Assembly: GCF_033366695.1 (NCBI RefSeq)
Contig: NZ_JAOBTQ010000001.1
Location: forward strand, 7,936,001-8,000,000
Source of the DNA: Streptomyces sp. SCL15-4
GTDB taxonomy: Bacteria; Actinomycetota; Actinomycetes; Streptomycetales; Streptomycetaceae
DNA: 64,000 nt
Reading direction: 5' to 3'
Below the pieces are notes generated by a model. That model did no database searches, had not been told where the DNA came from, and saw nothing but the letters and a program-made list of their open reading frames with translations. This document shows, piece by piece, positions 1 through 64,000 of this stretch (the stretch's first letter is position 1; each line of letters opens with the position of its first letter). The position numbers were made by a program, and so were the translations under genes.

Positions 1-468
1 GCCGTGCAGACCGAGTACTCGCTGGTCAGCCGCGACCCCGAGCGGGAACTGCTGACCGTGCTGCGCTCGTTGGGCATCGGGTTCATCGCCTACGCGCCGC
101 TCGGCAGGGGGTTGCTGACCGGACGCTTCGGCTCCGTCGACGCCCTCGGCGAGGACGACTTCCGCCGCGGGCTGCCCCGGTTCCAGCCAGGCAACCTGTC
201 GCACAACGCCCGCCTGGTGCGACGCGTGGAGGAACTGGCGCGCGGCCGCAACGTGAGCGTCACCCAGCTCGCACTGGCGTGGGTGCTCGCCCGGGGCGAC
301 GACATCGTGCCCATCCCCGGCACCAAGAACCGCGCCCGGCTGGAGGAGAACGTCGCCGCCGCCGCGCTGAAACTGACCGAGGACGAACTCGCGCTGCTCG
401 ACCGGATCGCTCCGCCCGGCAGCGCGGCCGGCGACCGCTACCCGGACATGTCCGGCGTGGACGTCTAG
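1..468 (+). CDS. Aldo/keto reductase, C-terminal part (cut by window edge)
   Basis: The reading frame is open from base 1 and stops at 466-468, so the N-terminal half, including the usual Asp-Tyr-Lys-His site, lies outside the window. The remaining ~155 residues match the C-terminal part of AKR barrels: QTEYSLVSR, then IAYAPLGRGLLTG, then the NADPH-binding end VPIPGTKNRARLEENVAA. Such enzymes reduce sugar or ketone carbonyls with NADPH in the cytosol. The stop lies 16 bases before the GH13 gene, so it is probably the first visible member of the sugar operon that follows. The family is clear; the substrate is unknown. Confidence 0.9.
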   Translation, partial: AVQTEYSLVSRDPERELLTVLRSLGIGFIAYAPLGRGLLTGRFGSVDALGEDDFRRGLPRFQPGNLSHNARLVRRVEELARGRNVSVTQLALAWVLARGDDIVPIPGTKNRARLEENVAAAALKLTEDELALLDRIAPPGSAAGDRYPDMSGVDV

Positions 469-484
469 GGCCCGGGAGGCGGAG

Positions 485-2077
485 ATGACACACGACGAGT
501 GGTGGCGCGACGCGGTCCTCTACCAGATCTACCCCCGCAGCTTCGCCGACTCCGACGGCGACGGCATCGGCGACCTGCCCGGCATCGTCAAACACCTCGA
601 CCACCTCAACGACGGCACACCCGGCTCGCTGGGCGTCGACGCCGTCTGGCTGTCCCCCTTCTACCCCTCGCCCCAGGCGGACTTCGGCTACGACATCAGC
701 GACCACCAGGCCGTCGACCCGGTCTTCGGCACACTGGCCGACTTCGACGAACTGGTCGAGCAGGCACACGCCCGGGGCATCCGCGTGATCGTCGACCTGG
801 TGATGAACCACACCGCCGTCACCCACCCCTGGTTCACCGAGTCCCGCTCCGACCGCGCCAGCGCCAAGCGGGACTGGTACATCTGGGCCGACCCCGCACC
901 GGACGGCGGACCGCCCAACAACTGGCTCAGCGCCTTCGAGCGGTGCGGCCCGGCCTGGACCCTGGACCAGGCCACCGGCCAGTACTACCTGCACAGCTTC
1001 ACCCCGGGCCAGCCCGACCTGAACTGGCGCAACCCCCGCGTGCGGGACGCGATGCGCGCGGTGTGGCGCTTCTGGCTGGACCGCGGCGTCGACGGCTTCC
1101 GCATCGACGTGGCACACCGGCTGATGAAGGACCCCGAGCTGCGCGACAACCCGCCCGAGGTCGCGCACGCCCGCCGGCACGTCTCCCACCCCTCGGTGCG
1201 CCAGCGCAACCTGGACCTGCCCGAGGTCCACGACATCCTGCGCGACCTGCGCCGCACCCTCGGCGAGTACGGCGACCGGTTCGCGCTCGGCGAGGTGCCG
1301 ATCAGCGACGACGCGCGGCTGGTGGAGTACTTCGGCGGGGACGGCATGCAGACCGCGTTCCACATGGCGTACTGGGAACAGCCGTGGCATGGCGAGGCGT
1401 TCCGCCGTACGGTCGACGGGCTCGCCGGCCGCATGCGGCCCGACGCGCTGCCGACCTACGCCCTGGCCACCCACGACATCTCCCGCACCGTGACCCGCTA
1501 CGGCAGCCCGGAGCGGGCCCGGGTCGCGGCGATGATGACGCTCACGCTGCGCGGAGTGCCCTGCGTCTACTACGGCGAGGAGATCGGGATGCGCGACGCC
1601 CCGCCCCCGGCCGGCCGCGAACTGGACGTCGACGGCCGCGACGGCACCCGGGTGCCGATGCACTGGGACGCCGACGGCACCGGCTTCACCACCGGCGAGC
1701 CCTGGCTGCCGCCCGGCCCCGACCTCGCGGAGGTGAACGTGGCCCGGCAGGCGCGCTCACCGGAGTCGCTGCTGCACCTGTACCGGCGGCTGGTGTGGTA
1801 CCGGCGCGGCTCCCAGGCCCTGCGGCGCGGCACGTACCGGTCGCTGGACGCGCCCGGGGACGCGTTCGTCTACCTGCGCTCCGCGCCCGGCGAACGCCTG
1901 CTGGTCGCACTGAACTTCACCGACCGGCCCCTCGCGGTGGCGCCCGGCGGACTGCCGCCGTCGGGCCGGGTCGAACTGTCCACCCGGCCCGACCGGGAGA
2001 CCGGGCGGCAGGCGTCCCTGCGCCCGCTGACGCTCGCCCCGGACGAAGGCGTGATCGTACGGCTGGGGGACTCATGA
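485..2077 (+). CDS. GH13 alpha-glucosidase (oligo-1,6-glucosidase/trehalose-synthase-like)
   Basis: A 530-residue (beta/alpha)8 glycoside hydrolase without a signal peptide, so likely cytosolic. The opening WWRDAVLYQIYPRSFADS is diagnostic of oligo-1,6-glucosidase and maltose-acting GH13 enzymes. Catalytic residues are visible: nucleophile D208 in GFRIDVAH, acid/base E270 in ALGEV and D331 in ATHDISR. VDLVMNH is the first conserved region. It should hydrolyse or transfer alpha-glucosyl units of small sugars. ATG follows the purines GGCGGAG. The stop overlaps the next start (ATGA), indicating translational coupling with the oxidase. Its place among sugar-modifying enzymes suggests it releases or activates a glucosylated intermediate; this role is inferred. 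Confidence 0.93.
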   Translation: MTHDEWWRDAVLYQIYPRSFADSDGDGIGDLPGIVKHLDHLNDGTPGSLGVDAVWLSPFYPSPQADFGYDISDHQAVDPVFGTLADFDELVEQAHARGIRVIVDLVMNHTAVTHPWFTESRSDRASAKRDWYIWADPAPDGGPPNNWLSAFERCGPAWTLDQATGQYYLHSFTPGQPDLNWRNPRVRDAMRAVWRFWLDRGVDGFRIDVAHRLMKDPELRDNPPEVAHARRHVSHPSVRQRNLDLPEVHDILRDLRRTLGEYGDRFALGEVPISDDARLVEYFGGDGMQTAFHMAYWEQPWHGEAFRRTVDGLAGRMRPDALPTYALATHDISRTVTRYGSPERARVAAMMTLTLRGVPCVYYGEEIGMRDAPPPAGRELDVDGRDGTRVPMHWDADGTGFTTGEPWLPPGPDLAEVNVARQARSPESLLHLYRRLVWYRRGSQALRRGTYRSLDAPGDAFVYLRSAPGERLLVALNFTDRPLAVAPGGLPPSGRVELSTRPDRETGRQASLRPLTLAPDEGVIVRLGDS

Positions 2078-3354
2078 CGCTCTCCCACGGAGTGTCCCGG
2101 CGCACCAACTGGGCCGGTAACGTCACGTTCGGAGCGGGCACCGTGCACACCCCGTCCACGCTGGACGAGCTGCGCTCCCTGGTGGCCCGCAGCCGCCGGA
2201 TCCGGGCCCTCGGCACCGCGCACTCGTTCAACGACCTGGCGGACTCCCCGGGCGATCTGGTCACCCTGGACGCCCTGCCCCAGACCGTGGAGATCGACCC
2301 GGACACCGCCACGGCCAGGGTCCCGGCCGGTGTGCGCTACGCCGAACTGACCCGCCACCTGCACAGCGGCGGATTCGCCCTGCGCAACCTCGGATCGCTG
2401 CCGCACATCTCCGTCGTCGGCGCCTGCGCCACCGGCACCCACGGCTCGGGCGTGGCCAACGGATGCCTGTCGACCGAGGTCTCCGGCATGGAACTGGTCA
2501 CCGCCGACGGAGACCTGGTGACGCTGCGCCGCGGCGCGGACGACCACTTCGACGGGGCCGTGGTCCACCTCGGCGCCCTGGGCGTCGTCACCGCCGTGAC
2601 CCTGGACCTCGTACCGGCGTACGACATGCTCCAGCACGTCTACGAAGACCTCGAACTGGACGCACTGGACGACCACTTCGAGGAACTGGTCGCCTGCGCC
2701 TACAGCGTGTGCCTGTTCACCGACTGGCGCGGACCCCGGCTGACCCAGGTCTGGATCAACCGGCGCGCCACCGACCCCGAACCGGCCGTCCCGGCCGCCC
2801 CCTGGTTCACCGCGCGGCCGGCCGACGGCCCCCGGCACCCGGTGTCCGGCCTGTCCCCGGACTGCTGCACCGAACAGCTCGGGCTGGCCGGAAGCTGGCA
2901 CGAGCGGCTGCCGCACTTCCGGCCCGACCAGACTCCCAGCGTCGGCGAGGAACTCCAGTCCGAGTACATGGTGGACCGCGCTGACGCGGTCGCCGCGCTG
3001 CGCGCCCTGGACGAGGTGCGCGAGCAGATCAGCCCCGAGCTGCTGATCTGCGAGGTGCGCACCATCGCCGGCGACGGGCTGTGGATGAGCCCGTGCCACG
3101 GACGCGACAGCGTGAGCATCCACTTCACCTGGACCGCCCGCACCCGGCCCGTACTTCAGGCGGTGTCCGTCGTCGAACGGCAGCTGGCCCCCTACGCCGC
3201 CCGCCCGCACTGGGCCAAGATCTTCACCACGCCACCGCCGGCCGTGCGGTCCCTCTACCCGCGGCTGCCCGACTTCCGCGCCCTGACCCGCCACTACGAC
3301 CCGTCGGGGAAGTTCCGCAACGCCTTCCTGGAGCGCGTCCTGGACGGCTCCTGA
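2074..3354 (+). CDS. aldO: Alditol oxidase (VAO-type flavoprotein)
   Basis: A 426-residue FAD-linked oxidase of the xylitol/alditol oxidase group (AldO of S. coelicolor is about 418 aa). It oxidises the terminal hydroxyl of polyols such as xylitol or sorbitol with O2, giving an aldose and H2O2. The N-terminal PP-loop RALGTAHSFNDLADSPGD carries the His expected to hold FAD covalently. GACATGTHGSG is the second flavin-binding region, and HWAKIF near the C-terminus is typical of the family. The ATG at 2074 overlaps the GH13 stop by 4 bases and gives the expected family length; longer upstream extensions in this frame lie inside GH13. Family assignment is firm; the exact polyol is not known. Confidence 0.9.
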   Translation: MTLSHGVSRRTNWAGNVTFGAGTVHTPSTLDELRSLVARSRRIRALGTAHSFNDLADSPGDLVTLDALPQTVEIDPDTATARVPAGVRYAELTRHLHSGGFALRNLGSLPHISVVGACATGTHGSGVANGCLSTEVSGMELVTADGDLVTLRRGADDHFDGAVVHLGALGVVTAVTLDLVPAYDMLQHVYEDLELDALDDHFEELVACAYSVCLFTDWRGPRLTQVWINRRATDPEPAVPAAPWFTARPADGPRHPVSGLSPDCCTEQLGLAGSWHERLPHFRPDQTPSVGEELQSEYMVDRADAVAALRALDEVREQISPELLICEVRTIAGDGLWMSPCHGRDSVSIHFTWTARTRPVLQAVSVVERQLAPYAARPHWAKIFTTPPPAVRSLYPRLPDFRALTRHYDPSGKFRNAFLERVLDGS

Positions 3355-3415
3355 CGGCGATCCGTCCCTGCTCACCCCCCACCCGCACCCCGCGGCCCAC
3401 ACCACCGGAGAATCG

Positions 3416-5434
3416 ATGTCCGCCACAGATCACGACGTCTTTCGCGACCCGGCCCGTTACGACCGCCAGGACCCGCGGCGCACCGCGGCCCAGATCGCGC
3501 GGCGGGCCGGGGACGACCTGCCGCGCCTGGTGGGCCACCTGCTGGCCCGGGGCCGCCAGGCCGCCGCCGACGAGCTGTCCGGGGCCCTGGGCACGGGACC
3601 CGCGCACACCGAGGAACTGTTACAGGCCCTCACCCACGCGTGTCCCCCGCTCACCGGCGCCGAGGCCGTGGCCGTGGTGCTGGCCGCCGCCGGCACCCGG
3701 ACCGTGTTCGGCTATCCCGGCACCAGCGAACTCGCCGTGTGCGACGCGATCGACCGCACGACGGGAATCGAGATGGTCAACGGGCGCGGCGACAAGGAGT
3801 CGGCGTTCATGGCCGCCGGCGCCGGCATGCTCCGTCCCGGACTGGCCGCCGCCGTCCTGCACGGCGCCCGCGGCCTGACCAACGCCGCCGGAGCCGTCGC
3901 CGACGCCCGCCGCAACGAACTGGGCACCGTCTACGTGGTGGGCCTGCCCAGCACCGGCTCCGCGGCCTTCCTGCCGCCGCACGGAGAGGACAACCTGCTG
4001 CCCGCCGTCGGCGAGTTCACCGACTGGTGGTGGCAGGCCCCGGCCGTGCCGGAGGAGCCCGCCGCCGCCCGGGCCGCCGCGACCGCCTTCGTGGCGCGGC
4101 TGCGCGAGGCCTGCCGCAGGGTGCAGCAGCCGCCGCACCGGCCCGTACTGTTCGGCATTCCCCAGGACGTCGCCGAGCAGCGCTGGATACCGGTATCGGC
4201 ACTGGCCGACCCGCCCACCGCGCCCGCCCGTGCCCTGCCCGACCCCGACCAGGTCAAGGCCGCGGTCGGCGCCCTGGCCGCGGCGGACCGGCCGGTGATC
4301 CTCGTCGACGACTACGCCCTGCGCTTCGAGGGCGTCCGCGCGGGCCTGGACCAGGTCGGGCGCGCGCTCGGGGCGCCGGTGCTCCAGGTCCGCTACCGGC
4401 GCGGCCCGATGCTCTTCGAGCGGCTGCGCACCGAGGAGGTGTCCGGCTTCGCGGGCTGGCTCAACCCCTACAGCGACGCCCACAACGAACTGCTGGAGCG
4501 CTGCGACCTGCTGGTGACGGTCGAGGACCGCAACATCTACCCCCGCGTCGTCGGACCGCTGCCCGACTGCCCCAAGATCGCCCTGAACACCGACCCCGCC
4601 AAGGTCCTGAAGAACGGCTACCTCAGCCCCGGCGACCTCCTGGTACGGGCCGAGCCGGGCGCCACCCTGCTGCGGATGGCCGAGCTGCTGGAGCGGGGCG
4701 GGGTGCGGCGCGCTCCCTGGTACGGCCCCGAGGTCGCCGAGACCGCCCGGTTCACCCCGGAGCCGGCCGCGGACCACGTCGAACGCGCCCGGCAGGACAT
4801 CACCGCGGCGATCGCCGGCCTGCTGACCGGCTGGCGCAAGCCGGTCCTCGTGGACGACAGCCAGATGTTCGGCGGGCTGCTGTCCGAGGGGTACGACCGC
4901 TTCCCGCGGGGCCTGCGCGTCTTCGGCGGCCACGGCGGCTTCGTCGGCGGCGGCATCCCGCTGGCGACGGGCCTGGCCGTGGCCGATCCGACGGCCGACG
5001 TGCTGTGCACGCTGGGGGACCAGGCGTTCACCAACTCCTTCCAGGGCCTGGTCGCGGCCGTCCAGCAGCGGGCCCGGATCACCTACCTGGTGTGCAACAA
5101 CGGCCGGTCCGTGTCACTGACCAAGCAGGCCGCCGCGTCCGGACCGGACTGGTTCGGCTCGGGCCGCAGGCCGTTCCTGCACAACGTGGACGACTTCGAC
5201 TACTGTCGTCTCGCCCGGTCCCTGGGCCTGACCGCCACGGCGGTGGAGGTGCCGGTCGGGGGCCCGCAGCCCGCGGTGTCCGCGGCGGTCGCCCGGCTGT
5301 CGGAGGAACTGGAGCGGGTCGCCGCGGCCGACGGCCCGTCCCTGCTGGAGCTGCGGCTGCCGTCGGAGCCCGCCGCGTGGCGGGGCATCTGGGTGACCCA
5401 GGGATTCGAGACGCAGAGGAAGGTGACCGTATGA
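3416..5434 (+). CDS. ThDP-dependent enzyme with unusual N-terminal extension
   Basis: A 672-residue thiamine diphosphate enzyme of the acetolactate-synthase/decarboxylase fold. The first ~75 residues (Ala/Arg-rich helical) are not part of the usual fold. The Pyr domain begins near LTGAEAVAVVLAAAG, with FGYPGTSE and GRGDKESAF, where the Glu would be the catalytic ThDP-activating residue. The C-terminal PP domain has GDQAFTNSFQ and CNN, a variant of GDG-X26-NN with Gln in place of the last Gly. It would decarboxylate a 2-oxo acid or join or cleave a ketose. ATG has GGAG 7 bases upstream. It sits 61 bases after the oxidase and overlaps the next gene by 4 bases. The substrate is unknown. Confidence 0.85.
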   Translation: MSATDHDVFRDPARYDRQDPRRTAAQIARRAGDDLPRLVGHLLARGRQAAADELSGALGTGPAHTEELLQALTHACPPLTGAEAVAVVLAAAGTRTVFGYPGTSELAVCDAIDRTTGIEMVNGRGDKESAFMAAGAGMLRPGLAAAVLHGARGLTNAAGAVADARRNELGTVYVVGLPSTGSAAFLPPHGEDNLLPAVGEFTDWWWQAPAVPEEPAAARAAATAFVARLREACRRVQQPPHRPVLFGIPQDVAEQRWIPVSALADPPTAPARALPDPDQVKAAVGALAAADRPVILVDDYALRFEGVRAGLDQVGRALGAPVLQVRYRRGPMLFERLRTEEVSGFAGWLNPYSDAHNELLERCDLLVTVEDRNIYPRVVGPLPDCPKIALNTDPAKVLKNGYLSPGDLLVRAEPGATLLRMAELLERGGVRRAPWYGPEVAETARFTPEPAADHVERARQDITAAIAGLLTGWRKPVLVDDSQMFGGLLSEGYDRFPRGLRVFGGHGGFVGGGIPLATGLAVADPTADVLCTLGDQAFTNSFQGLVAAVQQRARITYLVCNNGRSVSLTKQAAASGPDWFGSGRRPFLHNVDDFDYCRLARSLGLTATAVEVPVGGPQPAVSAAVARLSEELERVAAADGPSLLELRLPSEPAAWRGIWVTQGFETQRKVTV

Positions 5435-6075
5435 GGGTCCTGCTGGTCGACAGCGCGGACGTCACGGACGTCGCCCGCGCGCTGGAACTCGGCCTCGTCC
5501 AAGGCGCGACGACCAACCCGAAACTGATGCGGGCCGTCACCGACAAACCCCTGGAACAGCTCACGGCCCTGCTCGGACTGGGGCTCACGGAGGCCTACTA
5601 CCAGCCCACCGGCGCCTACGGACCGGATCTGGAGGCGGAGGCCGTACAGGCCCACGACATCGCGCCGGACCGTGTGGTGATCAAGGCGATGGCGACTCCG
5701 GAGGGAACCACCCTGGCCGCGGCCCTGGTACGGCGCGGCATTCCCGTCGCCCTCACCGCCGCACAGTCGGCCGCCGTCATGGTCACGGCCCTCGCGCTGG
5801 ACTGCCGCGCGGTGATCCCCTACCACGACCGGGGACTGCGGGACCCGGAGGTCTCCGACTCCCTGGTCGCCGACCTGGTGGCGGTCCGCGCGCGCCGACC
5901 GGGCCCGGCGGTGGTCGCGGCCTCCGTCAAGAGCCCGCAGCAGGCGGTGGAGGTACTGCGGCAGGGCGCGGACGCGGTCACCGCGCCCCTGCCGGTGCTG
6001 CTCGCCCTCACCGGCCACCCTTCCTCCCTCGCCGCCGAGGCGGAGTTCCGCGCCCAGTACGGCAGCGCCTCGTGA
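5431..6075 (+). CDS. Transaldolase / fructose-6-phosphate-aldolase-like protein
   Basis: A 214-residue small transaldolase of the FSA type. VDSADVTDVARALE and GATTNPKLM are the N-terminal family motifs. VVIKAMATPEG contains the Lys expected to form the Schiff base. VALTAAQSAAVMVTALALDC and VIPYHDR correspond to later barrel strands, although the family's usual VFS.AQA and ISPYVGR blocks are altered. This divergence suggests a specialised rather than housekeeping role. It would make or break a C-C bond between a dihydroxyacetone-type donor and an aldehyde. RBS GAGGAAGG lies before ATG. It overlaps both neighbours by 4 bases, so it is co-translated with the ThDP enzyme and the phosphatase. Confidence 0.85.
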   Translation: MRVLLVDSADVTDVARALELGLVQGATTNPKLMRAVTDKPLEQLTALLGLGLTEAYYQPTGAYGPDLEAEAVQAHDIAPDRVVIKAMATPEGTTLAAALVRRGIPVALTAAQSAAVMVTALALDCRAVIPYHDRGLRDPEVSDSLVADLVAVRARRPGPAVVAASVKSPQQAVEVLRQGADAVTAPLPVLLALTGHPSSLAAEAEFRAQYGSAS

Positions 6076-6773
6076 GCGCGCCGGAGCGCACCCGGGCGCG
6101 CCGCACCAGGCTCCTGTCACCGGCGGCGCTGGCCCGCGACTACGCGGCGGTGCTGCTGGACCTCGACGGCACGCTCGTCGACTCCGGGGAGTCCATCGAG
6201 CGGGCGTGGCGGTCCTGGTGCCTGGCCTACGACGTCGACCCCGCGGAACTCGACGGGCTGCTGCACGGACGTACGGCCACCGACCTGATCGGACTGGTAC
6301 GGCCCACGTGGTCGCCGGAGGAGATCGGGGAGTCGGCCCGTCACCAACTGCACGTCCAGGAGACCGACCCCCGGCCCGGCACGGCGATCCCCGGCGCGGC
6401 GGAACTGCTCGCGGCGCTGCAGGGCGCGGGCCCGTGGGCGGTGGTGACCGCCTGCACCCCGCTGCTCGCCCGCCACCGCCTGACCAGTTCGGGCCTGCCC
6501 CTGCCACCGTCACTGGTGTCCGCGCACGACACCACCCGCGGCAAGCCCGACCCGGAACCGTACCTGGTGGCGGCCGAACGGCTCGGCGTCGACCCGGCCG
6601 ACTGCCTGGTGGTGGAGGACGCACCGGCGGGCGTCCGGTCCGCCCGCGCCGCGGGCTGCACGGTGGCCGCGGTCACCACCACCCACCCGGCCCATGACCT
6701 GCGCGAGGCCGACACCGTGATCGACGACCTGAGACACCTGGTCCTCACCGCATCGGCACCGGCCGGCACCTGA
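6072..6773 (+). CDS. HAD-family sugar phosphatase
   Basis: A 233-residue HAD hydrolase of the phosphoglycolate-phosphatase/beta-phosphoglucomutase subfamily. Motif I is LLDLDGTLVDS, with both Asp residues. Motif II is around VVTACTP. Motif III/IV is RGKPDPEPYLVAA followed by CLVVEDAPAGVRSA. A helical cap lies between motif I and II. It removes phosphate from a small sugar phosphate or isomerises it; the operon context with a transaldolase-like enzyme favours dephosphorylation of a pathway product. The GTG start overlaps the previous stop (GTGA). It is the last gene of the operon; a GC-rich imperfect hairpin around 6783-6826 may end transcription. Confidence 0.88.
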   Translation: MSAPERTRARRTRLLSPAALARDYAAVLLDLDGTLVDSGESIERAWRSWCLAYDVDPAELDGLLHGRTATDLIGLVRPTWSPEEIGESARHQLHVQETDPRPGTAIPGAAELLAALQGAGPWAVVTACTPLLARHRLTSSGLPLPPSLVSAHDTTRGKPDPEPYLVAAERLGVDPADCLVVEDAPAGVRSARAAGCTVAAVTTTHPAHDLREADTVIDDLRHLVLTASAPAGT

Positions 6774-6868
6774 CCCCCGAGCCGGCCGGGCCGCCCCGCC
6801 GTCAGGCGGGCCCGGCCCGTGCCGGCCATGGCGCCGGGCCTCTCCTCCCGCGTTCGACGGCACGGCCG

Positions 6869-7666
6869 TCAAGTCGGTCGGTGGAGCCGTCGTCCGCCGG
6901 CGCGGGCCACGAGCAGTGGCTGGAAGAAACCTGTCTCCTGAGGCATCCGCCAGCCGATGCCGACGAAGCCGGCCTCGGCCGCGAGGCCGGTGAGCCGGTT
7001 GTGGCCGAGTGCCCAGTAGGTGGTCCGGCGGGTTCGCACGCGCCATTCTCCGGCCGCCGGGAGAAGCTGGAAGTGCTCCAGGTCGTAGTGTTCGCCGTCG
7101 TCGTGCCAGTGCCAGAGCTGGAAGGTGACGGCCCGTCGTCCAAGGCCGGCGCCGTCGGCGGTCCGGTGGACCCGGGGAGGCGTCGAGGTGGGGCGGTCGC
7201 GCAGCAGGTCGTCGTAGGGGCGCGTGCTGACCAGCAGGAGGCCGGCGGGACGCAACACGCGGCGCATCTCGGCCAGAGCGGCCCGCACGTCCCGCTCCGT
7301 CAGCAGATGGGGCAGCGAGTTGTCGGCGCAGACGACGGCGTCGAACCGGCCGTCGGGAAACGGCAGCCGCCGCATGTCGGCGGCTGCCGTGCGCAGGCAC
7401 AGGTGGTGACGGCCGGCCTCACGGGCGGCGCGGGCGGCGGCGCGCGGGCTGAGGTCGGTTCCGGTGACGTGATGCCCGTGCAGCGCCAGACCGATGGCCT
7501 GCGTGCCGATGCCACAGGAGCAGTCGAGCACCGTCGCCCGCTCCCGGCCGACGAGGGCGTCCAGAGCGTCCCCCTGCCGACGGACGCTCGCGTCCCAGTC
7601 CGCGTAGATCAGGTGGTAATCGTCGGCCAGTTCGTCGTAGAAGCGCGTCACCGACATCCCGGTCAT
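6869..7666 (-). CDS. Class I SAM-dependent methyltransferase
   Basis: A 265-residue Rossmann-fold methyltransferase. SAM motif I is VLDCSCGIGTQAIGLA, motif II TGTDLSP, motif III LRTAAADMRRLPF with DAVVCADNSLPHL, and RVLRPAGLLLVSTRPYDD follows. The N-terminal FYDELADDYHLIYADWDAS recalls glycine/sarcosine N-methyltransferase-like proteins. The substrate cannot be read from sequence. It is convergent with the sugar operon and divergent from the amidohydrolase gene. A second in-frame ATG (MSVTRFYDE) lies three codons inside and could be the true start. Confidence 0.85.
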   Translation of the reverse strand: MTGMSVTRFYDELADDYHLIYADWDASVRRQGDALDALVGRERATVLDCSCGIGTQAIGLALHGHHVTGTDLSPRAAARAAREAGRHHLCLRTAAADMRRLPFPDGRFDAVVCADNSLPHLLTERDVRAALAEMRRVLRPAGLLLVSTRPYDDLLRDRPTSTPPRVHRTADGAGLGRRAVTFQLWHWHDDGEHYDLEHFQLLPAAGEWRVRTRRTTYWALGHNRLTGLAAEAGFVGIGWRMPQETGFFQPLLVARAGGRRLHRPT

Positions 7667-8003
7667 GGCCCGAGGCTACCGCGCCTTGTGCTCCGGCGGC
7701 GGTGGGCCGGAGCCGGCCCGTACCGGGTGCGCGAAGGCGGTGCACTGTCGGAACGTATCCGGTGCGCTGCCGGGACACCGAGGCGGTTTCCCGCGAAATA
7801 GCCTGGCGGCGCAGCAGCCGGGAGCCGCCGGGCAGGGGTCCGGAGATCGCTCGGAGAACGCGCCGGGAACGCGGACCGTTCAATTCGGGCTCGGCGACCG
7901 CGCACCAACGTACGGGGACTTTCCGTGCGTTGCCACCGACCCGGACCGGACGTCGATGGCCGCTGCCGTCGACTCCGTTCATCCCGCAGGAGGTTGTCCC
8001 AAG
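7667..8003. other. Divergent intergenic region
   Basis: About 337 bases between the divergent methyltransferase and amidohydrolase genes. It must carry promoters for both. I saw no clear hairpin, operator palindrome or short gene apart from the AGGAGG ribosome binding site at 7988-7993 that serves the amidohydrolase. Confidence 0.5.
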
Positions 8004-9887
8004 GTGTCCACGATGCCCGTCGGTGGGCTTCTCGCCCACACCACCGACAACGCCGCCGACCTGGTCGTCCGCAACGCGAAGATCCACACCGGAGACCCGG
8101 CCCACCCGCAGGCCGGGGCGATGGCCATCCGCGACGGTGTCATCACGGTCGTCGGCGACGACAACGACGTGGCCTCCTGCGTCGGCCCGGACACCAAGGT
8201 GGTCGACGCCCTGGGCCGCCGCGTCGTCCCCGGACTCAACGACGCGCACCTGCACGTCATCCGGGGCGGGCTGAACTACGTACTGGAGTTGCGCTGGGAC
8301 GGCGTCCCCACCCTGCGCCAGGGCCTGGAGATGCTGCGCGAACAGGCGGCGCGCACCCCCAAGGGCCAGTGGGTGCGGGTCGTCGGCGGATGGTCGGCCG
8401 AGCAGTTCGCCGAAAGACGGCTGCCGACCGTCGCCGAACTGAACGCCGCCGCACCGGACACCCCGGTGTTCGTCCTGCACCTGTACCAGGCGGCCGTGCT
8501 CAACCGGGCCGCGCTCAAGGCCGCCGGATTCACCCGGGCCACCCCCGACCCCAAGGGCGGCCAGATCGTACGGGGCCGGGACGGCGAGCCCACCGGCATG
8601 CTGCTGGCCGCCCCCAGCGCCCTCATCCTCTACTCCACCCTGGCCAAGGCCCCGGTGCTGGAAGGAGAGGACAAGAAGACCTCCACCCGTCACTTCCTGC
8701 GGGAACTGAACAGGTTCGGCCTCACCTCGGCGATCGACGCGGCCGGCGGCTTCCAGAACTTCCCCGACAACTACGGCACCGTCATGGAACTGGCGAAGGC
8801 CGGGCAGCTGTCGCTGCGCATCGCCTATCACCTGTTCCCGCAGACCGCCGGACAGGAGATCGACGATCTCGCCCGCTGGATCGGCATGGTCCGCCCCGAG
8901 GACGGGGACGCATGGCTGCGCCTCAACGGCGCGGGCGAGAACCTGACCTGGGCGGCCGCGGACTTCGAGAACTTCGCCCAGCCCCGACCGGAACTCGGCT
9001 CGTACGAGGCGCAGTTCGAGAAGGCCGTACGCCTGCTCATGGAGAACGGCTGGGGCTTCCGGCTGCACGCCACCTACGACGAGACGATCCGGCGGGACCT
9101 GGCGGTGTTCGAGAAGCTCGCCGCGGAAGGACTCTTCCCGGCCGGCAACCGGTGGCTGTTCGACCACGCCGAGACCGTCTCCGCGGACAGCCTGGACCGC
9201 ATCGCCGCCCTCGGCGGCGCCCTGTCCGTGCAGAACCGGCTGTCTTTCCAGGGAGAGGCGTTCGTACGGCGCTACGGCCCCGGCGCCGCCGCGGACGCCC
9301 CGCCGATCCGGGCCATGCTGGACCGCGGCCTGACCGTCGGCGGCGGTACCGACGCCACCCGGGTCTCCACCTACAACCCGTGGATCGCCCTGCACTGGCT
9401 GATCACCGGCCGCACCGTGGGCGACCTCGCCGTCCGCCCGCCGCACAACCGGGTCGACCGTCAAACCGCGCTGGCCATGTTCACCCGTGCGGGCGCCACG
9501 CTGACCGGGGAGGAGGACGTCAAGGGCGTACTGCGCCCGGGCTTCCTCGGCGACCTGGCCATCCTGTCCGAGGACTACTTCACCGTGCCCGAGCCGGACA
9601 TCGCACACATCGAGTCACTGCTGACGGTCGTCGGCGGCCGGATCGTCTACGCGACCGGCGAGTACGAGGGCCTCGACGAGGAACTGCCGCCGGTCAGCCC
9701 CGCGTGGAGCCCGGTGGCGCACTTCGGCGGCTACCAGGCGACACCCCGTGCGGGCCTGACCGGTGCCCGCCAGGCCGAACTCCTCGGCCAGGCCGTCGCC
9801 GAGTCGGAGCAGCACCGCCTCTGGCGCGCCCGGCGCGGCCCGGCCCCGGAGACATCGGGCATGTTCTCCGATCCTTGCTTCCTCTGA
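8004..9887 (+). CDS. Amidohydrolase (YtcJ-like, amidohydrolase family 3)
   Basis: A 627-residue metal-dependent hydrolase of the YtcJ type. The N-terminal composite domain has ADLVVRNAKIHTGD and GRRVVPGLNDAHLHVIRGG, where HLH supplies two metal-binding His residues. Later signature parts are RLHATYDETI, WLFDHAETVS, VGGGTDATRV and the C-terminal GFLGDLAILSEDYF. These proteins hydrolyse amide or ester bonds; the natural substrate is unknown. GTG at 8004 is chosen because AGGAGG lies at 7988-7993, ten bases upstream; the ATG at 8013 is too far from it. It is monocistronic. The next 450 bases hold only a gene remnant. Confidence 0.88.
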   Translation: MSTMPVGGLLAHTTDNAADLVVRNAKIHTGDPAHPQAGAMAIRDGVITVVGDDNDVASCVGPDTKVVDALGRRVVPGLNDAHLHVIRGGLNYVLELRWDGVPTLRQGLEMLREQAARTPKGQWVRVVGGWSAEQFAERRLPTVAELNAAAPDTPVFVLHLYQAAVLNRAALKAAGFTRATPDPKGGQIVRGRDGEPTGMLLAAPSALILYSTLAKAPVLEGEDKKTSTRHFLRELNRFGLTSAIDAAGGFQNFPDNYGTVMELAKAGQLSLRIAYHLFPQTAGQEIDDLARWIGMVRPEDGDAWLRLNGAGENLTWAAADFENFAQPRPELGSYEAQFEKAVRLLMENGWGFRLHATYDETIRRDLAVFEKLAAEGLFPAGNRWLFDHAETVSADSLDRIAALGGALSVQNRLSFQGEAFVRRYGPGAAADAPPIRAMLDRGLTVGGGTDATRVSTYNPWIALHWLITGRTVGDLAVRPPHNRVDRQTALAMFTRAGATLTGEEDVKGVLRPGFLGDLAILSEDYFTVPEPDIAHIESLLTVVGGRIVYATGEYEGLDEELPPVSPAWSPVAHFGGYQATPRAGLTGARQAELLGQAVAESEQHRLWRARRGPAPETSGMFSDPCFL

Positions 9888-9900
9888 CCCCGCGGGAGGG

Positions 9901-10110
9901 CCGGCCGCGGGCCGCCCTGTGGACCGAGGTCCGCGTCGTGCTGCCCGTGCTCGCGCGTCCGGCGGCGTCGGCCCGCGGGCCCACGAGCACGCCGTCCAGC
10001 GCATGGTCCAGGCCGGCGCGGTCCCGGTCACCCGGGCGCGGGTCCTCCTGGCACTCCGGCGCGACCGGGCACGCGGCGAGACCTGTCTGCCGGTCGTGGA
10101 CGGGGGATCG
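9901..10110 (+). pseudogene. Isochorismatase-family remnant (C-terminal part)
   Basis: This frame carries HEHAVQRMVQAGAVPVT (9982-10032) followed by RVLLALRRDRAR and ET. From memory, this closely matches the conserved C-terminal helix region of YcaC-like isochorismatase hydrolases, which normally reads close to HEHAVQRMVQAGAVPVTW.Q.LLELQRDWAR. Upstream and downstream the similarity fades into low-complexity Arg/Gly/Ala sequence and no catalytic Asp-Lys-Cys domain is present. It is therefore best read as a decaying 3' gene fragment. A BLASTX of 9888-10338 should settle it. Confidence 0.6.
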
Positions 10111-10338
10111 GCGCCGCCCCTTGCCCGGCCCGGCCGGCGGACTGCTCGCGCGTCTGCCGCGCCGCCCGCCCACGGCGGCGGAAAGGACGCGGTAGGCACA
10201 GGCCGCCGCATGACCAAGGACCGAGCCAGGCCGTGGCCGTCCGGGGCATGCGTGGTGCCCCGGACGCTTCCACGGCCCTTACGGCCACGCGGGTTAGGCT
10301 CTTCTCCTCACGGTCACCGAAGAGGGGGGTTGCGGGGC

Positions 10339-10881
10339 ATGAGCGGACTCGTGACGGCGGTCAGCAGCAACGGGGAGTACTCGTTCACCAAGCCGAACCG
10401 GGACAGCATCACGCTGCTCGCCGGGCTCGGTGTGGAGGGGGACGTGCACGCCGGCGTGACGGTCAAGCACCGCTCGCGCGTCGCGCAGGACCCCACCCAG
10501 CCCAATCTCCGCCAGGTCCACCTCATCCACGAAGAACTCTTCGCCGAGGTCGGTGAACGGGGCTTCGCGGTGGCGCCCGGCCAACTCGGCGAGAATGTCA
10601 CCACACGCGGCATCGACCTGCTCGCCCTGCCGACCGGCACACTGCTGCGCATCGGCGACACCGCGGTCCTCGAAGTCACCGGCCTCCGCAACCCCTGCCC
10701 GCAGATCGACGCCTTCCAGCCCGGACTGCTGAAGCAGGTCGTCGGCCGCGACGAGGCGGGGAACGTCGTGCGCAAGGCCGGAATCATGAGCATCGTGCGG
10801 GAAGGCGGCGTGGTGCGCCCCGGCGACACCATCGAACCGCGACTCCCCGAGGGCCCGCACCGGCCCTTGACCCGCGTCTGA
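10339..10881 (+). CDS. MOSC-domain protein
   Basis: A 180-residue stand-alone MOSC domain (C-terminal domain of Moco sulfurases). The order is VTAVSSNGEYSFTK, LGVEGDVHAG, NLRQVHLIHEEL, LGENVTTRGIDL and VTGLRNPCPQID. The Cys in NPCPQI is the conserved residue thought to carry sulfur or help bind molybdenum cofactor. Such proteins act in sulfur-molybdenum chemistry or in reduction of N-hydroxylated compounds. ATG at 10339 follows a purine-rich stretch (AGAGGGGGG). No Moco biosynthesis gene is nearby, so its partner is unknown. Confidence 0.88.
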   Translation: MSGLVTAVSSNGEYSFTKPNRDSITLLAGLGVEGDVHAGVTVKHRSRVAQDPTQPNLRQVHLIHEELFAEVGERGFAVAPGQLGENVTTRGIDLLALPTGTLLRIGDTAVLEVTGLRNPCPQIDAFQPGLLKQVVGRDEAGNVVRKAGIMSIVREGGVVRPGDTIEPRLPEGPHRPLTRV

Positions 10882-11256
10882 CCTCTCCCGGTCCGGTCAC
10901 GGCCCGGCCGAGGTGCCGGCCGTGGCGCGGGCCCGGTGGCCGTGACGTCCTGGTATGCCGTGCCGGGTCCAGGGACACCGGGTTCCCGACGTGGGTGGGT
11001 GCGCCGAGGCCGACGGTCAGGCTCGACCTGCCGGACCGTACGCCACACACGACGAACCGAGAAGGAACCCGGCGCACGGAGCCCAGAGGGACAGCCATGA
11101 ACGAACCCGCCGCCAGGGGTCGCCCTTCGGTGCGTCGGCCATCTCGAGAACGGCGCCGCATCGCCATCCGCTCCGAGGACAGCCACCATCTCCCGGCCGG
11201 AGTCCGGCCTCGCAGGCATCTTCCTCCGCTCCGCCCGGTGGTCCGAACGAGACCGA
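10882..11256. other. Intergenic region, no gene supported
   Basis: About 375 bases. GC-rich inverted segments starting at about 10896 (GTCACGGCC, with its complement GGCCGTGAC near 10937) could act as a terminator for the MOSC gene. A short ATG frame from 11098 runs into the convergent reductase gene, is Arg-rich and has no recognisable fold, so I do not call it. Confidence 0.4.
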
Positions 11257-11862
11257 TCAGTAACTGTCGTAGCCGGGCTTGCCGTTCGGCCGGTAGACGC
11301 CGACGATGGTGCCGCCCTTCGTCGTCGAGACGCTGACCGGCTCCAGCGCGGTGGGGATCGCTCCGTCGGCGAACAGCCGCTTGCCGGTGCCGATGATCAC
11401 CGGATGGACGGTCAGCCGGTATTCGTCGACGAGGCTGTGCCGCATGAGGGTCTGGACGAGGTCGCCACTGCCCACGACGTTGATGTTGCCGCCGTCGGAT
11501 GCCTTCAGCTCGCGCACGGCATCGACGACGTCATCCCCCAGCAGCGTGGAGTTCTGCCACTCGACAGATGCCAGCGTCCGAGACGCCACGTACTTGTGCA
11601 TGCTGTTCATCCGATGGGTGAACGGGTTGTCGGGATCGGCGGTCGGCCAGTACGACGCGAAGATCTCGTACGTCTTGCGGCCGAGCAGCATGGCGTCGGA
11701 GACCTCGTACCAGCCGGCGACAACCGTGCCGACCTCGTCGTCGGACGCCGGCTTCTGCCAGCCGCCGTACTCGAAGCCGCTCCGAGCGTCCTCGTCGGGA
11801 CCGCCCGGTGCCTGCATGACACCGTCCAGTGTCAGGAACGTGCAAACGATGATTTTGCGCAC
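11257..11862 (-). CDS. Dihydrofolate reductase-like (RibD C-terminal domain) protein
   Basis: A 201-residue DHFR/RibD_C fold protein. The N-terminus KIIVCTFLTLDGVMQAPGGPDED, then DAMLLGRKTYEIFASYWPT, and NINVVGSGDLVQTLMRHSLVDEYRLTVHPVIIGTGKRLF are all typical. Members are NADPH-dependent reductases of uncertain substrate, cytosolic and usually stand-alone. GTG at 11862 is used because a GGGAG ribosome binding site lies directly upstream and the fold starts at residue 2; the longer upstream frame encodes low-complexity sequence. Confidence 0.88.
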   Translation of the reverse strand: MRKIIVCTFLTLDGVMQAPGGPDEDARSGFEYGGWQKPASDDEVGTVVAGWYEVSDAMLLGRKTYEIFASYWPTADPDNPFTHRMNSMHKYVASRTLASVEWQNSTLLGDDVVDAVRELKASDGGNINVVGSGDLVQTLMRHSLVDEYRLTVHPVIIGTGKRLFADGAIPTALEPVSVSTTKGGTIVGVYRPNGKPGYDSY

Positions 11863-12015
11863 GGTGCGCTCCCTTCGTCGACGGGTAGACCGCACACCTG
11901 CCGGAAACTCATCGGCGGGACTTCCCGCAGCGCGGCAACCTGCCAGCCCACGGGCGAGCAGATCCGGCGCCGGGCGAAGAAGAACCGGGTCGAGCTGTCT
12001 TTCACCCCGACCTGA

Positions 12016-12240
12016 GCGTCCTGGGCCAACCCGGTCGAGGTCCACTTCGGACCGTTGCGGCAATGCGGCGTCGCCACGGACTTCGCGGCGATGGGTGTCG
12101 CCGAGATCCTGCCGCACACCCATGACATCACCCGCGGTTCGAGCGTGGACCGGCTGCCGCCGGCACCGCTCTGCGCGGCCGTACTCGACCGACTGTTCCC
12201 CGACGCCCCGTCCGGTGGGCCCGTCCAGGATGTGGTCACA
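12016..12240 (+). pseudogene. Maleylpyruvate isomerase / DinB-type remnant
   Basis: The frame reads FAAMGVAEILPHTHDITRG, then LPPAPLCAAVLDRLFPDAP. By memory this corresponds to the C-terminal half of mycothiol-dependent maleylpyruvate-isomerase-like proteins, in which MGV.EIL.HT.DI carries a metal-binding His. An in-frame TGA at 12013-12015 cuts it off from whatever lies upstream, and no intact N-terminal HTH-like bundle is present. I read it as a degraded gene end lying between two minus-strand genes. Confidence 0.55.
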
Positions 12241-12246
12241 GCACTA

Positions 12247-13209
12247 CTAGGGCGCTGTCCGGTGACGCGTGGCGAGCCGGTCGCCGAGTTCGCTGCGTGC
12301 GTACAGCACCGCTCGTCCGGCTCGGGCACGGGTGACGAGGCCGCAGGCGGTGAGGACGGCGAGGTGCTGGGAGACGGCGCTGGGGGTGACGCCGAGGACG
12401 CGGGCCAGTGATGTGGTGGTATCCGGGGCGTCGAGGGCGGCGAGGAGCGCTGCCTTCGGCCGTCCGATCAGCGCGGCGAGCGCGTCGGCGGGCGGCGCCG
12501 CCACCGCCTCCCACAGGGTGGCCACCCCGCGCGCCGGATAGTCGACGCGGGGCACCTCGCCGATCGGGGCCGTCGCCTTGCGGCCGAACAGGGTCGGGCA
12601 CAGGGTGAGCCCGCCGCCGGCCGGTACCCGGCTGTGCGTGCCCATGGGATGCAGGCGCAAGACCCCGGACTCCCAGTGGACGTTGGGGTGCAGACCGGCG
12701 AAGAGGGCCGCGGCCCCGCCGTCGGCGAGCTGCTGCGCCCGGTACAGGATGTCCGCCTCCAGCACACCGCGCATCCTCGGCCAGTGCGGCTCCAGCGCCA
12801 GATGCCAGTACGCCTCCAGGGCGTCGGCGATCCGGTCGCGCAGTACGGCCGGGTCACCGCGCAGAACCGGTGGGACGCGCTGGTCGCGGTAGGCGGTCTC
12901 GATGTCCCGGCGGACGGTGGCCGGATCGGTGCGCCTGAGGATGTCCAGCTCCTCGGCCATGTCCGGTACACGGGTGCGGGGGCGGGGAGTGATGAAGTCC
13001 GGCAGCCAGCGCCGTTCGCTGACCAGGGCGTCCAGCAACTCGCCGTCCAGCACGGCCAGTCGGTCCCGGACCAGCCTGATCCACCGCATGTGCAGCGGGA
13101 AGTCGCCGGGATCGCGCAGCGCCCACAGGCTGTGGCAGGTCTCCTGCAACGGCGAGACGGCGAACCGGACACTGGCCAGGTCGTCCACCCCCAGCTCGAT
13201 CTCGATCAC
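12247..13209 (-). CDS. ArsR-family transcriptional regulator (DUF5937-type N-terminus)
   Basis: About 320 residues. A long N-terminal domain (VIEIELGVDDLASVRFAVSP and onward) is followed by a C-terminal winged helix: TTSLARVLGVTPSAVSQHLAVL then LVTRARAGRAVLYARSELG. The layout matches ArsR-like regulators with an N-terminal DUF5937 domain. GTG at 13209 has GGGAGGGG nine bases upstream; a GTG at 13230 is the alternative start. It is divergent from an MFS exporter with a palindrome between them, so it probably represses that exporter and itself. The inducer is unknown. Confidence 0.85.
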   Translation of the reverse strand: MIEIELGVDDLASVRFAVSPLQETCHSLWALRDPGDFPLHMRWIRLVRDRLAVLDGELLDALVSERRWLPDFITPRPRTRVPDMAEELDILRRTDPATVRRDIETAYRDQRVPPVLRGDPAVLRDRIADALEAYWHLALEPHWPRMRGVLEADILYRAQQLADGGAAALFAGLHPNVHWESGVLRLHPMGTHSRVPAGGGLTLCPTLFGRKATAPIGEVPRVDYPARGVATLWEAVAAPPADALAALIGRPKAALLAALDAPDTTTSLARVLGVTPSAVSQHLAVLTACGLVTRARAGRAVLYARSELGDRLATRHRTAP

Positions 13210-13241
13210 CGTCCCCAGCCCCTCCCGCACCCGTCCGAGGA

Positions 13242-13258
13242 TTCAGGCCCAGCCTAAA
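13242..13258. promoter_or_regulatory. Operator-like inverted repeat of ArsR/MFS pair
   Basis: TTCAGGC-CCA-GCCTAAA is a near-perfect inverted repeat (6 of 7 positions) in the 90-base gap between the ArsR regulator and the MFS gene. It is the only AT-containing palindrome there and is well placed to control both divergent promoters. Confidence 0.55.
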
Positions 13259-13299
13259 TCCCTGTCGCCCGCCGGGCGAGGGCGGCTTCATTGGACGTC

Positions 13300-14595
13300 A
13301 TGTTCCTGCCTCCACGCGGCCCCTTGCGGGTCTACGCCACCGTGACGTTCTTCGACTCCCTGGTCCCGGGCATCATGCTCGCGGGCGGCGTGCTGTTCTT
13401 CACCAAGGTCGCCCATCTGGGCGCGGTACAGGTCGGCAGCGGCCTGTCCCTGGCCGCGCTCGTCGGGCTCGCCGCGGCCGTGCCGGCCGGCCGCCTCGGC
13501 GACCGGATCGGACACCGCAGGCTGCTGATCGTCATCAGCCTGCTGCGCGCCCTGGTCCTCGGCGCCTACCAACTCGTCGACGGCTACGCGGCGTTCCTCG
13601 TCGTCGCCTGCCTCGCCGGACTCGCCGAGAGCGCGGTCGCCCCCGTCCGCCAGGCCTATCTCGGCACCATCACCACACCCGAGAACCGCGTGCGGACGCT
13701 CGCCTTCAACCGCGTCGTACGCAACATCGGCGCCACGCTCAGCACTCCCGCACTCGGCCTGGCCCTCGCCCTGGACAGTCCTGTGGCCTTCCGCGCCCTG
13801 ATCGGCGCGGGCGCCGTGAGCGTGCTGATCGTCGCGCTCGTCGCGGTGCGCCTGCCCGAGACACCGGCGCCCTCCGCCGCGGCCGGTGCGGCCACCACCG
13901 GGCCGCGGCCGGCGCCGGGCAAGCGGGCCGGAGTCCTGCGCGACCGCCCCTACCTCGCCCTCGCCCTGCTCAACGGCGTGCTCATCATGCACATGGAACT
14001 CCTGGAAGTCGGCATGCCGCTGTGGGTCACCGGCCACACCCGGGCACCCGACTGGACCACGTCCGCGCTGCTCTTCCTCAACGTCCTGGTCGCCATCGGC
14101 CTTCAGATGCGGGTCGGGAACACCGTCACCGACGTGGGCTCGGCGGCCCGCGCGATGCGCCGCGGCGGCTACTGCCTGCTGGCCGCGTCCGCGGTGTTCG
14201 CCGCCACCGGAACGCTCGGCCCCCTGCCCGGCGCGCTCGCGCTGTTCGCCGCCGTCACCCTGCTGACCCTCACCGAACTGCTGCAGTCGGCCGGATCCTG
14301 GGGCCTGTCCTACGACCTGGCCGACGCCGCCCGCCTCGGCGAGTACCAGGGCGCCTGGAGCACGGGCACCCAACTCGTCCGCTCCTGCGGCCCGCTCCTG
14401 GTCACCCTCGCCCTGTCCTCCCTCGCCGAGACCGGCTGGCTCGTCATCGGCCTCGCCTACGCGGTGCTCGCGGCCTCGTCCGTCCCCCTGGCCCGCCGCG
14501 CGCACACCCGCACGGCCCAAGCCGCCGCGCAGCCACATCCACCGACATCGCACCAGCCCGCCCCCGCCCCGGCCCCGGCCGCCGGACCGCGGTGA
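13300..14595 (+). CDS. MFS transporter (drug-export type)
   Basis: About 431 residues with some 12 hydrophobic segments, e.g. TVTFFDSLVPGIMLAGGVLF, ALVGLAAAVPAG and LLIVISLLRALVLGAY. The loop GRLGDRIGHRR after helix 2 is the MFS motif A (GxLaDrxGrrr). The tail after the last helix is Ala/Pro-rich. It is an inner-membrane exporter of unknown small molecule. ATG at 13300 is preferred over a TTG nine bases upstream. It is divergent from the ArsR regulator that probably controls it, and convergent with the MBL hydrolase gene. Confidence 0.88.
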   Translation: MFLPPRGPLRVYATVTFFDSLVPGIMLAGGVLFFTKVAHLGAVQVGSGLSLAALVGLAAAVPAGRLGDRIGHRRLLIVISLLRALVLGAYQLVDGYAAFLVVACLAGLAESAVAPVRQAYLGTITTPENRVRTLAFNRVVRNIGATLSTPALGLALALDSPVAFRALIGAGAVSVLIVALVAVRLPETPAPSAAAGAATTGPRPAPGKRAGVLRDRPYLALALLNGVLIMHMELLEVGMPLWVTGHTRAPDWTTSALLFLNVLVAIGLQMRVGNTVTDVGSAARAMRRGGYCLLAASAVFAATGTLGPLPGALALFAAVTLLTLTELLQSAGSWGLSYDLADAARLGEYQGAWSTGTQLVRSCGPLLVTLALSSLAETGWLVIGLAYAVLAASSVPLARRAHTRTAQAAAQPHPPTSHQPAPAPAPAAGPR

Positions 14596-14713
14596 GGCCG
14601 CCGCCAAGTCCCCGTCCTCCGGCCGGTAGTTCGGGGCAACCACTCGTACGGCGGTCCCGGCGGTCCCGGTGACGGAGGCAACCGGCACGGCGGCCGTGCG
14701 GCGCCCCTGGCGG

Positions 14714-15634
14714 TCAGCCGCCGACGTGCGCTCGGTGCGAGCCGGCGGGAACGGGTGAAAGCCGGTAGCCGCCCTCGTGGGTGACGACGTGTCCGGCGGT
14801 GGGCGGTGCGAAGTGGGTGCCCAGGAGCAGGGTCTCGGTGCCGGCGAGCGAGTCGAGGAGCGCGCGGCGGGACGCTTCGGAGCGTGCGGGGTCGATGTCG
14901 ACGCAGGCGCCGATGGCGGGGTGGGCGAGCTGGACGGGATGGTGGACGCAGTCGCCGGTGATCAGGGCCGTCCGGCCGCGGCTGCTCAGTTCGACGGCGA
15001 GGTGCCCGGGAGTGTGTCCCGGGGTCGGGATCAGGCGCAGGCCCGGGACGATCTCGACGCCCCCGGCCGGGACCTCGACGAGGTCGAGCAGCCCCGCCCG
15101 CTCCACCGGGATCACGGAGTCGCGGAACATCTGCTCGCGCGGTGCGTCCATGTCGTACCCGGCCCAGAACTCCCGCTCGGTGCGGGAGGTGACGTAGCGG
15201 GCGTTGGCGAACGTGGGAACCCAGGCACCGTCCGCCTTCCGTGTGTTCCAGCCGACGTGGTCGGCGTGCAGATGGGTGAGGATCACCAAGTCGACGGATT
15301 CCGGCGGGAAACCGGCGGCCGTCAGGCGCCCGAGGTAGCCGGTGTCCAGGTCGTGCCAGGCGGGATTGGCCCGCTGCTTGCCGTTGCCGATGCCGGTGTC
15401 CACCAGGACGCGCCGCCCGCCGACGGCGAAGGCGAAGCTGTGGCTGTGAAGGCGCAGGACGCCGTCGTCGTCCGCGAAGTGAGGGCGTAGCCAGTCCTGT
15501 CCGGCGATGACGTCCGGGGTGGCGCCGGGCAGCAGCCACGGTCCGGTCGCGGGCGGCAGGAGAACCTCGTCGACGCGGTGGACGCGGACGTCGCCCACGG
15601 TCCAGGACGGAGTGGAGGTCGGGGGAGTGGTCAT
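14714..15634 (-). CDS. MBL-fold metallo-hydrolase
   Basis: A 306-residue metallo-beta-lactamase-fold hydrolase with the zinc motif LTHLHADHVGW, IPTPGHTPGHLAVEL (third His) and ITGDCVHHPVQ (bridging Asp), plus a late His in LLGTHFAPPTAGH. The length and order resemble AHL-lactonase-like and other small ester/lactone hydrolases. ATG at 15634 replaces an upstream in-frame TTG. Its promoter faces that of the AtzG/amidase pair, and copies of a 19-bp operator lie between them, so it is probably part of the same TetR regulon. Substrate unknown. Confidence 0.88.
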   Translation of the reverse strand: MTTPPTSTPSWTVGDVRVHRVDEVLLPPATGPWLLPGATPDVIAGQDWLRPHFADDDGVLRLHSHSFAFAVGGRRVLVDTGIGNGKQRANPAWHDLDTGYLGRLTAAGFPPESVDLVILTHLHADHVGWNTRKADGAWVPTFANARYVTSRTEREFWAGYDMDAPREQMFRDSVIPVERAGLLDLVEVPAGGVEIVPGLRLIPTPGHTPGHLAVELSSRGRTALITGDCVHHPVQLAHPAIGACVDIDPARSEASRRALLDSLAGTETLLLGTHFAPPTAGHVVTHEGGYRLSPVPAGSHRAHVGG

Positions 15635-15657
15635 GATCGGTCCGTTCCGAGGAGCTA

Positions 15658-15676
15658 AACGCAATTCGTTTGCGTT
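15658..15676. promoter_or_regulatory. TetR operator copy 1 (MBL promoter)
   Basis: AACGCAA-TTCGT-TTGCGTT is a perfect 7-bp inverted repeat 24 bases upstream of the MBL gene start. The same left half AACGCAA with the same spacing recurs at 15705 and, with one change, at 17474 before the tetR gene. Confidence 0.7.
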
Positions 15677-15704
15677 AAATCACCGTAGGCCCTACAGTCC
15701 AGCT

Positions 15705-15723
15705 AACGCAAATGTTTAGCTTT
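15705..15723. promoter_or_regulatory. TetR operator copy 2 (atzG-amidase promoter)
   Basis: AACGCAA-ATGTT-TAGCTTT keeps the left half of copy 1 exactly and 5 of 7 bases of the right half. It lies 47 bases upstream of the AtzG-like gene on the plus strand. Confidence 0.6.
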
Positions 15724-15770
15724 TGGGTGTGGGTCCCCGTCCCGTCACCCCATCCGAGGAGAGAACACCC

Positions 15771-15980
15771 ATGTCCTCCGCCGACCTCACCCCGCCCGAG
15801 GCGGCCCGCTGGGCCGCCCGCGCCGGGCTCCCGCTGGCCGCCGCACGCCACGCCGCCGTGGCGGCCACCGCCAACCACATCCACTCCGTCGTCGCGGTCC
15901 TGCGGGAACTGGACTTCGGCGACATCCCGCCCGCCCTCGCCTACCGCGCGGATCAGGAGACGAACGATGCGGCCGTATGA
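15771..15980 (+). CDS. AtzG-like small amidase subunit (DUF4089)
   Basis: A 69-residue helical protein that overlaps the amidase by 14 bases. ARAGLPLAAARHAAVAATANHIHSVVAVLREL is the typical core of DUF4089/AtzG proteins. In Pseudomonas ADP, AtzG (about 68 aa) forms a complex with the amidase AtzE that hydrolyses 1-carboxybiuret. The size, sequence type and gene order here match that precedent. ATG at 15771 has GAGGAGAG upstream. It probably acts as a stabilising subunit for the amidase; the substrate of the complex here is open. Confidence 0.75.
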   Translation: MSSADLTPPEAARWAARAGLPLAAARHAAVAATANHIHSVVAVLRELDFGDIPPALAYRADQETNDAAV

Positions 15981-17358
15981 ACTGTCGGTGAGCGCGGCGG
16001 CCGACGCCGTCCGAACTCGGCGGCTGTCTCCCGTCGAACTCGCGGACTCCGTCCTCGAGCGCGCCGAGCAGGTGGAACCGCGCCTCCGGGCGTACGTCGC
16101 CGTCGTCGCCGAGCACACCCGCCGGGCCGCGCGTGAAGCCGAGAACGACATCGCGGCCGGCCGTTACCGAGGTCCGCTGCACGGCATTCCCATGGGCCTC
16201 AAGGACCTGATCGACGTCGCCGGCGCGCCGACCTCGGCCAGTTCCCGGGTCAGGGCCGGCCACCGCGCGCAAGCGGACAGCACGGTCGCCGCCCGCCTGT
16301 CGGCGGCCGGCGCGGTCCTGGTCGGCAAGACCCACACCCACGAGTTCGCCTACGGCCTGACCACTCCGCAGACCGGCAACGCCTGGGACACGGGCCGGAT
16401 CGCCGGCGGCTCCAGCGGCGGATCCGCCGTCGCCGTCGCCGCGGGCACCGCCCTTTTCGGCCTCGGCACCGACACGGGCGGATCGATCCGGGTGCCCGCC
16501 GCGCTGAACGGAGTGGTCGGTCTCAAACCGACCTACGGCCTGGTTCCCCGCCACGGCGTCACCTCGCTGTCCTGGTCGCTGGACCACGTCGGCCCGATCA
16601 CCCGCACCGTCGAGGACGCCGCCCTGGTCCTGACCGCCCTCGCCGGACACGACCCCCGCGACCCCGCCTCCCTGACCACACCGGTCACCGACTACCGGCC
16701 GGCCGCGGACACGGACCTCACGGGGCTGCGCGTCGGCGTGCCCCGCACCTACTACTTCGAGCACGTCGACGTGGAGGTGGAGGCCGCCGTCCGGCACGCG
16801 ATCGACCAGCTCCAGGCCCTCGGCGCACGCCTCGTCCCGGTCGAGATCCCCATGGCCCGCTACATCCGGGCCACCCAGTGGGGCCTGATGGTGCCCGAGG
16901 CCACCGCCTACCACGAGAGAACCCTGCGCACCGTCCCCGAGCTCTACCAGGCCGACGTCCGCGTACTCCTCGAGGCCGGCGAACTGGTCTCCGCCGGGGA
17001 CTACTTGCGCGCCCAGCGCGCCCGCGCCCGCATGCGGCAGGAGTGGGCGCGCATGCTGCGGGAGGTCGACGTGATCGCCGCCCCCGCCGTGCCGATGACC
17101 GCCGTCAAGGCCGGCCAGGAGACGGTCACCTGGGCCGACGGCACCGTGGAAGGCGTTTCCGACGCCTACGTACGCCTGTCGGCCCCCGCCAACATCACCG
17201 GAGTGCCCGCCCTGTCCGTGCCGGTCGCCCAGGACGCGGCGGGCCTGCCGATCGGCATGCAGCTGCTCGGCAGGCCGCTCGGGGAGAGCGTGCTGCTGCG
17301 AGTCGGCCACGCCTACCAGCAGACCCGGCCGACGGCCACCCTCGCTCCGTCGGTCTGA
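15967..17358 (+). CDS. Amidase-signature enzyme (AtzE-like)
   Basis: A 463-residue amidase-signature hydrolase, close to AtzE in length. The Ser-cisSer-Lys triad is visible: Lys in GIPMGLKDLIDV, cis-Ser in IAGGSSGGSAVAVAAG and nucleophile Ser in TDTGGSIRVPAALNGVVGLKPTYG. It hydrolyses an amide or carbamoyl bond in the cytosol. Its start lies inside the end of the AtzG-like gene, so the two are co-translated. A strong hairpin follows at 17424-17450. The promoter carries operator copy 2, so the nearby TetR probably controls it. Confidence 0.9.
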   Translation: MRPYELSVSAAADAVRTRRLSPVELADSVLERAEQVEPRLRAYVAVVAEHTRRAAREAENDIAAGRYRGPLHGIPMGLKDLIDVAGAPTSASSRVRAGHRAQADSTVAARLSAAGAVLVGKTHTHEFAYGLTTPQTGNAWDTGRIAGGSSGGSAVAVAAGTALFGLGTDTGGSIRVPAALNGVVGLKPTYGLVPRHGVTSLSWSLDHVGPITRTVEDAALVLTALAGHDPRDPASLTTPVTDYRPAADTDLTGLRVGVPRTYYFEHVDVEVEAAVRHAIDQLQALGARLVPVEIPMARYIRATQWGLMVPEATAYHERTLRTVPELYQADVRVLLEAGELVSAGDYLRAQRARARMRQEWARMLREVDVIAAPAVPMTAVKAGQETVTWADGTVEGVSDAYVRLSAPANITGVPALSVPVAQDAAGLPIGMQLLGRPLGESVLLRVGHAYQQTRPTATLAPSV

Positions 17359-17360
17359 CC

Positions 17361-17430
17361 GCCTGCTCGAGCCCGCCTGCTCGGGCCCGCCTGCTCGGGC
17401 CCGCCTGCTCGGGCCCGCCTGCTCGGGCCC
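17361..17430. repeat. Five tandem 14-bp repeats
   Basis: Five head-to-tail copies of GCCTGCTCGGGCCC start three bases after the amidase stop; only the first copy differs (A for G at position 10). Each copy contains part of the GGGCCC palindrome. The array merges into the terminator hairpin, so it may have arisen by slippage and may help fold the 3' end. Confidence 0.9.
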
Positions 17431-17450
17431 GGCCGCTCCGGCCGGGCCCG
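17424..17450 (+). terminator. Hairpin terminator after amidase
   Basis: CGGGCCCGGCCG and its exact complement CGGCCGGGCCCG are separated by CTC: a perfect 12-bp stem with a 3-base loop. There is no U-run, as is common in Streptomyces. It separates the amidase operon from the tetR gene. Confidence 0.8.
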
Positions 17451-17473
17451 AGGAAAGCCACCGGGAGCGACCA

Positions 17474-17492
17474 GACGCAATGATTTCGCCTT
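17474..17492. promoter_or_regulatory. TetR operator copy 3 (tetR promoter)
   Basis: GACGCAA-TGATT-TCGCCTT lies 11 bases before the tetR start and matches the layout of copies 1 and 2 (six of seven bases in the left half). This suggests autoregulation. Confidence 0.6.
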
Positions 17493-17503
17493 AAGATGGC
17501 CGC

Positions 17504-18067
17504 ATGAGCAGGCAGATGGTCCGTCCCGGCGGGCGCAGCGCACGCGTCCAGGCGGCGGTGCACGCCGCCGTACGCGAACTCGCGTCGGAGGTGGGCCGGG
17601 ACGCCCTGACGGTTCCCCTGGTCGCCCAGCGCGCGGGCGTGACACCGTCGACGATCTACCGCCGCTGGGGGGACCTCCAGGAACTGCTGTCGGATGTCGC
17701 GGTGGAGCGTCTACGACCCGACGCCGAGCCCGAGGACCACGGTGCCCTGTCGTCCGACCTGACCGCGTGGGCCGAGCAGTTCCTCGACGACATGGCCTCC
17801 CCCGCCGGCCGCGCCTACATCCGCGACGCCCTGCTCGGCGACCCGGACGGCGGCAACGCCGGCCAGTGCTCCGCCTACGCCGCCGCGCAGATCGACGTCA
17901 TCCTCGCCCGCGCCGCCGGACGCGGTGAGCGCACACCCGGCGTCGAGACGGTCATGGACCACGTCGTCGCCCCTCTGATGTACCGCATCCTCTTCCGTCC
18001 GGACGGGCTCGACACCTCCTACGCGCGCCGCCTCGTCACCGGCGTCCTCGGCCCGGACCGCGACTGA
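17504..18067 (+). CDS. TetR-family regulator of the MBL/amidase locus
   Basis: A 187-residue TetR repressor. The N-terminal HTH is in ALTVPLVAQRAGVTPSTIYRRWGDLQELLSDVA. The ligand-binding half contains LTAWAEQFLDDMASPAGRAYIRDALLGD, as in TetR_C_11/C_16 types. The gene stands alone after the amidase terminator. Its own promoter and those of the MBL and AtzG-amidase genes share a 19-bp operator, so it most likely represses all three units until a ligand, perhaps the amide or ester substrate, is present. Confidence 0.88.
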   Translation: MSRQMVRPGGRSARVQAAVHAAVRELASEVGRDALTVPLVAQRAGVTPSTIYRRWGDLQELLSDVAVERLRPDAEPEDHGALSSDLTAWAEQFLDDMASPAGRAYIRDALLGDPDGGNAGQCSAYAAAQIDVILARAAGRGERTPGVETVMDHVVAPLMYRILFRPDGLDTSYARRLVTGVLGPDRD

Positions 18068-18242
18068 CCGAGCGGCCCCGGCCGGCAGGCGCCGCGCCGG
18101 GCGGCCGGTGTCCCGATGTCCTCGCCGCGGGGAACCGCGAGGTACCCGTCCGGTCCCCACGGCTGCCCTGATGCCCCTGGTGCGCGGATCACCCGCCCCG
18201 GTATCCAGGAAGGAGTCGAGATCGCCATCAGATGAGGAACAC

Positions 18243-20039
18243 GTGCACGAGCACTCCAGGACGAGGACGACCGGCACCGACACGAGCCGGGCGCCGGCCC
18301 GGCAGACCGCCGCCGGACCCCGCACGGTCGCGCGGAGCCTCGCGGCTCTGCAGGCGGTCGCCGGGAACGACGCCGTGGTGCGGATGCTGCGCCAGGCCGG
18401 ACACCTGTCCGCCGACGAACACCGGCACGGCGCCGGCTGCGGGCACGACCAGCCCGCGGTACAGCGCTCCGCCGTCCATGATGTGCTGCGCGCCCCCGGA
18501 CGCCCCCTGGACGAGGCCACCCGCCACGACATGGAGAACCGGCTCGGCGCCGACTTCTCCGATGTGCGGATCCACAACGACGCGGCGGCCCGCTCCTCCG
18601 CGGCCGAGGTGGGAGCGAGGGCGTACACCTCGGGCAGCCATGTCGTCATCGGGGACGGCGGCGCGGACCGGCACACACTGGCCCATGAACTGGTGCACGT
18701 GATCCAGCAGCGCCGGGGCCCCGTCGCGGGAAGCGACAACGGGGCCGGACTGCGGGTCTCCGACCCCGCCGACCGGTTCGAACGGGAGGCCGAGGCCACC
18801 GCGCACCGCGCCATGGCGGGGCACACGGCCGGGGCGCACGACGCCGGACCCGGTTCCGCGGCGCGCGCGGCGGACGGCGGACCGGCCGCCGTACAGCGGA
18901 TCGTCAAGATCACTCCGGGCATGTACATGCGAGGAGTGAACGCCACCGAACAGACGGCCGCACCGCAGCTCCTGCGGTACCTGGCGATCGCGGTGCAGGA
19001 CGAGGTGAGCCGCGCCCAGAACCTCGACCCCACGGGCACGTACGAGGCGGACCTCAAGGAGATCAGGCGCAGGCTCAAACCCGCCACCCTCGATGTGCCG
19101 GGGGCCCTCCAGCTGACCACCACGCTCGTCGGTGCGGTGAACAACCTTCTGGGGGACAAGCAGACCTACGTCGCCGACTACAACCCGCCGGACCACGAGG
19201 AGGGGCCGGGGGCCATGGTTCCGGTGCCGAACGCGGACACCCGGTACGCCACGGCGCCGAACACCGAGGAAACCGGCTACTTCCACTCGTCCCTGTCCAA
19301 GCAGACGGAGCCGTACTGGGGCAACGACGACACGATGCGGGAGAAGACCGGACGGTCGCTCGGGCCGGTCGTCGCCGCCGGAGCCCCGCAGGAGCAGCCC
19401 AGGCTCCAGAGCCACGCACGGGGCGGCGGGAACCTGCCGCTGACGCGGCTCACGCTGAAGCAGGCCGTCGACATGCTGCCGCGCCCGCTGCTCAACCTCA
19501 TCTTCGACGTCCGCTACCAGTTGGAGGCACCGGACGCGGGACCGCGGCCCGTGATCGACGAGCGGACCGAAGCGCAGAAGGCGGCCCGCGACAAGAGCCC
19601 CAACCAGCCCGGAACCCTGCGCAGTTGGCATCAGGACGACTACGGCAGGCTGCCCGACAACGGCTTCGACCCGGCCAACGTCCCTCCGCACGCCCAGGGA
19701 CTGCACGCCCACTACACCGCGCACTCGCAGTCCGGCGCGGGCTCATCGGTCCAGAACGCGGCCACGGCGCCGCGCGGCTTCGCCGAGTACACCGGCACGG
19801 GAAGCGACTGGGAGCACAACGTCAAGGTGGTGCTGGACTACATCGGCAAGCGCGTCTATCTGACCCTGACGCATTACCAGTACTGGGCACTGATCCCGCC
19901 CCAGAGCGAGGGCAAGCCGTACACGTTCTGGCAGGGACCGGGCCAGGACCTGGAAGCGGCCCGCGCGGAATTGGCCAATCAGCCGGGCGGCGCGGCCGGA
20001 ATCATGATGAGTCCCTGGCTGGAAATCATGCTGTCCTGA
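18243..20039 (+). CDS. eCIS-core domain (DUF4157) metallopeptidase-like protein
   Basis: About 598 residues. An N-terminal low-complexity stretch is followed by the DUF4157 core: GRPLDEATRHDMENRLGADF, then DVRIHNDAAARSSAAEVGA, then HTLAHELVHVIQQRRG, where HELVH is a zinc HExxH motif. DUF4157 proteins are linked to extracellular contractile injection systems and to polymorphic toxins, where the domain is thought to act as a releasing protease or chaperone. The ~350-residue C-terminal part (from VQRIVKITPGMYMRG) has no fold I recognise and could be the effector. No CIS sheath, tube or baseplate gene is in the window. GTG at 18243 has GAGGAA upstream; in-frame ATG 18171 is an alternative. Confidence 0.75.
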   Translation: MHEHSRTRTTGTDTSRAPARQTAAGPRTVARSLAALQAVAGNDAVVRMLRQAGHLSADEHRHGAGCGHDQPAVQRSAVHDVLRAPGRPLDEATRHDMENRLGADFSDVRIHNDAAARSSAAEVGARAYTSGSHVVIGDGGADRHTLAHELVHVIQQRRGPVAGSDNGAGLRVSDPADRFEREAEATAHRAMAGHTAGAHDAGPGSAARAADGGPAAVQRIVKITPGMYMRGVNATEQTAAPQLLRYLAIAVQDEVSRAQNLDPTGTYEADLKEIRRRLKPATLDVPGALQLTTTLVGAVNNLLGDKQTYVADYNPPDHEEGPGAMVPVPNADTRYATAPNTEETGYFHSSLSKQTEPYWGNDDTMREKTGRSLGPVVAAGAPQEQPRLQSHARGGGNLPLTRLTLKQAVDMLPRPLLNLIFDVRYQLEAPDAGPRPVIDERTEAQKAARDKSPNQPGTLRSWHQDDYGRLPDNGFDPANVPPHAQGLHAHYTAHSQSGAGSSVQNAATAPRGFAEYTGTGSDWEHNVKVVLDYIGKRVYLTLTHYQYWALIPPQSEGKPYTFWQGPGQDLEAARAELANQPGGAAGIMMSPWLEIMLS

Positions 20040-20072
20040 CCGCGCGCATTCGACCATTTATTTCGAGCCGGC

Positions 20073-20104
20073 CATGGGGGCGCCTTTTCCGAGGCGCCCC
20101 CATG
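20073..20104. terminator. Bidirectional hairpin terminator
   Basis: CATGGGGGCGCC and GGCGCCCCCATG form a perfect 12-bp stem with an 8-base loop that starts with TTTT. It lies between two convergent genes and can serve both. Confidence 0.85.
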
Positions 20105-20117
20105 TCACGCCGTGGTG

Positions 20118-20504
20118 TCAGTGAATGTTGATCGAGAGGATCTCGTGGATGTGGCCCGGGTTCCACGAGCTCCACTTCTGGAGGGTGACGGTTTCGAGCC
20201 GCGGATTGCTCAGCTCGCGCTGGTACTGCAGGGTCACGACGTTGTTCCCGGATTCGACCCAGTTCACGCCGTAGATGGCGACGGGCATCGAGCCGGCATT
20301 GGCGAAACAGAGCGTGTCGCGGCCCTCGTTGTTGTGGATTTCGAGGTAGCTGTTCTCGTTGCAGTCCGTACGGTTGATGGACGGCCCGATGGCGGAAGCC
20401 GTGGTGACGGAGGCCGTGGCAGCCGTGGCCGGCACGATCGTGGCGGCCAGTGCGGCCACGGAGACTGCGGCAATGCCGAGGGAACGGCGCACTGGAAGCT
20501 TCAT
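20118..20504 (-). CDS. Small secreted protein, Streptomyces killer-toxin-like (beta/gamma-crystallin fold) candidate
   Basis: A 128-residue exported protein. The signal peptide is MKLPVRRSLGIAAVSVAALA, with cleavage probably after ATA or ASA near residue 30. The mature part contains RTDCNENSYLEIHNNEGRD, TLCFANAG, VNWVESGNNVVTLQYQ and two Cys that may pair. The CFANAG block recalls the Streptomyces killer toxin-like protein SKLP and related beta/gamma-crystallin proteins, but this is from memory and needs a profile search. ATG at 20504 has GAGAGGAAAA upstream. It converges on the eCIS-core gene. Confidence 0.6.
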   Translation of the reverse strand: MKLPVRRSLGIAAVSVAALAATIVPATAATASVTTASAIGPSINRTDCNENSYLEIHNNEGRDTLCFANAGSMPVAIYGVNWVESGNNVVTLQYQRELSNPRLETVTLQKWSSWNPGHIHEILSINIH

Positions 20505-20945
20505 TGTTTTCCTCTCGGAGGCGGGGCCGGAGGCTCTACCGTCGCACACGCTTCCATCTCGTCGAAAGCCTGCCTATCGGCCAGACCGACACGCTCGTGC
20601 ACGCTCACACGCGCAGCGTGAGCGATCCCACGTTTGGCTCGCACAAAACCGGTATAGCCAGCTCGGGAAGGCAAGAGGACAACCGTATTCGGAGGGAAAG
20701 AGGGGGGCGGTATGAAGGAACGCTTCACGGTGAGCCGTGGACGTCACGTTGGTGATCAGGGACGACACAGGGACGGATCGGTGACAGGTGCCAGCCGAAA
20801 ATCGTGGAACCAAAAAACTCCTTTTCCTATCGCATGCCGGAGTCCGGTCGGCCGTCGGCACCCGCACCGCATAGGGCCCGCATAGGTCTGCTATGGGACG
20901 AGCCGGTGGGCTGGGTGAACGCTTGTCAACAGGAGGGTGAAACCG
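20505..20945. other. Divergent promoter region
   Basis: About 440 bases between two divergent secreted-protein genes, with lower GC than its surroundings. At 20868-20896 the sequence holds GCATAGG twice directly and CTATG in reverse, an arrangement that could bind a regulator of the plus-strand gene. AGGAGG at 20931-20936 is the ribosome binding site of that gene. No short gene is supported. Confidence 0.4.
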
Positions 20946-21950
20946 TTGTCGGATCGACGGAGAAGACGTGCGCTCGCGACAGGGCTGGGCGCGGTGTCGG
21001 TGATGGTACTGGGGCTGGTGACGCTGCCCGCGGGACAGGCAGGCGCGGCGGCAGCGGCCTGCACCTGGCAGAAGGCCGTGTGGGATCTGCCCACCGGAAC
21101 CGACGTGGGCAGGCTCGACGGCTATGACGGCGACCGCTGGGCCGTCGGCACCACGGGCACCCGGCCGTTGTGGGGCGAAGGCATCACCGACCCGCGGGGG
21201 ACGCTGTGGGACAACGGGAAGGTCGCGCTGCGGGTCGCCGATGAGATCCCGCACTTCAGAGACGTGAACGCGGCCGGATCGATCGTCGGCGACACCATCG
21301 TCGGCGACAAGTTCGTCGCGGTCACCATCGACCACGACGGCACGACCCATCAGCTGCCGGGCAGCGCCACGTGGGACGGCTACTCCGCCGAACTCGTCAG
21401 TGACAACGGCGACATCGTCGGCAGGGCCACCAGCAACCTGAAGTCCCAGGTGGTGGTGTGGCCGGCCGGCGCTCCGGGCACCTACCGCGTCCTGCCCACC
21501 CCGGATGTCGGCTATCTGCATCTCCAGGACGTCGACAGCCAGGGCAGGATCATCGCCCAGGGCGATTCCGGCTTCGGCGGCGCGGTCTGGGACACCGACG
21601 GCCAGTGGCGCAAGCTCGCGTCGAACGGCACCCCGTGGGCCGTGCGGGACGGCCGCGTCGTCGGCGGTCTGAACGACACCAACGCCGCGGCCGAGTGGAG
21701 CGCGCGCGGCGGTCTCGTCCGCACCATCGGCGGCGGCGCCCTCGACGCCACGGCCATCGGAGGAAGCGGTACGGTCGGCGGCCACAGGTTCGTGAACTCA
21801 CAGCTACGGCCGGTGCTGTGGCGCAACGGCGCGGTCAGCGACCCGCTGTCCAGCGTCGCGGCCGGTTTCGCCCTGCGCTGGCTCAGCGACGACGAACGCA
21901 CCCTGGTCGGTGTCGAATCACGCCGGCCGGTCGAGTACGACTGCGGCTGA
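20946..21950 (+). CDS. Secreted protein with beta-propeller-like repeats, function unknown
   Basis: About 334 residues. The N-terminus RRRRRALATGLGAVSVMVLG with a later AGAAAAA is a signal peptide. The mature part repeats short blocks: DGYDGDRWAVG, DVNAAGSIVGD, LVSDNGDIVGRA, DVDSQGRIIAQ, AVRDGRVVGGL and ATAIGGSGTVGG. These look like blades of a HAF-repeat/beta-propeller protein. TTG at 20946 is preferred since AGGAGG (20931-20936) is nine bases upstream; the GTG at 20937 would touch the ribosome binding site. It is followed by a strong hairpin. Confidence 0.7.
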   Translation: MSDRRRRRALATGLGAVSVMVLGLVTLPAGQAGAAAAACTWQKAVWDLPTGTDVGRLDGYDGDRWAVGTTGTRPLWGEGITDPRGTLWDNGKVALRVADEIPHFRDVNAAGSIVGDTIVGDKFVAVTIDHDGTTHQLPGSATWDGYSAELVSDNGDIVGRATSNLKSQVVVWPAGAPGTYRVLPTPDVGYLHLQDVDSQGRIIAQGDSGFGGAVWDTDGQWRKLASNGTPWAVRDGRVVGGLNDTNAAAEWSARGGLVRTIGGGALDATAIGGSGTVGGHRFVNSQLRPVLWRNGAVSDPLSSVAAGFALRWLSDDERTLVGVESRRPVEYDCG

Positions 21951-21975
21951 TCCGGTGTGACACGGCCTTGAGCAT

Positions 21976-22008
21976 CGTGTGCCGTACGACCGGACCGTAC
22001 GGCACACG
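21976..22008. terminator. Bidirectional hairpin terminator
   Basis: CGTGTGCCGTACG and CGTACGGCACACG form a perfect 13-bp stem with a 7-base loop, between the secreted protein gene and the convergent methyltransferase gene. Confidence 0.8.
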
Positions 22009-22023
22009 GTGCCCTGAGGCACG

Positions 22024-23082
22024 TCAGCGTCCGCTTCCGTGGTGCGGCGGAACCCGACCGGTCCCCGACCCACCACCGTGGGACGGGGCCGGCGGCCGCG
22101 GACCCAGGGGAGCGGAACGTTCCACCTCCGAAGTCCCGGGCACGTCACCGGAGTCGACTCGACCGTGGTGGCGGACGGCGAAGATCCAGCGGTTCGTCGC
22201 GAGGGCGTCGTCGTTCGGTTCCGGGCGGGGGCCGCGACCGTGCAGGGCGGTGAAGTCGTACGGCGTGCGGACGGTCACCGTCCAGCCCCGCGTGGCCAGT
22301 TCGCCCGCTGTGTCGGGACGGGGCGCGCTGTCGAACAGGCCGAGGAGGTCGATGCCGGTCCGCTGTCTGGCCGCCGTGTAGACCGGGCTGGTCCGCATCC
22401 GTGACGACTCGATGCCGTCCTTGATCTCGTAGGCCAGGGAGCTGCCCGCCGCGCTCAGCCGGTCGATCGTGGCGACGAGGCGGCGCTCGGCCGCCGCCGG
22501 GAGGTACAGCAACAGCCCCTCGGCGAGCCACGCGGTGGGCGCGCAGGCGTCGAAGCCCGCGTGCGGCAGCGCCTCGGACCAGTCGAGCCGGACGTCGGCC
22601 GGCAGGGTCCGGCGCTCGGCCGTGGGGACGGCGCCGGCCTGGTCGAGCACCGCCTGCTTGAACGCCAGCATCTCGGGGGTGTCCACCTCGTGCACCACGC
22701 AGCCCGGCGGCCACCGGAGGCGGAACGCCCGGCAGTCCAGGCCCGCGCCCAGCAGTACGACCTGCCGGACGCCCCGGCGCGCCGCATGGAGCAGATGGTC
22801 GTCCAGGACGCGGGTGCGCAGGCCGAAGTACCGGCCGAGCCGGCCCCACAGCGGGTCCGCCTCCCCGGCGGGCACCTGCCCGGGACGGACCGGCCAGTCG
22901 GCCGACACCGGCGCCGCGCGCACGAAGTGCTCCGCGAACGGGTCCCGGGCCAGTGCGTCCGGGCGATGGGTCTCGATGGCGCGGGCCGCGGCCACCAGGA
23001 GGGCGGTGCGGCCCACACCTTCGGCGACACCGGGGCTCAGTCCGGCCGTGCCGCCCGGGTTCGGTCCGGTGACGGGGCGCAC
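22024..23082 (-). CDS. SAM-dependent methyltransferase, TcmP/leucine carboxyl methyltransferase type
   Basis: About 352 residues of the LCM/PPM family used in Streptomyces for O-methylation. Family blocks: GRTALLVAAARAIETHRPDALARDPFA at the N-terminus, FGLRTRVLDDHLLHAARRGV, VVLLGAGLDCRAFRLRWP (SAM site), VHEVDTPEMLAFKQAVL, and WLAEGLLLYLPAAAERRLV. The C-terminal 30 residues are Pro/Gly-rich and may be disordered. GTG at 23082 has GAGGAGGAG upstream. It overlaps the end of the isochorismatase-like gene by 46 bases and is the last gene of a four-gene operon, so it probably methylates the product of that pathway. Confidence 0.88.
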   Translation of the reverse strand: MRPVTGPNPGGTAGLSPGVAEGVGRTALLVAAARAIETHRPDALARDPFAEHFVRAAPVSADWPVRPGQVPAGEADPLWGRLGRYFGLRTRVLDDHLLHAARRGVRQVVLLGAGLDCRAFRLRWPPGCVVHEVDTPEMLAFKQAVLDQAGAVPTAERRTLPADVRLDWSEALPHAGFDACAPTAWLAEGLLLYLPAAAERRLVATIDRLSAAGSSLAYEIKDGIESSRMRTSPVYTAARQRTGIDLLGLFDSAPRPDTAGELATRGWTVTVRTPYDFTALHGRGPRPEPNDDALATNRWIFAVRHHGRVDSGDVPGTSEVERSAPLGPRPPAPSHGGGSGTGRVPPHHGSGR

Positions 23083-23705
23083 GTCTCCTCCTCGGGTCGG
23101 TCCACGGGCGCGGTCCAGGCCCGCGGGTCGTCCGTGGTGGTGGTCCGGGCGCCGTAGACGACGCGCATGAACCGGAGCAGTGAGTCGTACGGCAGGTGCA
23201 GCGCGGTCGTGCAGTCGGTCAGGACGGTCACGTGGAAGCCCTTCTGGAAGGCGGTGCGGGCGGTGGAGTCCACGCACACGTCCGCGTACAGCCCGGCGAG
23301 GACCAGGTGGCTCACGCCCCGCGCGCCGAGGTACGTCCCGAAGCCGTCGGACAGGAAGGCGTCGAAGCAGGCCCGCTTGGTGAAGACCCGCTCGTCCGGG
23401 GCCGGGACGACGGCGTGGAAGCGGGCGCCCCACGAACCCTCCAGGCACTTGGGCCGCTTGCCGAGCGCACGGTCCCGCGACCGCCAGCTCGGGCCCTGGT
23501 GTTCGGGGTCGCCGGCGAAGCGCACGAAGACCACCTCCACGCCGCGTTCGCGGGCCAGGGCCACCGCCCGGACACAGCCGGCGACGGCCCGTTCCAGCGC
23601 GGCGGGGTCCTTGCCGAAGCGGGCCGGGGCCGCCGGGCCGGCGCAGAAGTCGTTCTGGAGGTCCACGACGACGAGGGCCGTCCTCCCCGGATCTCCACCG
23701 GTCAT
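23037..23705 (-). CDS. Isochorismatase-like cysteine hydrolase
   Basis: A 222-residue cysteine hydrolase. The triad is visible: Asp in ALVVVDLQNDFCAG, Lys in ERVFTKRACFDAF and Cys in LAGLYADVCVDSTARTA. Members cleave isochorismate, nicotinamide, N-carbamoyl or peroxyureidoacrylate-like substrates. The insert HQGPSWRSRDRALGKRPKC is longer than in nicotinamidases. ATG at 23705 overlaps the stop of the dehydrogenase gene (ATGA). The C-terminal tail runs under the methyltransferase start. The operon context suggests a biosynthetic hydrolase rather than housekeeping use. Confidence 0.87.
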   Translation of the reverse strand: MTGGDPGRTALVVVDLQNDFCAGPAAPARFGKDPAALERAVAGCVRAVALARERGVEVVFVRFAGDPEHQGPSWRSRDRALGKRPKCLEGSWGARFHAVVPAPDERVFTKRACFDAFLSDGFGTYLGARGVSHLVLAGLYADVCVDSTARTAFQKGFHVTVLTDCTTALHLPYDSLLRFMRVVYGARTTTTDDPRAWTAPVDRPEEETCAPSPDRTRAARPD

Positions 23706-24835
23706 GGCCCACCGACCAGGGCGTCGTCCCTCGGTGTCCCGTCGGCCGGGGGTCTGTCGAGCAGGTCGAGCAGGGCGTCGACCACGGTGGTGGTGGAGTG
23801 CCGTCCGCCGAGGTCCGGGGTGCGCACGCCCCGCTCGTCCAGGGTGCGCAGGGCCTGCTCGGTGGCGCGTACCGCTCCGGGGCATCCGGCGTGGCGCTCC
23901 GCGACGCGTGCCGCCGCGCGGATCGTCGCCACCGGGTTGACGAGATCCTTGCCGGCGAGGTCGTCGGCGGACCCGTGGACCGTCTGGTACTCCACCAGGC
24001 CGGCCGGCCCCGCGTCGAGACAGACGTTCTCGGCGCAGCGGTTCTCCTGCCGCTCGGAGCCGAAGCGGTCGAGCAGCACGACGTGCATGATGTCGGCCCA
24101 CTCGTTCCCCGCGACGATCAGCGTGCGGTCGGGCAGGCCGTGGGTGATCAGGTTGCGGTTGACCGTGTCCGGCTGGAACAGGTCGACGCGTATGCCGAGC
24201 CGGTCCGCGAGTTCGTCCACCCAGGCGTCGAGGGCGCCGTCCAGCAGATGGAACTTGTAGGCCATGACGATGCGGTCGAGGCGCCCGTCCGGCCACTCGT
24301 GCCGGGCCCGGCGCAGGGCGTAGGCGACCACGGCCTCGGTGATCTCCCGGCTGAAGGTCATGGTGCGGGTGACCTCGCCGGGTGTGTGCCGGTTGACCCC
24401 GGTGTAGAACCCCTGGGCCTGGTCCCGTATCAGCAGCAAAGAGCGTCCGGCGCCGGTGAGGAGGTCGACCTTCACGGAACGCAGCCGCTGCCGTACGAGA
24501 TACAGGGACTGGGCGTTGACGGCGGTACGGAAGACCGCCCGAGTGCCCCGCGCGGCCAGGGTGCGGCAGAACCGTTCGTAGTGGTCGGCGTCCTGCGCGG
24601 TCAGCGCCCGGATCCGGTCCACGTCCCGTTCGGCGCGCAGCGAGAAGTACGAGTGGTACAGGCGCGGGGAGCGTTCGATCACCACGCCGTGCGGGTGCCC
24701 GGCGGTCAGCGCGCCGAGGACCCGCTCGAAGACCTCCGCGACCTCCGGGCCGGTGCCCCGGCCCACCGCCAGGCCGATGACGGGCTTCTCGGGGCCCGAC
24801 TCGCCTGCGGGCGCGATGACTTCGGGAAGGGTCAT
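23702..24835 (-). CDS. Isocitrate/isopropylmalate dehydrogenase-like protein
   Basis: A 377-residue beta-decarboxylating dehydrogenase. PVIGLAVGRGTGPEVAEVFERVL replaces the usual GDGIGPE; the NAD-binding end EYQTVHGSADDLAGKDLVNPVATI is close to the canonical EPVHGSAPDIAGKGIANP. YTGVNR and the region EWADIMHVVLLD match the substrate and metal regions, with one of the metal-binding Asp kept. The N-terminal substrate Arg cluster is changed, so it may act on an unusual 2-hydroxy acid. It is overlapped by 4 bases on both sides, between the EF-hand gene and the hydrolase. Confidence 0.82.
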   Translation of the reverse strand: MTLPEVIAPAGESGPEKPVIGLAVGRGTGPEVAEVFERVLGALTAGHPHGVVIERSPRLYHSYFSLRAERDVDRIRALTAQDADHYERFCRTLAARGTRAVFRTAVNAQSLYLVRQRLRSVKVDLLTGAGRSLLLIRDQAQGFYTGVNRHTPGEVTRTMTFSREITEAVVAYALRRARHEWPDGRLDRIVMAYKFHLLDGALDAWVDELADRLGIRVDLFQPDTVNRNLITHGLPDRTLIVAGNEWADIMHVVLLDRFGSERQENRCAENVCLDAGPAGLVEYQTVHGSADDLAGKDLVNPVATIRAAARVAERHAGCPGAVRATEQALRTLDERGVRTPDLGGRHSTTTVVDALLDLLDRPPADGTPRDDALVGGP

Positions 24836-25368
24836 CGGACCGTGCCCGCGGTGAGGTGGTCGCCGGGGATGCCGGCCTTCTCCGGACGGTAGTAGTCCCG
24901 GATGCCGTCCGCCCACGTCGTCGCGGCGACGCGGTCGCCGTCGACGGGCCGGAAGGCGTCGAACAGGGCCTCGATGTTGGGCCGTTCGAAGCCGATGGCC
25001 GTCATCAAGGAGGTGAAGTGGGGACGTTCCACGAAGCCGTCACCGTCCGGGTCGCCCATGGCGGCCAGCGCCTTCGCGAACTCGTCCACCGTGGCGTCGA
25101 ACCGCTGCGGGTCGAGCACGATCGCGGTGAACTCCTCCGGGCTGATCCGTCCGTCGCCGTCGGCGTCCAGCTCGCTGACGAGCGTCTGCCAGTAGCGGCG
25201 GAAGGCGCCGAGCAGCGCGCTCTTCGCGCCGTCGCCGGCCTCGGGCACCGCCGCGATGACCCGCTTGCCCATCAGCTCGAAGTCGTCCGCCTCCAGCACG
25301 CCGTTGCCGTCGGCGTCGAACAGGGAGAAGACGAGCCGGACGCGGTCGTTGGCCTCGGTGGTGGGCAT
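24832..25368 (-). CDS. EF-hand calcium-binding protein (calerythrin-like)
   Basis: A 178-residue protein with three recognisable EF-hand loops: DADGNGVLEADDF, DADGDGRISPEEF and DPDGDGFVERPHF. The fourth (RPVDGDRVAATTW) is degenerate. The size and spacing resemble bacterial calerythrin-type proteins, which are cytosolic Ca2+ sensors or buffers. It is the first gene of a tightly coupled operon of three enzymes, with a 4-base overlap to the dehydrogenase. Why a Ca2+ protein is translated with these enzymes is unknown; it could be a structural partner or sensor. ATG at 25368 starts directly before the first loop. Confidence 0.88.
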   Translation of the reverse strand: MPTTEANDRVRLVFSLFDADGNGVLEADDFELMGKRVIAAVPEAGDGAKSALLGAFRRYWQTLVSELDADGDGRISPEEFTAIVLDPQRFDATVDEFAKALAAMGDPDGDGFVERPHFTSLMTAIGFERPNIEALFDAFRPVDGDRVAATTWADGIRDYYRPEKAGIPGDHLTAGTVR

Positions 25369-25713
25369 GGTGTGTCCCCTCTTGACGGTAGGGATGCTCG
25401 GCGGGCCGCCGGCGGAACCCGGTCCCGGCGGCCCGACCACTATCCGTTCGCCTCCGGCGCCCCGGCGCGGAAAGCAGGGCCCGTGCACACGAAGGAGGGG
25501 ATTCGGCGGGCCGGCGCATGAAAGGTCACGGACCTGGGCAACCGCGGTGCGCCGGCGGGACGCGGGCTCACCGGCCCGATGGCCGGCAGGTGCGCCGCCC
25601 GCGCGGTCGGTCTCGCCGGCGCCGCCGCCCCGACGGCGCTTCCTCGGCCGAGTCCGGATCGGCGCGTCGCGAGCGACGGAAACCGCGTCCCGTCCACGCG
25701 TTCGCCGGAACCG
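25369..25713. other. Divergent region upstream of EF-hand operon and chitinase
   Basis: About 345 bases with promoters for the minus-strand EF-hand operon. GC-rich, with no clear operator apart from the chitinase promoter described separately; a long open frame through it into the chitinase has no protein-like composition. Confidence 0.4.
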
Positions 25714-25742
25714 TTGACGCATTGGTCCAGACCTTCTACGTT
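25714..25742 (+). promoter_or_regulatory. Chitinase promoter with DasR (dre)-like site in the spacer
   Basis: TTGACG (25714-25719) and TACGTT (25737-25742) are 17 bases apart, a good sigma-70-type promoter. The spacer contains ATTGGTCCAGACCTTC (25721-25736), which matches the DasR consensus ACTGGTCTAGACCAGT at 11 of 16 positions, including the TGGTC and AGACC cores. Known Streptomyces chitinase promoters carry such elements and are repressed by DasR until aminosugars accumulate. A repressor bound here would block RNA polymerase directly. Confidence 0.7.
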
Positions 25743-25817
25743 GTGAGCGCTCGGTCAGGCAACGCGCACGCTCGGTTCACCTCACCCCTGTACCACCCCA
25801 CGACCACAGGGAGAGCC

Positions 25818-28205
25818 ATGTTCCACCGGCGCAGACCACCGCTCGTCCTCTCTCGAAGAAACCCGTCAGGAGCGCCCTCCGGCAGCTCCGGCAGCTCCGG
25901 TACCGACGGCCCCGGCGCGCGGCGTCGCGGCGGCCGGTTCCGGTGGCGGATCGCCGCCCTGGGCACCGCGCTGCTGCTGCCGCTCGGCGTGCTCACCGGG
26001 CTCGCCGCGCCCGCCCACGCCGCCGGGTCACTGACGGCCACGTTCACCGCACAGGACAACGGCTCCTGGTGGAAAGGGACTTACGTCGTCCGCAACAGCG
26101 GCTCGGCCGCCGTCAACGGCTGGAGCCTGGAGTTCGACCTGCCGGCCGGAGTCTCCGTCACCGGCCACTACAACGGCGACGCGACCGTCTCCGGGCGGCA
26201 CGTGAGCGTGAAGAACGCCCACTACAACGCCAACGTCCCGGCCGGCGGCAGCACCGAGCCGTACAGCTACTGGTTCATCGCCAACGGGCCGATCGGCACC
26301 CCGACGGGCTGCACCGTCAACGGCGACAAGTGCGACGGCACCCCCGACGTCCCGCCGACCGCGCCCGGCGCACCGAAGGCGACCGCGGTCACGGTGCACT
26401 CCGTCGCGCTGAGCTGGGCCGCCGCACAGGGCGGCGACCATCCCGTGGCCTCGTACGAGGTGCTCGGCGGACCGGGCGCCGCGGTCACCGCGACCGGCAC
26501 CTCGGCCACCGTCACCGGCCTGGCCCCGGCGACGGGTTACACGTTCACCGTGCGCGCCAGGGACACCCGCGGGAACGCGGGACCGGCGAGCGCCCCGCTG
26601 ACCGTCCGGACCGTCGATCCGGCCACCGACCCGGCGCCGCCGACCGCGCCCGGCAATCTGCGCACCACCGGCAAGACGTCCTCCGGTGTCGGCCTCGCCT
26701 GGGACAGGTCCACCGACAACGTCGCCGTGGCCGCGTACGACGTGTACCGCGGCGGCACGCTGGCGAAGACCGTCGGCGCGGACACCACGACGGCCACCGT
26801 CGACGGGCTCTCTCCCGCCACCGCCTACACCTTCACCGTCAGGGCCCGGGACACCGCCGACAACACCTCACCGGCGTCGGACGCGGTGACCGTGACCACC
26901 GACGACGTGGCCGGGCCGGGCAAGCAGCTCAAGGTGGGCTACTTCGCGCAGTGGGGCATCTACGGCCGCCAGTACTTCGTGAAGAACCTGGACACCTCCG
27001 GCGCCGCCGCCAGGCTCGACGTCGTCAACTACGCCTTCGAGAACCTCGATCCCGCCAACCTCACCTGCCAGGCGGGAGTGACCAAGGGCGTCTCCGCCAA
27101 CCCGCAGGACCCCGACGAGGGGACCGGCGCCGGCGACGCGGACGCCGACTACGCGCGCCCCATGTCGGCCGCCCAGTCCGTGGACGGGATCGCCGACGAC
27201 GGCTGGGGCAGGCTCCGGGGCAATCTCAACCAGTTGAGGAAGCTGAAGGCCAAGTACCCGAAACTGAAGGTCGTGGTGTCGCTCGGCGGCTGGACGTACT
27301 CGAAGTTCTTCTCGGACGCAGCCGCCACGCAGGCCTCCCGGGAGAAGTTCGTCAAGTCCTGCGTCGACGTGTGGATCAAGGGCAATCTGCCCGTCTACAA
27401 CGGCGCGGGCGGCCCGGGCACGGCCGCCGGGATCTTCGACGGCATCGACATCGACTGGGAGTGGCCCGGCTCCGAAGGGCATCCGGGCAACCACTACGGC
27501 GCCCAGGACAAGGCCGGCCTGACCGCGCTGCTCGCCGAGTTCCGCAAGCAGCTCGACGCGCTCGGCGGCGAACACCGGCTGCTGACCGCGTTCACCCCGG
27601 CCGACCCGGCGAAGATCTCCGCGGGCTGGGACCTGACCCGCATCTTCGACTCGCTGGACTACGCCAACGTCCAGGGCTACGACTTCCACGGCGCCGGCAG
27701 CGACAACTCCTGGGAGCCCGGACGCACCGGCCAGGGCTCCAACCTCTACGCCGACGCGCAGGACCCCTACCCCTTCCACTTCAGCGTCGAGAACGCGGTC
27801 AAGGTCTACCTCGACGCCGGCGTCAACCCCCGCAAGCTGACGGTGGGCTTCCCGTTCTACGGGCGCGGCTGGCAGGGCGTGACCGACGGCGGGGCCGCGG
27901 GCGAGTGGCAGGCCGCCAACGGCGCGGCGCCCGGCCAGTTCGACACCGAGGCCGGAGTGCGCGGCTACGACAACCTGATCACCAGCTTCCCGGCCATGAC
28001 CGTCCGCCACGACGAGCAGTCCGTCTCGACGTTCGGCTACACCGGCCCGGGCGGCCAGTGGTGGACCTTCGACGACGCCTGGTCGATCGGGAAGAAGACG
28101 GCCTGGATCAAGTCCAAGGGGCTGCTGGGCGGCTTCGTCTGGGAGATGTCCGGCGACACACCGAACGGCCGGCTCATGACCGCGCTGAGCGACGGCCTGG
28201 GGTGA
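25818..28205 (+). CDS. Secreted modular chitinase (CBM2-FnIII-FnIII-GH18)
   Basis: A 795-residue exported chitinase. A long signal region ends near residue 68 (APAHA). Next come a CBM2-like binding domain (about 69-170, WWKGTYVVRNSGSAAVNGWSLEF), two fibronectin III domains (about 178-268 and 275-365, each with LAPATGYTFTVRARD-like strands) and a GH18 barrel from about 370. The GH18 motif DGIDIDWE gives D541, D544, D546 and catalytic E548; SLGGWTYSKFF is the strand-3 motif. It breaks chitin outside the cell. ATG at 25818 has AGGGAGAG upstream; longer in-frame upstream sequence contains the promoter. A 15-bp hairpin follows. Confidence 0.93.
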   Translation: MFHRRRPPLVLSRRNPSGAPSGSSGSSGTDGPGARRRGGRFRWRIAALGTALLLPLGVLTGLAAPAHAAGSLTATFTAQDNGSWWKGTYVVRNSGSAAVNGWSLEFDLPAGVSVTGHYNGDATVSGRHVSVKNAHYNANVPAGGSTEPYSYWFIANGPIGTPTGCTVNGDKCDGTPDVPPTAPGAPKATAVTVHSVALSWAAAQGGDHPVASYEVLGGPGAAVTATGTSATVTGLAPATGYTFTVRARDTRGNAGPASAPLTVRTVDPATDPAPPTAPGNLRTTGKTSSGVGLAWDRSTDNVAVAAYDVYRGGTLAKTVGADTTTATVDGLSPATAYTFTVRARDTADNTSPASDAVTVTTDDVAGPGKQLKVGYFAQWGIYGRQYFVKNLDTSGAAARLDVVNYAFENLDPANLTCQAGVTKGVSANPQDPDEGTGAGDADADYARPMSAAQSVDGIADDGWGRLRGNLNQLRKLKAKYPKLKVVVSLGGWTYSKFFSDAAATQASREKFVKSCVDVWIKGNLPVYNGAGGPGTAAGIFDGIDIDWEWPGSEGHPGNHYGAQDKAGLTALLAEFRKQLDALGGEHRLLTAFTPADPAKISAGWDLTRIFDSLDYANVQGYDFHGAGSDNSWEPGRTGQGSNLYADAQDPYPFHFSVENAVKVYLDAGVNPRKLTVGFPFYGRGWQGVTDGGAAGEWQAANGAAPGQFDTEAGVRGYDNLITSFPAMTVRHDEQSVSTFGYTGPGGQWWTFDDAWSIGKKTAWIKSKGLLGGFVWEMSGDTPNGRLMTALSDGLG

Positions 28206-28240
28206 CGGGCCCACGGCGGCGCCTGGTGCCGCGTACGACT

Positions 28241-28274
28241 CCCGGGCGGGCGGTCGGCGGACCGCCCGCCCGGG
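28241..28274. terminator. Hairpin terminator after chitinase
   Basis: CCCGGGCGGGCGGTC and its exact complement are separated by GGCG: a perfect 15-bp stem with a 4-base loop between the convergent chitinase and I36-like genes. Confidence 0.85.
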
Positions 28275-28349
28275 TCGCACGGCCCGGGCGCGGCCGACGA
28301 CGCACCCGGTGGGGCGGGCGACCTCGTCCGGTGTGGCGGCCCCGGCGGT

Positions 28350-28739
28350 CTACTGCTTCTTGAACGACCGGATCTGGTAGCTGCCCTGGAGGTTTCCTCC
28401 GTGGCCGGCGGCGGTGGATCCGACCCGTGCGTTGTAGTTGGTCTGCGTGTAGTACTGCACGCGGTGGCCGGTCCCGTTCCACAAGGACAGCACGTTCTTG
28501 CCGTTGCGGATGAAGGAGCACAGGTCGGCGGTGTTGGCGACCTTCTCCGCCGTCCACTGGCAGCGGGTGCCGCCGCCGTCCCAGCCGCTGTAGATGCAGA
28601 AGTGTCCCGGATCGCAGTGGAAGGCCGCGGCGGCGCTGGTGCCGGCCGGGGCCGCCGCGGTGGCCGACGCGGCGGGGGCCGTGCCCAGGGCCGCCGTGAG
28701 GGCGAGGGCGGCGAGGGCGAGTGAGGTGACAGGACGCAT
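28350..28739 (-). CDS. Small secreted protein, peptidase inhibitor I36-like
   Basis: A 129-residue exported protein. The signal MRPVTSLALAALALTAALG ends near ASA. The mature domain, CDPGHFCIYSGWDGGGTRCQW, TADLCSFIRNGKNVLSLWNGTGHRVQYYTQTNYN and SFKK, fits the Streptomyces metalloproteinase inhibitor (SMPI, family I36) beta-crystallin-like fold with two disulfides. It would act outside the cell, either as a protease inhibitor or a structural crystallin-type protein. GGAAGGA precedes the ATG. It is convergent with the chitinase gene. Confidence 0.75.
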   Translation of the reverse strand: MRPVTSLALAALALTAALGTAPAASATAAAPAGTSAAAAFHCDPGHFCIYSGWDGGGTRCQWTAEKVANTADLCSFIRNGKNVLSLWNGTGHRVQYYTQTNYNARVGSTAAGHGGNLQGSYQIRSFKKQ

Positions 28740-29031
28740 GGTGGGTGGAGTCCTTCCCGCTGGATTCGTCGCCGGTGTCCCCGGACGACGGCTGCCAGTG
28801 TCACGTACGGTGAACGACTCACACCAGAGCGTGCCGGATGGCGCGCGAGGCGTTCCGGGCGGTCGCCGGCGCGGCGGTGCGAGTGGAGTCCTCCGGCGGA
28901 GGCAGGGGAGCGTGCGGACGGGCGGCGCGCCGGTCCCGCGCCCACCGGCGAGAAACCGCCTGGAACCGGGCGGGCTTGTGGCGGCCGGGCGCCGCCCCCG
29001 GTTGTCGGTGGCGGATGGAAGAGTGGCCCGC

Positions 29032-29631
29032 ATGATCGCATCAGACCCGAAGGCGGACCTCCTCCGATACCTGCGTCAGGCGCGGGACGCCCTGGTGTGG
29101 AAGCTCGACGGGCTCTCGGAGTACGACATCCGCCGGCCGCTGACCCCCACCGGAACGAACCTGCTGGGACTGGTCAAACACGTCGCCGGCGTGGAGTTGG
29201 GATACTTCGGCGACACGTTCGGACGTCCGTTCTTCGAGGGCGAACCGCCGCCCTGGTGGTACACGCGGGAGACGGAACCCAACGCGGACATGTGGGCCAC
29301 CGCGGACGAGTCACGGGAAGAGATCGTCGGGCTCTATCGCCGGGCGTGGGAGCACTCCGACGGCACGATCACGACGCTGGCGCTCGACGCGACAGGACAC
29401 GTCCCGTGGTGGCCGGAGGAACGACGGGAGGTGACACTCCACCACGCCCTGGTGCGCGTGCTCTGCGACACCCAGCGGCACGCCGGCCACGCCGACATCG
29501 TGCGCGAACTGGTCGACGGCTCCGTCGGATACGCACCGGGCAAGGGCAACCTGCCGCCGGAGGACCAGGCATGGTGGGAGGGCCACCGGCGCCGGCTGGA
29601 GCGCGCGGCACGGGACGCGGCGAACGTCTGA
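29032..29631 (+). CDS. DinB-family (DUF664) protein
   Basis: A 199-residue four-helix DinB/YfiT-like protein. LLGLVKHVAGVELGYFGDTFG, TLHHALVRVLCDTQRHAGHADIVRELVDG and ARDALVWKLDGLSEYDIRRPL are typical. The His residues in LVKHVAG and QRHAGHADI would form the metal site. In actinobacteria such proteins are often mycothiol-dependent transferases. The start ATG is at 29032. It ends 19 bases before the convergent metX stop. Confidence 0.85.
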   Translation: MIASDPKADLLRYLRQARDALVWKLDGLSEYDIRRPLTPTGTNLLGLVKHVAGVELGYFGDTFGRPFFEGEPPPWWYTRETEPNADMWATADESREEIVGLYRRAWEHSDGTITTLALDATGHVPWWPEERREVTLHHALVRVLCDTQRHAGHADIVRELVDGSVGYAPGKGNLPPEDQAWWEGHRRRLERAARDAANV

Positions 29632-29650
29632 CCGCGCGCGGTGCCCGGTC

Positions 29651-30796
29651 TCAGCCCAGCAGTTCGCAGACGAGCGCCGCCACTTGCCGGGCCTCGATCA
29701 GGAACCCGTCGTGCCCGTACGGCGACTCCACCAGCCTGAGCCGGTCGGCGCCCGGGATCAGCGCGGCCAGTTCCGCCTGCTGGGCCGGCGGGTAGAGGCG
29801 GTCGGAGTCCACCCCGGCGACCAGGGTGGGCGTGGTCACCCGCCGCAGGGCGGCCCGCGCACCACCCCGGCCCCGGCCCACGTCGTGGGCGTTCATCGCC
29901 TCGGTGAGGACGACGTAGCTCGCCGCGTCGAACCGCCGTACCAGCTTGGCCGCGTGATGGTCCAGATAGGACTGCACCTGGTAGCGCCCGCCGCGCCACG
30001 GGTCCTCCACGCCCTGCGGCAGACGGCCGAAGCGGACCTGGAGTTCCGGCTCGCTGCGGTAGGTGACATGGGCCAGGCCGCGGGCCAGCTCCAGCCCCGC
30101 GTGCGGCCCGCGCCCGGTGTCGTGGTAGTCGCCGCCCTGCCAGTACGGGTCCGCGCGGATGGCCCGCACCTGGAGGTGCGCCCACGCGATCTGCTCCGCG
30201 CTCGCCGCCGCCGTCGTCGCGAGCAGCAGCAGCGCGCCCGTCCGCGCCGGGTACGACACCGCCCACTCCACGGCCCGCATCCCGCCCATCGAGCCGCCGA
30301 CGACCAGCGCCCACCGGTCGATCCCCAGCGCGTCCGCGAGACCGGCTTCCGCGGCCACCTGGTCGCGCGGGGTCAGGAACGGGAACGCCCCGCCCCAGGA
30401 CCGCCCGCCGCCGGGACGCCGGGAGGCCGGTCCCGTGCTGCCCTGGCAGCCGCCGAGCACGTTCGGCGCGACGACGAACCAGCGGTCGGTGTCCAGCGCC
30501 CGGCCCGGACCGACGAGCGTGTCCCACCAGCCGGGAGTCGGGTGCCCGGGACCGGCCGGGCCGGCGACATGGCTGTCCCCGGTGAGCGCGTGCAGCACCA
30601 GGACGGCGTTGGAACGGTCCGGCGCGAGCGTCCCCCAGGTCTCGAACGCGAGCCGTACGCCCGGCAGTTCGCCGCCCGCCTCCAACGGCAGCGGCTTCTC
30701 GGCGTCGTACCACCGGCGCCGGCCGGGCGGGTCCCCCTCCCGCCAGGCCCCGGTGGCCGGCGGAATAGGTGCCTCGGCAGCGGCGACGGCGTGCAC
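29651..30796 (-). CDS. metX: Homoserine O-acetyltransferase
   Basis: A 381-residue alpha/beta-hydrolase-fold enzyme that acetylates homoserine with acetyl-CoA, the first committed step of methionine synthesis. Family motifs: VLVLHALTGDSHVAG (oxyanion loop), WWDTLVGPGRALDTDRWFVV, NVLGGCQGSTGP and VVGGSMGGMRAVEWA, which holds the nucleophile Ser; the C-terminal SPYGHDGFL gives the catalytic His. GTG at 30796 directly abuts the metY stop (TAG at 30797-30799), so the two genes form an operon with metY first. Together they make homocysteine directly from sulfide. Confidence 0.93.
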   Translation of the reverse strand: MHAVAAAEAPIPPATGAWREGDPPGRRRWYDAEKPLPLEAGGELPGVRLAFETWGTLAPDRSNAVLVLHALTGDSHVAGPAGPGHPTPGWWDTLVGPGRALDTDRWFVVAPNVLGGCQGSTGPASRRPGGGRSWGGAFPFLTPRDQVAAEAGLADALGIDRWALVVGGSMGGMRAVEWAVSYPARTGALLLLATTAAASAEQIAWAHLQVRAIRADPYWQGGDYHDTGRGPHAGLELARGLAHVTYRSEPELQVRFGRLPQGVEDPWRGGRYQVQSYLDHHAAKLVRRFDAASYVVLTEAMNAHDVGRGRGGARAALRRVTTPTLVAGVDSDRLYPPAQQAELAALIPGADRLRLVESPYGHDGFLIEARQVAALVCELLG

Positions 30797-32158
30797 CTAC
30801 GCGCCCTTGGCCGCGCGGAAACCGGCCTCCAGGTCCGCCTTCAGGTCGGCGAGGGACTCGATGCCCACCGACAGGCGCACCAGTCCCGGCGCGGTACCGG
30901 TGGCCTCCAGCTGCGCCTCGTCCAGCTGGCTGTGCGTGGTGGACGCCGGGTGGATGATCAGGCTGCGTACGTCACCGATGTTGGCGAGGTGACTGAACAA
31001 CTCCACGCCGTCCACGAACCGTTTGCCCGCCTCGACACCGCCGCGCAGTTCGAAGGAGACGATCGCACCGGCACCGCGCGGCAGGTACTTCCGCCCGGCC
31101 TCGTACCAGGTGCTGGACGGCAGGCCGGGGTAGTGGACGACGGCCACCTCGTCGCGCTGCTCCAGCCACTCGGCGAGCGCCTGGGCGTTGGCCGTGTGCC
31201 GCTCGATCCGCAGGCTCAGCGTCTCCACTCCCTGCAGCAGCAGGAACGCGGAGTGCGGGGACAGCGCCGGGCCGAGGTCGCGCAGCAACTGCACCCGCAG
31301 CTTGACCGCGTAGGCGCCGGGGCCGAGCGCGGGCCAGTACCGCAGACCGTGGTAGCTCGGGTCCGGCTCGGTGAAGTCCGGGAACCTGTCGGCGTGCGCG
31401 CCGAAATCGAACGTACCGCCGTCCACGACCACGCCGGCGATGGCGGTGCCGTGGCCGCCCAGGAACTTCGTGGCCGAGTGCACGACGATGTCCGCGCCGT
31501 GCTCCAGCGGCCGGAGCAGGTACGGCGTCGGTACCGTGTTGTCCACGATCAGCGGAACTCCCGCCGCGTGCGCCACGTCGGCCACCGCCCGCACGTCGAG
31601 CACGTTGCCGCGCGGGTTGCCCAGCGACTCCGCGAACAGCGCCTTGGTGTTCGGCCGGATCGCCGCCCGCCACGCCTCCGGGTCGTCCGGGTCGTCCACG
31701 AAGGACACCTCGATGCCGAAGCGGGGCAGCGTGTGGCGGAACAGGTTGTAGGTGCCGCCGTAGAGGGAGGTGCTGGAGACGATGTGGTCGCCGGCGCTCG
31801 CCAGGGTGAGGAGGGCCAGCGTCTCCGCCGCCTGCCCGGAGGACAGCGCCACGGCCGCCACACCGCCCTCCAGGGCGGCCAGCCGCTGCTCCAGGACGTC
31901 CTGGGTGGGGTTGTGGATGCGGGTGTAGATGTTGCCGGGCTCGGCGAGCGAGAACAGGTCGGCGGCGTGCCCGGTGTCCCGGAACACGAACGACGTGGTC
32001 TGGTAGATCGGCGTGGCGCGGGCGCCGGTCACCGGATCGGGCGCGGCACCGGCATGGACCTGCTGGGTCTCGAAGGACCAGGCCGGTGTGCCGGAGCCGG
32101 CGGACGGCTCCCCGGGGGCGTGGCCGGCGGTGACGGAGTCGGGGGAAGGGCTGCTCAT
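30797..32158 (-). CDS. metY: O-acetylhomoserine sulfhydrylase
   Basis: A 453-residue PLP enzyme of the Cys/Met metabolism family, making homocysteine from O-acetylhomoserine and sulfide. [30 protein letters not shown] is the O-acetylhomoserine sulfhydrylase opening. [19 protein letters not shown] and [15 protein letters not shown] follow, with the PLP Lys in [17 protein letters not shown] is the C-terminal block. ATG at 32158 is used; the longer frame adds 64 low-complexity residues. It precedes metX and follows a sulfonate uptake operon read in the same direction, which would supply sulfite and then sulfide. No SAM-riboswitch-like fold was seen upstream. Confidence 0.93.
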
Positions 32159-32352
32159 GGTGCTCCTCGTGCGGGAGAGCGGCGCTGAGTTGCGATGAGG
32201 TAAGCACGGCGCCGCCGCCCGGGGACAGGGCGATCCGCACCGTGCAACGAGGACTTCACAAACGACATCCGCGCGCGACGACCGTCCGCACGCGCGACCG
32301 ATGGGACGGACCTCTGTGCGGGAGGCCGAGGCCCGGCCTCCCGCGCACACCG

Positions 32353-33237
32353 TCAGCGGCGCACGGTCGCCGGACCGGCCGGTGTGTCACCGCGCAGCGT
32401 GATGCGGTGCATGACACGGTGCTGGTCGCCGTAGTCCCGATTGGCGTAGTGGGCCGTGCTGCGGTTGTCCCACAGGGCGACGTCACCCGGCTGCCAGCGG
32501 TGCCGTACGACATGCTCGGGCTTGGTGAGGTGGGCGTAGAGGATGTCGAGGATGCCCCGGCTCTCGTGCTCGGAGACGCCCACGATGTGCGAGGTGAAGC
32601 CGGGATTCACGAACAGGCCCTTGCGGCCGCTCTCCGGGTGGACGCGCACCACCGGGTGCTCCACCGGCGTCAGCGCGGTGAACACCTCGCCCTCCCACAG
32701 GTTGCCGCGCCCGCCCCGGCGCTGGGCCAGGTAGTACCCGAACTCGCGCGTGCCGTCGTGGACGGCGGTCAGCGTGTCGACGTAGTCCCGCAGGCCCGGC
32801 GAGAGCGACTCGTAGGCGAGCTGGCTGTCCGCCCAGTTGGTGTCGCCGCCGCTCGGCGGCAGCACCACGGCCCGCAGGACGGAGATCGCCGGCGGACGCC
32901 GTACGAACGTCACGTCCGTGTGCCAGACGTCGGCGAACCCGTTGTCCTGGCTGTCCAGCGCGTACACCTCGGGCGCCACGTCACCGGAGTCGTGGACCGG
33001 ATGCCCGACGGTGACCTCGCCCAGCCGCCGGCCGAACTCGATCTGCGCGGCGTCGTCGAGGTCGTGCTGGCCGCGTACGAAGAGCACCTTGTACGCCACG
33101 AGCGCCTCGCGCAGCGCGAGTACCTGGTCGTCGGTGAGGCGGCCGAGGGCGATGCCGTGGATCTCGGCGCCGAAGCGCGGGCCGAGCGCGGTGACCGGCA
33201 GCAGCGCCGGGGCGGGCCGCTCGCTGAGCAGGCTCAT
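32353..33237 (-). CDS. TauD/TfdA-family Fe(II)/2-oxoglutarate dioxygenase (sulfonate type)
   Basis: A 294-residue dioxygenase. VWHTDVTFVRRPP has the HxD iron motif; DNRSTAHYANRDYG carries the distal His, and HRITLRGD the 2-oxoglutarate-binding Arg. The N-terminal LGPRFGAEIHGI matches taurine and alkylsulfonate dioxygenases. It hydroxylates the carbon next to sulfonate, giving an aldehyde plus sulfite. It is the last gene after an SsuC-SsuA-SsuB-like transporter, so it should desulfonate what that system imports. The 33-base gap to the ATPase gene supports one transcript. Confidence 0.9.
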   Translation of the reverse strand: MSLLSERPAPALLPVTALGPRFGAEIHGIALGRLTDDQVLALREALVAYKVLFVRGQHDLDDAAQIEFGRRLGEVTVGHPVHDSGDVAPEVYALDSQDNGFADVWHTDVTFVRRPPAISVLRAVVLPPSGGDTNWADSQLAYESLSPGLRDYVDTLTAVHDGTREFGYYLAQRRGGRGNLWEGEVFTALTPVEHPVVRVHPESGRKGLFVNPGFTSHIVGVSEHESRGILDILYAHLTKPEHVVRHRWQPGDVALWDNRSTAHYANRDYGDQHRVMHRITLRGDTPAGPATVRR

Positions 33238-33270
33238 GTGTGTGTCCTTTCCGGGTCGGGGGAACGGGGG

Positions 33271-34089
33271 TCAGGCCGCGGCGGCGGCCTTGACGGCGTG
33301 GGACACCCGCGCGCGCAGCTTCGCGAACTCGCCCGAGTTCCGCAGCTCTTCGGCGTCCACGTCGCCGCGCGGCAGCGGGATCGGGAGGTCCAGGGCCACG
33401 GTGCCCGGGCTCCGGGTCAGCACGACGATGCGCGAGCCGAGGAACACCGCCTCGTCCGCCGAGTGCGTCACGAACACCGTGGTGCGGCCGGTCCGCTCGG
33501 TCACCTGGCGGACGTCCTCCTGGAGCCGTTCCCGGGTCAGCGCGTCCAGCGCCGCGAAGGGTTCGTCGAGCAGCAGGAGCGGGTTCTCGGCGGCGAGGGC
33601 GCGGGCGATGGCGACGCGTTGCTGCTGGCCGCCGGAGATCTCCCAGACCCGGCGGTTCTCGACCCCCGTGAGGCCCACACGGTCCAGCAACTGCGCCCGC
33701 CGCTCCGGTCGTCGGGCGCGCTCGACGCCCGCGTACCGCAGTGCCAGGTCGATGTTGCCCCGCACGGTCCGCCACGGGAACAGGCGTGGTGTCTGGAAGA
33801 CCACCCCGGCGGACACCCCGGGCCGTGGTTCGGCACCGCGGACACGCACCGAGCCGTGCGTGGGCCGCTCGAACCCGGCGATGAGCCGCAGCAGCGTGCT
33901 CTTGCCGCATCCGGAGGCGCCCACCAGGACCAGGAACTCCCCGGCGGGGACGGTCAGGTCGACGGGCCCCACGGCGGTGAAGCCCTCGCCGCCCCGGCCG
34001 TACCGGTGAACGACCCCGTCGAGGCGGATGGCCCCGGCGTGCACGGCGCCGGCCTCCCGCGTGGACGCGGTGACATCACTTGAGGGCAT
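33271..34089 (-). CDS. ABC transporter ATPase, sulfonate/nitrate/taurine type (SsuB/TauB-like)
   Basis: A 272-residue ATPase. Walker A GASGCGKST, Q-loop VVFQTPRLFPW, signature ISGGQQQRVAIARAL, Walker B LLLLDEPFAALD and switch VFVTHSADEAVFLGSRIVVL are intact. The preference for SsuB/TauB comes from ALDALTRERLQEDV and from its neighbours. It powers uptake through the permease encoded upstream. Its ATG lies 14 bases inside the end of the binding-protein gene, so the two are co-translated. Confidence 0.92.
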   Translation of the reverse strand: MPSSDVTASTREAGAVHAGAIRLDGVVHRYGRGGEGFTAVGPVDLTVPAGEFLVLVGASGCGKSTLLRLIAGFERPTHGSVRVRGAEPRPGVSAGVVFQTPRLFPWRTVRGNIDLALRYAGVERARRPERRAQLLDRVGLTGVENRRVWEISGGQQQRVAIARALAAENPLLLLDEPFAALDALTRERLQEDVRQVTERTGRTTVFVTHSADEAVFLGSRIVVLTRSPGTVALDLPIPLPRGDVDAEELRNSGEFAKLRARVSHAVKAAAAA

Positions 34090-35125
34090 CGGGCAGCCCC
34101 TTGAGATAGAACGCCTCGCGGACGACGTCCTCGGACGGCGCGGCGTCGATCTGTTGCTGGTCGGCCAGGAAGCGCGCGGTGTCGGTGACGTAGGCGAGCA
34201 GCTTGCCGGGGCTGCGATCGGTGCCCAGCCAGTCGGCGGACGCCACCTGCTCCGGGGTGAGGAACACTCCCTGCCGGAGCTGGGCTTTCGCGTCCGTCGC
34301 GCTGATGCCGAGTTCGGCCGCGACGGCCGCGACCGAGCCGTCGGGGTCGTCCTTGAGCAAGCGCAGCGCCCGTGCCTCCGCCGTGCGCCAGGCGCTGATC
34401 GCCTGCGGGTCCCTGGCGATGAGGTCGTCCGAGACCACCGCCAGGTCGAGCGTCGGTCTGCCCGCCGCGCCTATCTCCTTGCTGCTGGTGAGCTGGGTGC
34501 CGGTCGTACGCAGCTCGTCCAGGGTGGGCAGCCACACATAGGCGGCGTCGATGTCGCCGCGCTGCCAGGCGGCGAGGATGGCCTGCGGCTGGAGATCGAC
34601 GAGTTTGACGTCGGAACTCCTCAGTCCGGCCGTCCGCAGGGCCGCCAGCAGGCTGTAGTGCGAGGTCGAGGCGAAGGGAGTGGCGACGGTCTTCCCCTTG
34701 AGGCCCGCGACGGAGGAGACGCCGCTGCCCTTGCGCGCGACGAGGGCCTCGTTCTCCCCGGCGACGTCCAGGACCCACGCGACCTTGTACGGGATCGGCG
34801 AGCCGCCCGAGATGCCGCGGGCGAACGGGCTGGAGCCCAGCGCCGCGATGTCCAGCGACTTGCCGAGGAAGGCCTGGTTCACGGCGGCCCCGGAGTCGAA
34901 CTTGATCCAGGTGATGCTGTAGTCCGGCAGCTCCTTCTCCAGCAGCTTCCTGTTCTTCACGAGCAGGTCGCCGCTGGGGAAGGCGAAGTAGCCGATGCGC
35001 AGCCGCGGGGAGCCGCCCGACGTCGACGCCTCACCGGACGAGCAGCCGGTGACGGCCGCGGAGACGGCGGCGAGCGCACCGGCCAGCAGGAGCCGGCGGG
35101 AAGCGCCTTGGGGCACACGGGACAT
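34076..35125 (-). CDS. ABC transporter substrate-binding lipoprotein, sulfonate type (SsuA/TauA-like)
   Basis: A 349-residue lipoprotein. The signal contains RRLLLAGALAAVSAAVTGCSSG with the lipobox Cys. The mature part, LRIGYFAFPSGDLLVKNRKLLEKEL and FDSGAAVNQAFLGKSLDIAALGSSPFARG, is the type-II fold of aliphatic-sulfonate/nitrate binding proteins; GLKGKTVATPFASTSHYSLL is the hinge region. It delivers the sulfonate to the permease at the outer face of the membrane. It is coupled to the ATPase gene and lies 132 bases after the permease gene. Confidence 0.92.
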   Translation of the reverse strand: MSRVPQGASRRLLLAGALAAVSAAVTGCSSGEASTSGGSPRLRIGYFAFPSGDLLVKNRKLLEKELPDYSITWIKFDSGAAVNQAFLGKSLDIAALGSSPFARGISGGSPIPYKVAWVLDVAGENEALVARKGSGVSSVAGLKGKTVATPFASTSHYSLLAALRTAGLRSSDVKLVDLQPQAILAAWQRGDIDAAYVWLPTLDELRTTGTQLTSSKEIGAAGRPTLDLAVVSDDLIARDPQAISAWRTAEARALRLLKDDPDGSVAAVAAELGISATDAKAQLRQGVFLTPEQVASADWLGTDRSPGKLLAYVTDTARFLADQQQIDAAPSEDVVREAFYLKGLPDALK

Positions 35126-35257
35126 GACGAAGCCGTTTCTGTGCTGGGTTCGGGGGAGGGGAGGGGGTGTGCGAGCGGGGGCCTGCGCGCCGGTGCCTGG
35201 ACGGGCCGTACGCCGACGCGACCGGGAGGAGGAGGACGGGGACTGCGGAGGCCGGTG

Positions 35258-36133
35258 CTACGCGCGGCCGCGCCACGGCACGAGGACGCGCTCCAGCCGC
35301 AGCAGCAGGCCGTCGATCACCAGGCCGGAGACGCCGATGGTGATGATGCCGACCAGCACCACCGGGGTGTTGTTGTAGTTGGCGGCGTCCTTGACCATGC
35401 CGCCGATACCGGGCAGCCCGTTGACCAGCTCGGCGGCCACCAGGGAGGAGTAGGCCACGCCCACGGCGAGCCGGACGCCGGTGAGCGTCTCCGGCAGCGC
35501 GGACGGGACGACGACGTCCTTGACCACGTTCCACCGCGAGGCGCCGAGGGCACGGGCGGCCTCGATCAGACTCCTCGGCACGGCCGCGACAGCCGTGGTG
35601 GTCGACACCGCCACGGGCGGGAACGCGGCCACCGCCAGCAGGGTGACCTTGGGCTCCTCGTTGATGCCGAGCCAGATCACGAGCAGGGAGAAGTACGCCA
35701 GCGGAGGCAGGGTGCGCAGGAAGGTGATCCAGGGCTCGAACAACGCGCGCAGCCAGCCGACGGTACCCATGAGCAGCCCGAACAGCACCCCGAAGGCGAC
35801 ACCGATACCGGCGCCGATCGCGATGCGGCGCAGGCTGATGCCCAGGTGTTCGACGAGGTAGGTGCCGTTGTACCCGCGTACACCCTGGTGTGTCGTGGAC
35901 ACGTTGACGAACGCGTCCCACACCTTGGCCGGTGGCGGAACCAGTGTCTCGCTCCAGGTGCCGCTCGCCGCCAGCAGCTGCCACAGCGCGAGGAAGACGA
36001 GGAGCGAACCGAGCGGCAGCAGGATGGGGCCGACACGGGCCCAGGCGTGCCGCGTCGGGAAGGGCCGCCGAGGTGGCAGTCCGGTGTGCGGCTCGGTGGT
36101 GCGGGGTTCGGACAGTGGGGGAGTCGTGGACAC
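35258..36133 (-). CDS. ABC transporter permease, sulfonate type (SsuC/TauC-like)
   Basis: A 291-residue inner-membrane permease with about six hydrophobic helices (ILLPLGSLLVFLALWQLL near the N-terminus). The EAA loop EAARALGASRWNVVKDVVVPSALPETLTGV is intact and ELVNGLPGIGGMVKDAANY is typical of SsuC/TauC. GTG at 36133 has GGAGG seven bases upstream, better than the in-frame start 13 codons earlier. It is the first gene of the sulfonate operon (permease, binding protein, ATPase, dioxygenase). Confidence 0.9.
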   Translation of the reverse strand: MSTTPPLSEPRTTEPHTGLPPRRPFPTRHAWARVGPILLPLGSLLVFLALWQLLAASGTWSETLVPPPAKVWDAFVNVSTTHQGVRGYNGTYLVEHLGISLRRIAIGAGIGVAFGVLFGLLMGTVGWLRALFEPWITFLRTLPPLAYFSLLVIWLGINEEPKVTLLAVAAFPPVAVSTTTAVAAVPRSLIEAARALGASRWNVVKDVVVPSALPETLTGVRLAVGVAYSSLVAAELVNGLPGIGGMVKDAANYNNTPVVLVGIITIGVSGLVIDGLLLRLERVLVPWRGRA

Positions 36134-36700
36134 GGGCGTCCTCCATGGGACGCCGGGGAGGAACGGCCTCAACGGCGGAGGGCGGCGGTCGGCCCCGGCG
36201 TGGGTGTTGCTGAACGATGCGGACGGAGCACCCCGGCAGGGCGCGACAAAGACCCTCGTCCGGGTGACGTCACCGGACGACGAGCGGCGCGGGAACAGGC
36301 CGGATCAGCAACAACACGAGCCCGGGCGTCGGCACAGGTCGATGACCAGACGTCGCACCAGGGACTCGGAGATCATGAGGCGTATTTGTACAACAGACGC
36401 GGCCCCCGTCCAAGAGCCGTCCACTCTATGGAACCCGGCCGCTCACGGACCGGGCACACAAGACCGCGACCCGGCCGGGAAGACGGTGCCCGGCGTCGCG
36501 CGGTCGCGGTCGCCGGGCCGGGAGCAGCGGCCGCGCCGGGAAGCGACGGCCGGCCGGAACACCGCGGGGCCGGGGCGGGTTGCGGGCCGCGGCCTCGACG
36601 CGGGCCCGCGATCGCCTGACGAGCGCGGACCCGCGCCCAGCAGCGCACCCCGCCACGCCCCCCGGCCGGCTCGTGCCGGGGAGCCGCTGCCGGTACACGC
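36134..36700. other. Intergenic region upstream of the sulfonate operon
   Basis: About 570 bases. The part next to the operon (36360-36420) is less GC-rich and contains the 8-bp palindrome TTGTACAA at 36386-36393, a possible operator or promoter element read toward the operon. The rest, next to the type III PKS stop, is extremely GC-rich, with short frames rich in Arg, Pro and Gly in every direction. No gene is supported. Confidence 0.4.
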
Positions 36701-37759
36701 CTAACGGTGGCCCTGGTCCGTCCATGTGCCGTGGAGCGCGGTGACGGAGAAGCCCGGCCCGTAGGCGACCGCCAGCGCGGCGGTGCCGTCGGCGGGCGGC
36801 TGTTCGTGTGTGCGTTCGAGGACGCGCAGGACGGACACGCCGCCGAGGTTGCCTTCCTCGGACAGGGTGTCGAGTGAGTGGCGTGCGTCGTCCTCGTCGA
36901 GGCCGAGAGCGGTGGCGGTGTCCATGATGATCGGCTTGGAACCGGGGTGGATGACGGGGACGTCGACCGGGCGGCCGTCGAGCCAGTCGAGGACGGCGGG
37001 CATGACGTGCCGGGCGCCTCCGACGGCCTGCTTGGTGGAGTCGAAGTGCAGGCCGTCCGTGCCGATACGGCCGGCGTACATGGCGAGACTGTCGGGGAGG
37101 GCGTACTCGAACATACCGTCCGCCGCCACGGCCAAGCCGGGCCCGAGCGGCTCGCTGCTCACGATGGTGGCCGCCCCGCTGTCTCCGAACAGCGCTTTGT
37201 AGATCATGTGCTCGATCTTCGTGTCGTTGTGGTTGTAGGCGGTGGAGAGGACCTCAGCGGCGACGACGAGGACGCGGGAGCCGGGATGCAGGAGCGCTTG
37301 TTCGGCGGCGCGGATGAGGGCGTGGGCGCCGCCGGCGCAGGCCGTGGTGGTAAGCGCGGTGCGCCGGACGGTCGGGCGCAGACCGAGCCGGTGGACGAGA
37401 TGGATGTCGAGGTTGGGAACGGCCCAGCCGGTGGCGTGGGTGGTGATGACGCCGGTGATGTCGCCCGGCCGCAGTCCGTACCGGTCGAGGGTGGCGCGGG
37501 CCGCGGCCTCGGCCATCGACAGCCCGTCGGCGAAGGCTCTGGTGACGCGTTCGCCCACGTCGGCGGTTCCGGAGATGGTGTCCGCGGTGAGGGGCTGGGT
37601 GAAGTAACGGCTGTCGACGCCGCAGTTGTCGAGGACCCGGAGAATGGCGCGGAGCCGGGGATGGCCGGGGTGGTGGGCGCGGATGTCGTCGGCTATCTCG
37701 CTGGTCGTGACCTTGTGCGGGGCGAGGACGGTGGTCGGGCGGGCGATGTGTGCAGGCAT
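36701..37759 (-). CDS. Type III polyketide synthase
   Basis: A 352-residue chalcone/stilbene-synthase-fold enzyme. The catalytic triad can be placed: C141 in TALTTTACAGGAHALIRA, H271 in VPVIHPGSKPI and N304 in LSEEGNLGGVSVLRVLE. FGDSGAATIVSSE is another conserved block. It condenses malonyl-CoA units onto a starter and cyclises the chain to a phenol, pyrone or naphthalene-type product; the product cannot be predicted. The active-site GNLGG differs from the GNMSS typical of plant and RppA enzymes. ATG at 37759 has AGGGGGG upstream. A perfect 12-bp inverted repeat lies directly before the ribosome binding site. Confidence 0.88.
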   Translation of the reverse strand: MPAHIARPTTVLAPHKVTTSEIADDIRAHHPGHPRLRAILRVLDNCGVDSRYFTQPLTADTISGTADVGERVTRAFADGLSMAEAAARATLDRYGLRPGDITGVITTHATGWAVPNLDIHLVHRLGLRPTVRRTALTTTACAGGAHALIRAAEQALLHPGSRVLVVAAEVLSTAYNHNDTKIEHMIYKALFGDSGAATIVSSEPLGPGLAVAADGMFEYALPDSLAMYAGRIGTDGLHFDSTKQAVGGARHVMPAVLDWLDGRPVDVPVIHPGSKPIIMDTATALGLDEDDARHSLDTLSEEGNLGGVSVLRVLERTHEQPPADGTAALAVAYGPGFSVTALHGTWTDQGHR

Positions 37760-37774
37760 GTGGTCCCCCCTGGA

Positions 37775-37804
37775 CGTACGTTGACCTGGTCGGGTCAACG
37801 TACG
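37775..37804. promoter_or_regulatory. Perfect 12-bp inverted repeat upstream of type III PKS
   Basis: CGTACGTTGACC and its exact complement GGTCAACGTACG are separated by 6 bases, ending 15 bases upstream of the PKS start codon. It could be the operator of a repressor, or a 5' UTR hairpin that controls translation. The adjacent MmyB-type regulator is a candidate partner. Confidence 0.7.
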
Positions 37805-37885
37805 GCAAAGTTGGCGCGATCGTTTCCCTCGGTCGTCGCGTTCATGTCCCCGCACTACCCGTCATATCAGAACAAAGCCTCGCGT

Positions 37886-38710
37886 TCACCCCATTGTTCG
37901 AGCCTGCAGCATGGGAGGACGTGTGGCCTTGTGCCGTGGACCCGGCCGAAAAATGAGGATCATGAATCGTGATCCGGGCGCGGTGAGCGGCTGCGCCACA
38001 CACATCGTCACCCAGCCCTGCCCGTGGAGCGCGTGCCGGATGGGGCGCTCGTCACCGTCGGGGTGGATGCTGGTGCCGCCCGCGTCGTAGAGAGGCCGGG
38101 AGGCGGGATCGGCGAGCACGTCGGCTTCTATGTTCAGCAGAGTCTTGTCGTCGGGACGCTGCGCCAGCGCGGTCTGGAGCTGGGGCATGACCAGCGGCGC
38201 CCAGGCGGTGGCCCAGTCGGTGAGCTGGTCGCGGCCGTCGATGAGCATCCACCGCATGGTGTTGGCGGGAGCCCGCCCGTGGTCGAAGAGCTGGTGGAAG
38301 TGGTCGTTGCAGGTGATGAGGTTCCAACTGGCGTCGGTCACATAAGCCATGCCCTGCACGGCGTGGACGGCGTCGGCCCAGGCGGCGGGCACGGCGTGCC
38401 CCGAGGTGTCGTACAGCGGGCCGGGCGGGTCCTCGCCGCGGGCGTACCGGCACAGGGAGATCCATTCCTGCTCGTTCATGCCGTACAGCCGCGCGATGTC
38501 GCGGAGCAGATCGACCGGCGCGTTCGGGTAGTTGCCGGATTCCAGGCGCTGGTAGGTGCGGTCGGCGCAACCGAGGAGTTCGTCGACGTGGTGCTGGGCG
38601 AGGCCGGGCGCGCGGCGGCCTCTGCCGGTGGGCCGGGGGAGGCCATGTGTTTCGGGGGATATCTGGGCACGGCGGTCTTTGAGGAGTTTGTTGAGGGCTT
38701 GCTTGTTCAC
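37886..38710 (-). CDS. XRE/MmyB-family transcriptional regulator
   Basis: A 274-residue regulator. The N-terminal HTH covers LAQHHVDELLGCADRTYQRLESGN. The C-terminal half is the MmyB-like PAS/ligand domain: VTDASWNLITCNDHFHQLFDHG, NTMRWMLIDGRDQLTDWATAWAPLVMPQLQTAL and PIRHALHGQGWVTMCVAQPL. MmyB-type proteins often control antibiotic genes and the domain may bind fatty acids. GTG at 38710 is the start. It lies directly upstream of the type III PKS on the same strand, with a 126-base gap containing the palindrome, so it may regulate that gene. Confidence 0.85.
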   Translation of the reverse strand: MNKQALNKLLKDRRAQISPETHGLPRPTGRGRRAPGLAQHHVDELLGCADRTYQRLESGNYPNAPVDLLRDIARLYGMNEQEWISLCRYARGEDPPGPLYDTSGHAVPAAWADAVHAVQGMAYVTDASWNLITCNDHFHQLFDHGRAPANTMRWMLIDGRDQLTDWATAWAPLVMPQLQTALAQRPDDKTLLNIEADVLADPASRPLYDAGGTSIHPDGDERPIRHALHGQGWVTMCVAQPLTAPGSRFMILIFRPGPRHKATRPPMLQARTMG

Positions 38711-39233
38711 TTCGGATTTGTCCCCCGGAACCGGTTGTAGAGTGGCAGTCAGTCTAATTACTGCAACGGGGATTTGCTGTAAAAGATCTGCCGTAGATAT
38801 CGGCTGGTTATGTCATGCATGCTCGGTGCTGCGCGGGCCCCGGGCGGCAACTCTGACGGCTGGTGCGCGCGTGCATCACCCCCTCGCGGATACCGGCTGT
38901 CAACTGGTCGACTCCCCCGGCTGGTATCCGCGCGAGGAGGCCGGAAACGGACGTGTGGCCGAGCACGCTTCCGGATTCTGGTGCGGTGCCCTTCGGGACT
39001 CCCGGGCGGGCCGGCACCAGCGGCCGGACGCAGGTTCGGTGCCATGCTCCCGGACCTGCTGTGCTGTGGCCGGTGCCCTCCCGCCCTACCCCAGGGGCCT
39101 TGGCACCGGCCGCCGGCTTCCTCACGGCCACCCGGTCCCGTACGGGGACGGGCGCTGTCCTTTTCGGCCATGGAGCCGTTGCGCGGTCGGCGCACCGCGC
39201 GCCGCTCCCGGGGGAAACGCGGAGTCGCCGCGG
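38711..39233. other. Intergenic region upstream of MmyB-type regulator
   Basis: About 520 bases. The end near the regulator (38740-38830) is AT-rich for this genome (AATTA, TGTAAAAGATC, GATATC) and probably holds its promoter. The remainder is GC-rich and I see no gene or clear hairpin in it. Confidence 0.4.
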
Positions 39234-39965
39234 TCAGCGTGCCTGCCAGACCGTTCCGCGCGCCTCGTACTCCAGCATCGCCTCCACACCGGTCGCGGCG
39301 TCCGATCCGAGTTCGCGTTTGACCAGCCAGAGGCCCAGCTCCAGCCCCGAGGTGATGCCTCCGGCGGTGACCAGATCCCCGTCGTCGACCACGCGGGCGT
39401 CCTTGACCGCACCACCCTGTTCCGCGAGGTACGCCTTCGCGCCGTGGTGCGTGGTGCAGGGGCGTCCCTTGGTCAGACCGGCCGCGGACAGCAGCACCGC
39501 GCCCGTGCACAGCGAACTGATCGTCAGCCCCTCGCGCGGAGCCGCGGCGAGCGCTCGCGGGAGGGTGCCGTCGGCGACCTCGGCCCACACCCCCGGGCCG
39601 TCGCGGCGTGTGTAGCCGACGCCGGGCACCACGATCACGTCCGCCTCCTGCGGAGCCCAGCGGTGCTTGACCTGGATCCCCGTGCCGTACCCGCAGCGGA
39701 CCAGCCTGGGCCGTCCGGTGGTGACGTACCGGACCTCGACCCCGTTCGCGCTGTGCATCGCGGCGGCCGAGAACACCTCGTATGGAGCGGCACAGTCGAG
39801 TTCCTCGACTCCGTCGAACATCACGATGTCGACGCGCAGCCGACGCGTCCGCCGGGTCGCGGCAGCCGCCGCCCCGGTGCCTGAGACCGTGGCCGTCAGC
39901 GCCCCGGCTCCCAAAGTCGCCGCGCCCGCTGCTGTCGTCCGGCGAAGAAAGTCTCTGCGTTCCAT
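39234..39965 (-). CDS. Tat-exported DJ-1/PfpI-family protein
   Basis: A 243-residue class I glutamine-amidotransferase-like protein. The N-terminus ERRDFLRRTTAAGAATLGAGA is a twin-arginine signal, so a folded protein is exported. The DJ-1 domain runs from VDIVMFDGVEELDCAAPYEVF through DVIVVPGVGYTRRDG to LTISSLCTGAVLLSAAGL, where the Cys is the reactive nucleophile, and VVDDGDLVTAGGITSGLELGLWLV. This is the ThiJ/PfpI type also found as the N-terminal domain of AraC-like regulators, but here it lacks an HTH domain. Role outside the cell unknown. Confidence 0.88.
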   Translation of the reverse strand: MERRDFLRRTTAAGAATLGAGALTATVSGTGAAAAATRRTRRLRVDIVMFDGVEELDCAAPYEVFSAAAMHSANGVEVRYVTTGRPRLVRCGYGTGIQVKHRWAPQEADVIVVPGVGYTRRDGPGVWAEVADGTLPRALAAAPREGLTISSLCTGAVLLSAAGLTKGRPCTTHHGAKAYLAEQGGAVKDARVVDDGDLVTAGGITSGLELGLWLVKRELGSDAATGVEAMLEYEARGTVWQAR

Positions 39966-40170
39966 CGGTGTGCCTCCTGTGTCTGCCGTGAACGGCCTTT
40001 CGGAACAGCGTACGGATTCCGTGAACCGCCTCTGAAACATTGGTCGTTGGAGACGACGGCCGAGTTCCCGACCGAGGCGATGTGGCGGGTTGCGGTACGG
40101 CTGTGCACAACGGGGGCCGATGCGTACCGTCGTGCGACGCGTGAGGCGCGGACTGTGAGGATGAGGCGCC
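39966..40170. other. Intergenic region
   Basis: About 200 bases upstream of the Tat-exported protein, containing its promoter. No specific element could be assigned. Confidence 0.3.
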
Positions 40171-40471
40171 ATGACCGCCGGGTGGTGCTGTCGCACGCTC
40201 AGGGCCGCCGTGCTCGCGGCCGTCTGCGTGCTGCTCGCCGCCCTGGGCCACGTCATGATGTCGGAGACCGCGGTGCCCTGGTGGGCCATGGCCGCGGCTA
40301 CCGGGCCGACCGGCGGCACGGCCCGGCTGCCGGCCGGCCGGGAGCGCGGGCCGGTCACGGCCGGCTCCCTCGTGGTTCGCGCGCGCCCGCGCCTCACTGA
40401 TCGAGTGGCTGCGGGACGCCGAGCGCCGCGCGGCCCTGCCCGGCGCCGCCTGTCACCGCGACGCCCGGTGA
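40171..40471 (+). pseudogene. Frameshifted remnant of a small membrane protein
   Basis: From ATG 40171 the frame gives one hydrophobic stretch (AAVLAAVCVLLAALGHVMMS), WWAMAAATGPTGG and then AGRERGPVTAGSLVV, which looks like the first half of a small Streptomyces integral membrane protein. After about 40380 this frame becomes Arg/Pro-rich, whereas the next frame reads ASLIEWLRDAERRAAL and stops at 40471. A frameshift near 40375-40385 would join them. I treat it as a decayed gene with modest confidence; an intact orthologue would settle it. Confidence 0.35.
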
Positions 40472-40675
40472 TTCCCGGGCTCCCACCGCTGTCGGACGGA
40501 TGTCGGCGGCGGTCGATGTCTGTCGGCGCTTTGTCGGTGGCCGCCGGGACAGTGGAATCAGCCGGCGCCGGTCCTTCGACGGCACCGGCTCCCACTGTCC
40601 CGTCTCACCGCGGCGGCCGTCCCGGTGTGCTCTGCCGGGCGTCCACGCAGCCGTTTCGCACTCAGGAAGGTCCTC

Positions 40676-41809
40676 ATGACCACGGACATCACCATCATCG
40701 GCGCCGGCCTCGGCGGCCTCGCGCTCGCCCGTGTCCTGCACGTCCACGGCATACCGGCCACGGTCTACGAGGCGGAGCCCTCCCCGGCCGCGCGCTCGCA
40801 GGGCGGGATGCTCGACATCCACGACTACAACGGTCAACTCGCCCTCGAAGCAGCAGGGTTGATGCAGGAGTTCCGCGGTCTGGTCCTGGAGGGCCGCCAG
40901 GCGATGCGGTTCCTCGCCCCGGACGGGACCGTCCTGTTCGACAAGGCCGACGACGGCACCGGCGGCAGGCCCGAGGTGCAGCGCGGCGAGCTGCGCCGGA
41001 TGCTGCTCGACTCGCTCCCGGCCGGCACCGTCCGGTGGGGACACAAGGTGACCGGCGCCCGCGCCCTCGGCGGAGGCCGCCACCAGGTGACGTTCGCCGA
41101 CGGCGGCACCGTCACCACCACTCTCCTGGTCGGCGCGGACGGCGCGTGGTCACGCGTCCGGCCGCTGCTGTCCACCGCCACACCCCGGTACATCGGCAAG
41201 TCGGTCGTCGAGACCTATCTCCACGACGCCGGCACCCGCCACCCCGCCGCGGCGAAGGCGGTCGGCGGCGGCTCGATGATCGTGCACACGCCGGGCAGGG
41301 AGATGTTCGCCCACCGGGAGAAGGACGACACCCTGCACGCCTACCTCGGGCTGTCCGAACCGCAGGACTGGTTCACCGCCATCGACTTCACCGACGCGGC
41401 CGCGGCCACCGCACGCATCGCCGCGGAGTTCGACGGCTGGGCACCCGAACTCACCGCACTGATCACCGACACCGACACCGCACCCGTCCTGCGTCCCCTT
41501 TACGCCCTGCCCGCCGAGCACCGGTGGGACCGGGTGCCCGGAGTGACCCTGATCGGCGACGCCGCCCACCTGACGGCACCGAACGGCGAAGGCGCCAACC
41601 TGGCGATGCTCGACGGCGCCGAACTCGGCCGAGCCCTCGCCGAGCACCGCGACGACACCGAGGCCGCGCTCGCCGCGTACGAGCGGGCCATGTTCCCGCG
41701 CAGCGCCGAGGCCGCCGCCTTCGAAGGCGAGGAGGCTCACGGGACCGACTCCGACACGGCCACGGTCCACGAACTGATCACCGCGCTGACCCGGCAGGGG
41801 TCCCGATGA
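40676..41809 (+). CDS. TetX-like FAD-dependent monooxygenase
   Basis: A 377-residue class A flavin monooxygenase. ITIIGAGLGGLALARVLHVHG is the FAD dinucleotide fold. GGMLDIHDYNGQLALEAAGL, RGELRRMLLDSLPAGTVRWGHKV and VTLIGDAAHLTAPNGEGANLAMLDGAELG resemble the tetracycline-inactivating enzyme TetX (388 aa) block by block; TetX has [21 protein letters not shown] and MIGDAAHLMPPFAGQGVN in these places. It may hydroxylate a polycyclic or phenolic substrate; tetracycline activity is not proven. ATG at 40676 follows GGAAGG. It is monocistronic and convergent with the STAS gene. Confidence 0.85.
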   Translation: MTTDITIIGAGLGGLALARVLHVHGIPATVYEAEPSPAARSQGGMLDIHDYNGQLALEAAGLMQEFRGLVLEGRQAMRFLAPDGTVLFDKADDGTGGRPEVQRGELRRMLLDSLPAGTVRWGHKVTGARALGGGRHQVTFADGGTVTTTLLVGADGAWSRVRPLLSTATPRYIGKSVVETYLHDAGTRHPAAAKAVGGGSMIVHTPGREMFAHREKDDTLHAYLGLSEPQDWFTAIDFTDAAAATARIAAEFDGWAPELTALITDTDTAPVLRPLYALPAEHRWDRVPGVTLIGDAAHLTAPNGEGANLAMLDGAELGRALAEHRDDTEAALAAYERAMFPRSAEAAAFEGEEAHGTDSDTATVHELITALTRQGSR

Positions 41810-41870
41810 GGCCGGCGGGGCACGACGGGTGCGGGCGGGCGGCGACCGGGCGAAGCCGTGGCACGAGCGG

Positions 41871-42209
41871 TCAGGGCCGGGTGGCGGTGTCCCTGTCGGG
41901 ATAGAGGGAGAAGATCTGGTCCAGGCCGACGATGCGGAGCACGCGGAGGGTGTGGGCGGGGACCGCGGCGAGGGCGATGTCCGCCTTCGCGGCGTGTGCG
42001 CGGGTGCGGGCGGCGAGCAGAGCGGTGATGCCGCTGGAGTCGCAGAATTCCATGCCGGCCAGGTCCACGACGAGGCGCTGACCCGGCCGCAGGGCCAGGG
42101 CGGCGACCCGTTCGCGCAGCTCGGAGGCGTTCGAGTAGTCGAGTTCGCCGATGATCTCCAAGACGGGACCGGTCGCGGTGTCGAGAGGGGTGATGTTCAG
42201 TGGGCTCAT
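41871..42209 (-). CDS. STAS-domain anti-anti-sigma factor
   Basis: A 112-residue STAS protein. VLEIIGELDYSNASELRERV and VVDLAGMEFCDSSGITALLAARTRAH are the SpoIIAA/RsbV blocks; S58 in DSSG is the expected phosphorylation site. It would bind an anti-sigma kinase when dephosphorylated and release a stress sigma factor. Its start overlaps the stop of the PAS-SpoIIE phosphatase gene by 4 bases, so phosphatase and target are made together. Confidence 0.9.
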   Translation of the reverse strand: MSPLNITPLDTATGPVLEIIGELDYSNASELRERVAALALRPGQRLVVDLAGMEFCDSSGITALLAARTRAHAAKADIALAAVPAHTLRVLRIVGLDQIFSLYPDRDTATRP

Positions 42210-43498
42210 TCGGGGGTGCTCGTCGTGGTGCGGGGGGCGGGGAGGGCGGGGGCGCCGAAGGCGAGCAGAGCGGTGTCGTCGTCGAGGCCGTCGCCGAAGT
42301 CGTCCAGCAGGCCGGTGAGGGCCTCGATGACCGCGTGTGGTGGTCTGCCGGCATGGCCGGCGGCGAAGGCGAGCAGGCCGTCGTCGCCGTAGAGAGCGGT
42401 GCGGTCCGCGCCGGTACGGGCCTCGGTGAGGCCGTCGGTGTAGAGCAGCAGTGTGTCACCGGGGGCGAGGATGGTGGCGGCGGTGGTGAAGGGAGCCTCG
42501 GGCAGGATGCCGACGAGGAGACCGCCGGGAGTGGGCAGGTAGTCGGCCGTGCCGTCGCCGCGCAGCACGAGGACCGGCGGATGGCCGCCCGAGGCCAGGT
42601 GCACGGCTATCCGCCCGGTCGCCGGGTCGGCTTCCAGCGTGCCGAAGACGGCGGTGCAGTAGCGCGGGTCGCCGCTCGCGGCGTAGCGCTCGTGCAGCAC
42701 TTTGTTGAGCGTGGTCAGGGCGGACACCGGGTCGGGGTCGTGCAGCGCGGCGGCGCGCAGGGTGTAGCGGGTCAGCGAGGTGAGCGCGGCGGCCTCGGGG
42801 CCCTTGCCGCACACGTCGCCGAGGAAGAAGGCGAACCGTTTGCCGTCGACGGGGAAGACGTCGTAGAAGTCGCCGCCGAGCCGGTCCGGGGAGGCGGTGT
42901 GGTAATGGGCGGCCGTCTCCACTCCGGGGATCGAGGGCAGGATGTCGGGCAGCAGTGACTGCTGGAGCACGGCGAGGGCGTCCTGGAGCCGGGCGCGGTC
43001 GGCCTCCGCCTGCTTCTGTGCCGCCTCGGCCGCCCTCCGGCCGCGCAGGAGTTCCACCTCGTAGGCGCGGCGGTCGCGGGCGTCGAAGACGGTGGTGCGG
43101 ATCAGCAGGTGCTCGCCGGCGTCGGTCTCCTTGACGACGGAGGAGACCAGTACCGGTATCCGGCCGCCGTCGGCCTGTTTCATCTCCAGGGCTATGCCGC
43201 CGATCTCGCCCTGCATCCGCAGCAGCGGCGCGAAGTGTGTCTCGTGGTACAGCTTGCCGCCGACGGTCAGCAGGTCGGTGAACCGCATCCGGCCCACCAC
43301 CGCCGCCCGGTCCAGGCCGAGCCAGCCCAGCAAGGTGGCGTTGATCTTGGCAATGGTGCCGTCCATCAGCGTGGACAGGTATCCGCACGGCGCGGACTCG
43401 TACAGTTCTTCGGCGCTGTCCTCCAGCAACGCGGCGAACGCGGCGTCCGCGTCCCCGGCGCTGTGCGGGTCGGGCTGCCGTCCGGCACGGCACATCAT
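42206..43498 (-). CDS. rsbP: PAS-PP2C (SpoIIE-type) serine phosphatase, RsbP-like
   Basis: A 430-residue phosphatase. A PAS domain (about 25-145: YESAPCGYLSTLMDGTIAKINATLLGWLG) is followed by a short coiled coil rich in Ala, Glu and Lys (about 165-190) and a SpoIIE/PP2C domain (QQSLLPDILPSIPGVETAAHYH, GGDFYDVFPVDGKRFAFFLGDVCGKGPEAA, LASGGHPPVLVL, DTLLLYTDGLTEAR) with the metal-binding Asp residues. This is the B. subtilis RsbP layout. ATG at 43498 overlaps the hydrolase stop (ATGA). It should dephosphorylate the STAS partner encoded next when the PAS domain and the RsbQ-like hydrolase signal energy stress. Confidence 0.88.
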   Translation of the reverse strand: MMCRAGRQPDPHSAGDADAAFAALLEDSAEELYESAPCGYLSTLMDGTIAKINATLLGWLGLDRAAVVGRMRFTDLLTVGGKLYHETHFAPLLRMQGEIGGIALEMKQADGGRIPVLVSSVVKETDAGEHLLIRTTVFDARDRRAYEVELLRGRRAAEAAQKQAEADRARLQDALAVLQQSLLPDILPSIPGVETAAHYHTASPDRLGGDFYDVFPVDGKRFAFFLGDVCGKGPEAAALTSLTRYTLRAAALHDPDPVSALTTLNKVLHERYAASGDPRYCTAVFGTLEADPATGRIAVHLASGGHPPVLVLRGDGTADYLPTPGGLLVGILPEAPFTTAATILAPGDTLLLYTDGLTEARTGADRTALYGDDGLLAFAAGHAGRPPHAVIEALTGLLDDFGDGLDDDTALLAFGAPALPAPRTTTSTPE

Positions 43499-44298
43499 CG
43501 CAAGCTCACCAGGAACTCTATGATCGCCTCGTTGGTGGCCTCGGGCGCGGACAGGTGCGGGCAGTGCCCGGTCGCGTCGAGCGTGACCAGGCGCGAACCG
43601 GGAACCGTCCGGTGGACGAAGGCCCCGACCTCCCGGGGCGCGATGACGTCCTGGACGCACTCCAGCACCAGCGTCGGCACCCGGACACCCTTGAGGTCGT
43701 CCCGGGAATCGGACAGGAACGTGGTGCGGGCGAAGACGCGCGCCATGTCCGGGTCGGTGGCGCAGAAGCTGTTCTTCAGCTCCTCGCCGAGTTCGGGTCG
43801 CTCCGCGTTGCCCATGATCACCGGTGCCATCACCGCCGACCAGCCCAGATAGTTCGACTCCAGCGACTCCAGCAGCTCGTCGATGTCCTCGGAGCCGAAA
43901 CCGCCCCGATAGCCTTCGTCGTCGATGTACCGCGGTGACGGCGCGACCATCACCAGGGCACCGATCCGTTCCGGAGCCTTGGCGGTGGCCAGCACCCCGA
44001 TCATCGCGCTGACCGAATGCCCGACGAACACCGCGTCCCGCAGGTCCAGTGCCTCGCACACCTCGACCACGTCGAGGGCATACCCGTCCAGGGAGCCGTA
44101 CCGCTCCTTTGAGAACGCGGACGGGTCCGCGCGACCCGAGCCGACGTAGTCGAACAGCACGACCCGGTAGTCCCGCTCCAGCGCAGGCACCGTCAGCCGC
44201 CACATGTTCTGGTCACAGCCGAACCCATGGGCCAGCACCACGGTCCGTCCCCGGGGGTTGCCGGTGACGGTGACGTTGTTCCTGCGAGCGATGTCCAT
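43495..44298 (-). CDS. rsbQ: RsbQ-like alpha/beta hydrolase
   Basis: A 267-residue alpha/beta hydrolase closely resembling B. subtilis RsbQ: VVLAHGFGCDQNMWRLTVPA, VVLFDYVGSGRADPSAF, LDGYALDVVEVCEALDL and FCATDPDMARVFA all have near-identical RsbQ counterparts. Nucleophile S95 is in VFVGHSVSAMIG, the Asp in CVQDVIAP and the His in DATGHCPHLS. RsbQ makes or senses a hydrophobic ligand that activates the PAS phosphatase RsbP; the family also includes the KAI2/D14 receptors. It is the first gene of a three-gene overlapping operon. Confidence 0.88.
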   Translation of the reverse strand: MDIARRNNVTVTGNPRGRTVVLAHGFGCDQNMWRLTVPALERDYRVVLFDYVGSGRADPSAFSKERYGSLDGYALDVVEVCEALDLRDAVFVGHSVSAMIGVLATAKAPERIGALVMVAPSPRYIDDEGYRGGFGSEDIDELLESLESNYLGWSAVMAPVIMGNAERPELGEELKNSFCATDPDMARVFARTTFLSDSRDDLKGVRVPTLVLECVQDVIAPREVGAFVHRTVPGSRLVTLDATGHCPHLSAPEATNEAIIEFLVSLR

Positions 44299-44499
44299 CC
44301 TGCCAGTCTCGCAGGTGCCGCCGGCTATCCCGGCACGTCACCGGACCACCACGGTGAGCGAGCGCGCGCCTCCGGGCGGCGCACGGCCGGGCCGCGTGCG
44401 CACAGCCGTGCGCGAGGCGCCCGGAACCGACGCCTGACCTGCGAGGACCGGGGTATGCGCGAGAGCGGGTCGTCATCCCCCGAGCAGTAAGGAGTCACC

Positions 44500-44997
44500 G
44501 TGTCGTCCACCGACGTCGTCGAGCTCATCCTGAAGGACCACCGGCGCATGGAAGATCTCTTCCGCACCATGCGCAATGCCGAAGCCGACCGTGCCGCCGC
44601 CCTCGAAGAGTTCGCCCATCTGCTCGTCGCGCACGCCTCGGCCGAGGAGGACGAGGTCTATCCGGCCTTGCGGCGGTACAAGAACGTCGACGGCGAGGAC
44701 GTCGATCACAGCGTGCACGAGCACCAGGAGGCCAACGAGGCCCTGCTCGCCCTGCTCGAGGCCGGGGACCCCGGCTCCGACGAGTGGGACGAGAAGCTGG
44801 AGGAACTGGTCACGGCGGTCAATCACCACGCCGACGAGGAGGAGCGGACCCTGCTCAACGACGCGCGGGAGAATGTCGCCGACGAACGCCGCTCCCAGCT
44901 GGGCGAGGCGTTCCGCGAGGCACGCGCGAAGTACCTGGAGGACGGCTGCGGCGGCATCGAGAACGTGCGCAAGCTGGTGGCTTCCGGCAGCGAGTGA
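44500..44997 (+). CDS. Hemerythrin (HHE cation-binding) domain protein
   Basis: A 165-residue four-helix HHE protein, acidic and cytosolic. Metal-ligand candidates lie in ILKDHRRMEDLF, LLVAHASAEEDEVYPAL, SVHEHQEANEALL and VNHHADEEERTLL, which is the usual H-HxxxE-H-HxxxxE series for a diiron site. Such proteins bind O2 or NO or buffer iron. GTG at 44500 has AAGGAGTCACC before it. It stands alone and ends in a very strong hairpin, next to stress-signalling genes. Confidence 0.88.
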   Translation: MSSTDVVELILKDHRRMEDLFRTMRNAEADRAAALEEFAHLLVAHASAEEDEVYPALRRYKNVDGEDVDHSVHEHQEANEALLALLEAGDPGSDEWDEKLEELVTAVNHHADEEERTLLNDARENVADERRSQLGEAFREARAKYLEDGCGGIENVRKLVASGSE

Positions 44998-45006
44998 TCC
45001 TCCTCG

Positions 45007-45054
45007 GACAGCACTGCGCCGCCCGGGCCGTCGCCCGGGCGGCGCAGTGCTGTC
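45007..45054. terminator. Very strong hairpin terminator
   Basis: A perfect 22-bp stem with loop CGTC; the left arm runs from 45007 (GACAGCACTGCGCC...) and the right arm ends at 45054 (...GGCGCAGTGCTGTC). It lies 9 bases after the hemerythrin stop and just before the convergent PRC-barrel gene end. Confidence 0.9.
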
Positions 45055-45115
45055 GGGCGGCCTCCCCGCCGGCGCGGCCGCGGTCCCCGTCCGCCGGTGC
45101 CCTACGGCGACCGCG

Positions 45116-45547
45116 TCACGCGGTCTCGGCGCGTACGACGACCGCGTAGGAGCCGACGCCGAGGAGGCGGTCGCCCGAGATGTCACCGAGGGCGGTGTAC
45201 AGCGTGTGGATGCGACCGGTGGTGTTGTCGAAGGCGATGTCCTTGACCGTGCCGTGCTCGCTGCCGTGCTCCGTCAGGACCCGGCGCCCCAGGGCCTCTT
45301 GATGAGCGGGGAGGCTGCCGTGCCCGACATCGGTGGCGGTGCGGGAACGCACGATGACGGCGTCCCGTCCCACCGCCTCGATCGCGTGCCAGGCGATGGT
45401 CGCGAGGTGTTTCGGGGCTCCGGAGAGGCGCAGGCAGGCGATGCTCCCGGCGTGTGCGTCGATGGTCAGGCTCTCCACTCGCCCCAGCGGTTCGGCCTCG
45501 TCGGCGGTGATCACCGGAAGGCCCTGGGCCTGGGTGAACAGCATCAT
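45116..45547 (-). CDS. PRC-barrel domain protein
   Basis: A 143-residue protein with two PRC-barrel-like halves: ADEAEPLGRVESLTIDAHAGSIACLRLSG and GRRVLTEHGSEHGTVKDIAFDNTTGRIHTLYT. PRC barrels bind other proteins or nucleic acids (RimM, photosynthetic reaction centre H subunit). No other domain is present. It overlaps the larger PRC protein gene by 4 bases and is the last gene of a small operon, so the two PRC proteins probably act together, perhaps at the membrane through the 48-aa protein encoded first. Confidence 0.82.
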   Translation of the reverse strand: MMLFTQAQGLPVITADEAEPLGRVESLTIDAHAGSIACLRLSGAPKHLATIAWHAIEAVGRDAVIVRSRTATDVGHGSLPAHQEALGRRVLTEHGSEHGTVKDIAFDNTTGRIHTLYTALGDISGDRLLGVGSYAVVVRAETA

Positions 45548-46149
45548 GCCGGGCCTCCTGCGTCGATCGTGGGACTGTCCGGGTACGACTGCGCGGTGTG
45601 CGCGCGGAACGCCTCGACCTGGGCGCTGAAGCTCGGCAGGTCGTCGGCGACGAAATGCCGGGCGTGCGCGGGGATCACCAGCGCCCGCCCGGAGACGGCC
45701 AGCGTCTCGCCGCGCGGGATGAACACCTTGCGCTGGTGGCGGTCCGCGGTTTCGTCGGCGGCGATCTCGAAGCCGGCCACGCGTCCGCCGACACCGGCCT
45801 CGATCACGACATCGAGGACCCGGCCGATCTCCGTGCCCTGGTCGGTGAGCACGGGCGCGCCGATGACCTGGCCGTGTCCGGCTTCACCGGCCCCCGCGAC
45901 CAGGTCCCGTTTCTCCAGCGCCGTCTCACCGGGGATCATCACGGCGGACGGACCGATGGCGTGCACTCCGGAGAAGGGCAGACTCTCCTTCAGCGGTCCG
46001 GCCAGCAGCCCGCGCCCGCTCAGCGTGAAGCCGGTGATCCGGCCCGCGCGGGCGTCGAAGAGGGTGTCCCTGACCTGCGCGACGGCCTCACCGCCCAGCG
46101 TCACCACCACCCGCTTGGTCAGCTCGGAAGCGAGCACGAGGGCGATCAC
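45544..46149 (-). CDS. PRC-barrel domain protein (two-repeat)
   Basis: A 201-residue protein. ELTKRVVVTLGGEAVAQVRDTLFDARAGRITGFTLSG and GAPVLTDQGTEIGRVLDVVIEAGVGGRVAGFEIA are two PRC-barrel repeats. The C-terminus RHFVADDLPSFSAQVEAFRAHTAQSY is helical. GTG at 46149 overlaps the stop of a 48-residue membrane protein (GTGA). It has no enzyme motif and its role is unknown. Confidence 0.82.
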   Translation of the reverse strand: MIALVLASELTKRVVVTLGGEAVAQVRDTLFDARAGRITGFTLSGRGLLAGPLKESLPFSGVHAIGPSAVMIPGETALEKRDLVAGAGEAGHGQVIGAPVLTDQGTEIGRVLDVVIEAGVGGRVAGFEIAADETADRHQRKVFIPRGETLAVSGRALVIPAHARHFVADDLPSFSAQVEAFRAHTAQSYPDSPTIDAGGPA

Positions 46150-46292
46150 CGCAAACCCTCCCGGTCGGCCGTACGGCTCGAGCGCACCGCGATCACCGTT
46201 CCGCTACGGCGCTTGGCCTGAACCACCACGGCCGCGGCGATGAGCAACCCCACCACCGCGACCGACAAGACCACCCAGCCCCACCACACCAT
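46146..46292 (-). CDS. Small single-span membrane protein (48 aa)
   Basis: Frame with ATG at 46292-46290 and TGA at 46148-46146. The product begins MVWWGWVVLSVAVVGLLIAA, continues AVVVQAKRRSGTVIAVR and ends DREGLR: one transmembrane helix with a basic cytoplasmic tail. GAGGAGG lies about seven bases upstream of the ATG, and the stop overlaps the GTG of the PRC-barrel gene, so the frame is very likely real. It may anchor the PRC proteins at the membrane. Confidence 0.8.
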   Translation of the reverse strand: MVWWGWVVLSVAVVGLLIAAAVVVQAKRRSGTVIAVRSSRTADREGLR

Positions 46293-46469
46293 CACCGACC
46301 TCCTCGGCTCCGTCCTCGTCTCCAGCCGTCGTACTGTCCGGCGGTCCCCGGGCTATCCGGTTGCCCGCCGCGTGGGCTCGCACTCCTTCCGTGTCACGGG
46401 TGGCCGGAACCGGCGGAGGCCCTGGCAGACCGGTTGTGCCGGGACATCCGAAAAGAGGAATCGATTATT

Positions 46470-46490
46470 CCAGTATCTCGGGGATACCGG
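46470..46490. promoter_or_regulatory. Operator-like inverted repeat upstream of lipoprotein gene
   Basis: CCAGTATC and GATACCGG (7 of 8 complementary) separated by 5 bases, about 80 bases before the lipoprotein start, in an AT-richer patch (46455-46480). It could overlap the promoter. Confidence 0.45.
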
Positions 46491-46568
46491 AGTGCCACGC
46501 GGCCGACACGAGACGGGAGGGTGGCGGCCGCACCACAAGAACGGCAGCTTTTCCTGGAAGGGTTCTTT

Positions 46569-47306
46569 ATGTCTGTGAGTCGCACGTTAGCCGTGTCCGT
46601 GATCTGCGCGACCGCCGCCGTGGGCATCGCGGGCTGCTCCGACGACGCCTCGTCGGACCAGCCGTTCCAGGGACAGAGCGCGGACCAGGTGGCCGCCAAG
46701 GCGGTGACCGCCACCCGGAACGCCACCTCGCTGCGCATGGCCGGAAAGGTCTCCGCGCAAGGACAGCCGCTGACGGTCGACTTCCACGTCGACACCCAGA
46801 AGAACTGCAAGGGCAGGATGGCGATGGAAAGCGGTTCGGCCGACATCGTCCACACCGGCCAGACGACCTACGTCAAAGGCGACAAGAAGTTCTGGGCCGG
46901 CGCCGCACAGGACTCGTCAGGCGGACGGAAGCAGGCCGAGGCGCTCGGCGGCCGTTGGGTGAAGGTGCCGGTGGGCGATTCCCGTACGACGGGACTGTGC
47001 GACAAGCAGGGTTTCCTGGCCGACCTGGACAGCGACAAGTCCGAGCGCAAGGGAATGAAGAAGGGCGACGTCACCACGGTGGACGGCCGGAAGGCGATCG
47101 CGCTGAAGAAAAAGAAGGGGAGCGGCGAAACCATCGTCATGTACGTCGCCACCGAGGGAAAGCCGTACATTCTCAAGGTGGACCAGTCGGGCGGAAAGAG
47201 CCCGGGCACCGTCGTCTTCTCGGACTACGGAAAGCCGGTCAAGGCGACGCCTCCGCCGGCCGACAAGGTCATCGACGGCACCAAGGCGGGCAAGACGGCT
47301 TCCTGA
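46569..47306 (+). CDS. Lipoprotein, LppX/LprG-like
   Basis: A 245-residue lipoprotein. The signal ends in the lipobox VGIAGCSDD. The mature domain, ADQVAAKAVTATRNATSLRMAGKVS, GQPLTVDFHVDTQKNCKGRMAM, VHTGQTTYVKGDKKFW and EGKPYILKVDQSGG, resembles the LppX/LprG/LolA-like fold that binds lipids at the outer side of the membrane. The Lys-rich 40 residues in the middle (GMKKGDVTTVDGRKAIALKK) are notable. ATG at 46569 has GGAAGGG upstream. It is monocistronic and followed by a hairpin. Confidence 0.8.
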   Translation: MSVSRTLAVSVICATAAVGIAGCSDDASSDQPFQGQSADQVAAKAVTATRNATSLRMAGKVSAQGQPLTVDFHVDTQKNCKGRMAMESGSADIVHTGQTTYVKGDKKFWAGAAQDSSGGRKQAEALGGRWVKVPVGDSRTTGLCDKQGFLADLDSDKSERKGMKKGDVTTVDGRKAIALKKKKGSGETIVMYVATEGKPYILKVDQSGGKSPGTVVFSDYGKPVKATPPPADKVIDGTKAGKTAS

Positions 47307-47656
47307 GCGTTCCCCGCGCGTGACTCCCACCGGACGCGGGTCCCGGGCTGAACGAGCCGCCCGGGACGGACGGATCTCCCGGTGCTCGTCGAACCGGCCG
47401 CGCGCCGCCGTCCGTCCGGCCGGTCCTCCGCCGGACGGCTCCGGGTCCAGTGTGAAGAGACGGTGAATTCATCGCGGGCCAGGGCGAGTTGGCGGGAGCC
47501 GGCCGCCCGGGCGCGCGGCCGGCACCCTTCCCCGGTGAGCGGGCCGCGCCATCGGGACGGGTGTTACGCAGTGGTACGGTCTCTTCCGCATGCCGTATGA
47601 CGCGCACGCGACACGCTCGCACACATCGCGGCCGGGCCGCGCGTTAGGGTGCGCGC
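47307..47656. other. Intergenic region with terminator
   Basis: About 350 bases. The first part holds a clear hairpin (listed separately). The rest is GC-rich, with a short lower-GC patch (47560-47600) that may be the promoter of the SDR/KS operon. No gene seen. Confidence 0.4.
47340..47367 (+). terminator. Hairpin terminator after lipoprotein
   Basis: GTCCCGGGC and GCCCGGGAC form a perfect 9-bp stem with a 10-base loop, 33 bases after the lipoprotein stop. Confidence 0.7.
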
Positions 47657-48598
47657 GTGAATCTTCAAGTTGTCATCGGATCAGGGCCCGCCGGGGCCGC
47701 CACCGCGCGGCTGCTGGCCGAACAGGGCCACCGCGTACGGGTCATCACCCGATCGGGCCGCGCCCCCGAGCCCGGCATCGAGCACCTCGCGCTGGACGCC
47801 GCGGACCCGGAGGCGCTCACCGAGGCCGTCCGCGGCGCGACCGCCGTCTACGGCTGTGCCGCACCCCCTTACCACCGCTGGACGACCGACTGGCCACCGC
47901 TCGCGGCCTCGCTGCACGCGGCGGCCGAGGCGACCGGCGCCGTTCTGGTCATGCTGGGCAACCTCTACGGATACGGACCGGTGGACGGACCGCTCACCGA
48001 GGACCTGTCGCTCGCGGCGACCGGACCCAAGGGCCGGGCGCGGGCCGCCGTCTGGGAGCGGACCCGGGAACTGGCCGGACAGGGACGGATCAAGGCGGTC
48101 GAGGTGCGGGCCTCGGACTTCTTCGGGCCCGGCGTGACCGACGGCGGGCACCTGGCCGCACGGGTCATGCCGCGGTTGCTGCGCGGCAAGCCGGTCTCCG
48201 CGCTCGGTGATCCCGACGCCCCGCACAGCTGGACCTACCTCCCCGACGTGGCCCGGACGCTGGCCGAGGTCGCAAGTGAGGAACGCGCCTGGGGCAGGGC
48301 CTGGCACGTCCCGACCGCACCACCGGCCTCCGTCCGCCAGATGGTGGACCGGCTCGCCGCCGAGGCGGGCACCGGACCGGTCGCGGTCCGCGGACTGCCG
48401 CCGGCCGTCCTGGGCATCGCGTCGCTCTTCTCGCCGCTCCTGCGCGAACTGAAGGAGATCCGCTACCAGTTCGACCGGCCCTTCACCGTCGACTCCAGCG
48501 CCTACGAGGCCGCGTTCTCCGTGCGGGCCACCCCGGTCGAGGAGCAGGTCGAGGCGACCGTGGACTGGTGGCGCGCCAGACAGGGTGAGGAGCAGTGA
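47657..48598 (+). CDS. Extended SDR (NAD-dependent epimerase/reductase-like)
   Basis: A 313-residue Rossmann protein. VVIGSGPAGAATARLLAEQGH is the dinucleotide-binding loop (GxGxxG-type). MLGNLYGYG supplies a Tyr, although the usual YxxxK is not obvious; HSWTYLPDVARTLAEV and AWHVPTA are extended-SDR (DUF1731/epimerase) blocks. It should reduce or oxidise a hydroxyl or keto group. GTGA overlap ties it to the KS-ACP-aminotransferase fusion that follows, so it may reduce the keto amine that protein makes. Confidence 0.85.
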   Translation: MNLQVVIGSGPAGAATARLLAEQGHRVRVITRSGRAPEPGIEHLALDAADPEALTEAVRGATAVYGCAAPPYHRWTTDWPPLAASLHAAAEATGAVLVMLGNLYGYGPVDGPLTEDLSLAATGPKGRARAAVWERTRELAGQGRIKAVEVRASDFFGPGVTDGGHLAARVMPRLLRGKPVSALGDPDAPHSWTYLPDVARTLAEVASEERAWGRAWHVPTAPPASVRQMVDRLAAEAGTGPVAVRGLPPAVLGIASLFSPLLRELKEIRYQFDRPFTVDSSAYEAAFSVRATPVEEQVEATVDWWRARQGEEQ

Positions 48599-51500
48599 GA
48601 GCGGAAACGATGCACTCTGCACCGAGTGGGTCCGCGCGCCGGGACGACATCGCGATCGTGGGCATGGCCTGCCGGTTCCCCGGGGCGCGGAACCTCAACG
48701 AGTACTGGCGGCTGCTGACCGGTCCGCGGCCGCAGTTCACCCGCATACCGGACGAGCGGTGGCGGGCCGCCGCCTTCCTCAGCGACTCCCTCCGGGACGC
48801 CTCCGCCGCCTACACCGACATCATGGCGATGCTGCCGGACGTGGGCCACTTCGACGCGGCCCACTACGGCATCCCGCCGCGCCGGGCCCGGGCGATGGAC
48901 CCGCAGCACCGGCTGCTGATCGACCTCGCCCGCGAGGCGATCCAGGACGCGGGCTGGGAGGCCGAGGGCTTCGACCGCGAGGAGACCTCGGTGATCACCT
49001 CCCTCACCGAGAGCGGATACCGCGAGATCAGCACGCTGCCGATACGGATGCGCCAGCTGGCCGGCGGCGAGTTCGGGGCCGGGGCGGCCGGTTCCGGCGA
49101 GCTGGAGATGGTGCGCGCGGTCGACCGGCTGAACGGGACGTCGGTGGCCGGGCTGCTGCTCAACATGGGCCCGAACACCGTCAGTTCCGTCTTCGACCTG
49201 CACGGGGAGAGCTACGCGCTGGACGCGGCCTGCTCCGGCGGCCTCATGGCGGTGGCCAACGCCGTGCACGCGCTGCGGGCCGGCCGCACCCGTATCGCTC
49301 TCGCCGGTGGCGCCCAACTGGCCCTGACACCGGATCTGTTGGTCGGACTGTGCCGGATCGGAGCCATCTCGCGCAGCGGCCGGTGCCTGCCGTTCGGCGC
49401 GGAGGCCGACGGCTTCGTCCTCGGCGAGGGCGCCGCCCTCCTGGTGCTGCGGCCCCTGGCCGACGCACTGGCGGCCGGGGACCGGGTCTACGCGGTGATC
49501 CGCGGCGTGGGCTCGGCCAACGACGGGACCGTGCACGGCGGCATGCAGCCGCAGGCCGCCGGCCAGCTGCGCGCACTGCGCCGGGCCTACCGCGACGCCG
49601 GCCTGACCCCGGACGCGGTGGGCTACCTGGAGGCGCACGGCACGGCGACCGCGGTCGGGGATCCGGTGGAGATCGAGGCCCTGCGCGAGCTGCGCGGGGA
49701 CGGCGGTTCGCACGCCTACCTCGGAGCGGTGAAGGCCGTGGTCGGGCACTCGCTCGGCGCCGCCGGCCTGGCGGGGCTCATGAAGGCCGCCTTGGCCGTG
49801 CACCACGGGATCGTCCCGCCGCAGCCCGCGTTCGGCCTGGCCGACTCCGCCGGACTCGACGCCGCGCGCCTGACCGTCCCGACCGAGCCGGTGCCGTGGC
49901 CGGATTCCGGGCAGCCGCGCCGGGCGGGGGTGAGCGCCTTCGGGTTCGGCGGCACCGGTGTCCACCTCGTGCTGGAGGAATCCGCCACGCGGCCGGACCG
50001 CCCGGTATCCGGGACGGGCCCGCACCTGCTCGTGCTCAGCGCGCGCGACCGGTCGGGACTGGCCCGGCACGCGCGCGAGCTGGCCCACGTCGTCGCCGCC
50101 GGCGAACCGCCGCCGGCCCAGGTGGCCGACACCCTGGCCCGCCGTACGCTCCTCGCCGAACGGCTGGCCGTGGTGGCGGAGGACGCCGCCGACGCCGTCG
50201 CCAGGCTGACCGAGGCGGCCGAGGCGGTGGCGGCGGGCCGTACGGGAGACATCGGGCCCGGGCAATGGGCCGGCACCGTGCCGCCCGACGCACCGGCCGA
50301 TGCCGCCGGGCCGGTGCCGGTGCGGCTGCCTGGCGAGACACGCACGGCCGAGCTGCTGCGGCTCGCACGGCACGCGGTCACCGGCCGGGGGCTGCGTCCC
50401 GCCGGCGAGCGCCTGCCGCCGCTGACTTTGCCGCCGAGCCCGCTGGCCCCGCGCCGGCACTGGGTGGTGGACGACTCGGCCCGCGAGACCGTGCCGGTGG
50501 ACCGGGCCCACGCGGCGGCCGAGGCGGAGGAGGCGGTGGTGCCCGCACCGGCAACGTCCGCCGTCTCCGCCGTCGTACGCGAGGAGGTGTCGCGGATCGG
50601 GGTCTTCCCGCCCCGTGACGTCCACGAACGGATGGCGCTCGTCGCCGACCTGGGCTTCGACTCGCTGATGCTGGAGGAACTCGAGGTGAGCATCGGCAAC
50701 CGGCTGCCGGGCTTCCGCACCGAGGAGATGTACGAGCCGACGCTCACCGTCGCCCGGCTGATCGAACTGGCCGCCGCGCATCCCGTCGCGGAGCCGGTCC
50801 GGGAGGGCCCGGCGCCGCAGCCGTTCCCGCACCGCCAGGAGGAGCCCCGGTGGGACACCGAGGCCTCCCGCGTCGACGACTTCCCCGAGGTGCGGCGCTT
50901 CGAGGAACGCTTCGACGCGATCACGGGAAGCGGCGCCGACTACCCCTACTTCCGTGTCCACCAGGGCAACATCCGCGACACGACCGTGGTCGGCGACCGG
51001 TCGTACCTGTCCTTCGGCAGCTACAACTATCTGGGCCTCTCCGGACACCCGGCGGTCAACGAGGCGGCGCGCCGCGCGGTGGACCGGTACGGGACCTCGG
51101 TCTCCGCCAGCCGCGTGCTCTCCGGCGAACGCGAACTGACCGTGCGGCTGGAACGCGCGCTGGCCGATTTCCTCGGCGTCGAGGACTGCGTGGCCCTGGT
51201 GAGCGGTCATGCCACCAACGTCACCGCGATCGGGCACCTCGTCGGCCGGGACGACCTCGTCCTGCACGACGCGCTCGCCCACGACAGCATCCTCCAGGGC
51301 TGCGCGCTGTCCGGGGCGGCGCGACGCCCCTTCGCCCACAACGACGTCGGCCGGCTGGAACACCTGCTGCGGGCCAACCGGTCCCGATTCCGGCGGGTGT
51401 TGATAGCCGTCGAGGGCGCCTACAGCATGGACGGCGACCTCGTCGACCTGCCGGCCCTGATCGAGCTGAAGAAGCGGTACGGCGCCCTGCTGATGGTCGA

Positions 51501-52065
51501 CGAGGCGCACAGCATCGGCACCGTGGGCGAACGCGGGCGCGGCGTGGGCGAGTTCTTCGACGTCGACCGGTCCGGCGTGGACCTGTGGATGGGCACCCTC
51601 TCCAAGGCCTTCGCCAGCTGCGGCGGTTACCTCGGCGGCTCCGCCAGGATGGTGCGGTGGCTGCGGCACACCCTGCCGGGCTTCGTCTACAGCGTCGGCC
51701 TGACCCCGGCCAACGCGGCGGCGGCGCTGGCCGCCACCGAGCTGATCGTCGCCGAACCGGAGCGGGTACGGGCCCTGCGGCGCAACGCCGACCTCTTCCG
51801 TTCGCTGGCAGCCGCGGCCGGCCTGGCCACGGGCGTCAGCGCCCACACGCCGATCGTGCCCTGTGTGCTCGGGGACTCCGCGCGGACCCTCCGCATCGCG
51901 GACCGGCTGTACGACCGCGGTGTCATAGCCGATCCGATCTTCCATCCCGCCGTGGAGGAGGGCCTGGCCCGGCTGCGGTTCTTCGTCACCAGCGAACACC
52001 GCGAAGAGGACATCCGGCGGGTGGTGTCGGTGCTGGCCGAGGAGGTGACGTCCGCCGGGGGATGA
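48595..52065 (+). CDS. Ketosynthase-ACP-alpha-oxoamine synthase fusion
   Basis: A 1156-residue three-domain enzyme. The ketosynthase (about 15-455) has C213 in LDAACSGG, H348 in EAHGTATAVGDPVE and H385 in GHSLGAAG. A linker of about 190 residues has no acyltransferase signature. An acyl carrier domain lies near 640-745, with the 4'-phosphopantetheine Ser690 in LGFDSLMLEELE. The PLP-dependent alpha-oxoamine synthase (about 760-1150) has SFGSYNYLGLSGHP, SGHATNVTAIG, VDEAHSIGTVGERGRG and K1004 in GTLSKAFASCGGYLGG. AOS enzymes condense acyl thioesters with an amino acid and lose CO2; the precedents joined to ACPs are PigH/RedL in prodiginine synthesis. It probably makes an alpha-amino ketone. Confidence 0.9.
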   Translation: MRAETMHSAPSGSARRDDIAIVGMACRFPGARNLNEYWRLLTGPRPQFTRIPDERWRAAAFLSDSLRDASAAYTDIMAMLPDVGHFDAAHYGIPPRRARAMDPQHRLLIDLAREAIQDAGWEAEGFDREETSVITSLTESGYREISTLPIRMRQLAGGEFGAGAAGSGELEMVRAVDRLNGTSVAGLLLNMGPNTVSSVFDLHGESYALDAACSGGLMAVANAVHALRAGRTRIALAGGAQLALTPDLLVGLCRIGAISRSGRCLPFGAEADGFVLGEGAALLVLRPLADALAAGDRVYAVIRGVGSANDGTVHGGMQPQAAGQLRALRRAYRDAGLTPDAVGYLEAHGTATAVGDPVEIEALRELRGDGGSHAYLGAVKAVVGHSLGAAGLAGLMKAALAVHHGIVPPQPAFGLADSAGLDAARLTVPTEPVPWPDSGQPRRAGVSAFGFGGTGVHLVLEESATRPDRPVSGTGPHLLVLSARDRSGLARHARELAHVVAAGEPPPAQVADTLARRTLLAERLAVVAEDAADAVARLTEAAEAVAAGRTGDIGPGQWAGTVPPDAPADAAGPVPVRLPGETRTAELLRLARHAVTGRGLRPAGERLPPLTLPPSPLAPRRHWVVDDSARETVPVDRAHAAAEAEEAVVPAPATSAVSAVVREEVSRIGVFPPRDVHERMALVADLGFDSLMLEELEVSIGNRLPGFRTEEMYEPTLTVARLIELAAAHPVAEPVREGPAPQPFPHRQEEPRWDTEASRVDDFPEVRRFEERFDAITGSGADYPYFRVHQGNIRDTTVVGDRSYLSFGSYNYLGLSGHPAVNEAARRAVDRYGTSVSASRVLSGERELTVRLERALADFLGVEDCVALVSGHATNVTAIGHLVGRDDLVLHDALAHDSILQGCALSGAARRPFAHNDVGRLEHLLRANRSRFRRVLIAVEGAYSMDGDLVDLPALIELKKRYGALLMVDEAHSIGTVGERGRGVGEFFDVDRSGVDLWMGTLSKAFASCGGYLGGSARMVRWLRHTLPGFVYSVGLTPANAAAALAATELIVAEPERVRALRRNADLFRSLAAAAGLATGVSAHTPIVPCVLGDSARTLRIADRLYDRGVIADPIFHPAVEEGLARLRFFVTSEHREEDIRRVVSVLAEEVTSAGG

Positions 52066-52075
52066 CCGGGATGTC

Positions 52076-52654
52076 TCAGATCAAGGTGCGTTCGATCCGG
52101 CTCAGCACAGCGTTCCCGCCCGTGGCGCCGATGTGGCCGGCGTCCTCGGCCGACGGCGCGTTCCTCTGCTCGCGGGTGGTGCCCACCTGCTGGGAGAGCA
52201 GGTAGGCGATGATCTCCGCCTCCTGTTCCTGGACGTCGTCGTAGGTGGCGCGCAGCAGCATGTCCCGCACCAGCTCCGGGTCGAGATTGGGGAAGAGGAG
52301 GCGAGCGGTCGTCTCGTCGAGCAGGCCGGCCCCGCGATGGCAGCAGATGATGTGACCCAGCTCGTGCAAGATGATGTGCTCCTGATGCGCGGTGGTGGTG
52401 TTGGCGTCGTAGAAGATCAGGTCCTCGTCCCGTGCGGCAACCCACATGCCGCACGGGTGCGACGCCGGCATCTGCATCGGCACGAGCGTGATCGGGCGGC
52501 CGCGGACACTGCCGAGGTGGTGGCAGAGTTCGGCCACGTCGGCCACGTCCGGAAGGTCCAGGGCGGCGATCCGCTGCGCACCGGCCTTGCGCAGCTGCTT
52601 GAGCTGACTGCGGCGGTCCTGCTCGGCCGGGCGACTCTTCCTGAGCCCTCTCAC
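52076..52654 (-). CDS. ImmA/IrrE-type metallopeptidase-like protein
   Basis: A 192-residue protein with a zinc HExxH motif, IILHELGHIICCHRG, followed by LFPNLDPELVRDML and EQEAEIIAYLLSQ, where the Glu is the third metal ligand (E-A-E). ImmA/IrrE proteins cleave or relieve an XRE repressor. Here the XRE gene lies directly upstream and overlaps by 4 bases, so this peptidase probably acts on that regulator. It ends 10 bases from the convergent KS fusion gene. Confidence 0.85.
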   Translation of the reverse strand: MRGLRKSRPAEQDRRSQLKQLRKAGAQRIAALDLPDVADVAELCHHLGSVRGRPITLVPMQMPASHPCGMWVAARDEDLIFYDANTTTAHQEHIILHELGHIICCHRGAGLLDETTARLLFPNLDPELVRDMLLRATYDDVQEQEAEIIAYLLSQQVGTTREQRNAPSAEDAGHIGATGGNAVLSRIERTLI

Positions 52655-53109
52655 TGAGTCGGATCCCCTCCCTCCGTATCGGGCACGTCGGTGACCGGAG
52701 GGAGCCCTTGCAACTGCCGGTACTGGTCCATGATGGCCGTGATCGCCTGGAGATTCTCCCGTTTCATGCCGGCGGCCCGCATCGCCACCGCGCGCACGCC
52801 CGCCTGCCGCAGTGCCTCGACGGCGGCCAGTTCGCTCAGGACCGACTCGGCGACCTCGTCGTCGAAGAAGTAGGCGACCGACACACCGAAGAACCGGGCC
52901 AGGGCCGCCAGGAGGTCCGGGGAGGGGTTGGAGCGCTTGCCCGTGCGCAGTTGCGAGAGGTAGACGCCGCCGACCTTCAGGTCGGGATTGTTCCGCTTCA
53001 GCTCCTCCGCCACCTCGGCGTTCGTCCAGTGCCTGCCCTTGGGGCGGACCGTTCTGAAGAGGCTGTCCAGGCGGGTGGCGAGCAGGGGTCGGTCGTCGGG
53101 CTCGGACAC
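52651..53109 (-). CDS. XRE-family transcriptional regulator
   Basis: A 152-residue regulator. The HTH is in WTNAEVAEELKRNNPDLKVGGVYLSQLRTGKRSNPSPDLLAALARFFGVSVAYFF. The C-terminal helix contains AVEALRQAGVRAVAMRAAGMKRENLQAITAIMD. GTG at 53109 has GGAGG upstream. It is co-translated with an ImmA-like peptidase, the usual repressor/antirepressor-peptidase pair. Its target may include its own AT-rich upstream region and the adjacent KS-ACP-AOS genes. Confidence 0.88.
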   Translation of the reverse strand: MSEPDDRPLLATRLDSLFRTVRPKGRHWTNAEVAEELKRNNPDLKVGGVYLSQLRTGKRSNPSPDLLAALARFFGVSVAYFFDDEVAESVLSELAAVEALRQAGVRAVAMRAAGMKRENLQAITAIMDQYRQLQGLPPVTDVPDTEGGDPTQ

Positions 53110-53325
53110 TGATCCTCCCTTCCGGTGCCCCTCGGTGATGCCCTTGGCTATACGACAGTTTTCCAGATTAGCTGTCAGTTGACAATTGGGCATGGCTCCG
53201 CCAACGTTGGAGCGCGCCGATAGCTGGTAGCTAACTTGGCTCACGGGGGTGGCCGAGTCGGCTCCGGCTGAGCCGGTCAGGCCTGCCCTCGGGGGTGGGC
53301 GGACCTGACCGGACGGCGCCGCTCG
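53110..53325. promoter_or_regulatory. Promoter/operator region of the XRE-ImmA operon
   Basis: An AT-richer 215-base gap. It contains the palindromes TAGCT-GGT-AGCTA (53221-53233) and CCAACGTTGG (53201-53210), and another TAGCTG at 53169 joined to TCAGTTGACA. Two TAGCTG-centred sites about 50 bases apart suggest XRE binding here and autoregulation. Confidence 0.5.
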
Positions 53326-53364
53326 GCCCGTGTCCCGCCGCAGAACCGGCGGCGGGACACGGGC
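53326..53364. terminator. Hairpin (16-bp perfect stem)
   Basis: GCCCGTGTCCCGCCGC and its exact complement, 7-base loop. One of two consecutive hairpins after the minus-strand MAB_1171c-like gene. Confidence 0.8.
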
Positions 53365-53373
53365 ACGAGAAGA

Positions 53374-53408
53374 CCCGCCCGGTCCGACGGGGGAACGGAC
53401 CGGGCGGG
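53374..53408. terminator. Hairpin (13-bp perfect stem)
   Basis: CCCGCCCGGTCCG and CGGACCGGGCGGG with a 9-base loop, starting 4 bases after the stop of the minus-strand membrane protein gene. With the 53326-53364 hairpin it forms a double terminator. Confidence 0.85.
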
Positions 53409-53411
53409 AGC

Positions 53412-54566
53412 TCAACCAGCCTTGCCGAGCTTACGGTAGGCGGTGGCGACTTGGGTGAGCCAGGCCGTCTCCGCGGCGAAGTTGTCCGAATCACGATCTT
53501 CGAAGTTCGCCGTGTCCTTGTTGTCGTCGGGGATGGTGCCGGCGCGCTTGGCCCGCAGGGCCTGCCGGATCTGGGCGGCCTCGGCGAACGCCTGCCGCGA
53601 CTCCTCGCCCGCCTGCGGGCGCGGCCCGCCGGTGCCGTCGGCGCTGCGGTCGATGTAGGGACGCAGGTCCCGCCAGCCGTCGCGTATCTCCACGACCCGC
53701 CGGTGGAGGCGGTAGTCGAGGTCGGCGACCGAGGCCGCGGGCGGCTCCAGGACGATGTCCGGGGAGGACTCGTACAGGTCCCGCCAGAGCGGATACAGGA
53801 CACGGTAGGAGCGGTAGGTGTCCACCCATTCCACCAGCCGGACGGCCGGTGCGCCCCAGGAGGGCACGGTCAGGCTGAGGGAGAGGATCGCGATGCCCGC
53901 CGCGCTGAACACGTTGGAGGCGAGTGTCCAGGCGCCGATGTCGACCCCGGCCGCGGCGGTGAGGATGTTGACCGTCCTGGCCGAGCAGTAGAGGAAGAGC
54001 ACCACCGCGGCGACGGAGAGCAGCCGCAGCGCCTGCCGCAGCGAGGTCTTGTCGCTCATCCGGGCGTAGGGCCCGCACTGGCGGAAGATGGTGACGCAGG
54101 GCACCGCCTGGGAGACGATGAAGAGCAACAGGTAGGTGAGGACCAGCGGTTGGCCGCTGCCGGTGTCGAAGTCGGAGGCCGGCCGTCCGGTGCCGTCGGC
54201 GACGAGGAAGAGCGCCGTCAGCAGGACGTCGAGGGCGACTCCGGTGATCAGCCAGTAGCGGCTCAGGCGTGCCGCCTCCGTCTCGGAGGCCGCCCAGTGC
54301 AGCAGGATGATCTGCGCGCTGACACAGAAGGCGACCGCCGAGAGGTGCATCACCAGGATGGCGAGATTTCCCACGCCCAGGAAGGCGCCGTCGCCCATGG
54401 CGACGGCGCCCATCGTGAAGGTGAGCGACTGCAGGAGCAGCGTGATCACCAGCGTGCGGTAGGCACTGTCCCGCCAGTTGCGGCGCACCTGGCACAGCCG
54501 GTAGACGAGCGCGGCGTACGAGGACAGCGCCGCGATGACGAAGCAGAGTGTTCTGATGGTGGTCAC
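53412..54566 (-). CDS. Integral membrane protein, MAB_1171c-like (DUF6545)
   Basis: A 384-residue membrane protein. About seven N-terminal hydrophobic helices (TLCFVIAALSSYAALVYRL to VFSAAGIAILSLSLTV) cover residues 1-220. A cytoplasmic C-terminal region of about 160 residues follows, with LVEWVDTYRSYRVLYPLWRDLYESSPDIVL and DLDYRLHRRVVEIRDGWRDLRPYID, which is diagnostic of the MAB_1171c/DUF6545 family. These proteins usually lie next to an XRE and an ImmA-type gene, as here; their role is unknown. GTG at 54566 gives the first helix at the N-terminus. Confidence 0.82.
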   Translation of the reverse strand: MTTIRTLCFVIAALSSYAALVYRLCQVRRNWRDSAYRTLVITLLLQSLTFTMGAVAMGDGAFLGVGNLAILVMHLSAVAFCVSAQIILLHWAASETEAARLSRYWLITGVALDVLLTALFLVADGTGRPASDFDTGSGQPLVLTYLLLFIVSQAVPCVTIFRQCGPYARMSDKTSLRQALRLLSVAAVVLFLYCSARTVNILTAAAGVDIGAWTLASNVFSAAGIAILSLSLTVPSWGAPAVRLVEWVDTYRSYRVLYPLWRDLYESSPDIVLEPPAASVADLDYRLHRRVVEIRDGWRDLRPYIDRSADGTGGPRPQAGEESRQAFAEAAQIRQALRAKRAGTIPDDNKDTANFEDRDSDNFAAETAWLTQVATAYRKLGKAG

Positions 54567-54604
54567 GGCCCGATTCCTGGGAAGCCGCGAGGGCGGCGGA
54601 CGGC

Positions 54605-55345
54605 TCAGTCGGTCTTCTCGGTGGTGTTCTCGTCCACGGGGACTTCCAGGCCGATGCCTTCGGCCGCCACGGCGACGGCGAAGTCGAAGAAGGCCGTCTC
54701 GTCCCGGACGCTGTCGTGGGTGCGGCTGAAGACCTGGAACACCAGCAGGCCGATCAGACCGCTCCACAGAACGATGCCGCGTTCGACGAGGTCGGAGAAG
54801 GGAGCCTCGGGCGTGCCGCCGAAGAGGGCCAGGGCTTCCGGGCGCAGCAGCGGCGGTCCGGGCACCGTCCGGCGGGGCGGGGTGAGTTCACCGGCCTCCA
54901 GCGCGGACCGCACGATTCCGGCCAGCACCGCGGGCGTGCGTGAGGCCGGCGGCACGGTGTCCTGCGGGGCGTCGTAACCGGGAACGGGAGAGCCGTAGAT
55001 CAGCGTGAACTCGGCGGTGTGGTCGAAGGACCACTGCCGCAGCGCCCGGGCGGCCGCGAGCAGCCGCGCGCCCGCCGGCGCCCCGGCGTCCCGGGCGGCC
55101 TGGTCGGCCCGCTCCATGGCGGCCCCGGACGCGTTGTAGGCGTCGATGATGAGGGCGGTCAGCAGCTCGTCGCGGTGCGGGAAGACGGCTGCCACGTCGG
55201 AGCGGGACAGACCGCCGGCCTCGGCGACGGCGTCCAGGGACAGCTGCCCGGCACCCAGGCTCTCCAGCAGCCGGCGTGCGGTGGTCTTGATGGCCTCCGC
55301 GCGTCCGACGGTCTCGTCGGCGGCGGGACTTGTTCCGGATTCCAT
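54605..55345 (-). CDS. TetR-family regulator
   Basis: About 246 residues. The HTH lies in LSLDAVAEAGGLSRSDVAAVFPHRDELLTALIIDAYNASG. The C-terminal domain, WSFDHTAEFTLIYGSPVPGYDAPQD and AFFDFAVAVAAEGIGLEVP, matches the WHG/TetR_C_25-like type. ATG at 55345 is chosen over an ATG nine codons earlier because it keeps the usual arm length before the HTH. Same strand as the membrane protein gene and 38 bases upstream of it, so they may be co-transcribed. Confidence 0.85.
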   Translation of the reverse strand: MESGTSPAADETVGRAEAIKTTARRLLESLGAGQLSLDAVAEAGGLSRSDVAAVFPHRDELLTALIIDAYNASGAAMERADQAARDAGAPAGARLLAAARALRQWSFDHTAEFTLIYGSPVPGYDAPQDTVPPASRTPAVLAGIVRSALEAGELTPPRRTVPGPPLLRPEALALFGGTPEAPFSDLVERGIVLWSGLIGLLVFQVFSRTHDSVRDETAFFDFAVAVAAEGIGLEVPVDENTTEKTD

Positions 55346-55886
55346 GGTCAAACCGTACCTGTCGGTCACCATGGCGAGGGAGGCGGTTCGGCAGGTGCCG
55401 CGGCCGTGCCACCGGGTTCCGGCCATGCGCGCGGGAACGGGCGGGCACGGGTGGGCCGTTGGCGGAGCGGCGGCCGGCCGGCCGGGAAAGGTGGGCGGTC
55501 GAGGCGTGGTGCGGGACCGGGCCGGGTCGGCGTCGGACCTCCGGCGCCGGCCTCCAACCGGTCGTCGACGGCCGCCCGGTGGTTCCCGTCCCGGCGGAAC
55601 AGCCGTCGCCCCCGGGCCGGGTGGCCTGCCGGACGTCGGTCGGCAGCGGCTCCGGTACGGCTTGTTCCTTACGCCTGCCGGGAGTTCGTACCACCGGCCC
55701 CGTCGGCCACGGCAGCCTGGCGGCCGGTGTCCCGGGCCGCGGGCCGGAGAGGCGGCTCGGGAAGGGCGGTCGCGGGCCGGCGGGGCGGACGGCGCGGGCC
55801 CGCCAGGACGACCGGTCGGGTTCGTTCCCGTCGCGGTGCCCGGTACGGCGTCCTTGGCGCGGCCCGCGTCCGCCGGGGCGTCTGCC
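55346..55886. other. Intergenic region, no gene supported
   Basis: About 540 bases, extremely GC-rich, with long Arg/Pro-rich open frames on both strands but no recognisable protein. It must contain the promoter of the minus-strand TetR gene. Confidence 0.4.
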
Positions 55887-57263
55887 TCAGACCACCGTGA
55901 GGGATCCCGTTCGTCCGGCGTACTCCCGCAGGCCCCGCGTCGTGTCGCCCGCCCAGCCCACGTATCCGTCCGGGCGGATCAGGAAGACGCCGGGGCCGTA
56001 GGAGGCCGGGGGAGCGGGGAGCGAGGGGAGGCCCGGGAGGGTCGCTCCGAGCAGTGTCCAGTGCGGTCCGCGGAACGTGTCGAAGAGCCGTACGCCCGCC
56101 ACCGTGCCGTCGGGGGCGCGGTCGCCCGCGCGCAGCTCCCCGGCCTCCCGGCGCGTGTCGACGCTGAGGGAGGACTCCCGGTAGCCGACTCCGAGCTGCA
56201 CCGTCGCCCTGCCGCGCCGCACCTCCCCGCGGTGCACGCCCGTCGACAGCTCCAGCATGGCCGCGGCGTTCGCCCGGCGCTCCTCCTCGTACGTGTCCAG
56301 CAGCGCGTCCGGCGCCCCGCCCCGCAGCACCGCGCCCAGCTTCCAGCCCAGGTTGTAGGCGTCCTGCACGCTGGTGTTCAGGCCTTGGGCGCCGGCCGGC
56401 GAGTGCACGTGCGCCGCGTCACCGGCGAGGAACACCCGGCCCACCCGGAACCGGTCCGCCAGGGCCGCCCGCGGCCGGAAGACGGACGCCCAGCCGACCT
56501 CCGTCACGTCCTCCGCGTCCAGGTGCGTGCCGCGGGCGACCAGCTTGCGGATGCCGTCGGGGGACACGTCCGGCCGCGACCCCTCCGGCAGGCGGGCCGC
56601 CAGCTGGAAGTCCTCCGTCCCGGCCAGCGGGCACAGCCCGAGGAAGCCGCCGTCGTCTCCGGGGAAGGCGTGCCAGTGGACCCGGTCCAGACCCTTCAGC
56701 CGCAGGTCCGCCACCACGAACGGCGCGGGGTCGACCGCCTCCCCGGTCATGCCGACGCCCAGCGCCTGCCGGACCGCCGAGCGCCCGCCGTCGGCCGCGA
56801 CCGCGTACCGCGCGCGCAGTGCCGTACCGTCGGCGAACCGCGCCGTCACACCCTGTCCGTCCTGTGTCAGGGCCGTCACCTCGCGCCCGAAGGCGACCTT
56901 GCCTCCCAGTCGGGTCAGCCGCGCGTACAGCACCTCCTGCGTCCGCCACTGCGGGATCATCAGCGGCTCGCTGTAGGGCATGCCCTCGTCCGCGTCCAGC
57001 TTCTCGAACATCGACTCCTCGCCGAGCCGTTCGCCGTCCTTCCAGATCATCCGGTCCGGGTAGGGGCCGCCCGCCGCCCGGATGGCGTCCAGCACGCCGA
57101 GATCGTCGAAGACCTCCTGCGTACGCGGCTGGAGTCCCTTGCCGCGCGATCCGGGAAAGAGGTGCTCGCCCCGCTCCACGACCAGCGCGTCCACACCCCG
57201 GCGCGCCAGGTCGATGCCGAGGGTGAGGCCGGTCGGACCCGCACCCACGATCAGAACATCCAT
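55887..57263 (-). CDS. FAD-dependent aromatic monooxygenase (RIF-MO/phenol-hydroxylase type)
   Basis: A 458-residue class A flavin monooxygenase. MDVLIVGAGPTGLTLGIDLARRGVD is the FAD site; GKGLQPRTQEVFDDLGVLD, ARYAVAADGGRSAVRQALG (DG motif) and VFLAGDAAHVHSPAGAQGLNTSVQDAYNLGWKLGAVL (GD motif) are intact, and the C-terminal thioredoxin-like part ends with RPDGYVGWAG. The length and layout fit antibiotic-modifying hydroxylases such as the rifampicin monooxygenase, but the substrate is unknown. ATG at 57263 has AAGGAG upstream. A TetR gene is divergent and two perfect operators lie between. Confidence 0.9.
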   Translation of the reverse strand: MDVLIVGAGPTGLTLGIDLARRGVDALVVERGEHLFPGSRGKGLQPRTQEVFDDLGVLDAIRAAGGPYPDRMIWKDGERLGEESMFEKLDADEGMPYSEPLMIPQWRTQEVLYARLTRLGGKVAFGREVTALTQDGQGVTARFADGTALRARYAVAADGGRSAVRQALGVGMTGEAVDPAPFVVADLRLKGLDRVHWHAFPGDDGGFLGLCPLAGTEDFQLAARLPEGSRPDVSPDGIRKLVARGTHLDAEDVTEVGWASVFRPRAALADRFRVGRVFLAGDAAHVHSPAGAQGLNTSVQDAYNLGWKLGAVLRGGAPDALLDTYEEERRANAAAMLELSTGVHRGEVRRGRATVQLGVGYRESSLSVDTRREAGELRAGDRAPDGTVAGVRLFDTFRGPHWTLLGATLPGLPSLPAPPASYGPGVFLIRPDGYVGWAGDTTRGLREYAGRTGSLTVV

Positions 57264-57273
57264 GACATTTCTC

Positions 57274-57288
57274 CTTAACATCGTTAAG
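57274..57288. promoter_or_regulatory. TetR operator 1
   Basis: CTTAAC-ATC-GTTAAG, a perfect 6-bp inverted repeat 10 bases upstream of the monooxygenase start, partly covering its ribosome binding region. An identical pair of half-sites recurs at 57311. Confidence 0.85.
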
Positions 57289-57310
57289 TTCTGCCCTTCG
57301 AGAGACTGCC

Positions 57311-57325
57311 CTTAACGGTGTTAAG
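57311..57325. promoter_or_regulatory. TetR operator 2
   Basis: CTTAAC-GGT-GTTAAG, with the same half-sites as operator 1, 9 bases before the tetR GTG. Centre-to-centre spacing is 37 bases, so the two dimers would cover the whole divergent promoter. Confidence 0.85.
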
Positions 57326-57334
57326 CTGTCAAGC

Positions 57335-57988
57335 GTGAGTACGGACAAGCGCGCTCCCCTCGACCGCGAGCGGGTCGCCGACACCGCCCTGCGACTGCTG
57401 AACGAGGTCGGCCTGGACGGGCTGACGCTGCGGGCCATCGCCAAGGAGCTGGACGTCAAGGCACCCGCCCTGTACTGGCACTTCAAGGACAAGCAGGCGC
57501 TGCTGGACGAGATGGCGACGCTGATGTACCGGCGGATGCTCGCCCACACCGCGCTCGACCCCTGCGACACATGGCGGGAACGGCTGCTCGCCGTCAACCG
57601 GGGCTTGCGAAGCGCGCTGCTCGGTTACCGCGACGGCGCCAGGGTCTTCAGCGGCTCACGCTTCACGAGCACGGACCACGCCCCCGCGCTGGAGGCGAAC
57701 CTGCGGCTGCTGACCGGGGCGGGACTCGGCCTCACCGAGGCGGTCGACGCGGGGCGCACCGTGAACGCCTACACCATCGGCTTCGTCATCGAGGAACAGG
57801 GTGTGCGGCCCCTCCCGGGCGAGCGCCGGGAAGGGTTCGACATCGAGGACCGCGCCCGCCGCATGGCCGGCTTCCCGCTGGCGGCCGAGGCCGGCAGGCT
57901 CCTCTTCGACGACTACGACCGGCAGTTCGAGGAAGGCCTGGCACTCGTCGTCGCCGGCATCGCGGCGCGATACGGACTCGCGCCGTGA
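57335..57988 (+). CDS. TetR repressor of the monooxygenase
   Basis: A 217-residue regulator close in layout to the classical TetR class: LDRERVADTALRLLNEVGLDGLTLRAIAKELDVKAPALYWHFKDKQALLDEMA, then a TetR_C domain (WRERLLAVNRGLRSALLGYRDGARVF, TVNAYTIGFVIEEQG). The start GTG is 9 bases after operator 2, with little room for a ribosome binding site, so the transcript may be leaderless. It should repress itself and the divergent monooxygenase until a ligand, probably the monooxygenase substrate, binds. Confidence 0.9.
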   Translation: MSTDKRAPLDRERVADTALRLLNEVGLDGLTLRAIAKELDVKAPALYWHFKDKQALLDEMATLMYRRMLAHTALDPCDTWRERLLAVNRGLRSALLGYRDGARVFSGSRFTSTDHAPALEANLRLLTGAGLGLTEAVDAGRTVNAYTIGFVIEEQGVRPLPGERREGFDIEDRARRMAGFPLAAEAGRLLFDDYDRQFEEGLALVVAGIAARYGLAP

Positions 57989-58149
57989 CGCGGCGGTTCG
58001 CCTCGCGGCGGTAACTCACCCTCTCGTTCGTCTCGTTGGTCTCGCCGGAGAGCCGATCGCCGGTTCCGGCGAAGGATCGCCCGCCTCGGCGGCGGCCGTT
58101 GCCCGAAGGGGCGATCATGAGGCCTGTCCGCTCGAACCGAGGAGGAGCC

Positions 58150-58887
58150 GTGCAGGTGGAGCAGGTGGACTGGGTCGGGATTCCGGCAGGAGTGTTGCGC
58201 AGGGGTACACCGGCCGACGAAGTGGCGGCAGTGGCCCGCCGCTACGCGGACACCGGCGTGCCCGTGGAGTGGTACCTGAAAGAAGCCCCGCGCGCACAGA
58301 TCCACGTCCCGGCGTTCCGGATCGCCCGCACCCCGGTCACGGCCGGCCAGTGGAGGCTCTTCGCGGCGGACACCGGCAGGCCGCTCCCGCAGGCGCCGGC
58401 GGACCACCCGGTCATCGGGGTCACCTGGGAGGCGGCGACGGCCTACTGCCGGTGGCTCGGCGAACGGCTCGGCGGCCTCGAGGTGCGGCTGCCCACGGAG
58501 GACGAGTGGGAGCGAGCCGCGCGGGGCGACGACAGCCGGGAGTTCCCGTGGGGTGACGAGTACCGCACCGGCCTGGCCAATCTGGTGGACCTCGGCATCG
58601 GCACCACGACACCCGTCGGCTCGTTCCCCGAGGGTGCCAGCCCGTTCGGCGTGCTGGACATGGCCGGCAACGCCGACGAGTGGACCTCCACCCTCTACGC
58701 CCCCTATCCCGGCGCGCCCGCCGATGTGCCGGGCACCGAAGACTGGGCCTTCGACCCGCACATCACCCGGGGCGGCGCCTTCCGTCACGACCGGGACCTG
58801 GCCCGCTGTGCCCGCAGGCACGGCGTCTACGAACCGGACCTCGAAGCGATCGGTGTGGGCTTCCGCCTGGCGGCTCCGGCCGCGTAG
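58150..58887 (+). CDS. SUMF1/FGE-sulfatase-fold protein lacking the FGE cysteine pair
   Basis: A 245-residue formylglycine-generating-enzyme-like fold. [93 protein letters not shown] and the end GVGFRLA are all present. Real FGEs have two active-site Cys near the end; here only one is seen ([10 protein letters not shown]), so formylglycine formation is unlikely. The protein may be an iron-dependent or binding member of the family. GTG at 58150 has GGAGGAG upstream. Confidence 0.85.
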
Positions 58888-58930
58888 GAACCGGACGCCG
58901 GACGCTCGCCTCCGTACCGGCCTCCATGTT

Positions 58931-58961
58931 GTAATAGCCCCCAGCACTTAGCACCTATTAC
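58931..58961. promoter_or_regulatory. Inverted repeat upstream of GNAT gene
   Basis: GTAATAG (58931-58937) and CTATTAC (58955-58961) form a perfect 7-bp inverted repeat with a 17-base spacer, in an AT-rich patch directly before the acetyltransferase start. It may be an operator or part of the promoter. Confidence 0.45.
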
Positions 58962-58972
58962 CTAATCAGGGA

Positions 58973-59641
58973 GTGGCCGTGCCCTTCAGGACCACCGCCG
59001 AGGCGGTACGCGCATGGGTCGAGGGATGGGTCGTCTCGCGTGGCGCGGTCCGACCGACGCCCCGGTCCTGGGGGTTCACCGTGGACGTCGGCCTGCCCGG
59101 GGAGGTGGCCCGGCACGTCGTGACCGCCGCCGACGAGGCGACCGTCCGCAAGCTGGCCGAGAACACCACCGTCCCCGGCATTCCCCTCAAGGTGTTCGTA
59201 CCGGCGCGGACCCTGAAGGCGTGGCTGCCGCCGGGCTGGGTCCTCCTGGACGGCCACGCCGCCCTCATGGCCGCACGGCTGAGCGCCGGCGGGACCCCGC
59301 TCCGCCTGGCCGACGGCTACCGGCTGCACACCTGGGAGCGGGCCGATGTCACCCGCGTGGTGGTGCGCGCCGCCGACGGCGCCTTCGCCGCGCGCGGGCA
59401 GATCGCGGTCACCGGCCCGACCGCCGTGGTCGACCAGGTGGAGACGCACCCGGCGCACCGGCGCCGGGGGCTCGGCCGCGTGGTGATGGGGACGCTCGCC
59501 GAGACCGCGGCCCGCCAGGGCGCACGGGCGGCCGTGCTGGGCGCGACCGAGCAAGGCCGCGCCCTGTACGAGACCATGGGCTGGCAGGTGATCGCTCCGC
59601 TGAGCGCCGCGGTCCGCAGCACCGCAGACACCGGGGCCTAG
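58973..59641 (+). CDS. GNAT-family N-acetyltransferase
   Basis: A 222-residue protein. The C-terminal half is a GNAT domain: VVDQVETHPAHRRRGLGRVVMGTLAETAARQGARAAVLGATEQGRALYETMGW, with the acetyl-CoA loop RRRGLG. The N-terminal ~90 residues (AVRAWVEGWVVSRGAVRPTPRSWGFTVDVG) are less conserved. Target unknown. GTG at 58973 is next to AGGGA; the GTG two codons later has better spacing and could be the start. Confidence 0.85.
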   Translation: MAVPFRTTAEAVRAWVEGWVVSRGAVRPTPRSWGFTVDVGLPGEVARHVVTAADEATVRKLAENTTVPGIPLKVFVPARTLKAWLPPGWVLLDGHAALMAARLSAGGTPLRLADGYRLHTWERADVTRVVVRAADGAFAARGQIAVTGPTAVVDQVETHPAHRRRGLGRVVMGTLAETAARQGARAAVLGATEQGRALYETMGWQVIAPLSAAVRSTADTGA

Positions 59642-60462
59642 GCTCCTGCCACGCCGCGGCGGGACCTGTCCCGGGCGTCCTCCGAAGGGTGCGGCGACGC
59701 TCAGGCAGGCCCGGTCCGCGTCGCCGCCGGCAACGCATGAAGGCGGCCGGTCTCTGTGTCGCCGACATCCCCGGCATCGCCCGCATCGCCGATGGCCCTG
59801 GTATCGCCCGCCGGCGGCAGCGGACCGTCCGCCTGGCCGCCGCCCGTGGGCCCGTCGCCGCACCCATCGGTGCTTTCGCGCGCGTGTGCGGGCCTGCGCC
59901 GTGACGACGGATCCGCCTCGGCACCCGTGCCGACTGCCCCGTTGCCTGCCGTCATCGTCCACCGCCGCGCGCGGTCCGCGAGCGGCGGCTGCGTGGGCGC
60001 ACGCCCCCGGAAGCGGCCCGGACCGGCGCCCGCACCCACCGGACGCACCGCCGATTTGACGAACGGCCGTACGCCGGACGAGAGTTGGCCCGGACCGGCC
60101 TGGCCCCCGAGTGCGGCCGTCGGCCGAGTGTTTCCGCTGCCCGTGTGTCGTCGGCCGGGTGGACGCCACGGCCCGCCGGGACGGGTGCGGCGCCGGAGAC
60201 CGGGCCCGGAATTCGGATCATGGCCTGAAACTCCGTTGTACGAAATGTTGCGGCTGCGTAAAAAACGCGTACTTGACAGGCACTGATCGCGATAAAAGGC
60301 GTGATGGTGCCGGTGCGGCCATGGATTGATTGCTTCCGTTTTCCTGTTTCCGCTCTCCTGTTTCAGGCCGTATTCCCGAGGGTGTGTTGCATGTCTCGTC
60401 GTGCCTCGTGTTGGCTATGCCCTGGGCCGAGCGCCTCGTGATCAACGAGAGGGAAGCTGCTT
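59642..60462. other. Long intergenic region before the peptide system
   Basis: About 820 bases without a supported gene. The first 560 are very GC-rich; around 59760-59815 short CATCGCC/CATCCCC steps recur irregularly. From 60225 the GC content drops sharply, marking the promoter zone of the peptide locus. Frames here have no protein-like pattern. Confidence 0.5.
60236..60264 (+). promoter_or_regulatory. Probable promoter of the peptide locus
   Basis: TTGTAC (60236-60241) and TAAAAA (60259-60264) are separated by exactly 17 bases, an unusually good vegetative-type promoter for this genome. A second TTGACA lies at 60273-60278 without an equally good -10. A leader of roughly 190 bases would precede the first gene at 60463. 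Confidence 0.6.
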
Positions 60463-61536
60463 ATGGCGAGGGTTAAGATCAATCCTGCTCGATACAGCCA
60501 GTTCGGGCCGGCGGAGGGAAGCATCTTCTGCCTGATTACGAACCGCGAGCTCGAGGCCGAGCTGGAGATCGTCGAGGAAGCGCCGTACGCCGAATATCGG
60601 ACGATCTTTATCGGCAAGGGCGACGACTTCGAGTCCATGCTGGCTGACGAAACCATTCCTCAGCAGTCACACTCCTTGGTCATCTCGCCGTACCGCTTTT
60701 TTGAGTCGCCCTCGGAAGAAGCCCTCGGTCCTCGCCGCAAGCTGATGGGGATGGCCTGCAACTCGACGCCCGCGGATCTCGAGATCATCCGGCACTTCAT
60801 CCGTGTCATCGAGAACACCTCCGCGAAGGAGCAGGGCGAGTTCAGCGACCGCTTCTTCGAGCTGGCCGAGACCACGGACCACCTGCTCTACGTCGACGAG
60901 CGGCACGGCACCCGCGCCGTGCTCGATCACCTCGCCGAGGACCTGATCTGGAACCAGCAGGCCGGCCCCCTCGAATGGGGAGAGCAGCAGATCGTCCCCT
61001 CCGGGGAGATCAGCGTGCTGCCGATGCAGATCGTCGAATTCGACGAAAAGCTGCACCTCCCGCTCGAAGGCAGCATCGCGTTCCGCGGATTCCCCATCCT
61101 GCACAGCGGCACGCCGTCGTTCACGCGCAAGGACCAGGCCCGCCTGTCCGGCAAGCTCGCCGGCCTGCAACACGAAGCGATCGTCTGCGACGTCACCAAA
61201 GGCACGATCACCTCCTTGCGTCCCTTCCGGAAGGAAGGCGCCGAGGTCGCCAAGGTCTTCGAGGCCATGTTCGAGATCGACTCGCGCTACGCGCTGGTCT
61301 GGGAGATCGGACACGCCCTCAACACCAGCCTGGACATTCTTCCGGGCAACCATGCCATGAACGAGGTGTACGGCGGTGAACGAGGCTGCCTCCACTGGGG
61401 CCTGGGGCTCACGCCCTTCACCCAGTACCACCTCGACATCATCTCGCCCGACACCACCGTCTACACCGAAAACGGAGACGTGGTCCTGGGTGACAAAGGC
61501 GGCGCTCCCAGCGTTCGTATGGCCCCTGTCGGCTGA
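60463..61536 (+). CDS. M29-peptidase-like protein A of the peptide locus, function unknown
   Basis: A 357-residue cytosolic protein. The C-terminal part, LVWEIGHALNTSLD, NEVYGGERGCLHWGLG, QYHLDIISPDTTVYTENGDVVL, resembles the end of M29 aminopeptidases (E.G.GTN, DE..GT.H.ALG, HWD...DPTV). The N-terminal half (RVKINPARYSQFGPAEGSIFCLI) resembles protein B at 61915 over its whole length, so the two are paralogues. Known M29 metal ligands are only partly recognisable; it may bind rather than cut peptides. Codon use is a little less GC-rich at the start. RBS GAGGGAA precedes ATG. It is 57 bases before peptide 1. Confidence 0.75.
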   Translation: MARVKINPARYSQFGPAEGSIFCLITNRELEAELEIVEEAPYAEYRTIFIGKGDDFESMLADETIPQQSHSLVISPYRFFESPSEEALGPRRKLMGMACNSTPADLEIIRHFIRVIENTSAKEQGEFSDRFFELAETTDHLLYVDERHGTRAVLDHLAEDLIWNQQAGPLEWGEQQIVPSGEISVLPMQIVEFDEKLHLPLEGSIAFRGFPILHSGTPSFTRKDQARLSGKLAGLQHEAIVCDVTKGTITSLRPFRKEGAEVAKVFEAMFEIDSRYALVWEIGHALNTSLDILPGNHAMNEVYGGERGCLHWGLGLTPFTQYHLDIISPDTTVYTENGDVVLGDKGGAPSVRMAPVG

Positions 61537-61593
61537 CCGGGGCATGAGCGAATCGCATGAGCGTGAAATCCACGCCGAAAGGAGGTGACGGCC

Positions 61594-61653
61594 ATGAAGA
61601 AGACCATCAAGGTCCGCAAGAACAGCAACTACCTCGGCACCCTGCTGGGCTGA
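61594..61653 (+). CDS. 19-residue precursor or signal peptide, copy 1
   Basis: ATG to TGA encodes MKKTIKVRKNSNYLGTLLG. A full-strength ribosome binding site AAAGGAGGTGA lies 7 bases upstream. The peptide is basic at the N-terminus (K2, K3, K6, R8, K9) and neutral with Tyr-Leu-Gly-Thr-Leu-Leu-Gly at the C-terminus, a leader/core-like split. Copy 2 encodes the same protein sequence. It lies between two paralogous M29-like proteins. No Cys, Ser-rich or Trp core is present, so it is not a typical lanthipeptide. It is the likely substrate of the neighbouring proteins. Confidence 0.85.
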   Translation: MKKTIKVRKNSNYLGTLLG

Positions 61654-61723
61654 GCCGGGTAGTCGGGCCGGTTTCCCGGGCCCGTCTCCTGTCGGATCGA
61701 GCACCGGTTTGGGGGTGTGCGCC

Positions 61724-61783
61724 ATGAAGAAGACCATCAAGGTCCGCAAGAACAGCAACTACCTCGGCACCCTCCTGGGCTGA
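61724..61783 (+). CDS. 19-residue precursor or signal peptide, copy 2
   Basis: The product is the same 19 residues as copy 1, 130 bases downstream (start to start). The 60-base coding sequences differ only at one synonymous base (CTG versus CTC for the first Leu of LLG). The flanks GCC before and TGAGCC after are also shared, but the ribosome binding site is different (GGGGGTG), so the copies are not simply a long perfect repeat. The gap between the copies contains a small hairpin (CGGGCC/GGCCCG around 61666-61686). Confidence 0.85.
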   Translation: MKKTIKVRKNSNYLGTLLG

Positions 61784-61842
61784 GCCGAGTAGCAGGCAGC
61801 CACGCGCGAACGCTCCAGAAGCATCGCGCCGGGCGTGCCGTA

Positions 61843-61881
61843 AGCGGGGCGGGCCGAGGTGATAGCTCGGCCCGCCCCGCT
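61843..61881 (+). terminator. Hairpin attenuator between peptide copy 2 and protein B
   Basis: AGCGGGGCGGGCCGAG and its exact complement form a perfect 16-bp stem with a 7-base loop, 59 bases after peptide 2 and 33 bases before protein B. It should stop most transcripts, so that peptides are made in excess over protein B and the S9 peptidase. Confidence 0.85.
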
Positions 61882-61914
61882 GACATACCGGCACAACGAC
61901 CTGGGAGTGTCACA

Positions 61915-62985
61915 GTGATTATCGTCCGCCCTGAAGCCTATCGCCAGTACCCGGCAGGCCATAACCGATTCACGCTCGTTGTGGAAGAGCGGTTCTCCGA
62001 CCAGATCCGGTTGGAGCCCCCGAGCCGCTACGAGGCATGGGACACGGTCACGGCCGGGCCGGACCGCTCCCTGAGCGACCTGCTGCGCTCCGGCATCCCG
62101 ACGGACAGTGACGTTCTCGTCGTTGCCCAGGACGACCGGCTGCTGACGGCGCCTGCCGCCGAGGTGGGCCCGGACCGTACCGTCGCCACTCTCCGCGCGG
62201 GCACCGGTCCCTTCGCCCTCGACCAACTGGGCGGGCTGCTCGCGGCGCTGGAGAAGACCGACCCCAGCACCCTCGACGCCGCCGGCACGGCGTTCGGCGA
62301 TGCCGTGGCGGGGGCCGGCGGCCTGGTCCTGGAAGAGGCCCTGACCGGAGCCGTGGCGAAGATGACCTTCACCGCGCCGACATGGTCCCGGACCGACACC
62401 GGCACCTTCCGGACCGGCACCGCGCAGAACGCGTTCGCCGGCCTGCGAAGCCTGGACCTCACGGGTGCCGGCACCAGCGTCACCGGTCAGATCGCCGTGA
62501 AGGGCTGGTCCGTCGTCCGCACGCGCGAGCCGGACACGGCCGCCTGCCAGGAGCTGTTCGAGAAGCTGTCCGGACTCTTCCACTACCCGCTCGTCCTCAC
62601 CGTCGAGGACGGATCGGTGACCGAGATGAAGGCGACGGAGACCGGGTCGGCGTCCGCGGCCACCGCCCTGACACAGCTCTTCGCCACGGACCCCGGCCAC
62701 GCCAAGGTCACCGGACTGGAGTTCGGCCTCAACCCGGCCGTCCCGCAGCTGCCCTTCAACTCCGAGTCCAACGCCGTCGGCACGGGCAAGGCCGCGGCCT
62801 CCGTCCACCTGGTGCTCGGCGCGCTGCCGCAGACCGGGTTCCAGGTCGTCCTGGACTGCGCCACCAGCTCCCTCAGCGTGCTCGGCGGCGACGCCCCCCT
62901 GGCCGGAGCGGGCACGGCCCCCACCGCTCAGGGCCCCCGCCGCCGGATGAACCGCGTCTCGTCGGCCAGCTGCGGTTGCCACTGA
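61915..62985 (+). CDS. M29-peptidase-like protein B of the peptide locus, function unknown
   Basis: A 356-residue paralogue of protein A: IVRPEAYRQYPAGHNRFTLVV aligns with KINPARYSQFGPAEGSIFCLI, and DRSLSDLLRSGIPTDSDVLVVA with the matching block of A. The C-terminal part, VTGLEFGLNPAVPQLPFNSE and ASVHLVLGALPQTGFQVVLDC, resembles the M29 end (G.GTN...N, GT.H.ALG). Metal ligands seem fewer than in A. The last residues RRRMNRVSSASCGCH form an unusual tail with two Cys. GTG at 61915 has GGGAG upstream. The S9 gene starts 1 base after its stop, so they are coupled. Confidence 0.75.
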   Translation: MIIVRPEAYRQYPAGHNRFTLVVEERFSDQIRLEPPSRYEAWDTVTAGPDRSLSDLLRSGIPTDSDVLVVAQDDRLLTAPAAEVGPDRTVATLRAGTGPFALDQLGGLLAALEKTDPSTLDAAGTAFGDAVAGAGGLVLEEALTGAVAKMTFTAPTWSRTDTGTFRTGTAQNAFAGLRSLDLTGAGTSVTGQIAVKGWSVVRTREPDTAACQELFEKLSGLFHYPLVLTVEDGSVTEMKATETGSASAATALTQLFATDPGHAKVTGLEFGLNPAVPQLPFNSESNAVGTGKAAASVHLVLGALPQTGFQVVLDCATSSLSVLGGDAPLAGAGTAPTAQGPRRRMNRVSSASCGCH

Positions 62986-62986
62986 C

Positions 62987-64000
62987 ATGGCCGCCTCCGA
63001 CACACCCCTGTGGGAGCAGCGCTTCCGCGCCCCGCGCCACACGCTTCCCGCCTGGGCGAAGAGCTCGCCGGAGCGCTGCGTGTTCGTCAGCGATCGCTCC
63101 GGCAACGCCCAGGTCTACTGCTGGGACCGTACGGCCGGCACCTTGCGGCAGGTCACCGATCGCGCCTCCGGCGCCCAGCACTGCGCCATCGAGGCGTCCG
63201 GCGAGGCCGTGTGGTGGTTCGCCGACACCGACGGGGACGAGCGCGGCCAGTGGATGCGGCAGCCGTTCGGCGGCGGCCCCGACGAGCCCGCCGTACGGGA
63301 CCTGGAACCGTACTGGCCCGCCGGACTCGCCCTCGGCCTGCGCGGACACAACCTGCTCGGCCACACCACCGAGCACGGCACCGACGTGTCCCTCGTCCTG
63401 CCCGGCGGCACGGCCCGCCGCCTCTACCGGCACGAGGAGCCCGCGTACGCCGTCGACCTGTCCCGTGACCTCGCCCTCGCCGTCATCGCGCACAGCGAGC
63501 GCGGCGACCTGTGGGAGCCGGGCATCCGCGTGCTGACGACGGACGGCGTCGCCGTCGCCGACCTCGACGGCGAGGCCGTGGGCTTCTCTCCCGTGCCCGG
63601 CGACAACCGGCTGCTGGTCCTGCAACCGCACGAGGACCGCTGGGAGCCCGCCCTCTACGACCCGCGCACCGGCGAACGCGTCCGCCTCGACCTCGGGCTG
63701 CCCGGCGAGGTCTCCGTGGAGTGGGCGCAGGACGCCGCGTCCCTGCTCGTCGTCCACGATCACCAGGCGCGCTCCGAGGCGTTCAGCTACGACCTGGCCG
63801 CCCGTGAGCTGACCCGGCTGAAGACTCCCGACGGCACCATCGAGCACGCGCGCACCCGCCCAGGCGGCGACGTGTGGTTCTCGTGGTCGGACTCCGCCCA
63901 CCCGCCCGTCTTCCTGGCCCTCGACAGCGACCCTCGGTTTCCCGCCGCCAGCCGTGCGCCGCAGACCGCGCTCGCCGCCGACGTATGGGTCGACGGCCCC
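62987..64000 (+). CDS. S9-family (prolyl oligopeptidase-like) peptidase, N-terminal part
   Basis: The frame is open from ATG 62987 to the window end (338 residues, cut). The visible part is the beta-propeller domain: ERCVFVSDRSGNAQVYCWDRTAGTLRQVTD, AVWWFADTDGDERGQWMRQPFGG and DNRLLVLQPHEDRWEPALYDPRTGERVRLD repeat the SDR.G..QVY.WD / G..V.WF.D pattern of S9 peptidases. The catalytic Ser-Asp-His domain lies beyond the edge. Such peptidases cut short peptides, often after Pro or Ala. Its coupling to protein B suggests it frees or trims the mature peptide. Confidence 0.85.
   Translation, partial: MAASDTPLWEQRFRAPRHTLPAWAKSSPERCVFVSDRSGNAQVYCWDRTAGTLRQVTDRASGAQHCAIEASGEAVWWFADTDGDERGQWMRQPFGGGPDEPAVRDLEPYWPAGLALGLRGHNLLGHTTEHGTDVSLVLPGGTARRLYRHEEPAYAVDLSRDLALAVIAHSERGDLWEPGIRVLTTDGVAVADLDGEAVGFSPVPGDNRLLVLQPHEDRWEPALYDPRTGERVRLDLGLPGEVSVEWAQDAASLLVVHDHQARSEAFSYDLAARELTRLKTPDGTIEHARTRPGGDVWFSWSDSAHPPVFLALDSDPRFPAASRAPQTALAADVWVDGP

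What the first reader, a model, noticed from the sequence alone, without database searches (positions are those of the whole stretch)
60236..64000. Candidate new peptide-derived system: two identical 19-aa peptides between paralogous M29-like proteins plus an S9 peptidase
Two tiny genes, each with its own ribosome binding site, encode the same peptide MKKTIKVRKNSNYLGTLLG, with a basic N-terminus and a neutral YLGTLLG C-terminus. They are flanked by two homologous ~357-residue proteins that resemble M29 peptidases only distantly, and a coupled S9 peptidase follows. I know of no described RiPP class with this precursor and these enzymes. In crocagin synthesis, two homologous peptide-binding proteins and a hydrolase act on a small precursor, so the layout is comparable, but this is an analogy of architecture only and no sequence link is claimed. 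Alternatives are a secreted quorum signal or a short cationic effector peptide.
Basis: partly seen in the sequence, partly recalled or inferred. Interest (0 to 1): 0.95.

Follow-up and report, generated by a model that had tools for sequence, protein, structure and literature searches.

The report
Invariant mini-peptide beside crocagin-fold metalloproteins
Two tiny neighbouring genes encode the same 19-residue peptide, whose last seven residues are the same in nearly every relative found across several bacterial phyla and which sits beside proteins predicted to share the fold of the crocagin peptide-binding proteins, so it is likely the raw material for a small molecule not yet identified.

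The parts
60463..61536 (+). Protein A, 357 aa: CgnB/CgnE/NicX/M29-fold protein with putative metal ligands intact
61006..61437 (+). Stretch of A with the six putative metal ligands E182, E281, E301, H311, H323, D325
   Evidence: all six invariant in the 20 A-type rows; pattern intact in 56 of 103 family rows; matched to CgnB ligands E161, E252, E274, H280, H291, D293 by order and rough spacing only
61594..61653 (+). Peptide gene 1, MKKTIKVRKNSNYLGTLLG, predicted precursor: basic leader and invariant YLGTLLG end
   Evidence: a peptide of this type in 57 of 61 loci
61724..61783 (+). Peptide gene 2, identical product
   Evidence: copies number 1 to 4 per locus in the 57 loci
61915..62985 (+). Protein B, 356 aa (GTG start): paralogue of A with the metal site lost
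62971..62982 (+). C-terminal CGCH of B, at the end of a tail predicted to be disordered (residues 339-354)
   Evidence: C353 and C355 nearly invariant (90% or more) in 48 rows; pLDDT under 50
62987..64000 (+). S9 prolyl-oligopeptidase-family protein, 587 aa; continues past the window end to 64750 (L008:8987-10750)
   Evidence: PF00326 E 2.7e-44; present in 10 of 10 loci of the window's clade

Best explanation
This is likely a RiPP-type biosynthetic operon in which the twin 19-residue peptides are predicted to be precursors whose invariant YLGTLLG end would be modified by A, a putative metalloprotein predicted to have the crocagin CgnB/CgnE fold, with likely help from its paralogue B, whose putative metal site is lost. 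Shown by sequence: the peptide and its company are conserved across phyla; A-type proteins keep six putative metal ligands; B-type proteins have lost the H-x-D pair and end in C-x-C; nine relatives have both features in one protein. Inferred: (1) the basic leader (K2, K3, K6, R8, K9) docks on A/B, as CgnA does on CgnB/CgnE. (2) A carries out metal-dependent chemistry on the core. By analogy with the zinc-assisted elimination proposed for CgnB, the likeliest target is the hydroxyl of Thr, which would explain why no hydroxylase is needed here. (3) B presents the peptide, and its flexible CGCH tail reaches A's site as a thiol arm. (4) The S9 enzyme trims the leader. (5) A small, amino-acid-like product leaves through AzlCD. 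Steps 2 and 3 are the least certain: I put the Thr chemistry at about 0.15, and the RiPP-type frame as a whole at the confidence given.
For: Peptide in 57 of 61 loci plus 3 of 3 loci new to the set (L077; L085 and L089). Exact YLGTLLG in 81 of 84 gene copies from 31 different DNA sequences, so selection acts on the peptide. One to four copies per locus, as for a consumed precursor. Structure matches to CgnE/CgnB for both A and B. Of 103 family rows: 47 intact site without tail, 44 broken site with tail, 9 both, 3 neither. Published: CgnB and CgnE bind CgnA, whose leader is rich in positive charge, and the second copy always has a damaged metal site (PMC10070186). azlC follows directly in 7 of the 9 loci whose protein has both features and in Paraburkholderia, and lies downstream in 9 of 10 window-clade loci. 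In 61 genomes of the genus (own included) the close AzlC (82% identity or more) occurs only in the two window-type genomes; the other hits are 43-45%.
Against: No product, no modification and no translation of the peptides has been seen. A heptapeptide core invariant across phyla is unusual for a RiPP, where cores usually vary (recalled). No counterpart of the crocagin oxygenase CgnC was found among the neighbours scanned; a flavin monooxygenase gene lies 3 kb upstream (55887-57281) but no relative of it showed in the flanks of the other 60 loci. azlC was not found in the 36 Type III loci, so it is not common to the whole family. Profiles of A do not reach CgnB/CgnE in the PDB by sequence. The metal-ligand match to CgnB rests on order and spacing. 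Four distant Streptomyces relatives (26-31% identity) showed no YLGTLLG peptide within 2.5 kb in a search that required a ribosome site. In Sessilibacter and Calothrix the protein with both features has no azlC beside it. The Nostoc second copy (L051) lacks the C-x-C tail.
Confidence: 0.62

Rival explanations
1. The peptide is a carrier: an amino acid is built or altered at its C-terminal glycine and then cut off, as in pearlin biosynthesis, and YLGTLLG is invariant because the enzymes read it, not because it enters the product.
For: The invariant stretch runs to the very last residue. An amino-acid exporter gene accompanies the two simpler architectures. The third architecture has a DUF2817 M14-like protein in 33 of 36 loci, and an ATP-grasp protein is near A in 19 of 61 loci; the one scanned matched PRK07206 and, below cut-off, dapdiamide synthase.
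Against: Several peptide genes per locus in 14 of 57 loci fit a consumed precursor better than a reusable carrier. No ligase that could load an amino acid was found among the scanned genes of the window's cluster or the azlCD operons.
Confidence: 0.18
2. A is an iron-dependent oxygenase like NicX rather than a zinc enzyme; it oxidises the core tyrosine, and the C-x-C tail of B (or of A itself in single-protein forms) supplies electrons.
Against: A also keeps the three glutamates of the CgnB type, which NicX's reported ligand set does not use. CgnB was found with zinc.
Confidence: 0.2
3. A and B are peptide-binding or peptide-cleaving partners of a regulatory or signal peptide; AzlCD exports it or branched-chain amino acids, and nothing is chemically modified.
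For: The smallest operon seen is peptide, one protein of this fold, azlC and azlD. The fold includes aminopeptidases.
Against: CgnB and CgnE showed no aminopeptidase activity (PMC10070186). In 36 of 61 loci the system comes with a haem-oxygenase-like iron protein and further enzymes, which speaks for biosynthesis.
Confidence: 0.1
4. The short frames are not genes; the conserved element is an RNA or DNA signal beside A.
For: The two window copies differ by a single base.
Against: Across loci the core is kept through 31 synonymous DNA versions with frame and stop kept; the place of the peptide relative to A differs between architectures; no Rfam match.
Confidence: 0.02

Closest known systems
Crocagin biosynthesis: CgnA, CgnB, CgnE (Chondromyces crocatus; PMC10070186)
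   Same: Two homologous M29-fold proteins, one with an intact and one with a damaged metal site; very short precursor with a positively charged leader; no Pfam family; a serine hydrolase nearby for leader removal (CgnD there, S9 here by inference).
   Different: Core YLGTLLG instead of Ile-Tyr-Trp; no CgnC-type oxygenase, glycosyl- or carbamoyltransferase among the neighbours scanned; here the H-x-D pair is lost in the second copy, in CgnE a Glu and a His of the other zinc; C-x-C tail; AzlCD; several peptide copies; single-protein versions; too distant for the sequence profiles used here.
NicX, 2,5-dihydroxypyridine dioxygenase (7cn3, 7cup; PMC7910607)
   Different: NicX acts on a small pyridine and uses His, Ser, His, Asp for one iron; A keeps three extra glutamates and comes with a peptide.
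M29 aminopeptidases AmpS, PepS, AmpT (1zjc, 4ics, 2ayi)
   Same: Related by fold.
Pearlins (3-thiaglutamate, 3-thiahomoleucine; PMC9303977, abstract and start of introduction seen)
   Same: Could work like them: a short ribosomal peptide may serve to make an amino-acid-like metabolite.
   Different: No PEARL-type ligase found among scanned neighbours; peptides of 16-29 aa rather than the 50-residue TglA scaffold (length from the search listing).

Membership tests
CgnB/CgnE peptide-binding proteins (crocagin type) | CgnB/CgnE fold over most of the chain | tested here: met
CgnB/CgnE peptide-binding proteins (crocagin type) | No Pfam family | tested here: met
   0 families for A and B
CgnB/CgnE peptide-binding proteins (crocagin type) | One copy with intact metal ligands, the second with ligands lost | tested here: met
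   equivalence to CgnB ligands inferred from order and spacing
CgnB/CgnE peptide-binding proteins (crocagin type) | Binds its precursor peptide | not testable with these tools
   needs purified protein
Crocagin-like gene cluster | Precursor with a basic leader near the two copies | tested here: met
Crocagin-like gene cluster | Core ending in conserved Tyr-Trp | tested here: not met
   core is YLGTLLG; no Trp in the window's peptide
Crocagin-like gene cluster | CgnC homologue (iron/2-oxoglutarate oxygenase) | tested here: not met
   none among the genes conserved with the window's cluster (A, B, S9, RraA, AzlD, AzlC, ABATE) or the other neighbours scanned; not every ORF was scanned. 36 of 61 loci have a haem-oxygenase-like protein instead, the window's clade 0 of 10
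Peptidase family M29 | Match to PF02073 | tested here: not met
   window A and B none; 1 of 54 members of A2 at E 0.15
Peptidase family M29 | M29 fold | tested here: met
NicX-type iron dioxygenase | His/Ser/His/Asp iron site | tested here: inconclusive
   H-x-D pair present in A; no residue-level structural alignment was available for the other two ligands
Pearlin pathway | PEARL ligase in the cluster | tested here: not met
   none among the neighbours scanned with Pfam; not every ORF was scanned

The most novel reading that the evidence does not exclude
A sporadic but phylum-crossing bacterial pathway makes a non-peptide, amino-acid-like metabolite out of an invariant ribosomal heptapeptide (YLGTLLG), using a crocagin-fold metalloenzyme whose metal site and cysteine arm sit in one protein in Proteobacteria and have been split between two paralogues in Streptomyces, and exports the product through the branched-chain amino-acid exporter AzlCD.
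Probability: 0.3. Interest if true: 0.92.

Novelty: new variant of a known kind. Interest (0 to 1): 0.82.

Why it matters
The crocagin paper named CgnB/CgnE as founders of a peptide-binding family and left their precise chemistry open. This family offers a simpler version: peptide, one metalloprotein and an exporter in a handful of genes. If A alone changes YLGTLLG, the catalytic role of this fold can be tested without the crocagin oxygenase. The invariance of the core, closer to cofactor precursors such as PqqA (recalled) than to ordinary RiPPs, suggests one conserved product or intermediate shared by Streptomyces, Frankia, Acinetobacter, Paraburkholderia and some cyanobacteria. The peptides are 16 to 29 residues long, so a gene caller with a length cut-off can miss them.

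Tried and rejected
Sequence route to CgnB/CgnE: profiles of A and a distant relative found only chance PDB hits; the link came from predicted structures. M29 as a plain peptidase: rejected as a filing because PF02073 is not matched and CgnB/CgnE rank higher. Mobile element: no phage record matches A and 0 viral contigs match the peptide pattern; among plasmids 9 records match A, one at 51% (Paraburkholderia) and eight Streptomyces at 30-33%. RNA element: no Rfam match. AzlCD as mere chromosomal synteny: tested and not supported. M29 family members for a ligand alignment: none in 13 genomes. Papers: 10 searches in the open library; YLGTLLG 0 papers, CgnE with homologues and RiPP 1 paper, AzlC/AzlD with gene clusters 2 papers, seen as listings and not on this topic, M29 with RiPP terms 1 unrelated listing, DUF2817 with gene cluster 0, haem-oxygenase-like with RiPP 0; crocagin itself 23 papers, of which I opened two. 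Subscription papers and bioRxiv are not covered, so 'not in print' means this library only.

Limits: one search found loci through two motifs of A (GNHAMNE and G[LI]GLTP[FY]TQ), so relatives without them are missing from the 61. Of the seven genus stretches, all seven show the peptide, but five lie on contigs whose lengths equal those of loci already in the set, so only L085 and L089 count as new; L075 and L076 likewise repeat L015 and L018. Gene calling in the loci was by my own script, and architecture counts depend on where contigs end. Rows shorter than 300 aa were left out, and one 657-aa fused row (L067) was left out of the tree. Alignment A2 contains the window's A twice.

Full report
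What is there. The window lies at G000:C1:7936001-8000000 of an 8.42 Mb genome of Streptomyces type (its closest relatives are Streptomyces). Gene A (60463-61536) is followed by two identical 19-aa genes (61594-61653 and 61724-61783), gene B (GTG 61915-62985) and an S9 peptidase that begins 2 bases later and leaves the window. A and B are paralogues at 22% identity with no Pfam or NCBIfam family. Past the window come, on the other strand, an RraA-like protein (L008:10923-11606), AzlD (L008:11621-11932) and AzlC (L008:11932-12648), then an ABATE/CGNR regulator on the plus strand.

Is the peptide real? A scan of one genome for each of 84,980 species for relatives of A gave 60 loci. With the window's own locus, 57 of 61 carry, near an A/B-family gene, a short frame ending Y-[LT]-G-[TSN]-L-[LI]-G-stop. 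The four misses are L020 and L070 (contig ends at or in the gene), L065 (broken gene at a contig end) and L069 (only a B-like relative at 30%). There are 84 gene copies, one to four per locus; 81 encode YLGTLLG exactly, in 31 different DNA versions. The exceptions are Sessilibacter (YTGSLLG) and Calothrix (YTGNLIG, two copies). The hosts are Actinomycetota, Cyanobacteriota, Chloroflexota and Pseudomonadota. Three further loci new to the set also have it: a Paraburkholderia replicon and two genus genomes (L085, L089). Distribution is sporadic: 13 of 295 genomes of the genus at E 1e-20, some of these only distant relatives, 2 of 396 of the phylum at E 1e-60, 3 of 149 in the genus of the Acinetobacter locus L058 at E 1e-40; each count includes the query's own genome.

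A division of labour. Of 103 family rows, 47 have the intact site and no cysteine tail, 44 have a broken site and a C-x-C tail, 9 have both, and 3 have neither (one of the three, L067, is a fused reading frame). The 9 are from L055-L059, L061, L062, L063 and L064, that is Pseudomonadota and Calothrix; whole-genome searches show a single copy in five of the six such genomes tested, and two adjacent copies in Sessilibacter. Paraburkholderia fits too: intact site and a GCPCLE end. In the tree all A and 'both' rows lie together (support 96/99) with no B row among them; rooting and long branches are uncertain. The simplest reading is one ancestral protein with site and tail, duplicated and split. 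The tail of B is the only stretch of its model under pLDDT 50.

Three architectures. Type I, seven loci of Pseudomonadota plus Paraburkholderia: peptide(s), one protein with site and tail, azlC directly downstream; azlD passed Pfam's cut-off in the two of these loci tested and fell 0.1 bit short in Paraburkholderia. Type II, the window and nine relatives: A, two to four peptides, B, S9 in 10 of 10; AzlC in 9 of 10, the tenth contig ending first. Type III, 36 loci: a haem-oxygenase-like protein (Haem_oxygenas_2, just below its cut-off in the two tested) and an unassigned protein of about 270 aa in 36 of 36, DUF2817 in 33 of 36, with varying aspartate-semialdehyde dehydrogenase, aspartokinase, ATP-grasp, aldehyde dehydrogenase, iron alcohol dehydrogenase and MFS genes; AzlC was not found there. 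Eight loci fit none, five of them on short or cut contigs. Three species carry both a Type II and a Type III locus (L014/L028, L012/L068, L013/L036). AzlC in Type II is not ordinary synteny: in 61 genomes of the genus its close form occurs only in the two window-type genomes.

How it would work. Shown: conservation and gene company; site and tail pattern. Predicted: the folds. Inferred: the leader docks on A/B; A acts on the core; S9 trims; AzlCD exports. For the chemistry I favour, weakly, metal-assisted elimination as proposed for CgnB, with Thr supplying the hydroxyl that CgnC must install in crocagin; all three core variants seen keep a Ser or Thr. An iron-oxygenase reading in the manner of NicX, with the cysteine tail as electron donor, is about as likely. 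The amino-acid exporter suggests a small product, which keeps open the reading that the peptide is a carrier.

Verdict. It is a new variant of the CgnB/CgnE kind: it works like the crocagin system in its protein pair and leader, but fails the crocagin-cluster tests of core and oxygenase, so I do not file it as a crocagin-like cluster.

Noticed in passing
L078:7772-7912 and L079:7532-7654 (Streptomyces plasmids): Distant relatives of A (about 30% identity) beside NRPS and GntD genes have another small ORF just upstream, 46 and 40 aa, both ending SRISKYGKYDRLEG: possibly a second peptide partner for this fold.
   Followed up: partly
L008:10747-10851 (just past the window end, overlapping the S9 stop): A 34-aa ORF MICRCAPG... 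overlaps the S9 stop codon; a similar ORF (MICLCAPG...) is at the same place in L011 but was not seen in the other eight relatives.
   Followed up: partly
L022:12459-13196 and 35 other Type III loci: A haem-oxygenase-like iron protein, an unassigned protein of about 270 aa and often a DUF2817 protein travel with A, B and the peptide; two paper searches for such sets found nothing.
   Followed up: partly
window 55887-57985: A flavin monooxygenase (FAD_binding_3) and a divergent TetR regulator lie 3 kb upstream of A; no relative showed in the flanks of the other loci.
   Followed up: partly
window 48595-52065: One 1156-aa ORF looks like a ketosynthase, an acyl-carrier-like stretch and a KAPA-synthase-like aminotransferase fused together (read from the translation only).
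   Followed up: no
L008:14099-18190 (beyond the window): Squalene-hopene cyclase, polyprenyl synthase and UbiA prenyltransferase genes in a row, a terpenoid-type cluster.
   Followed up: no
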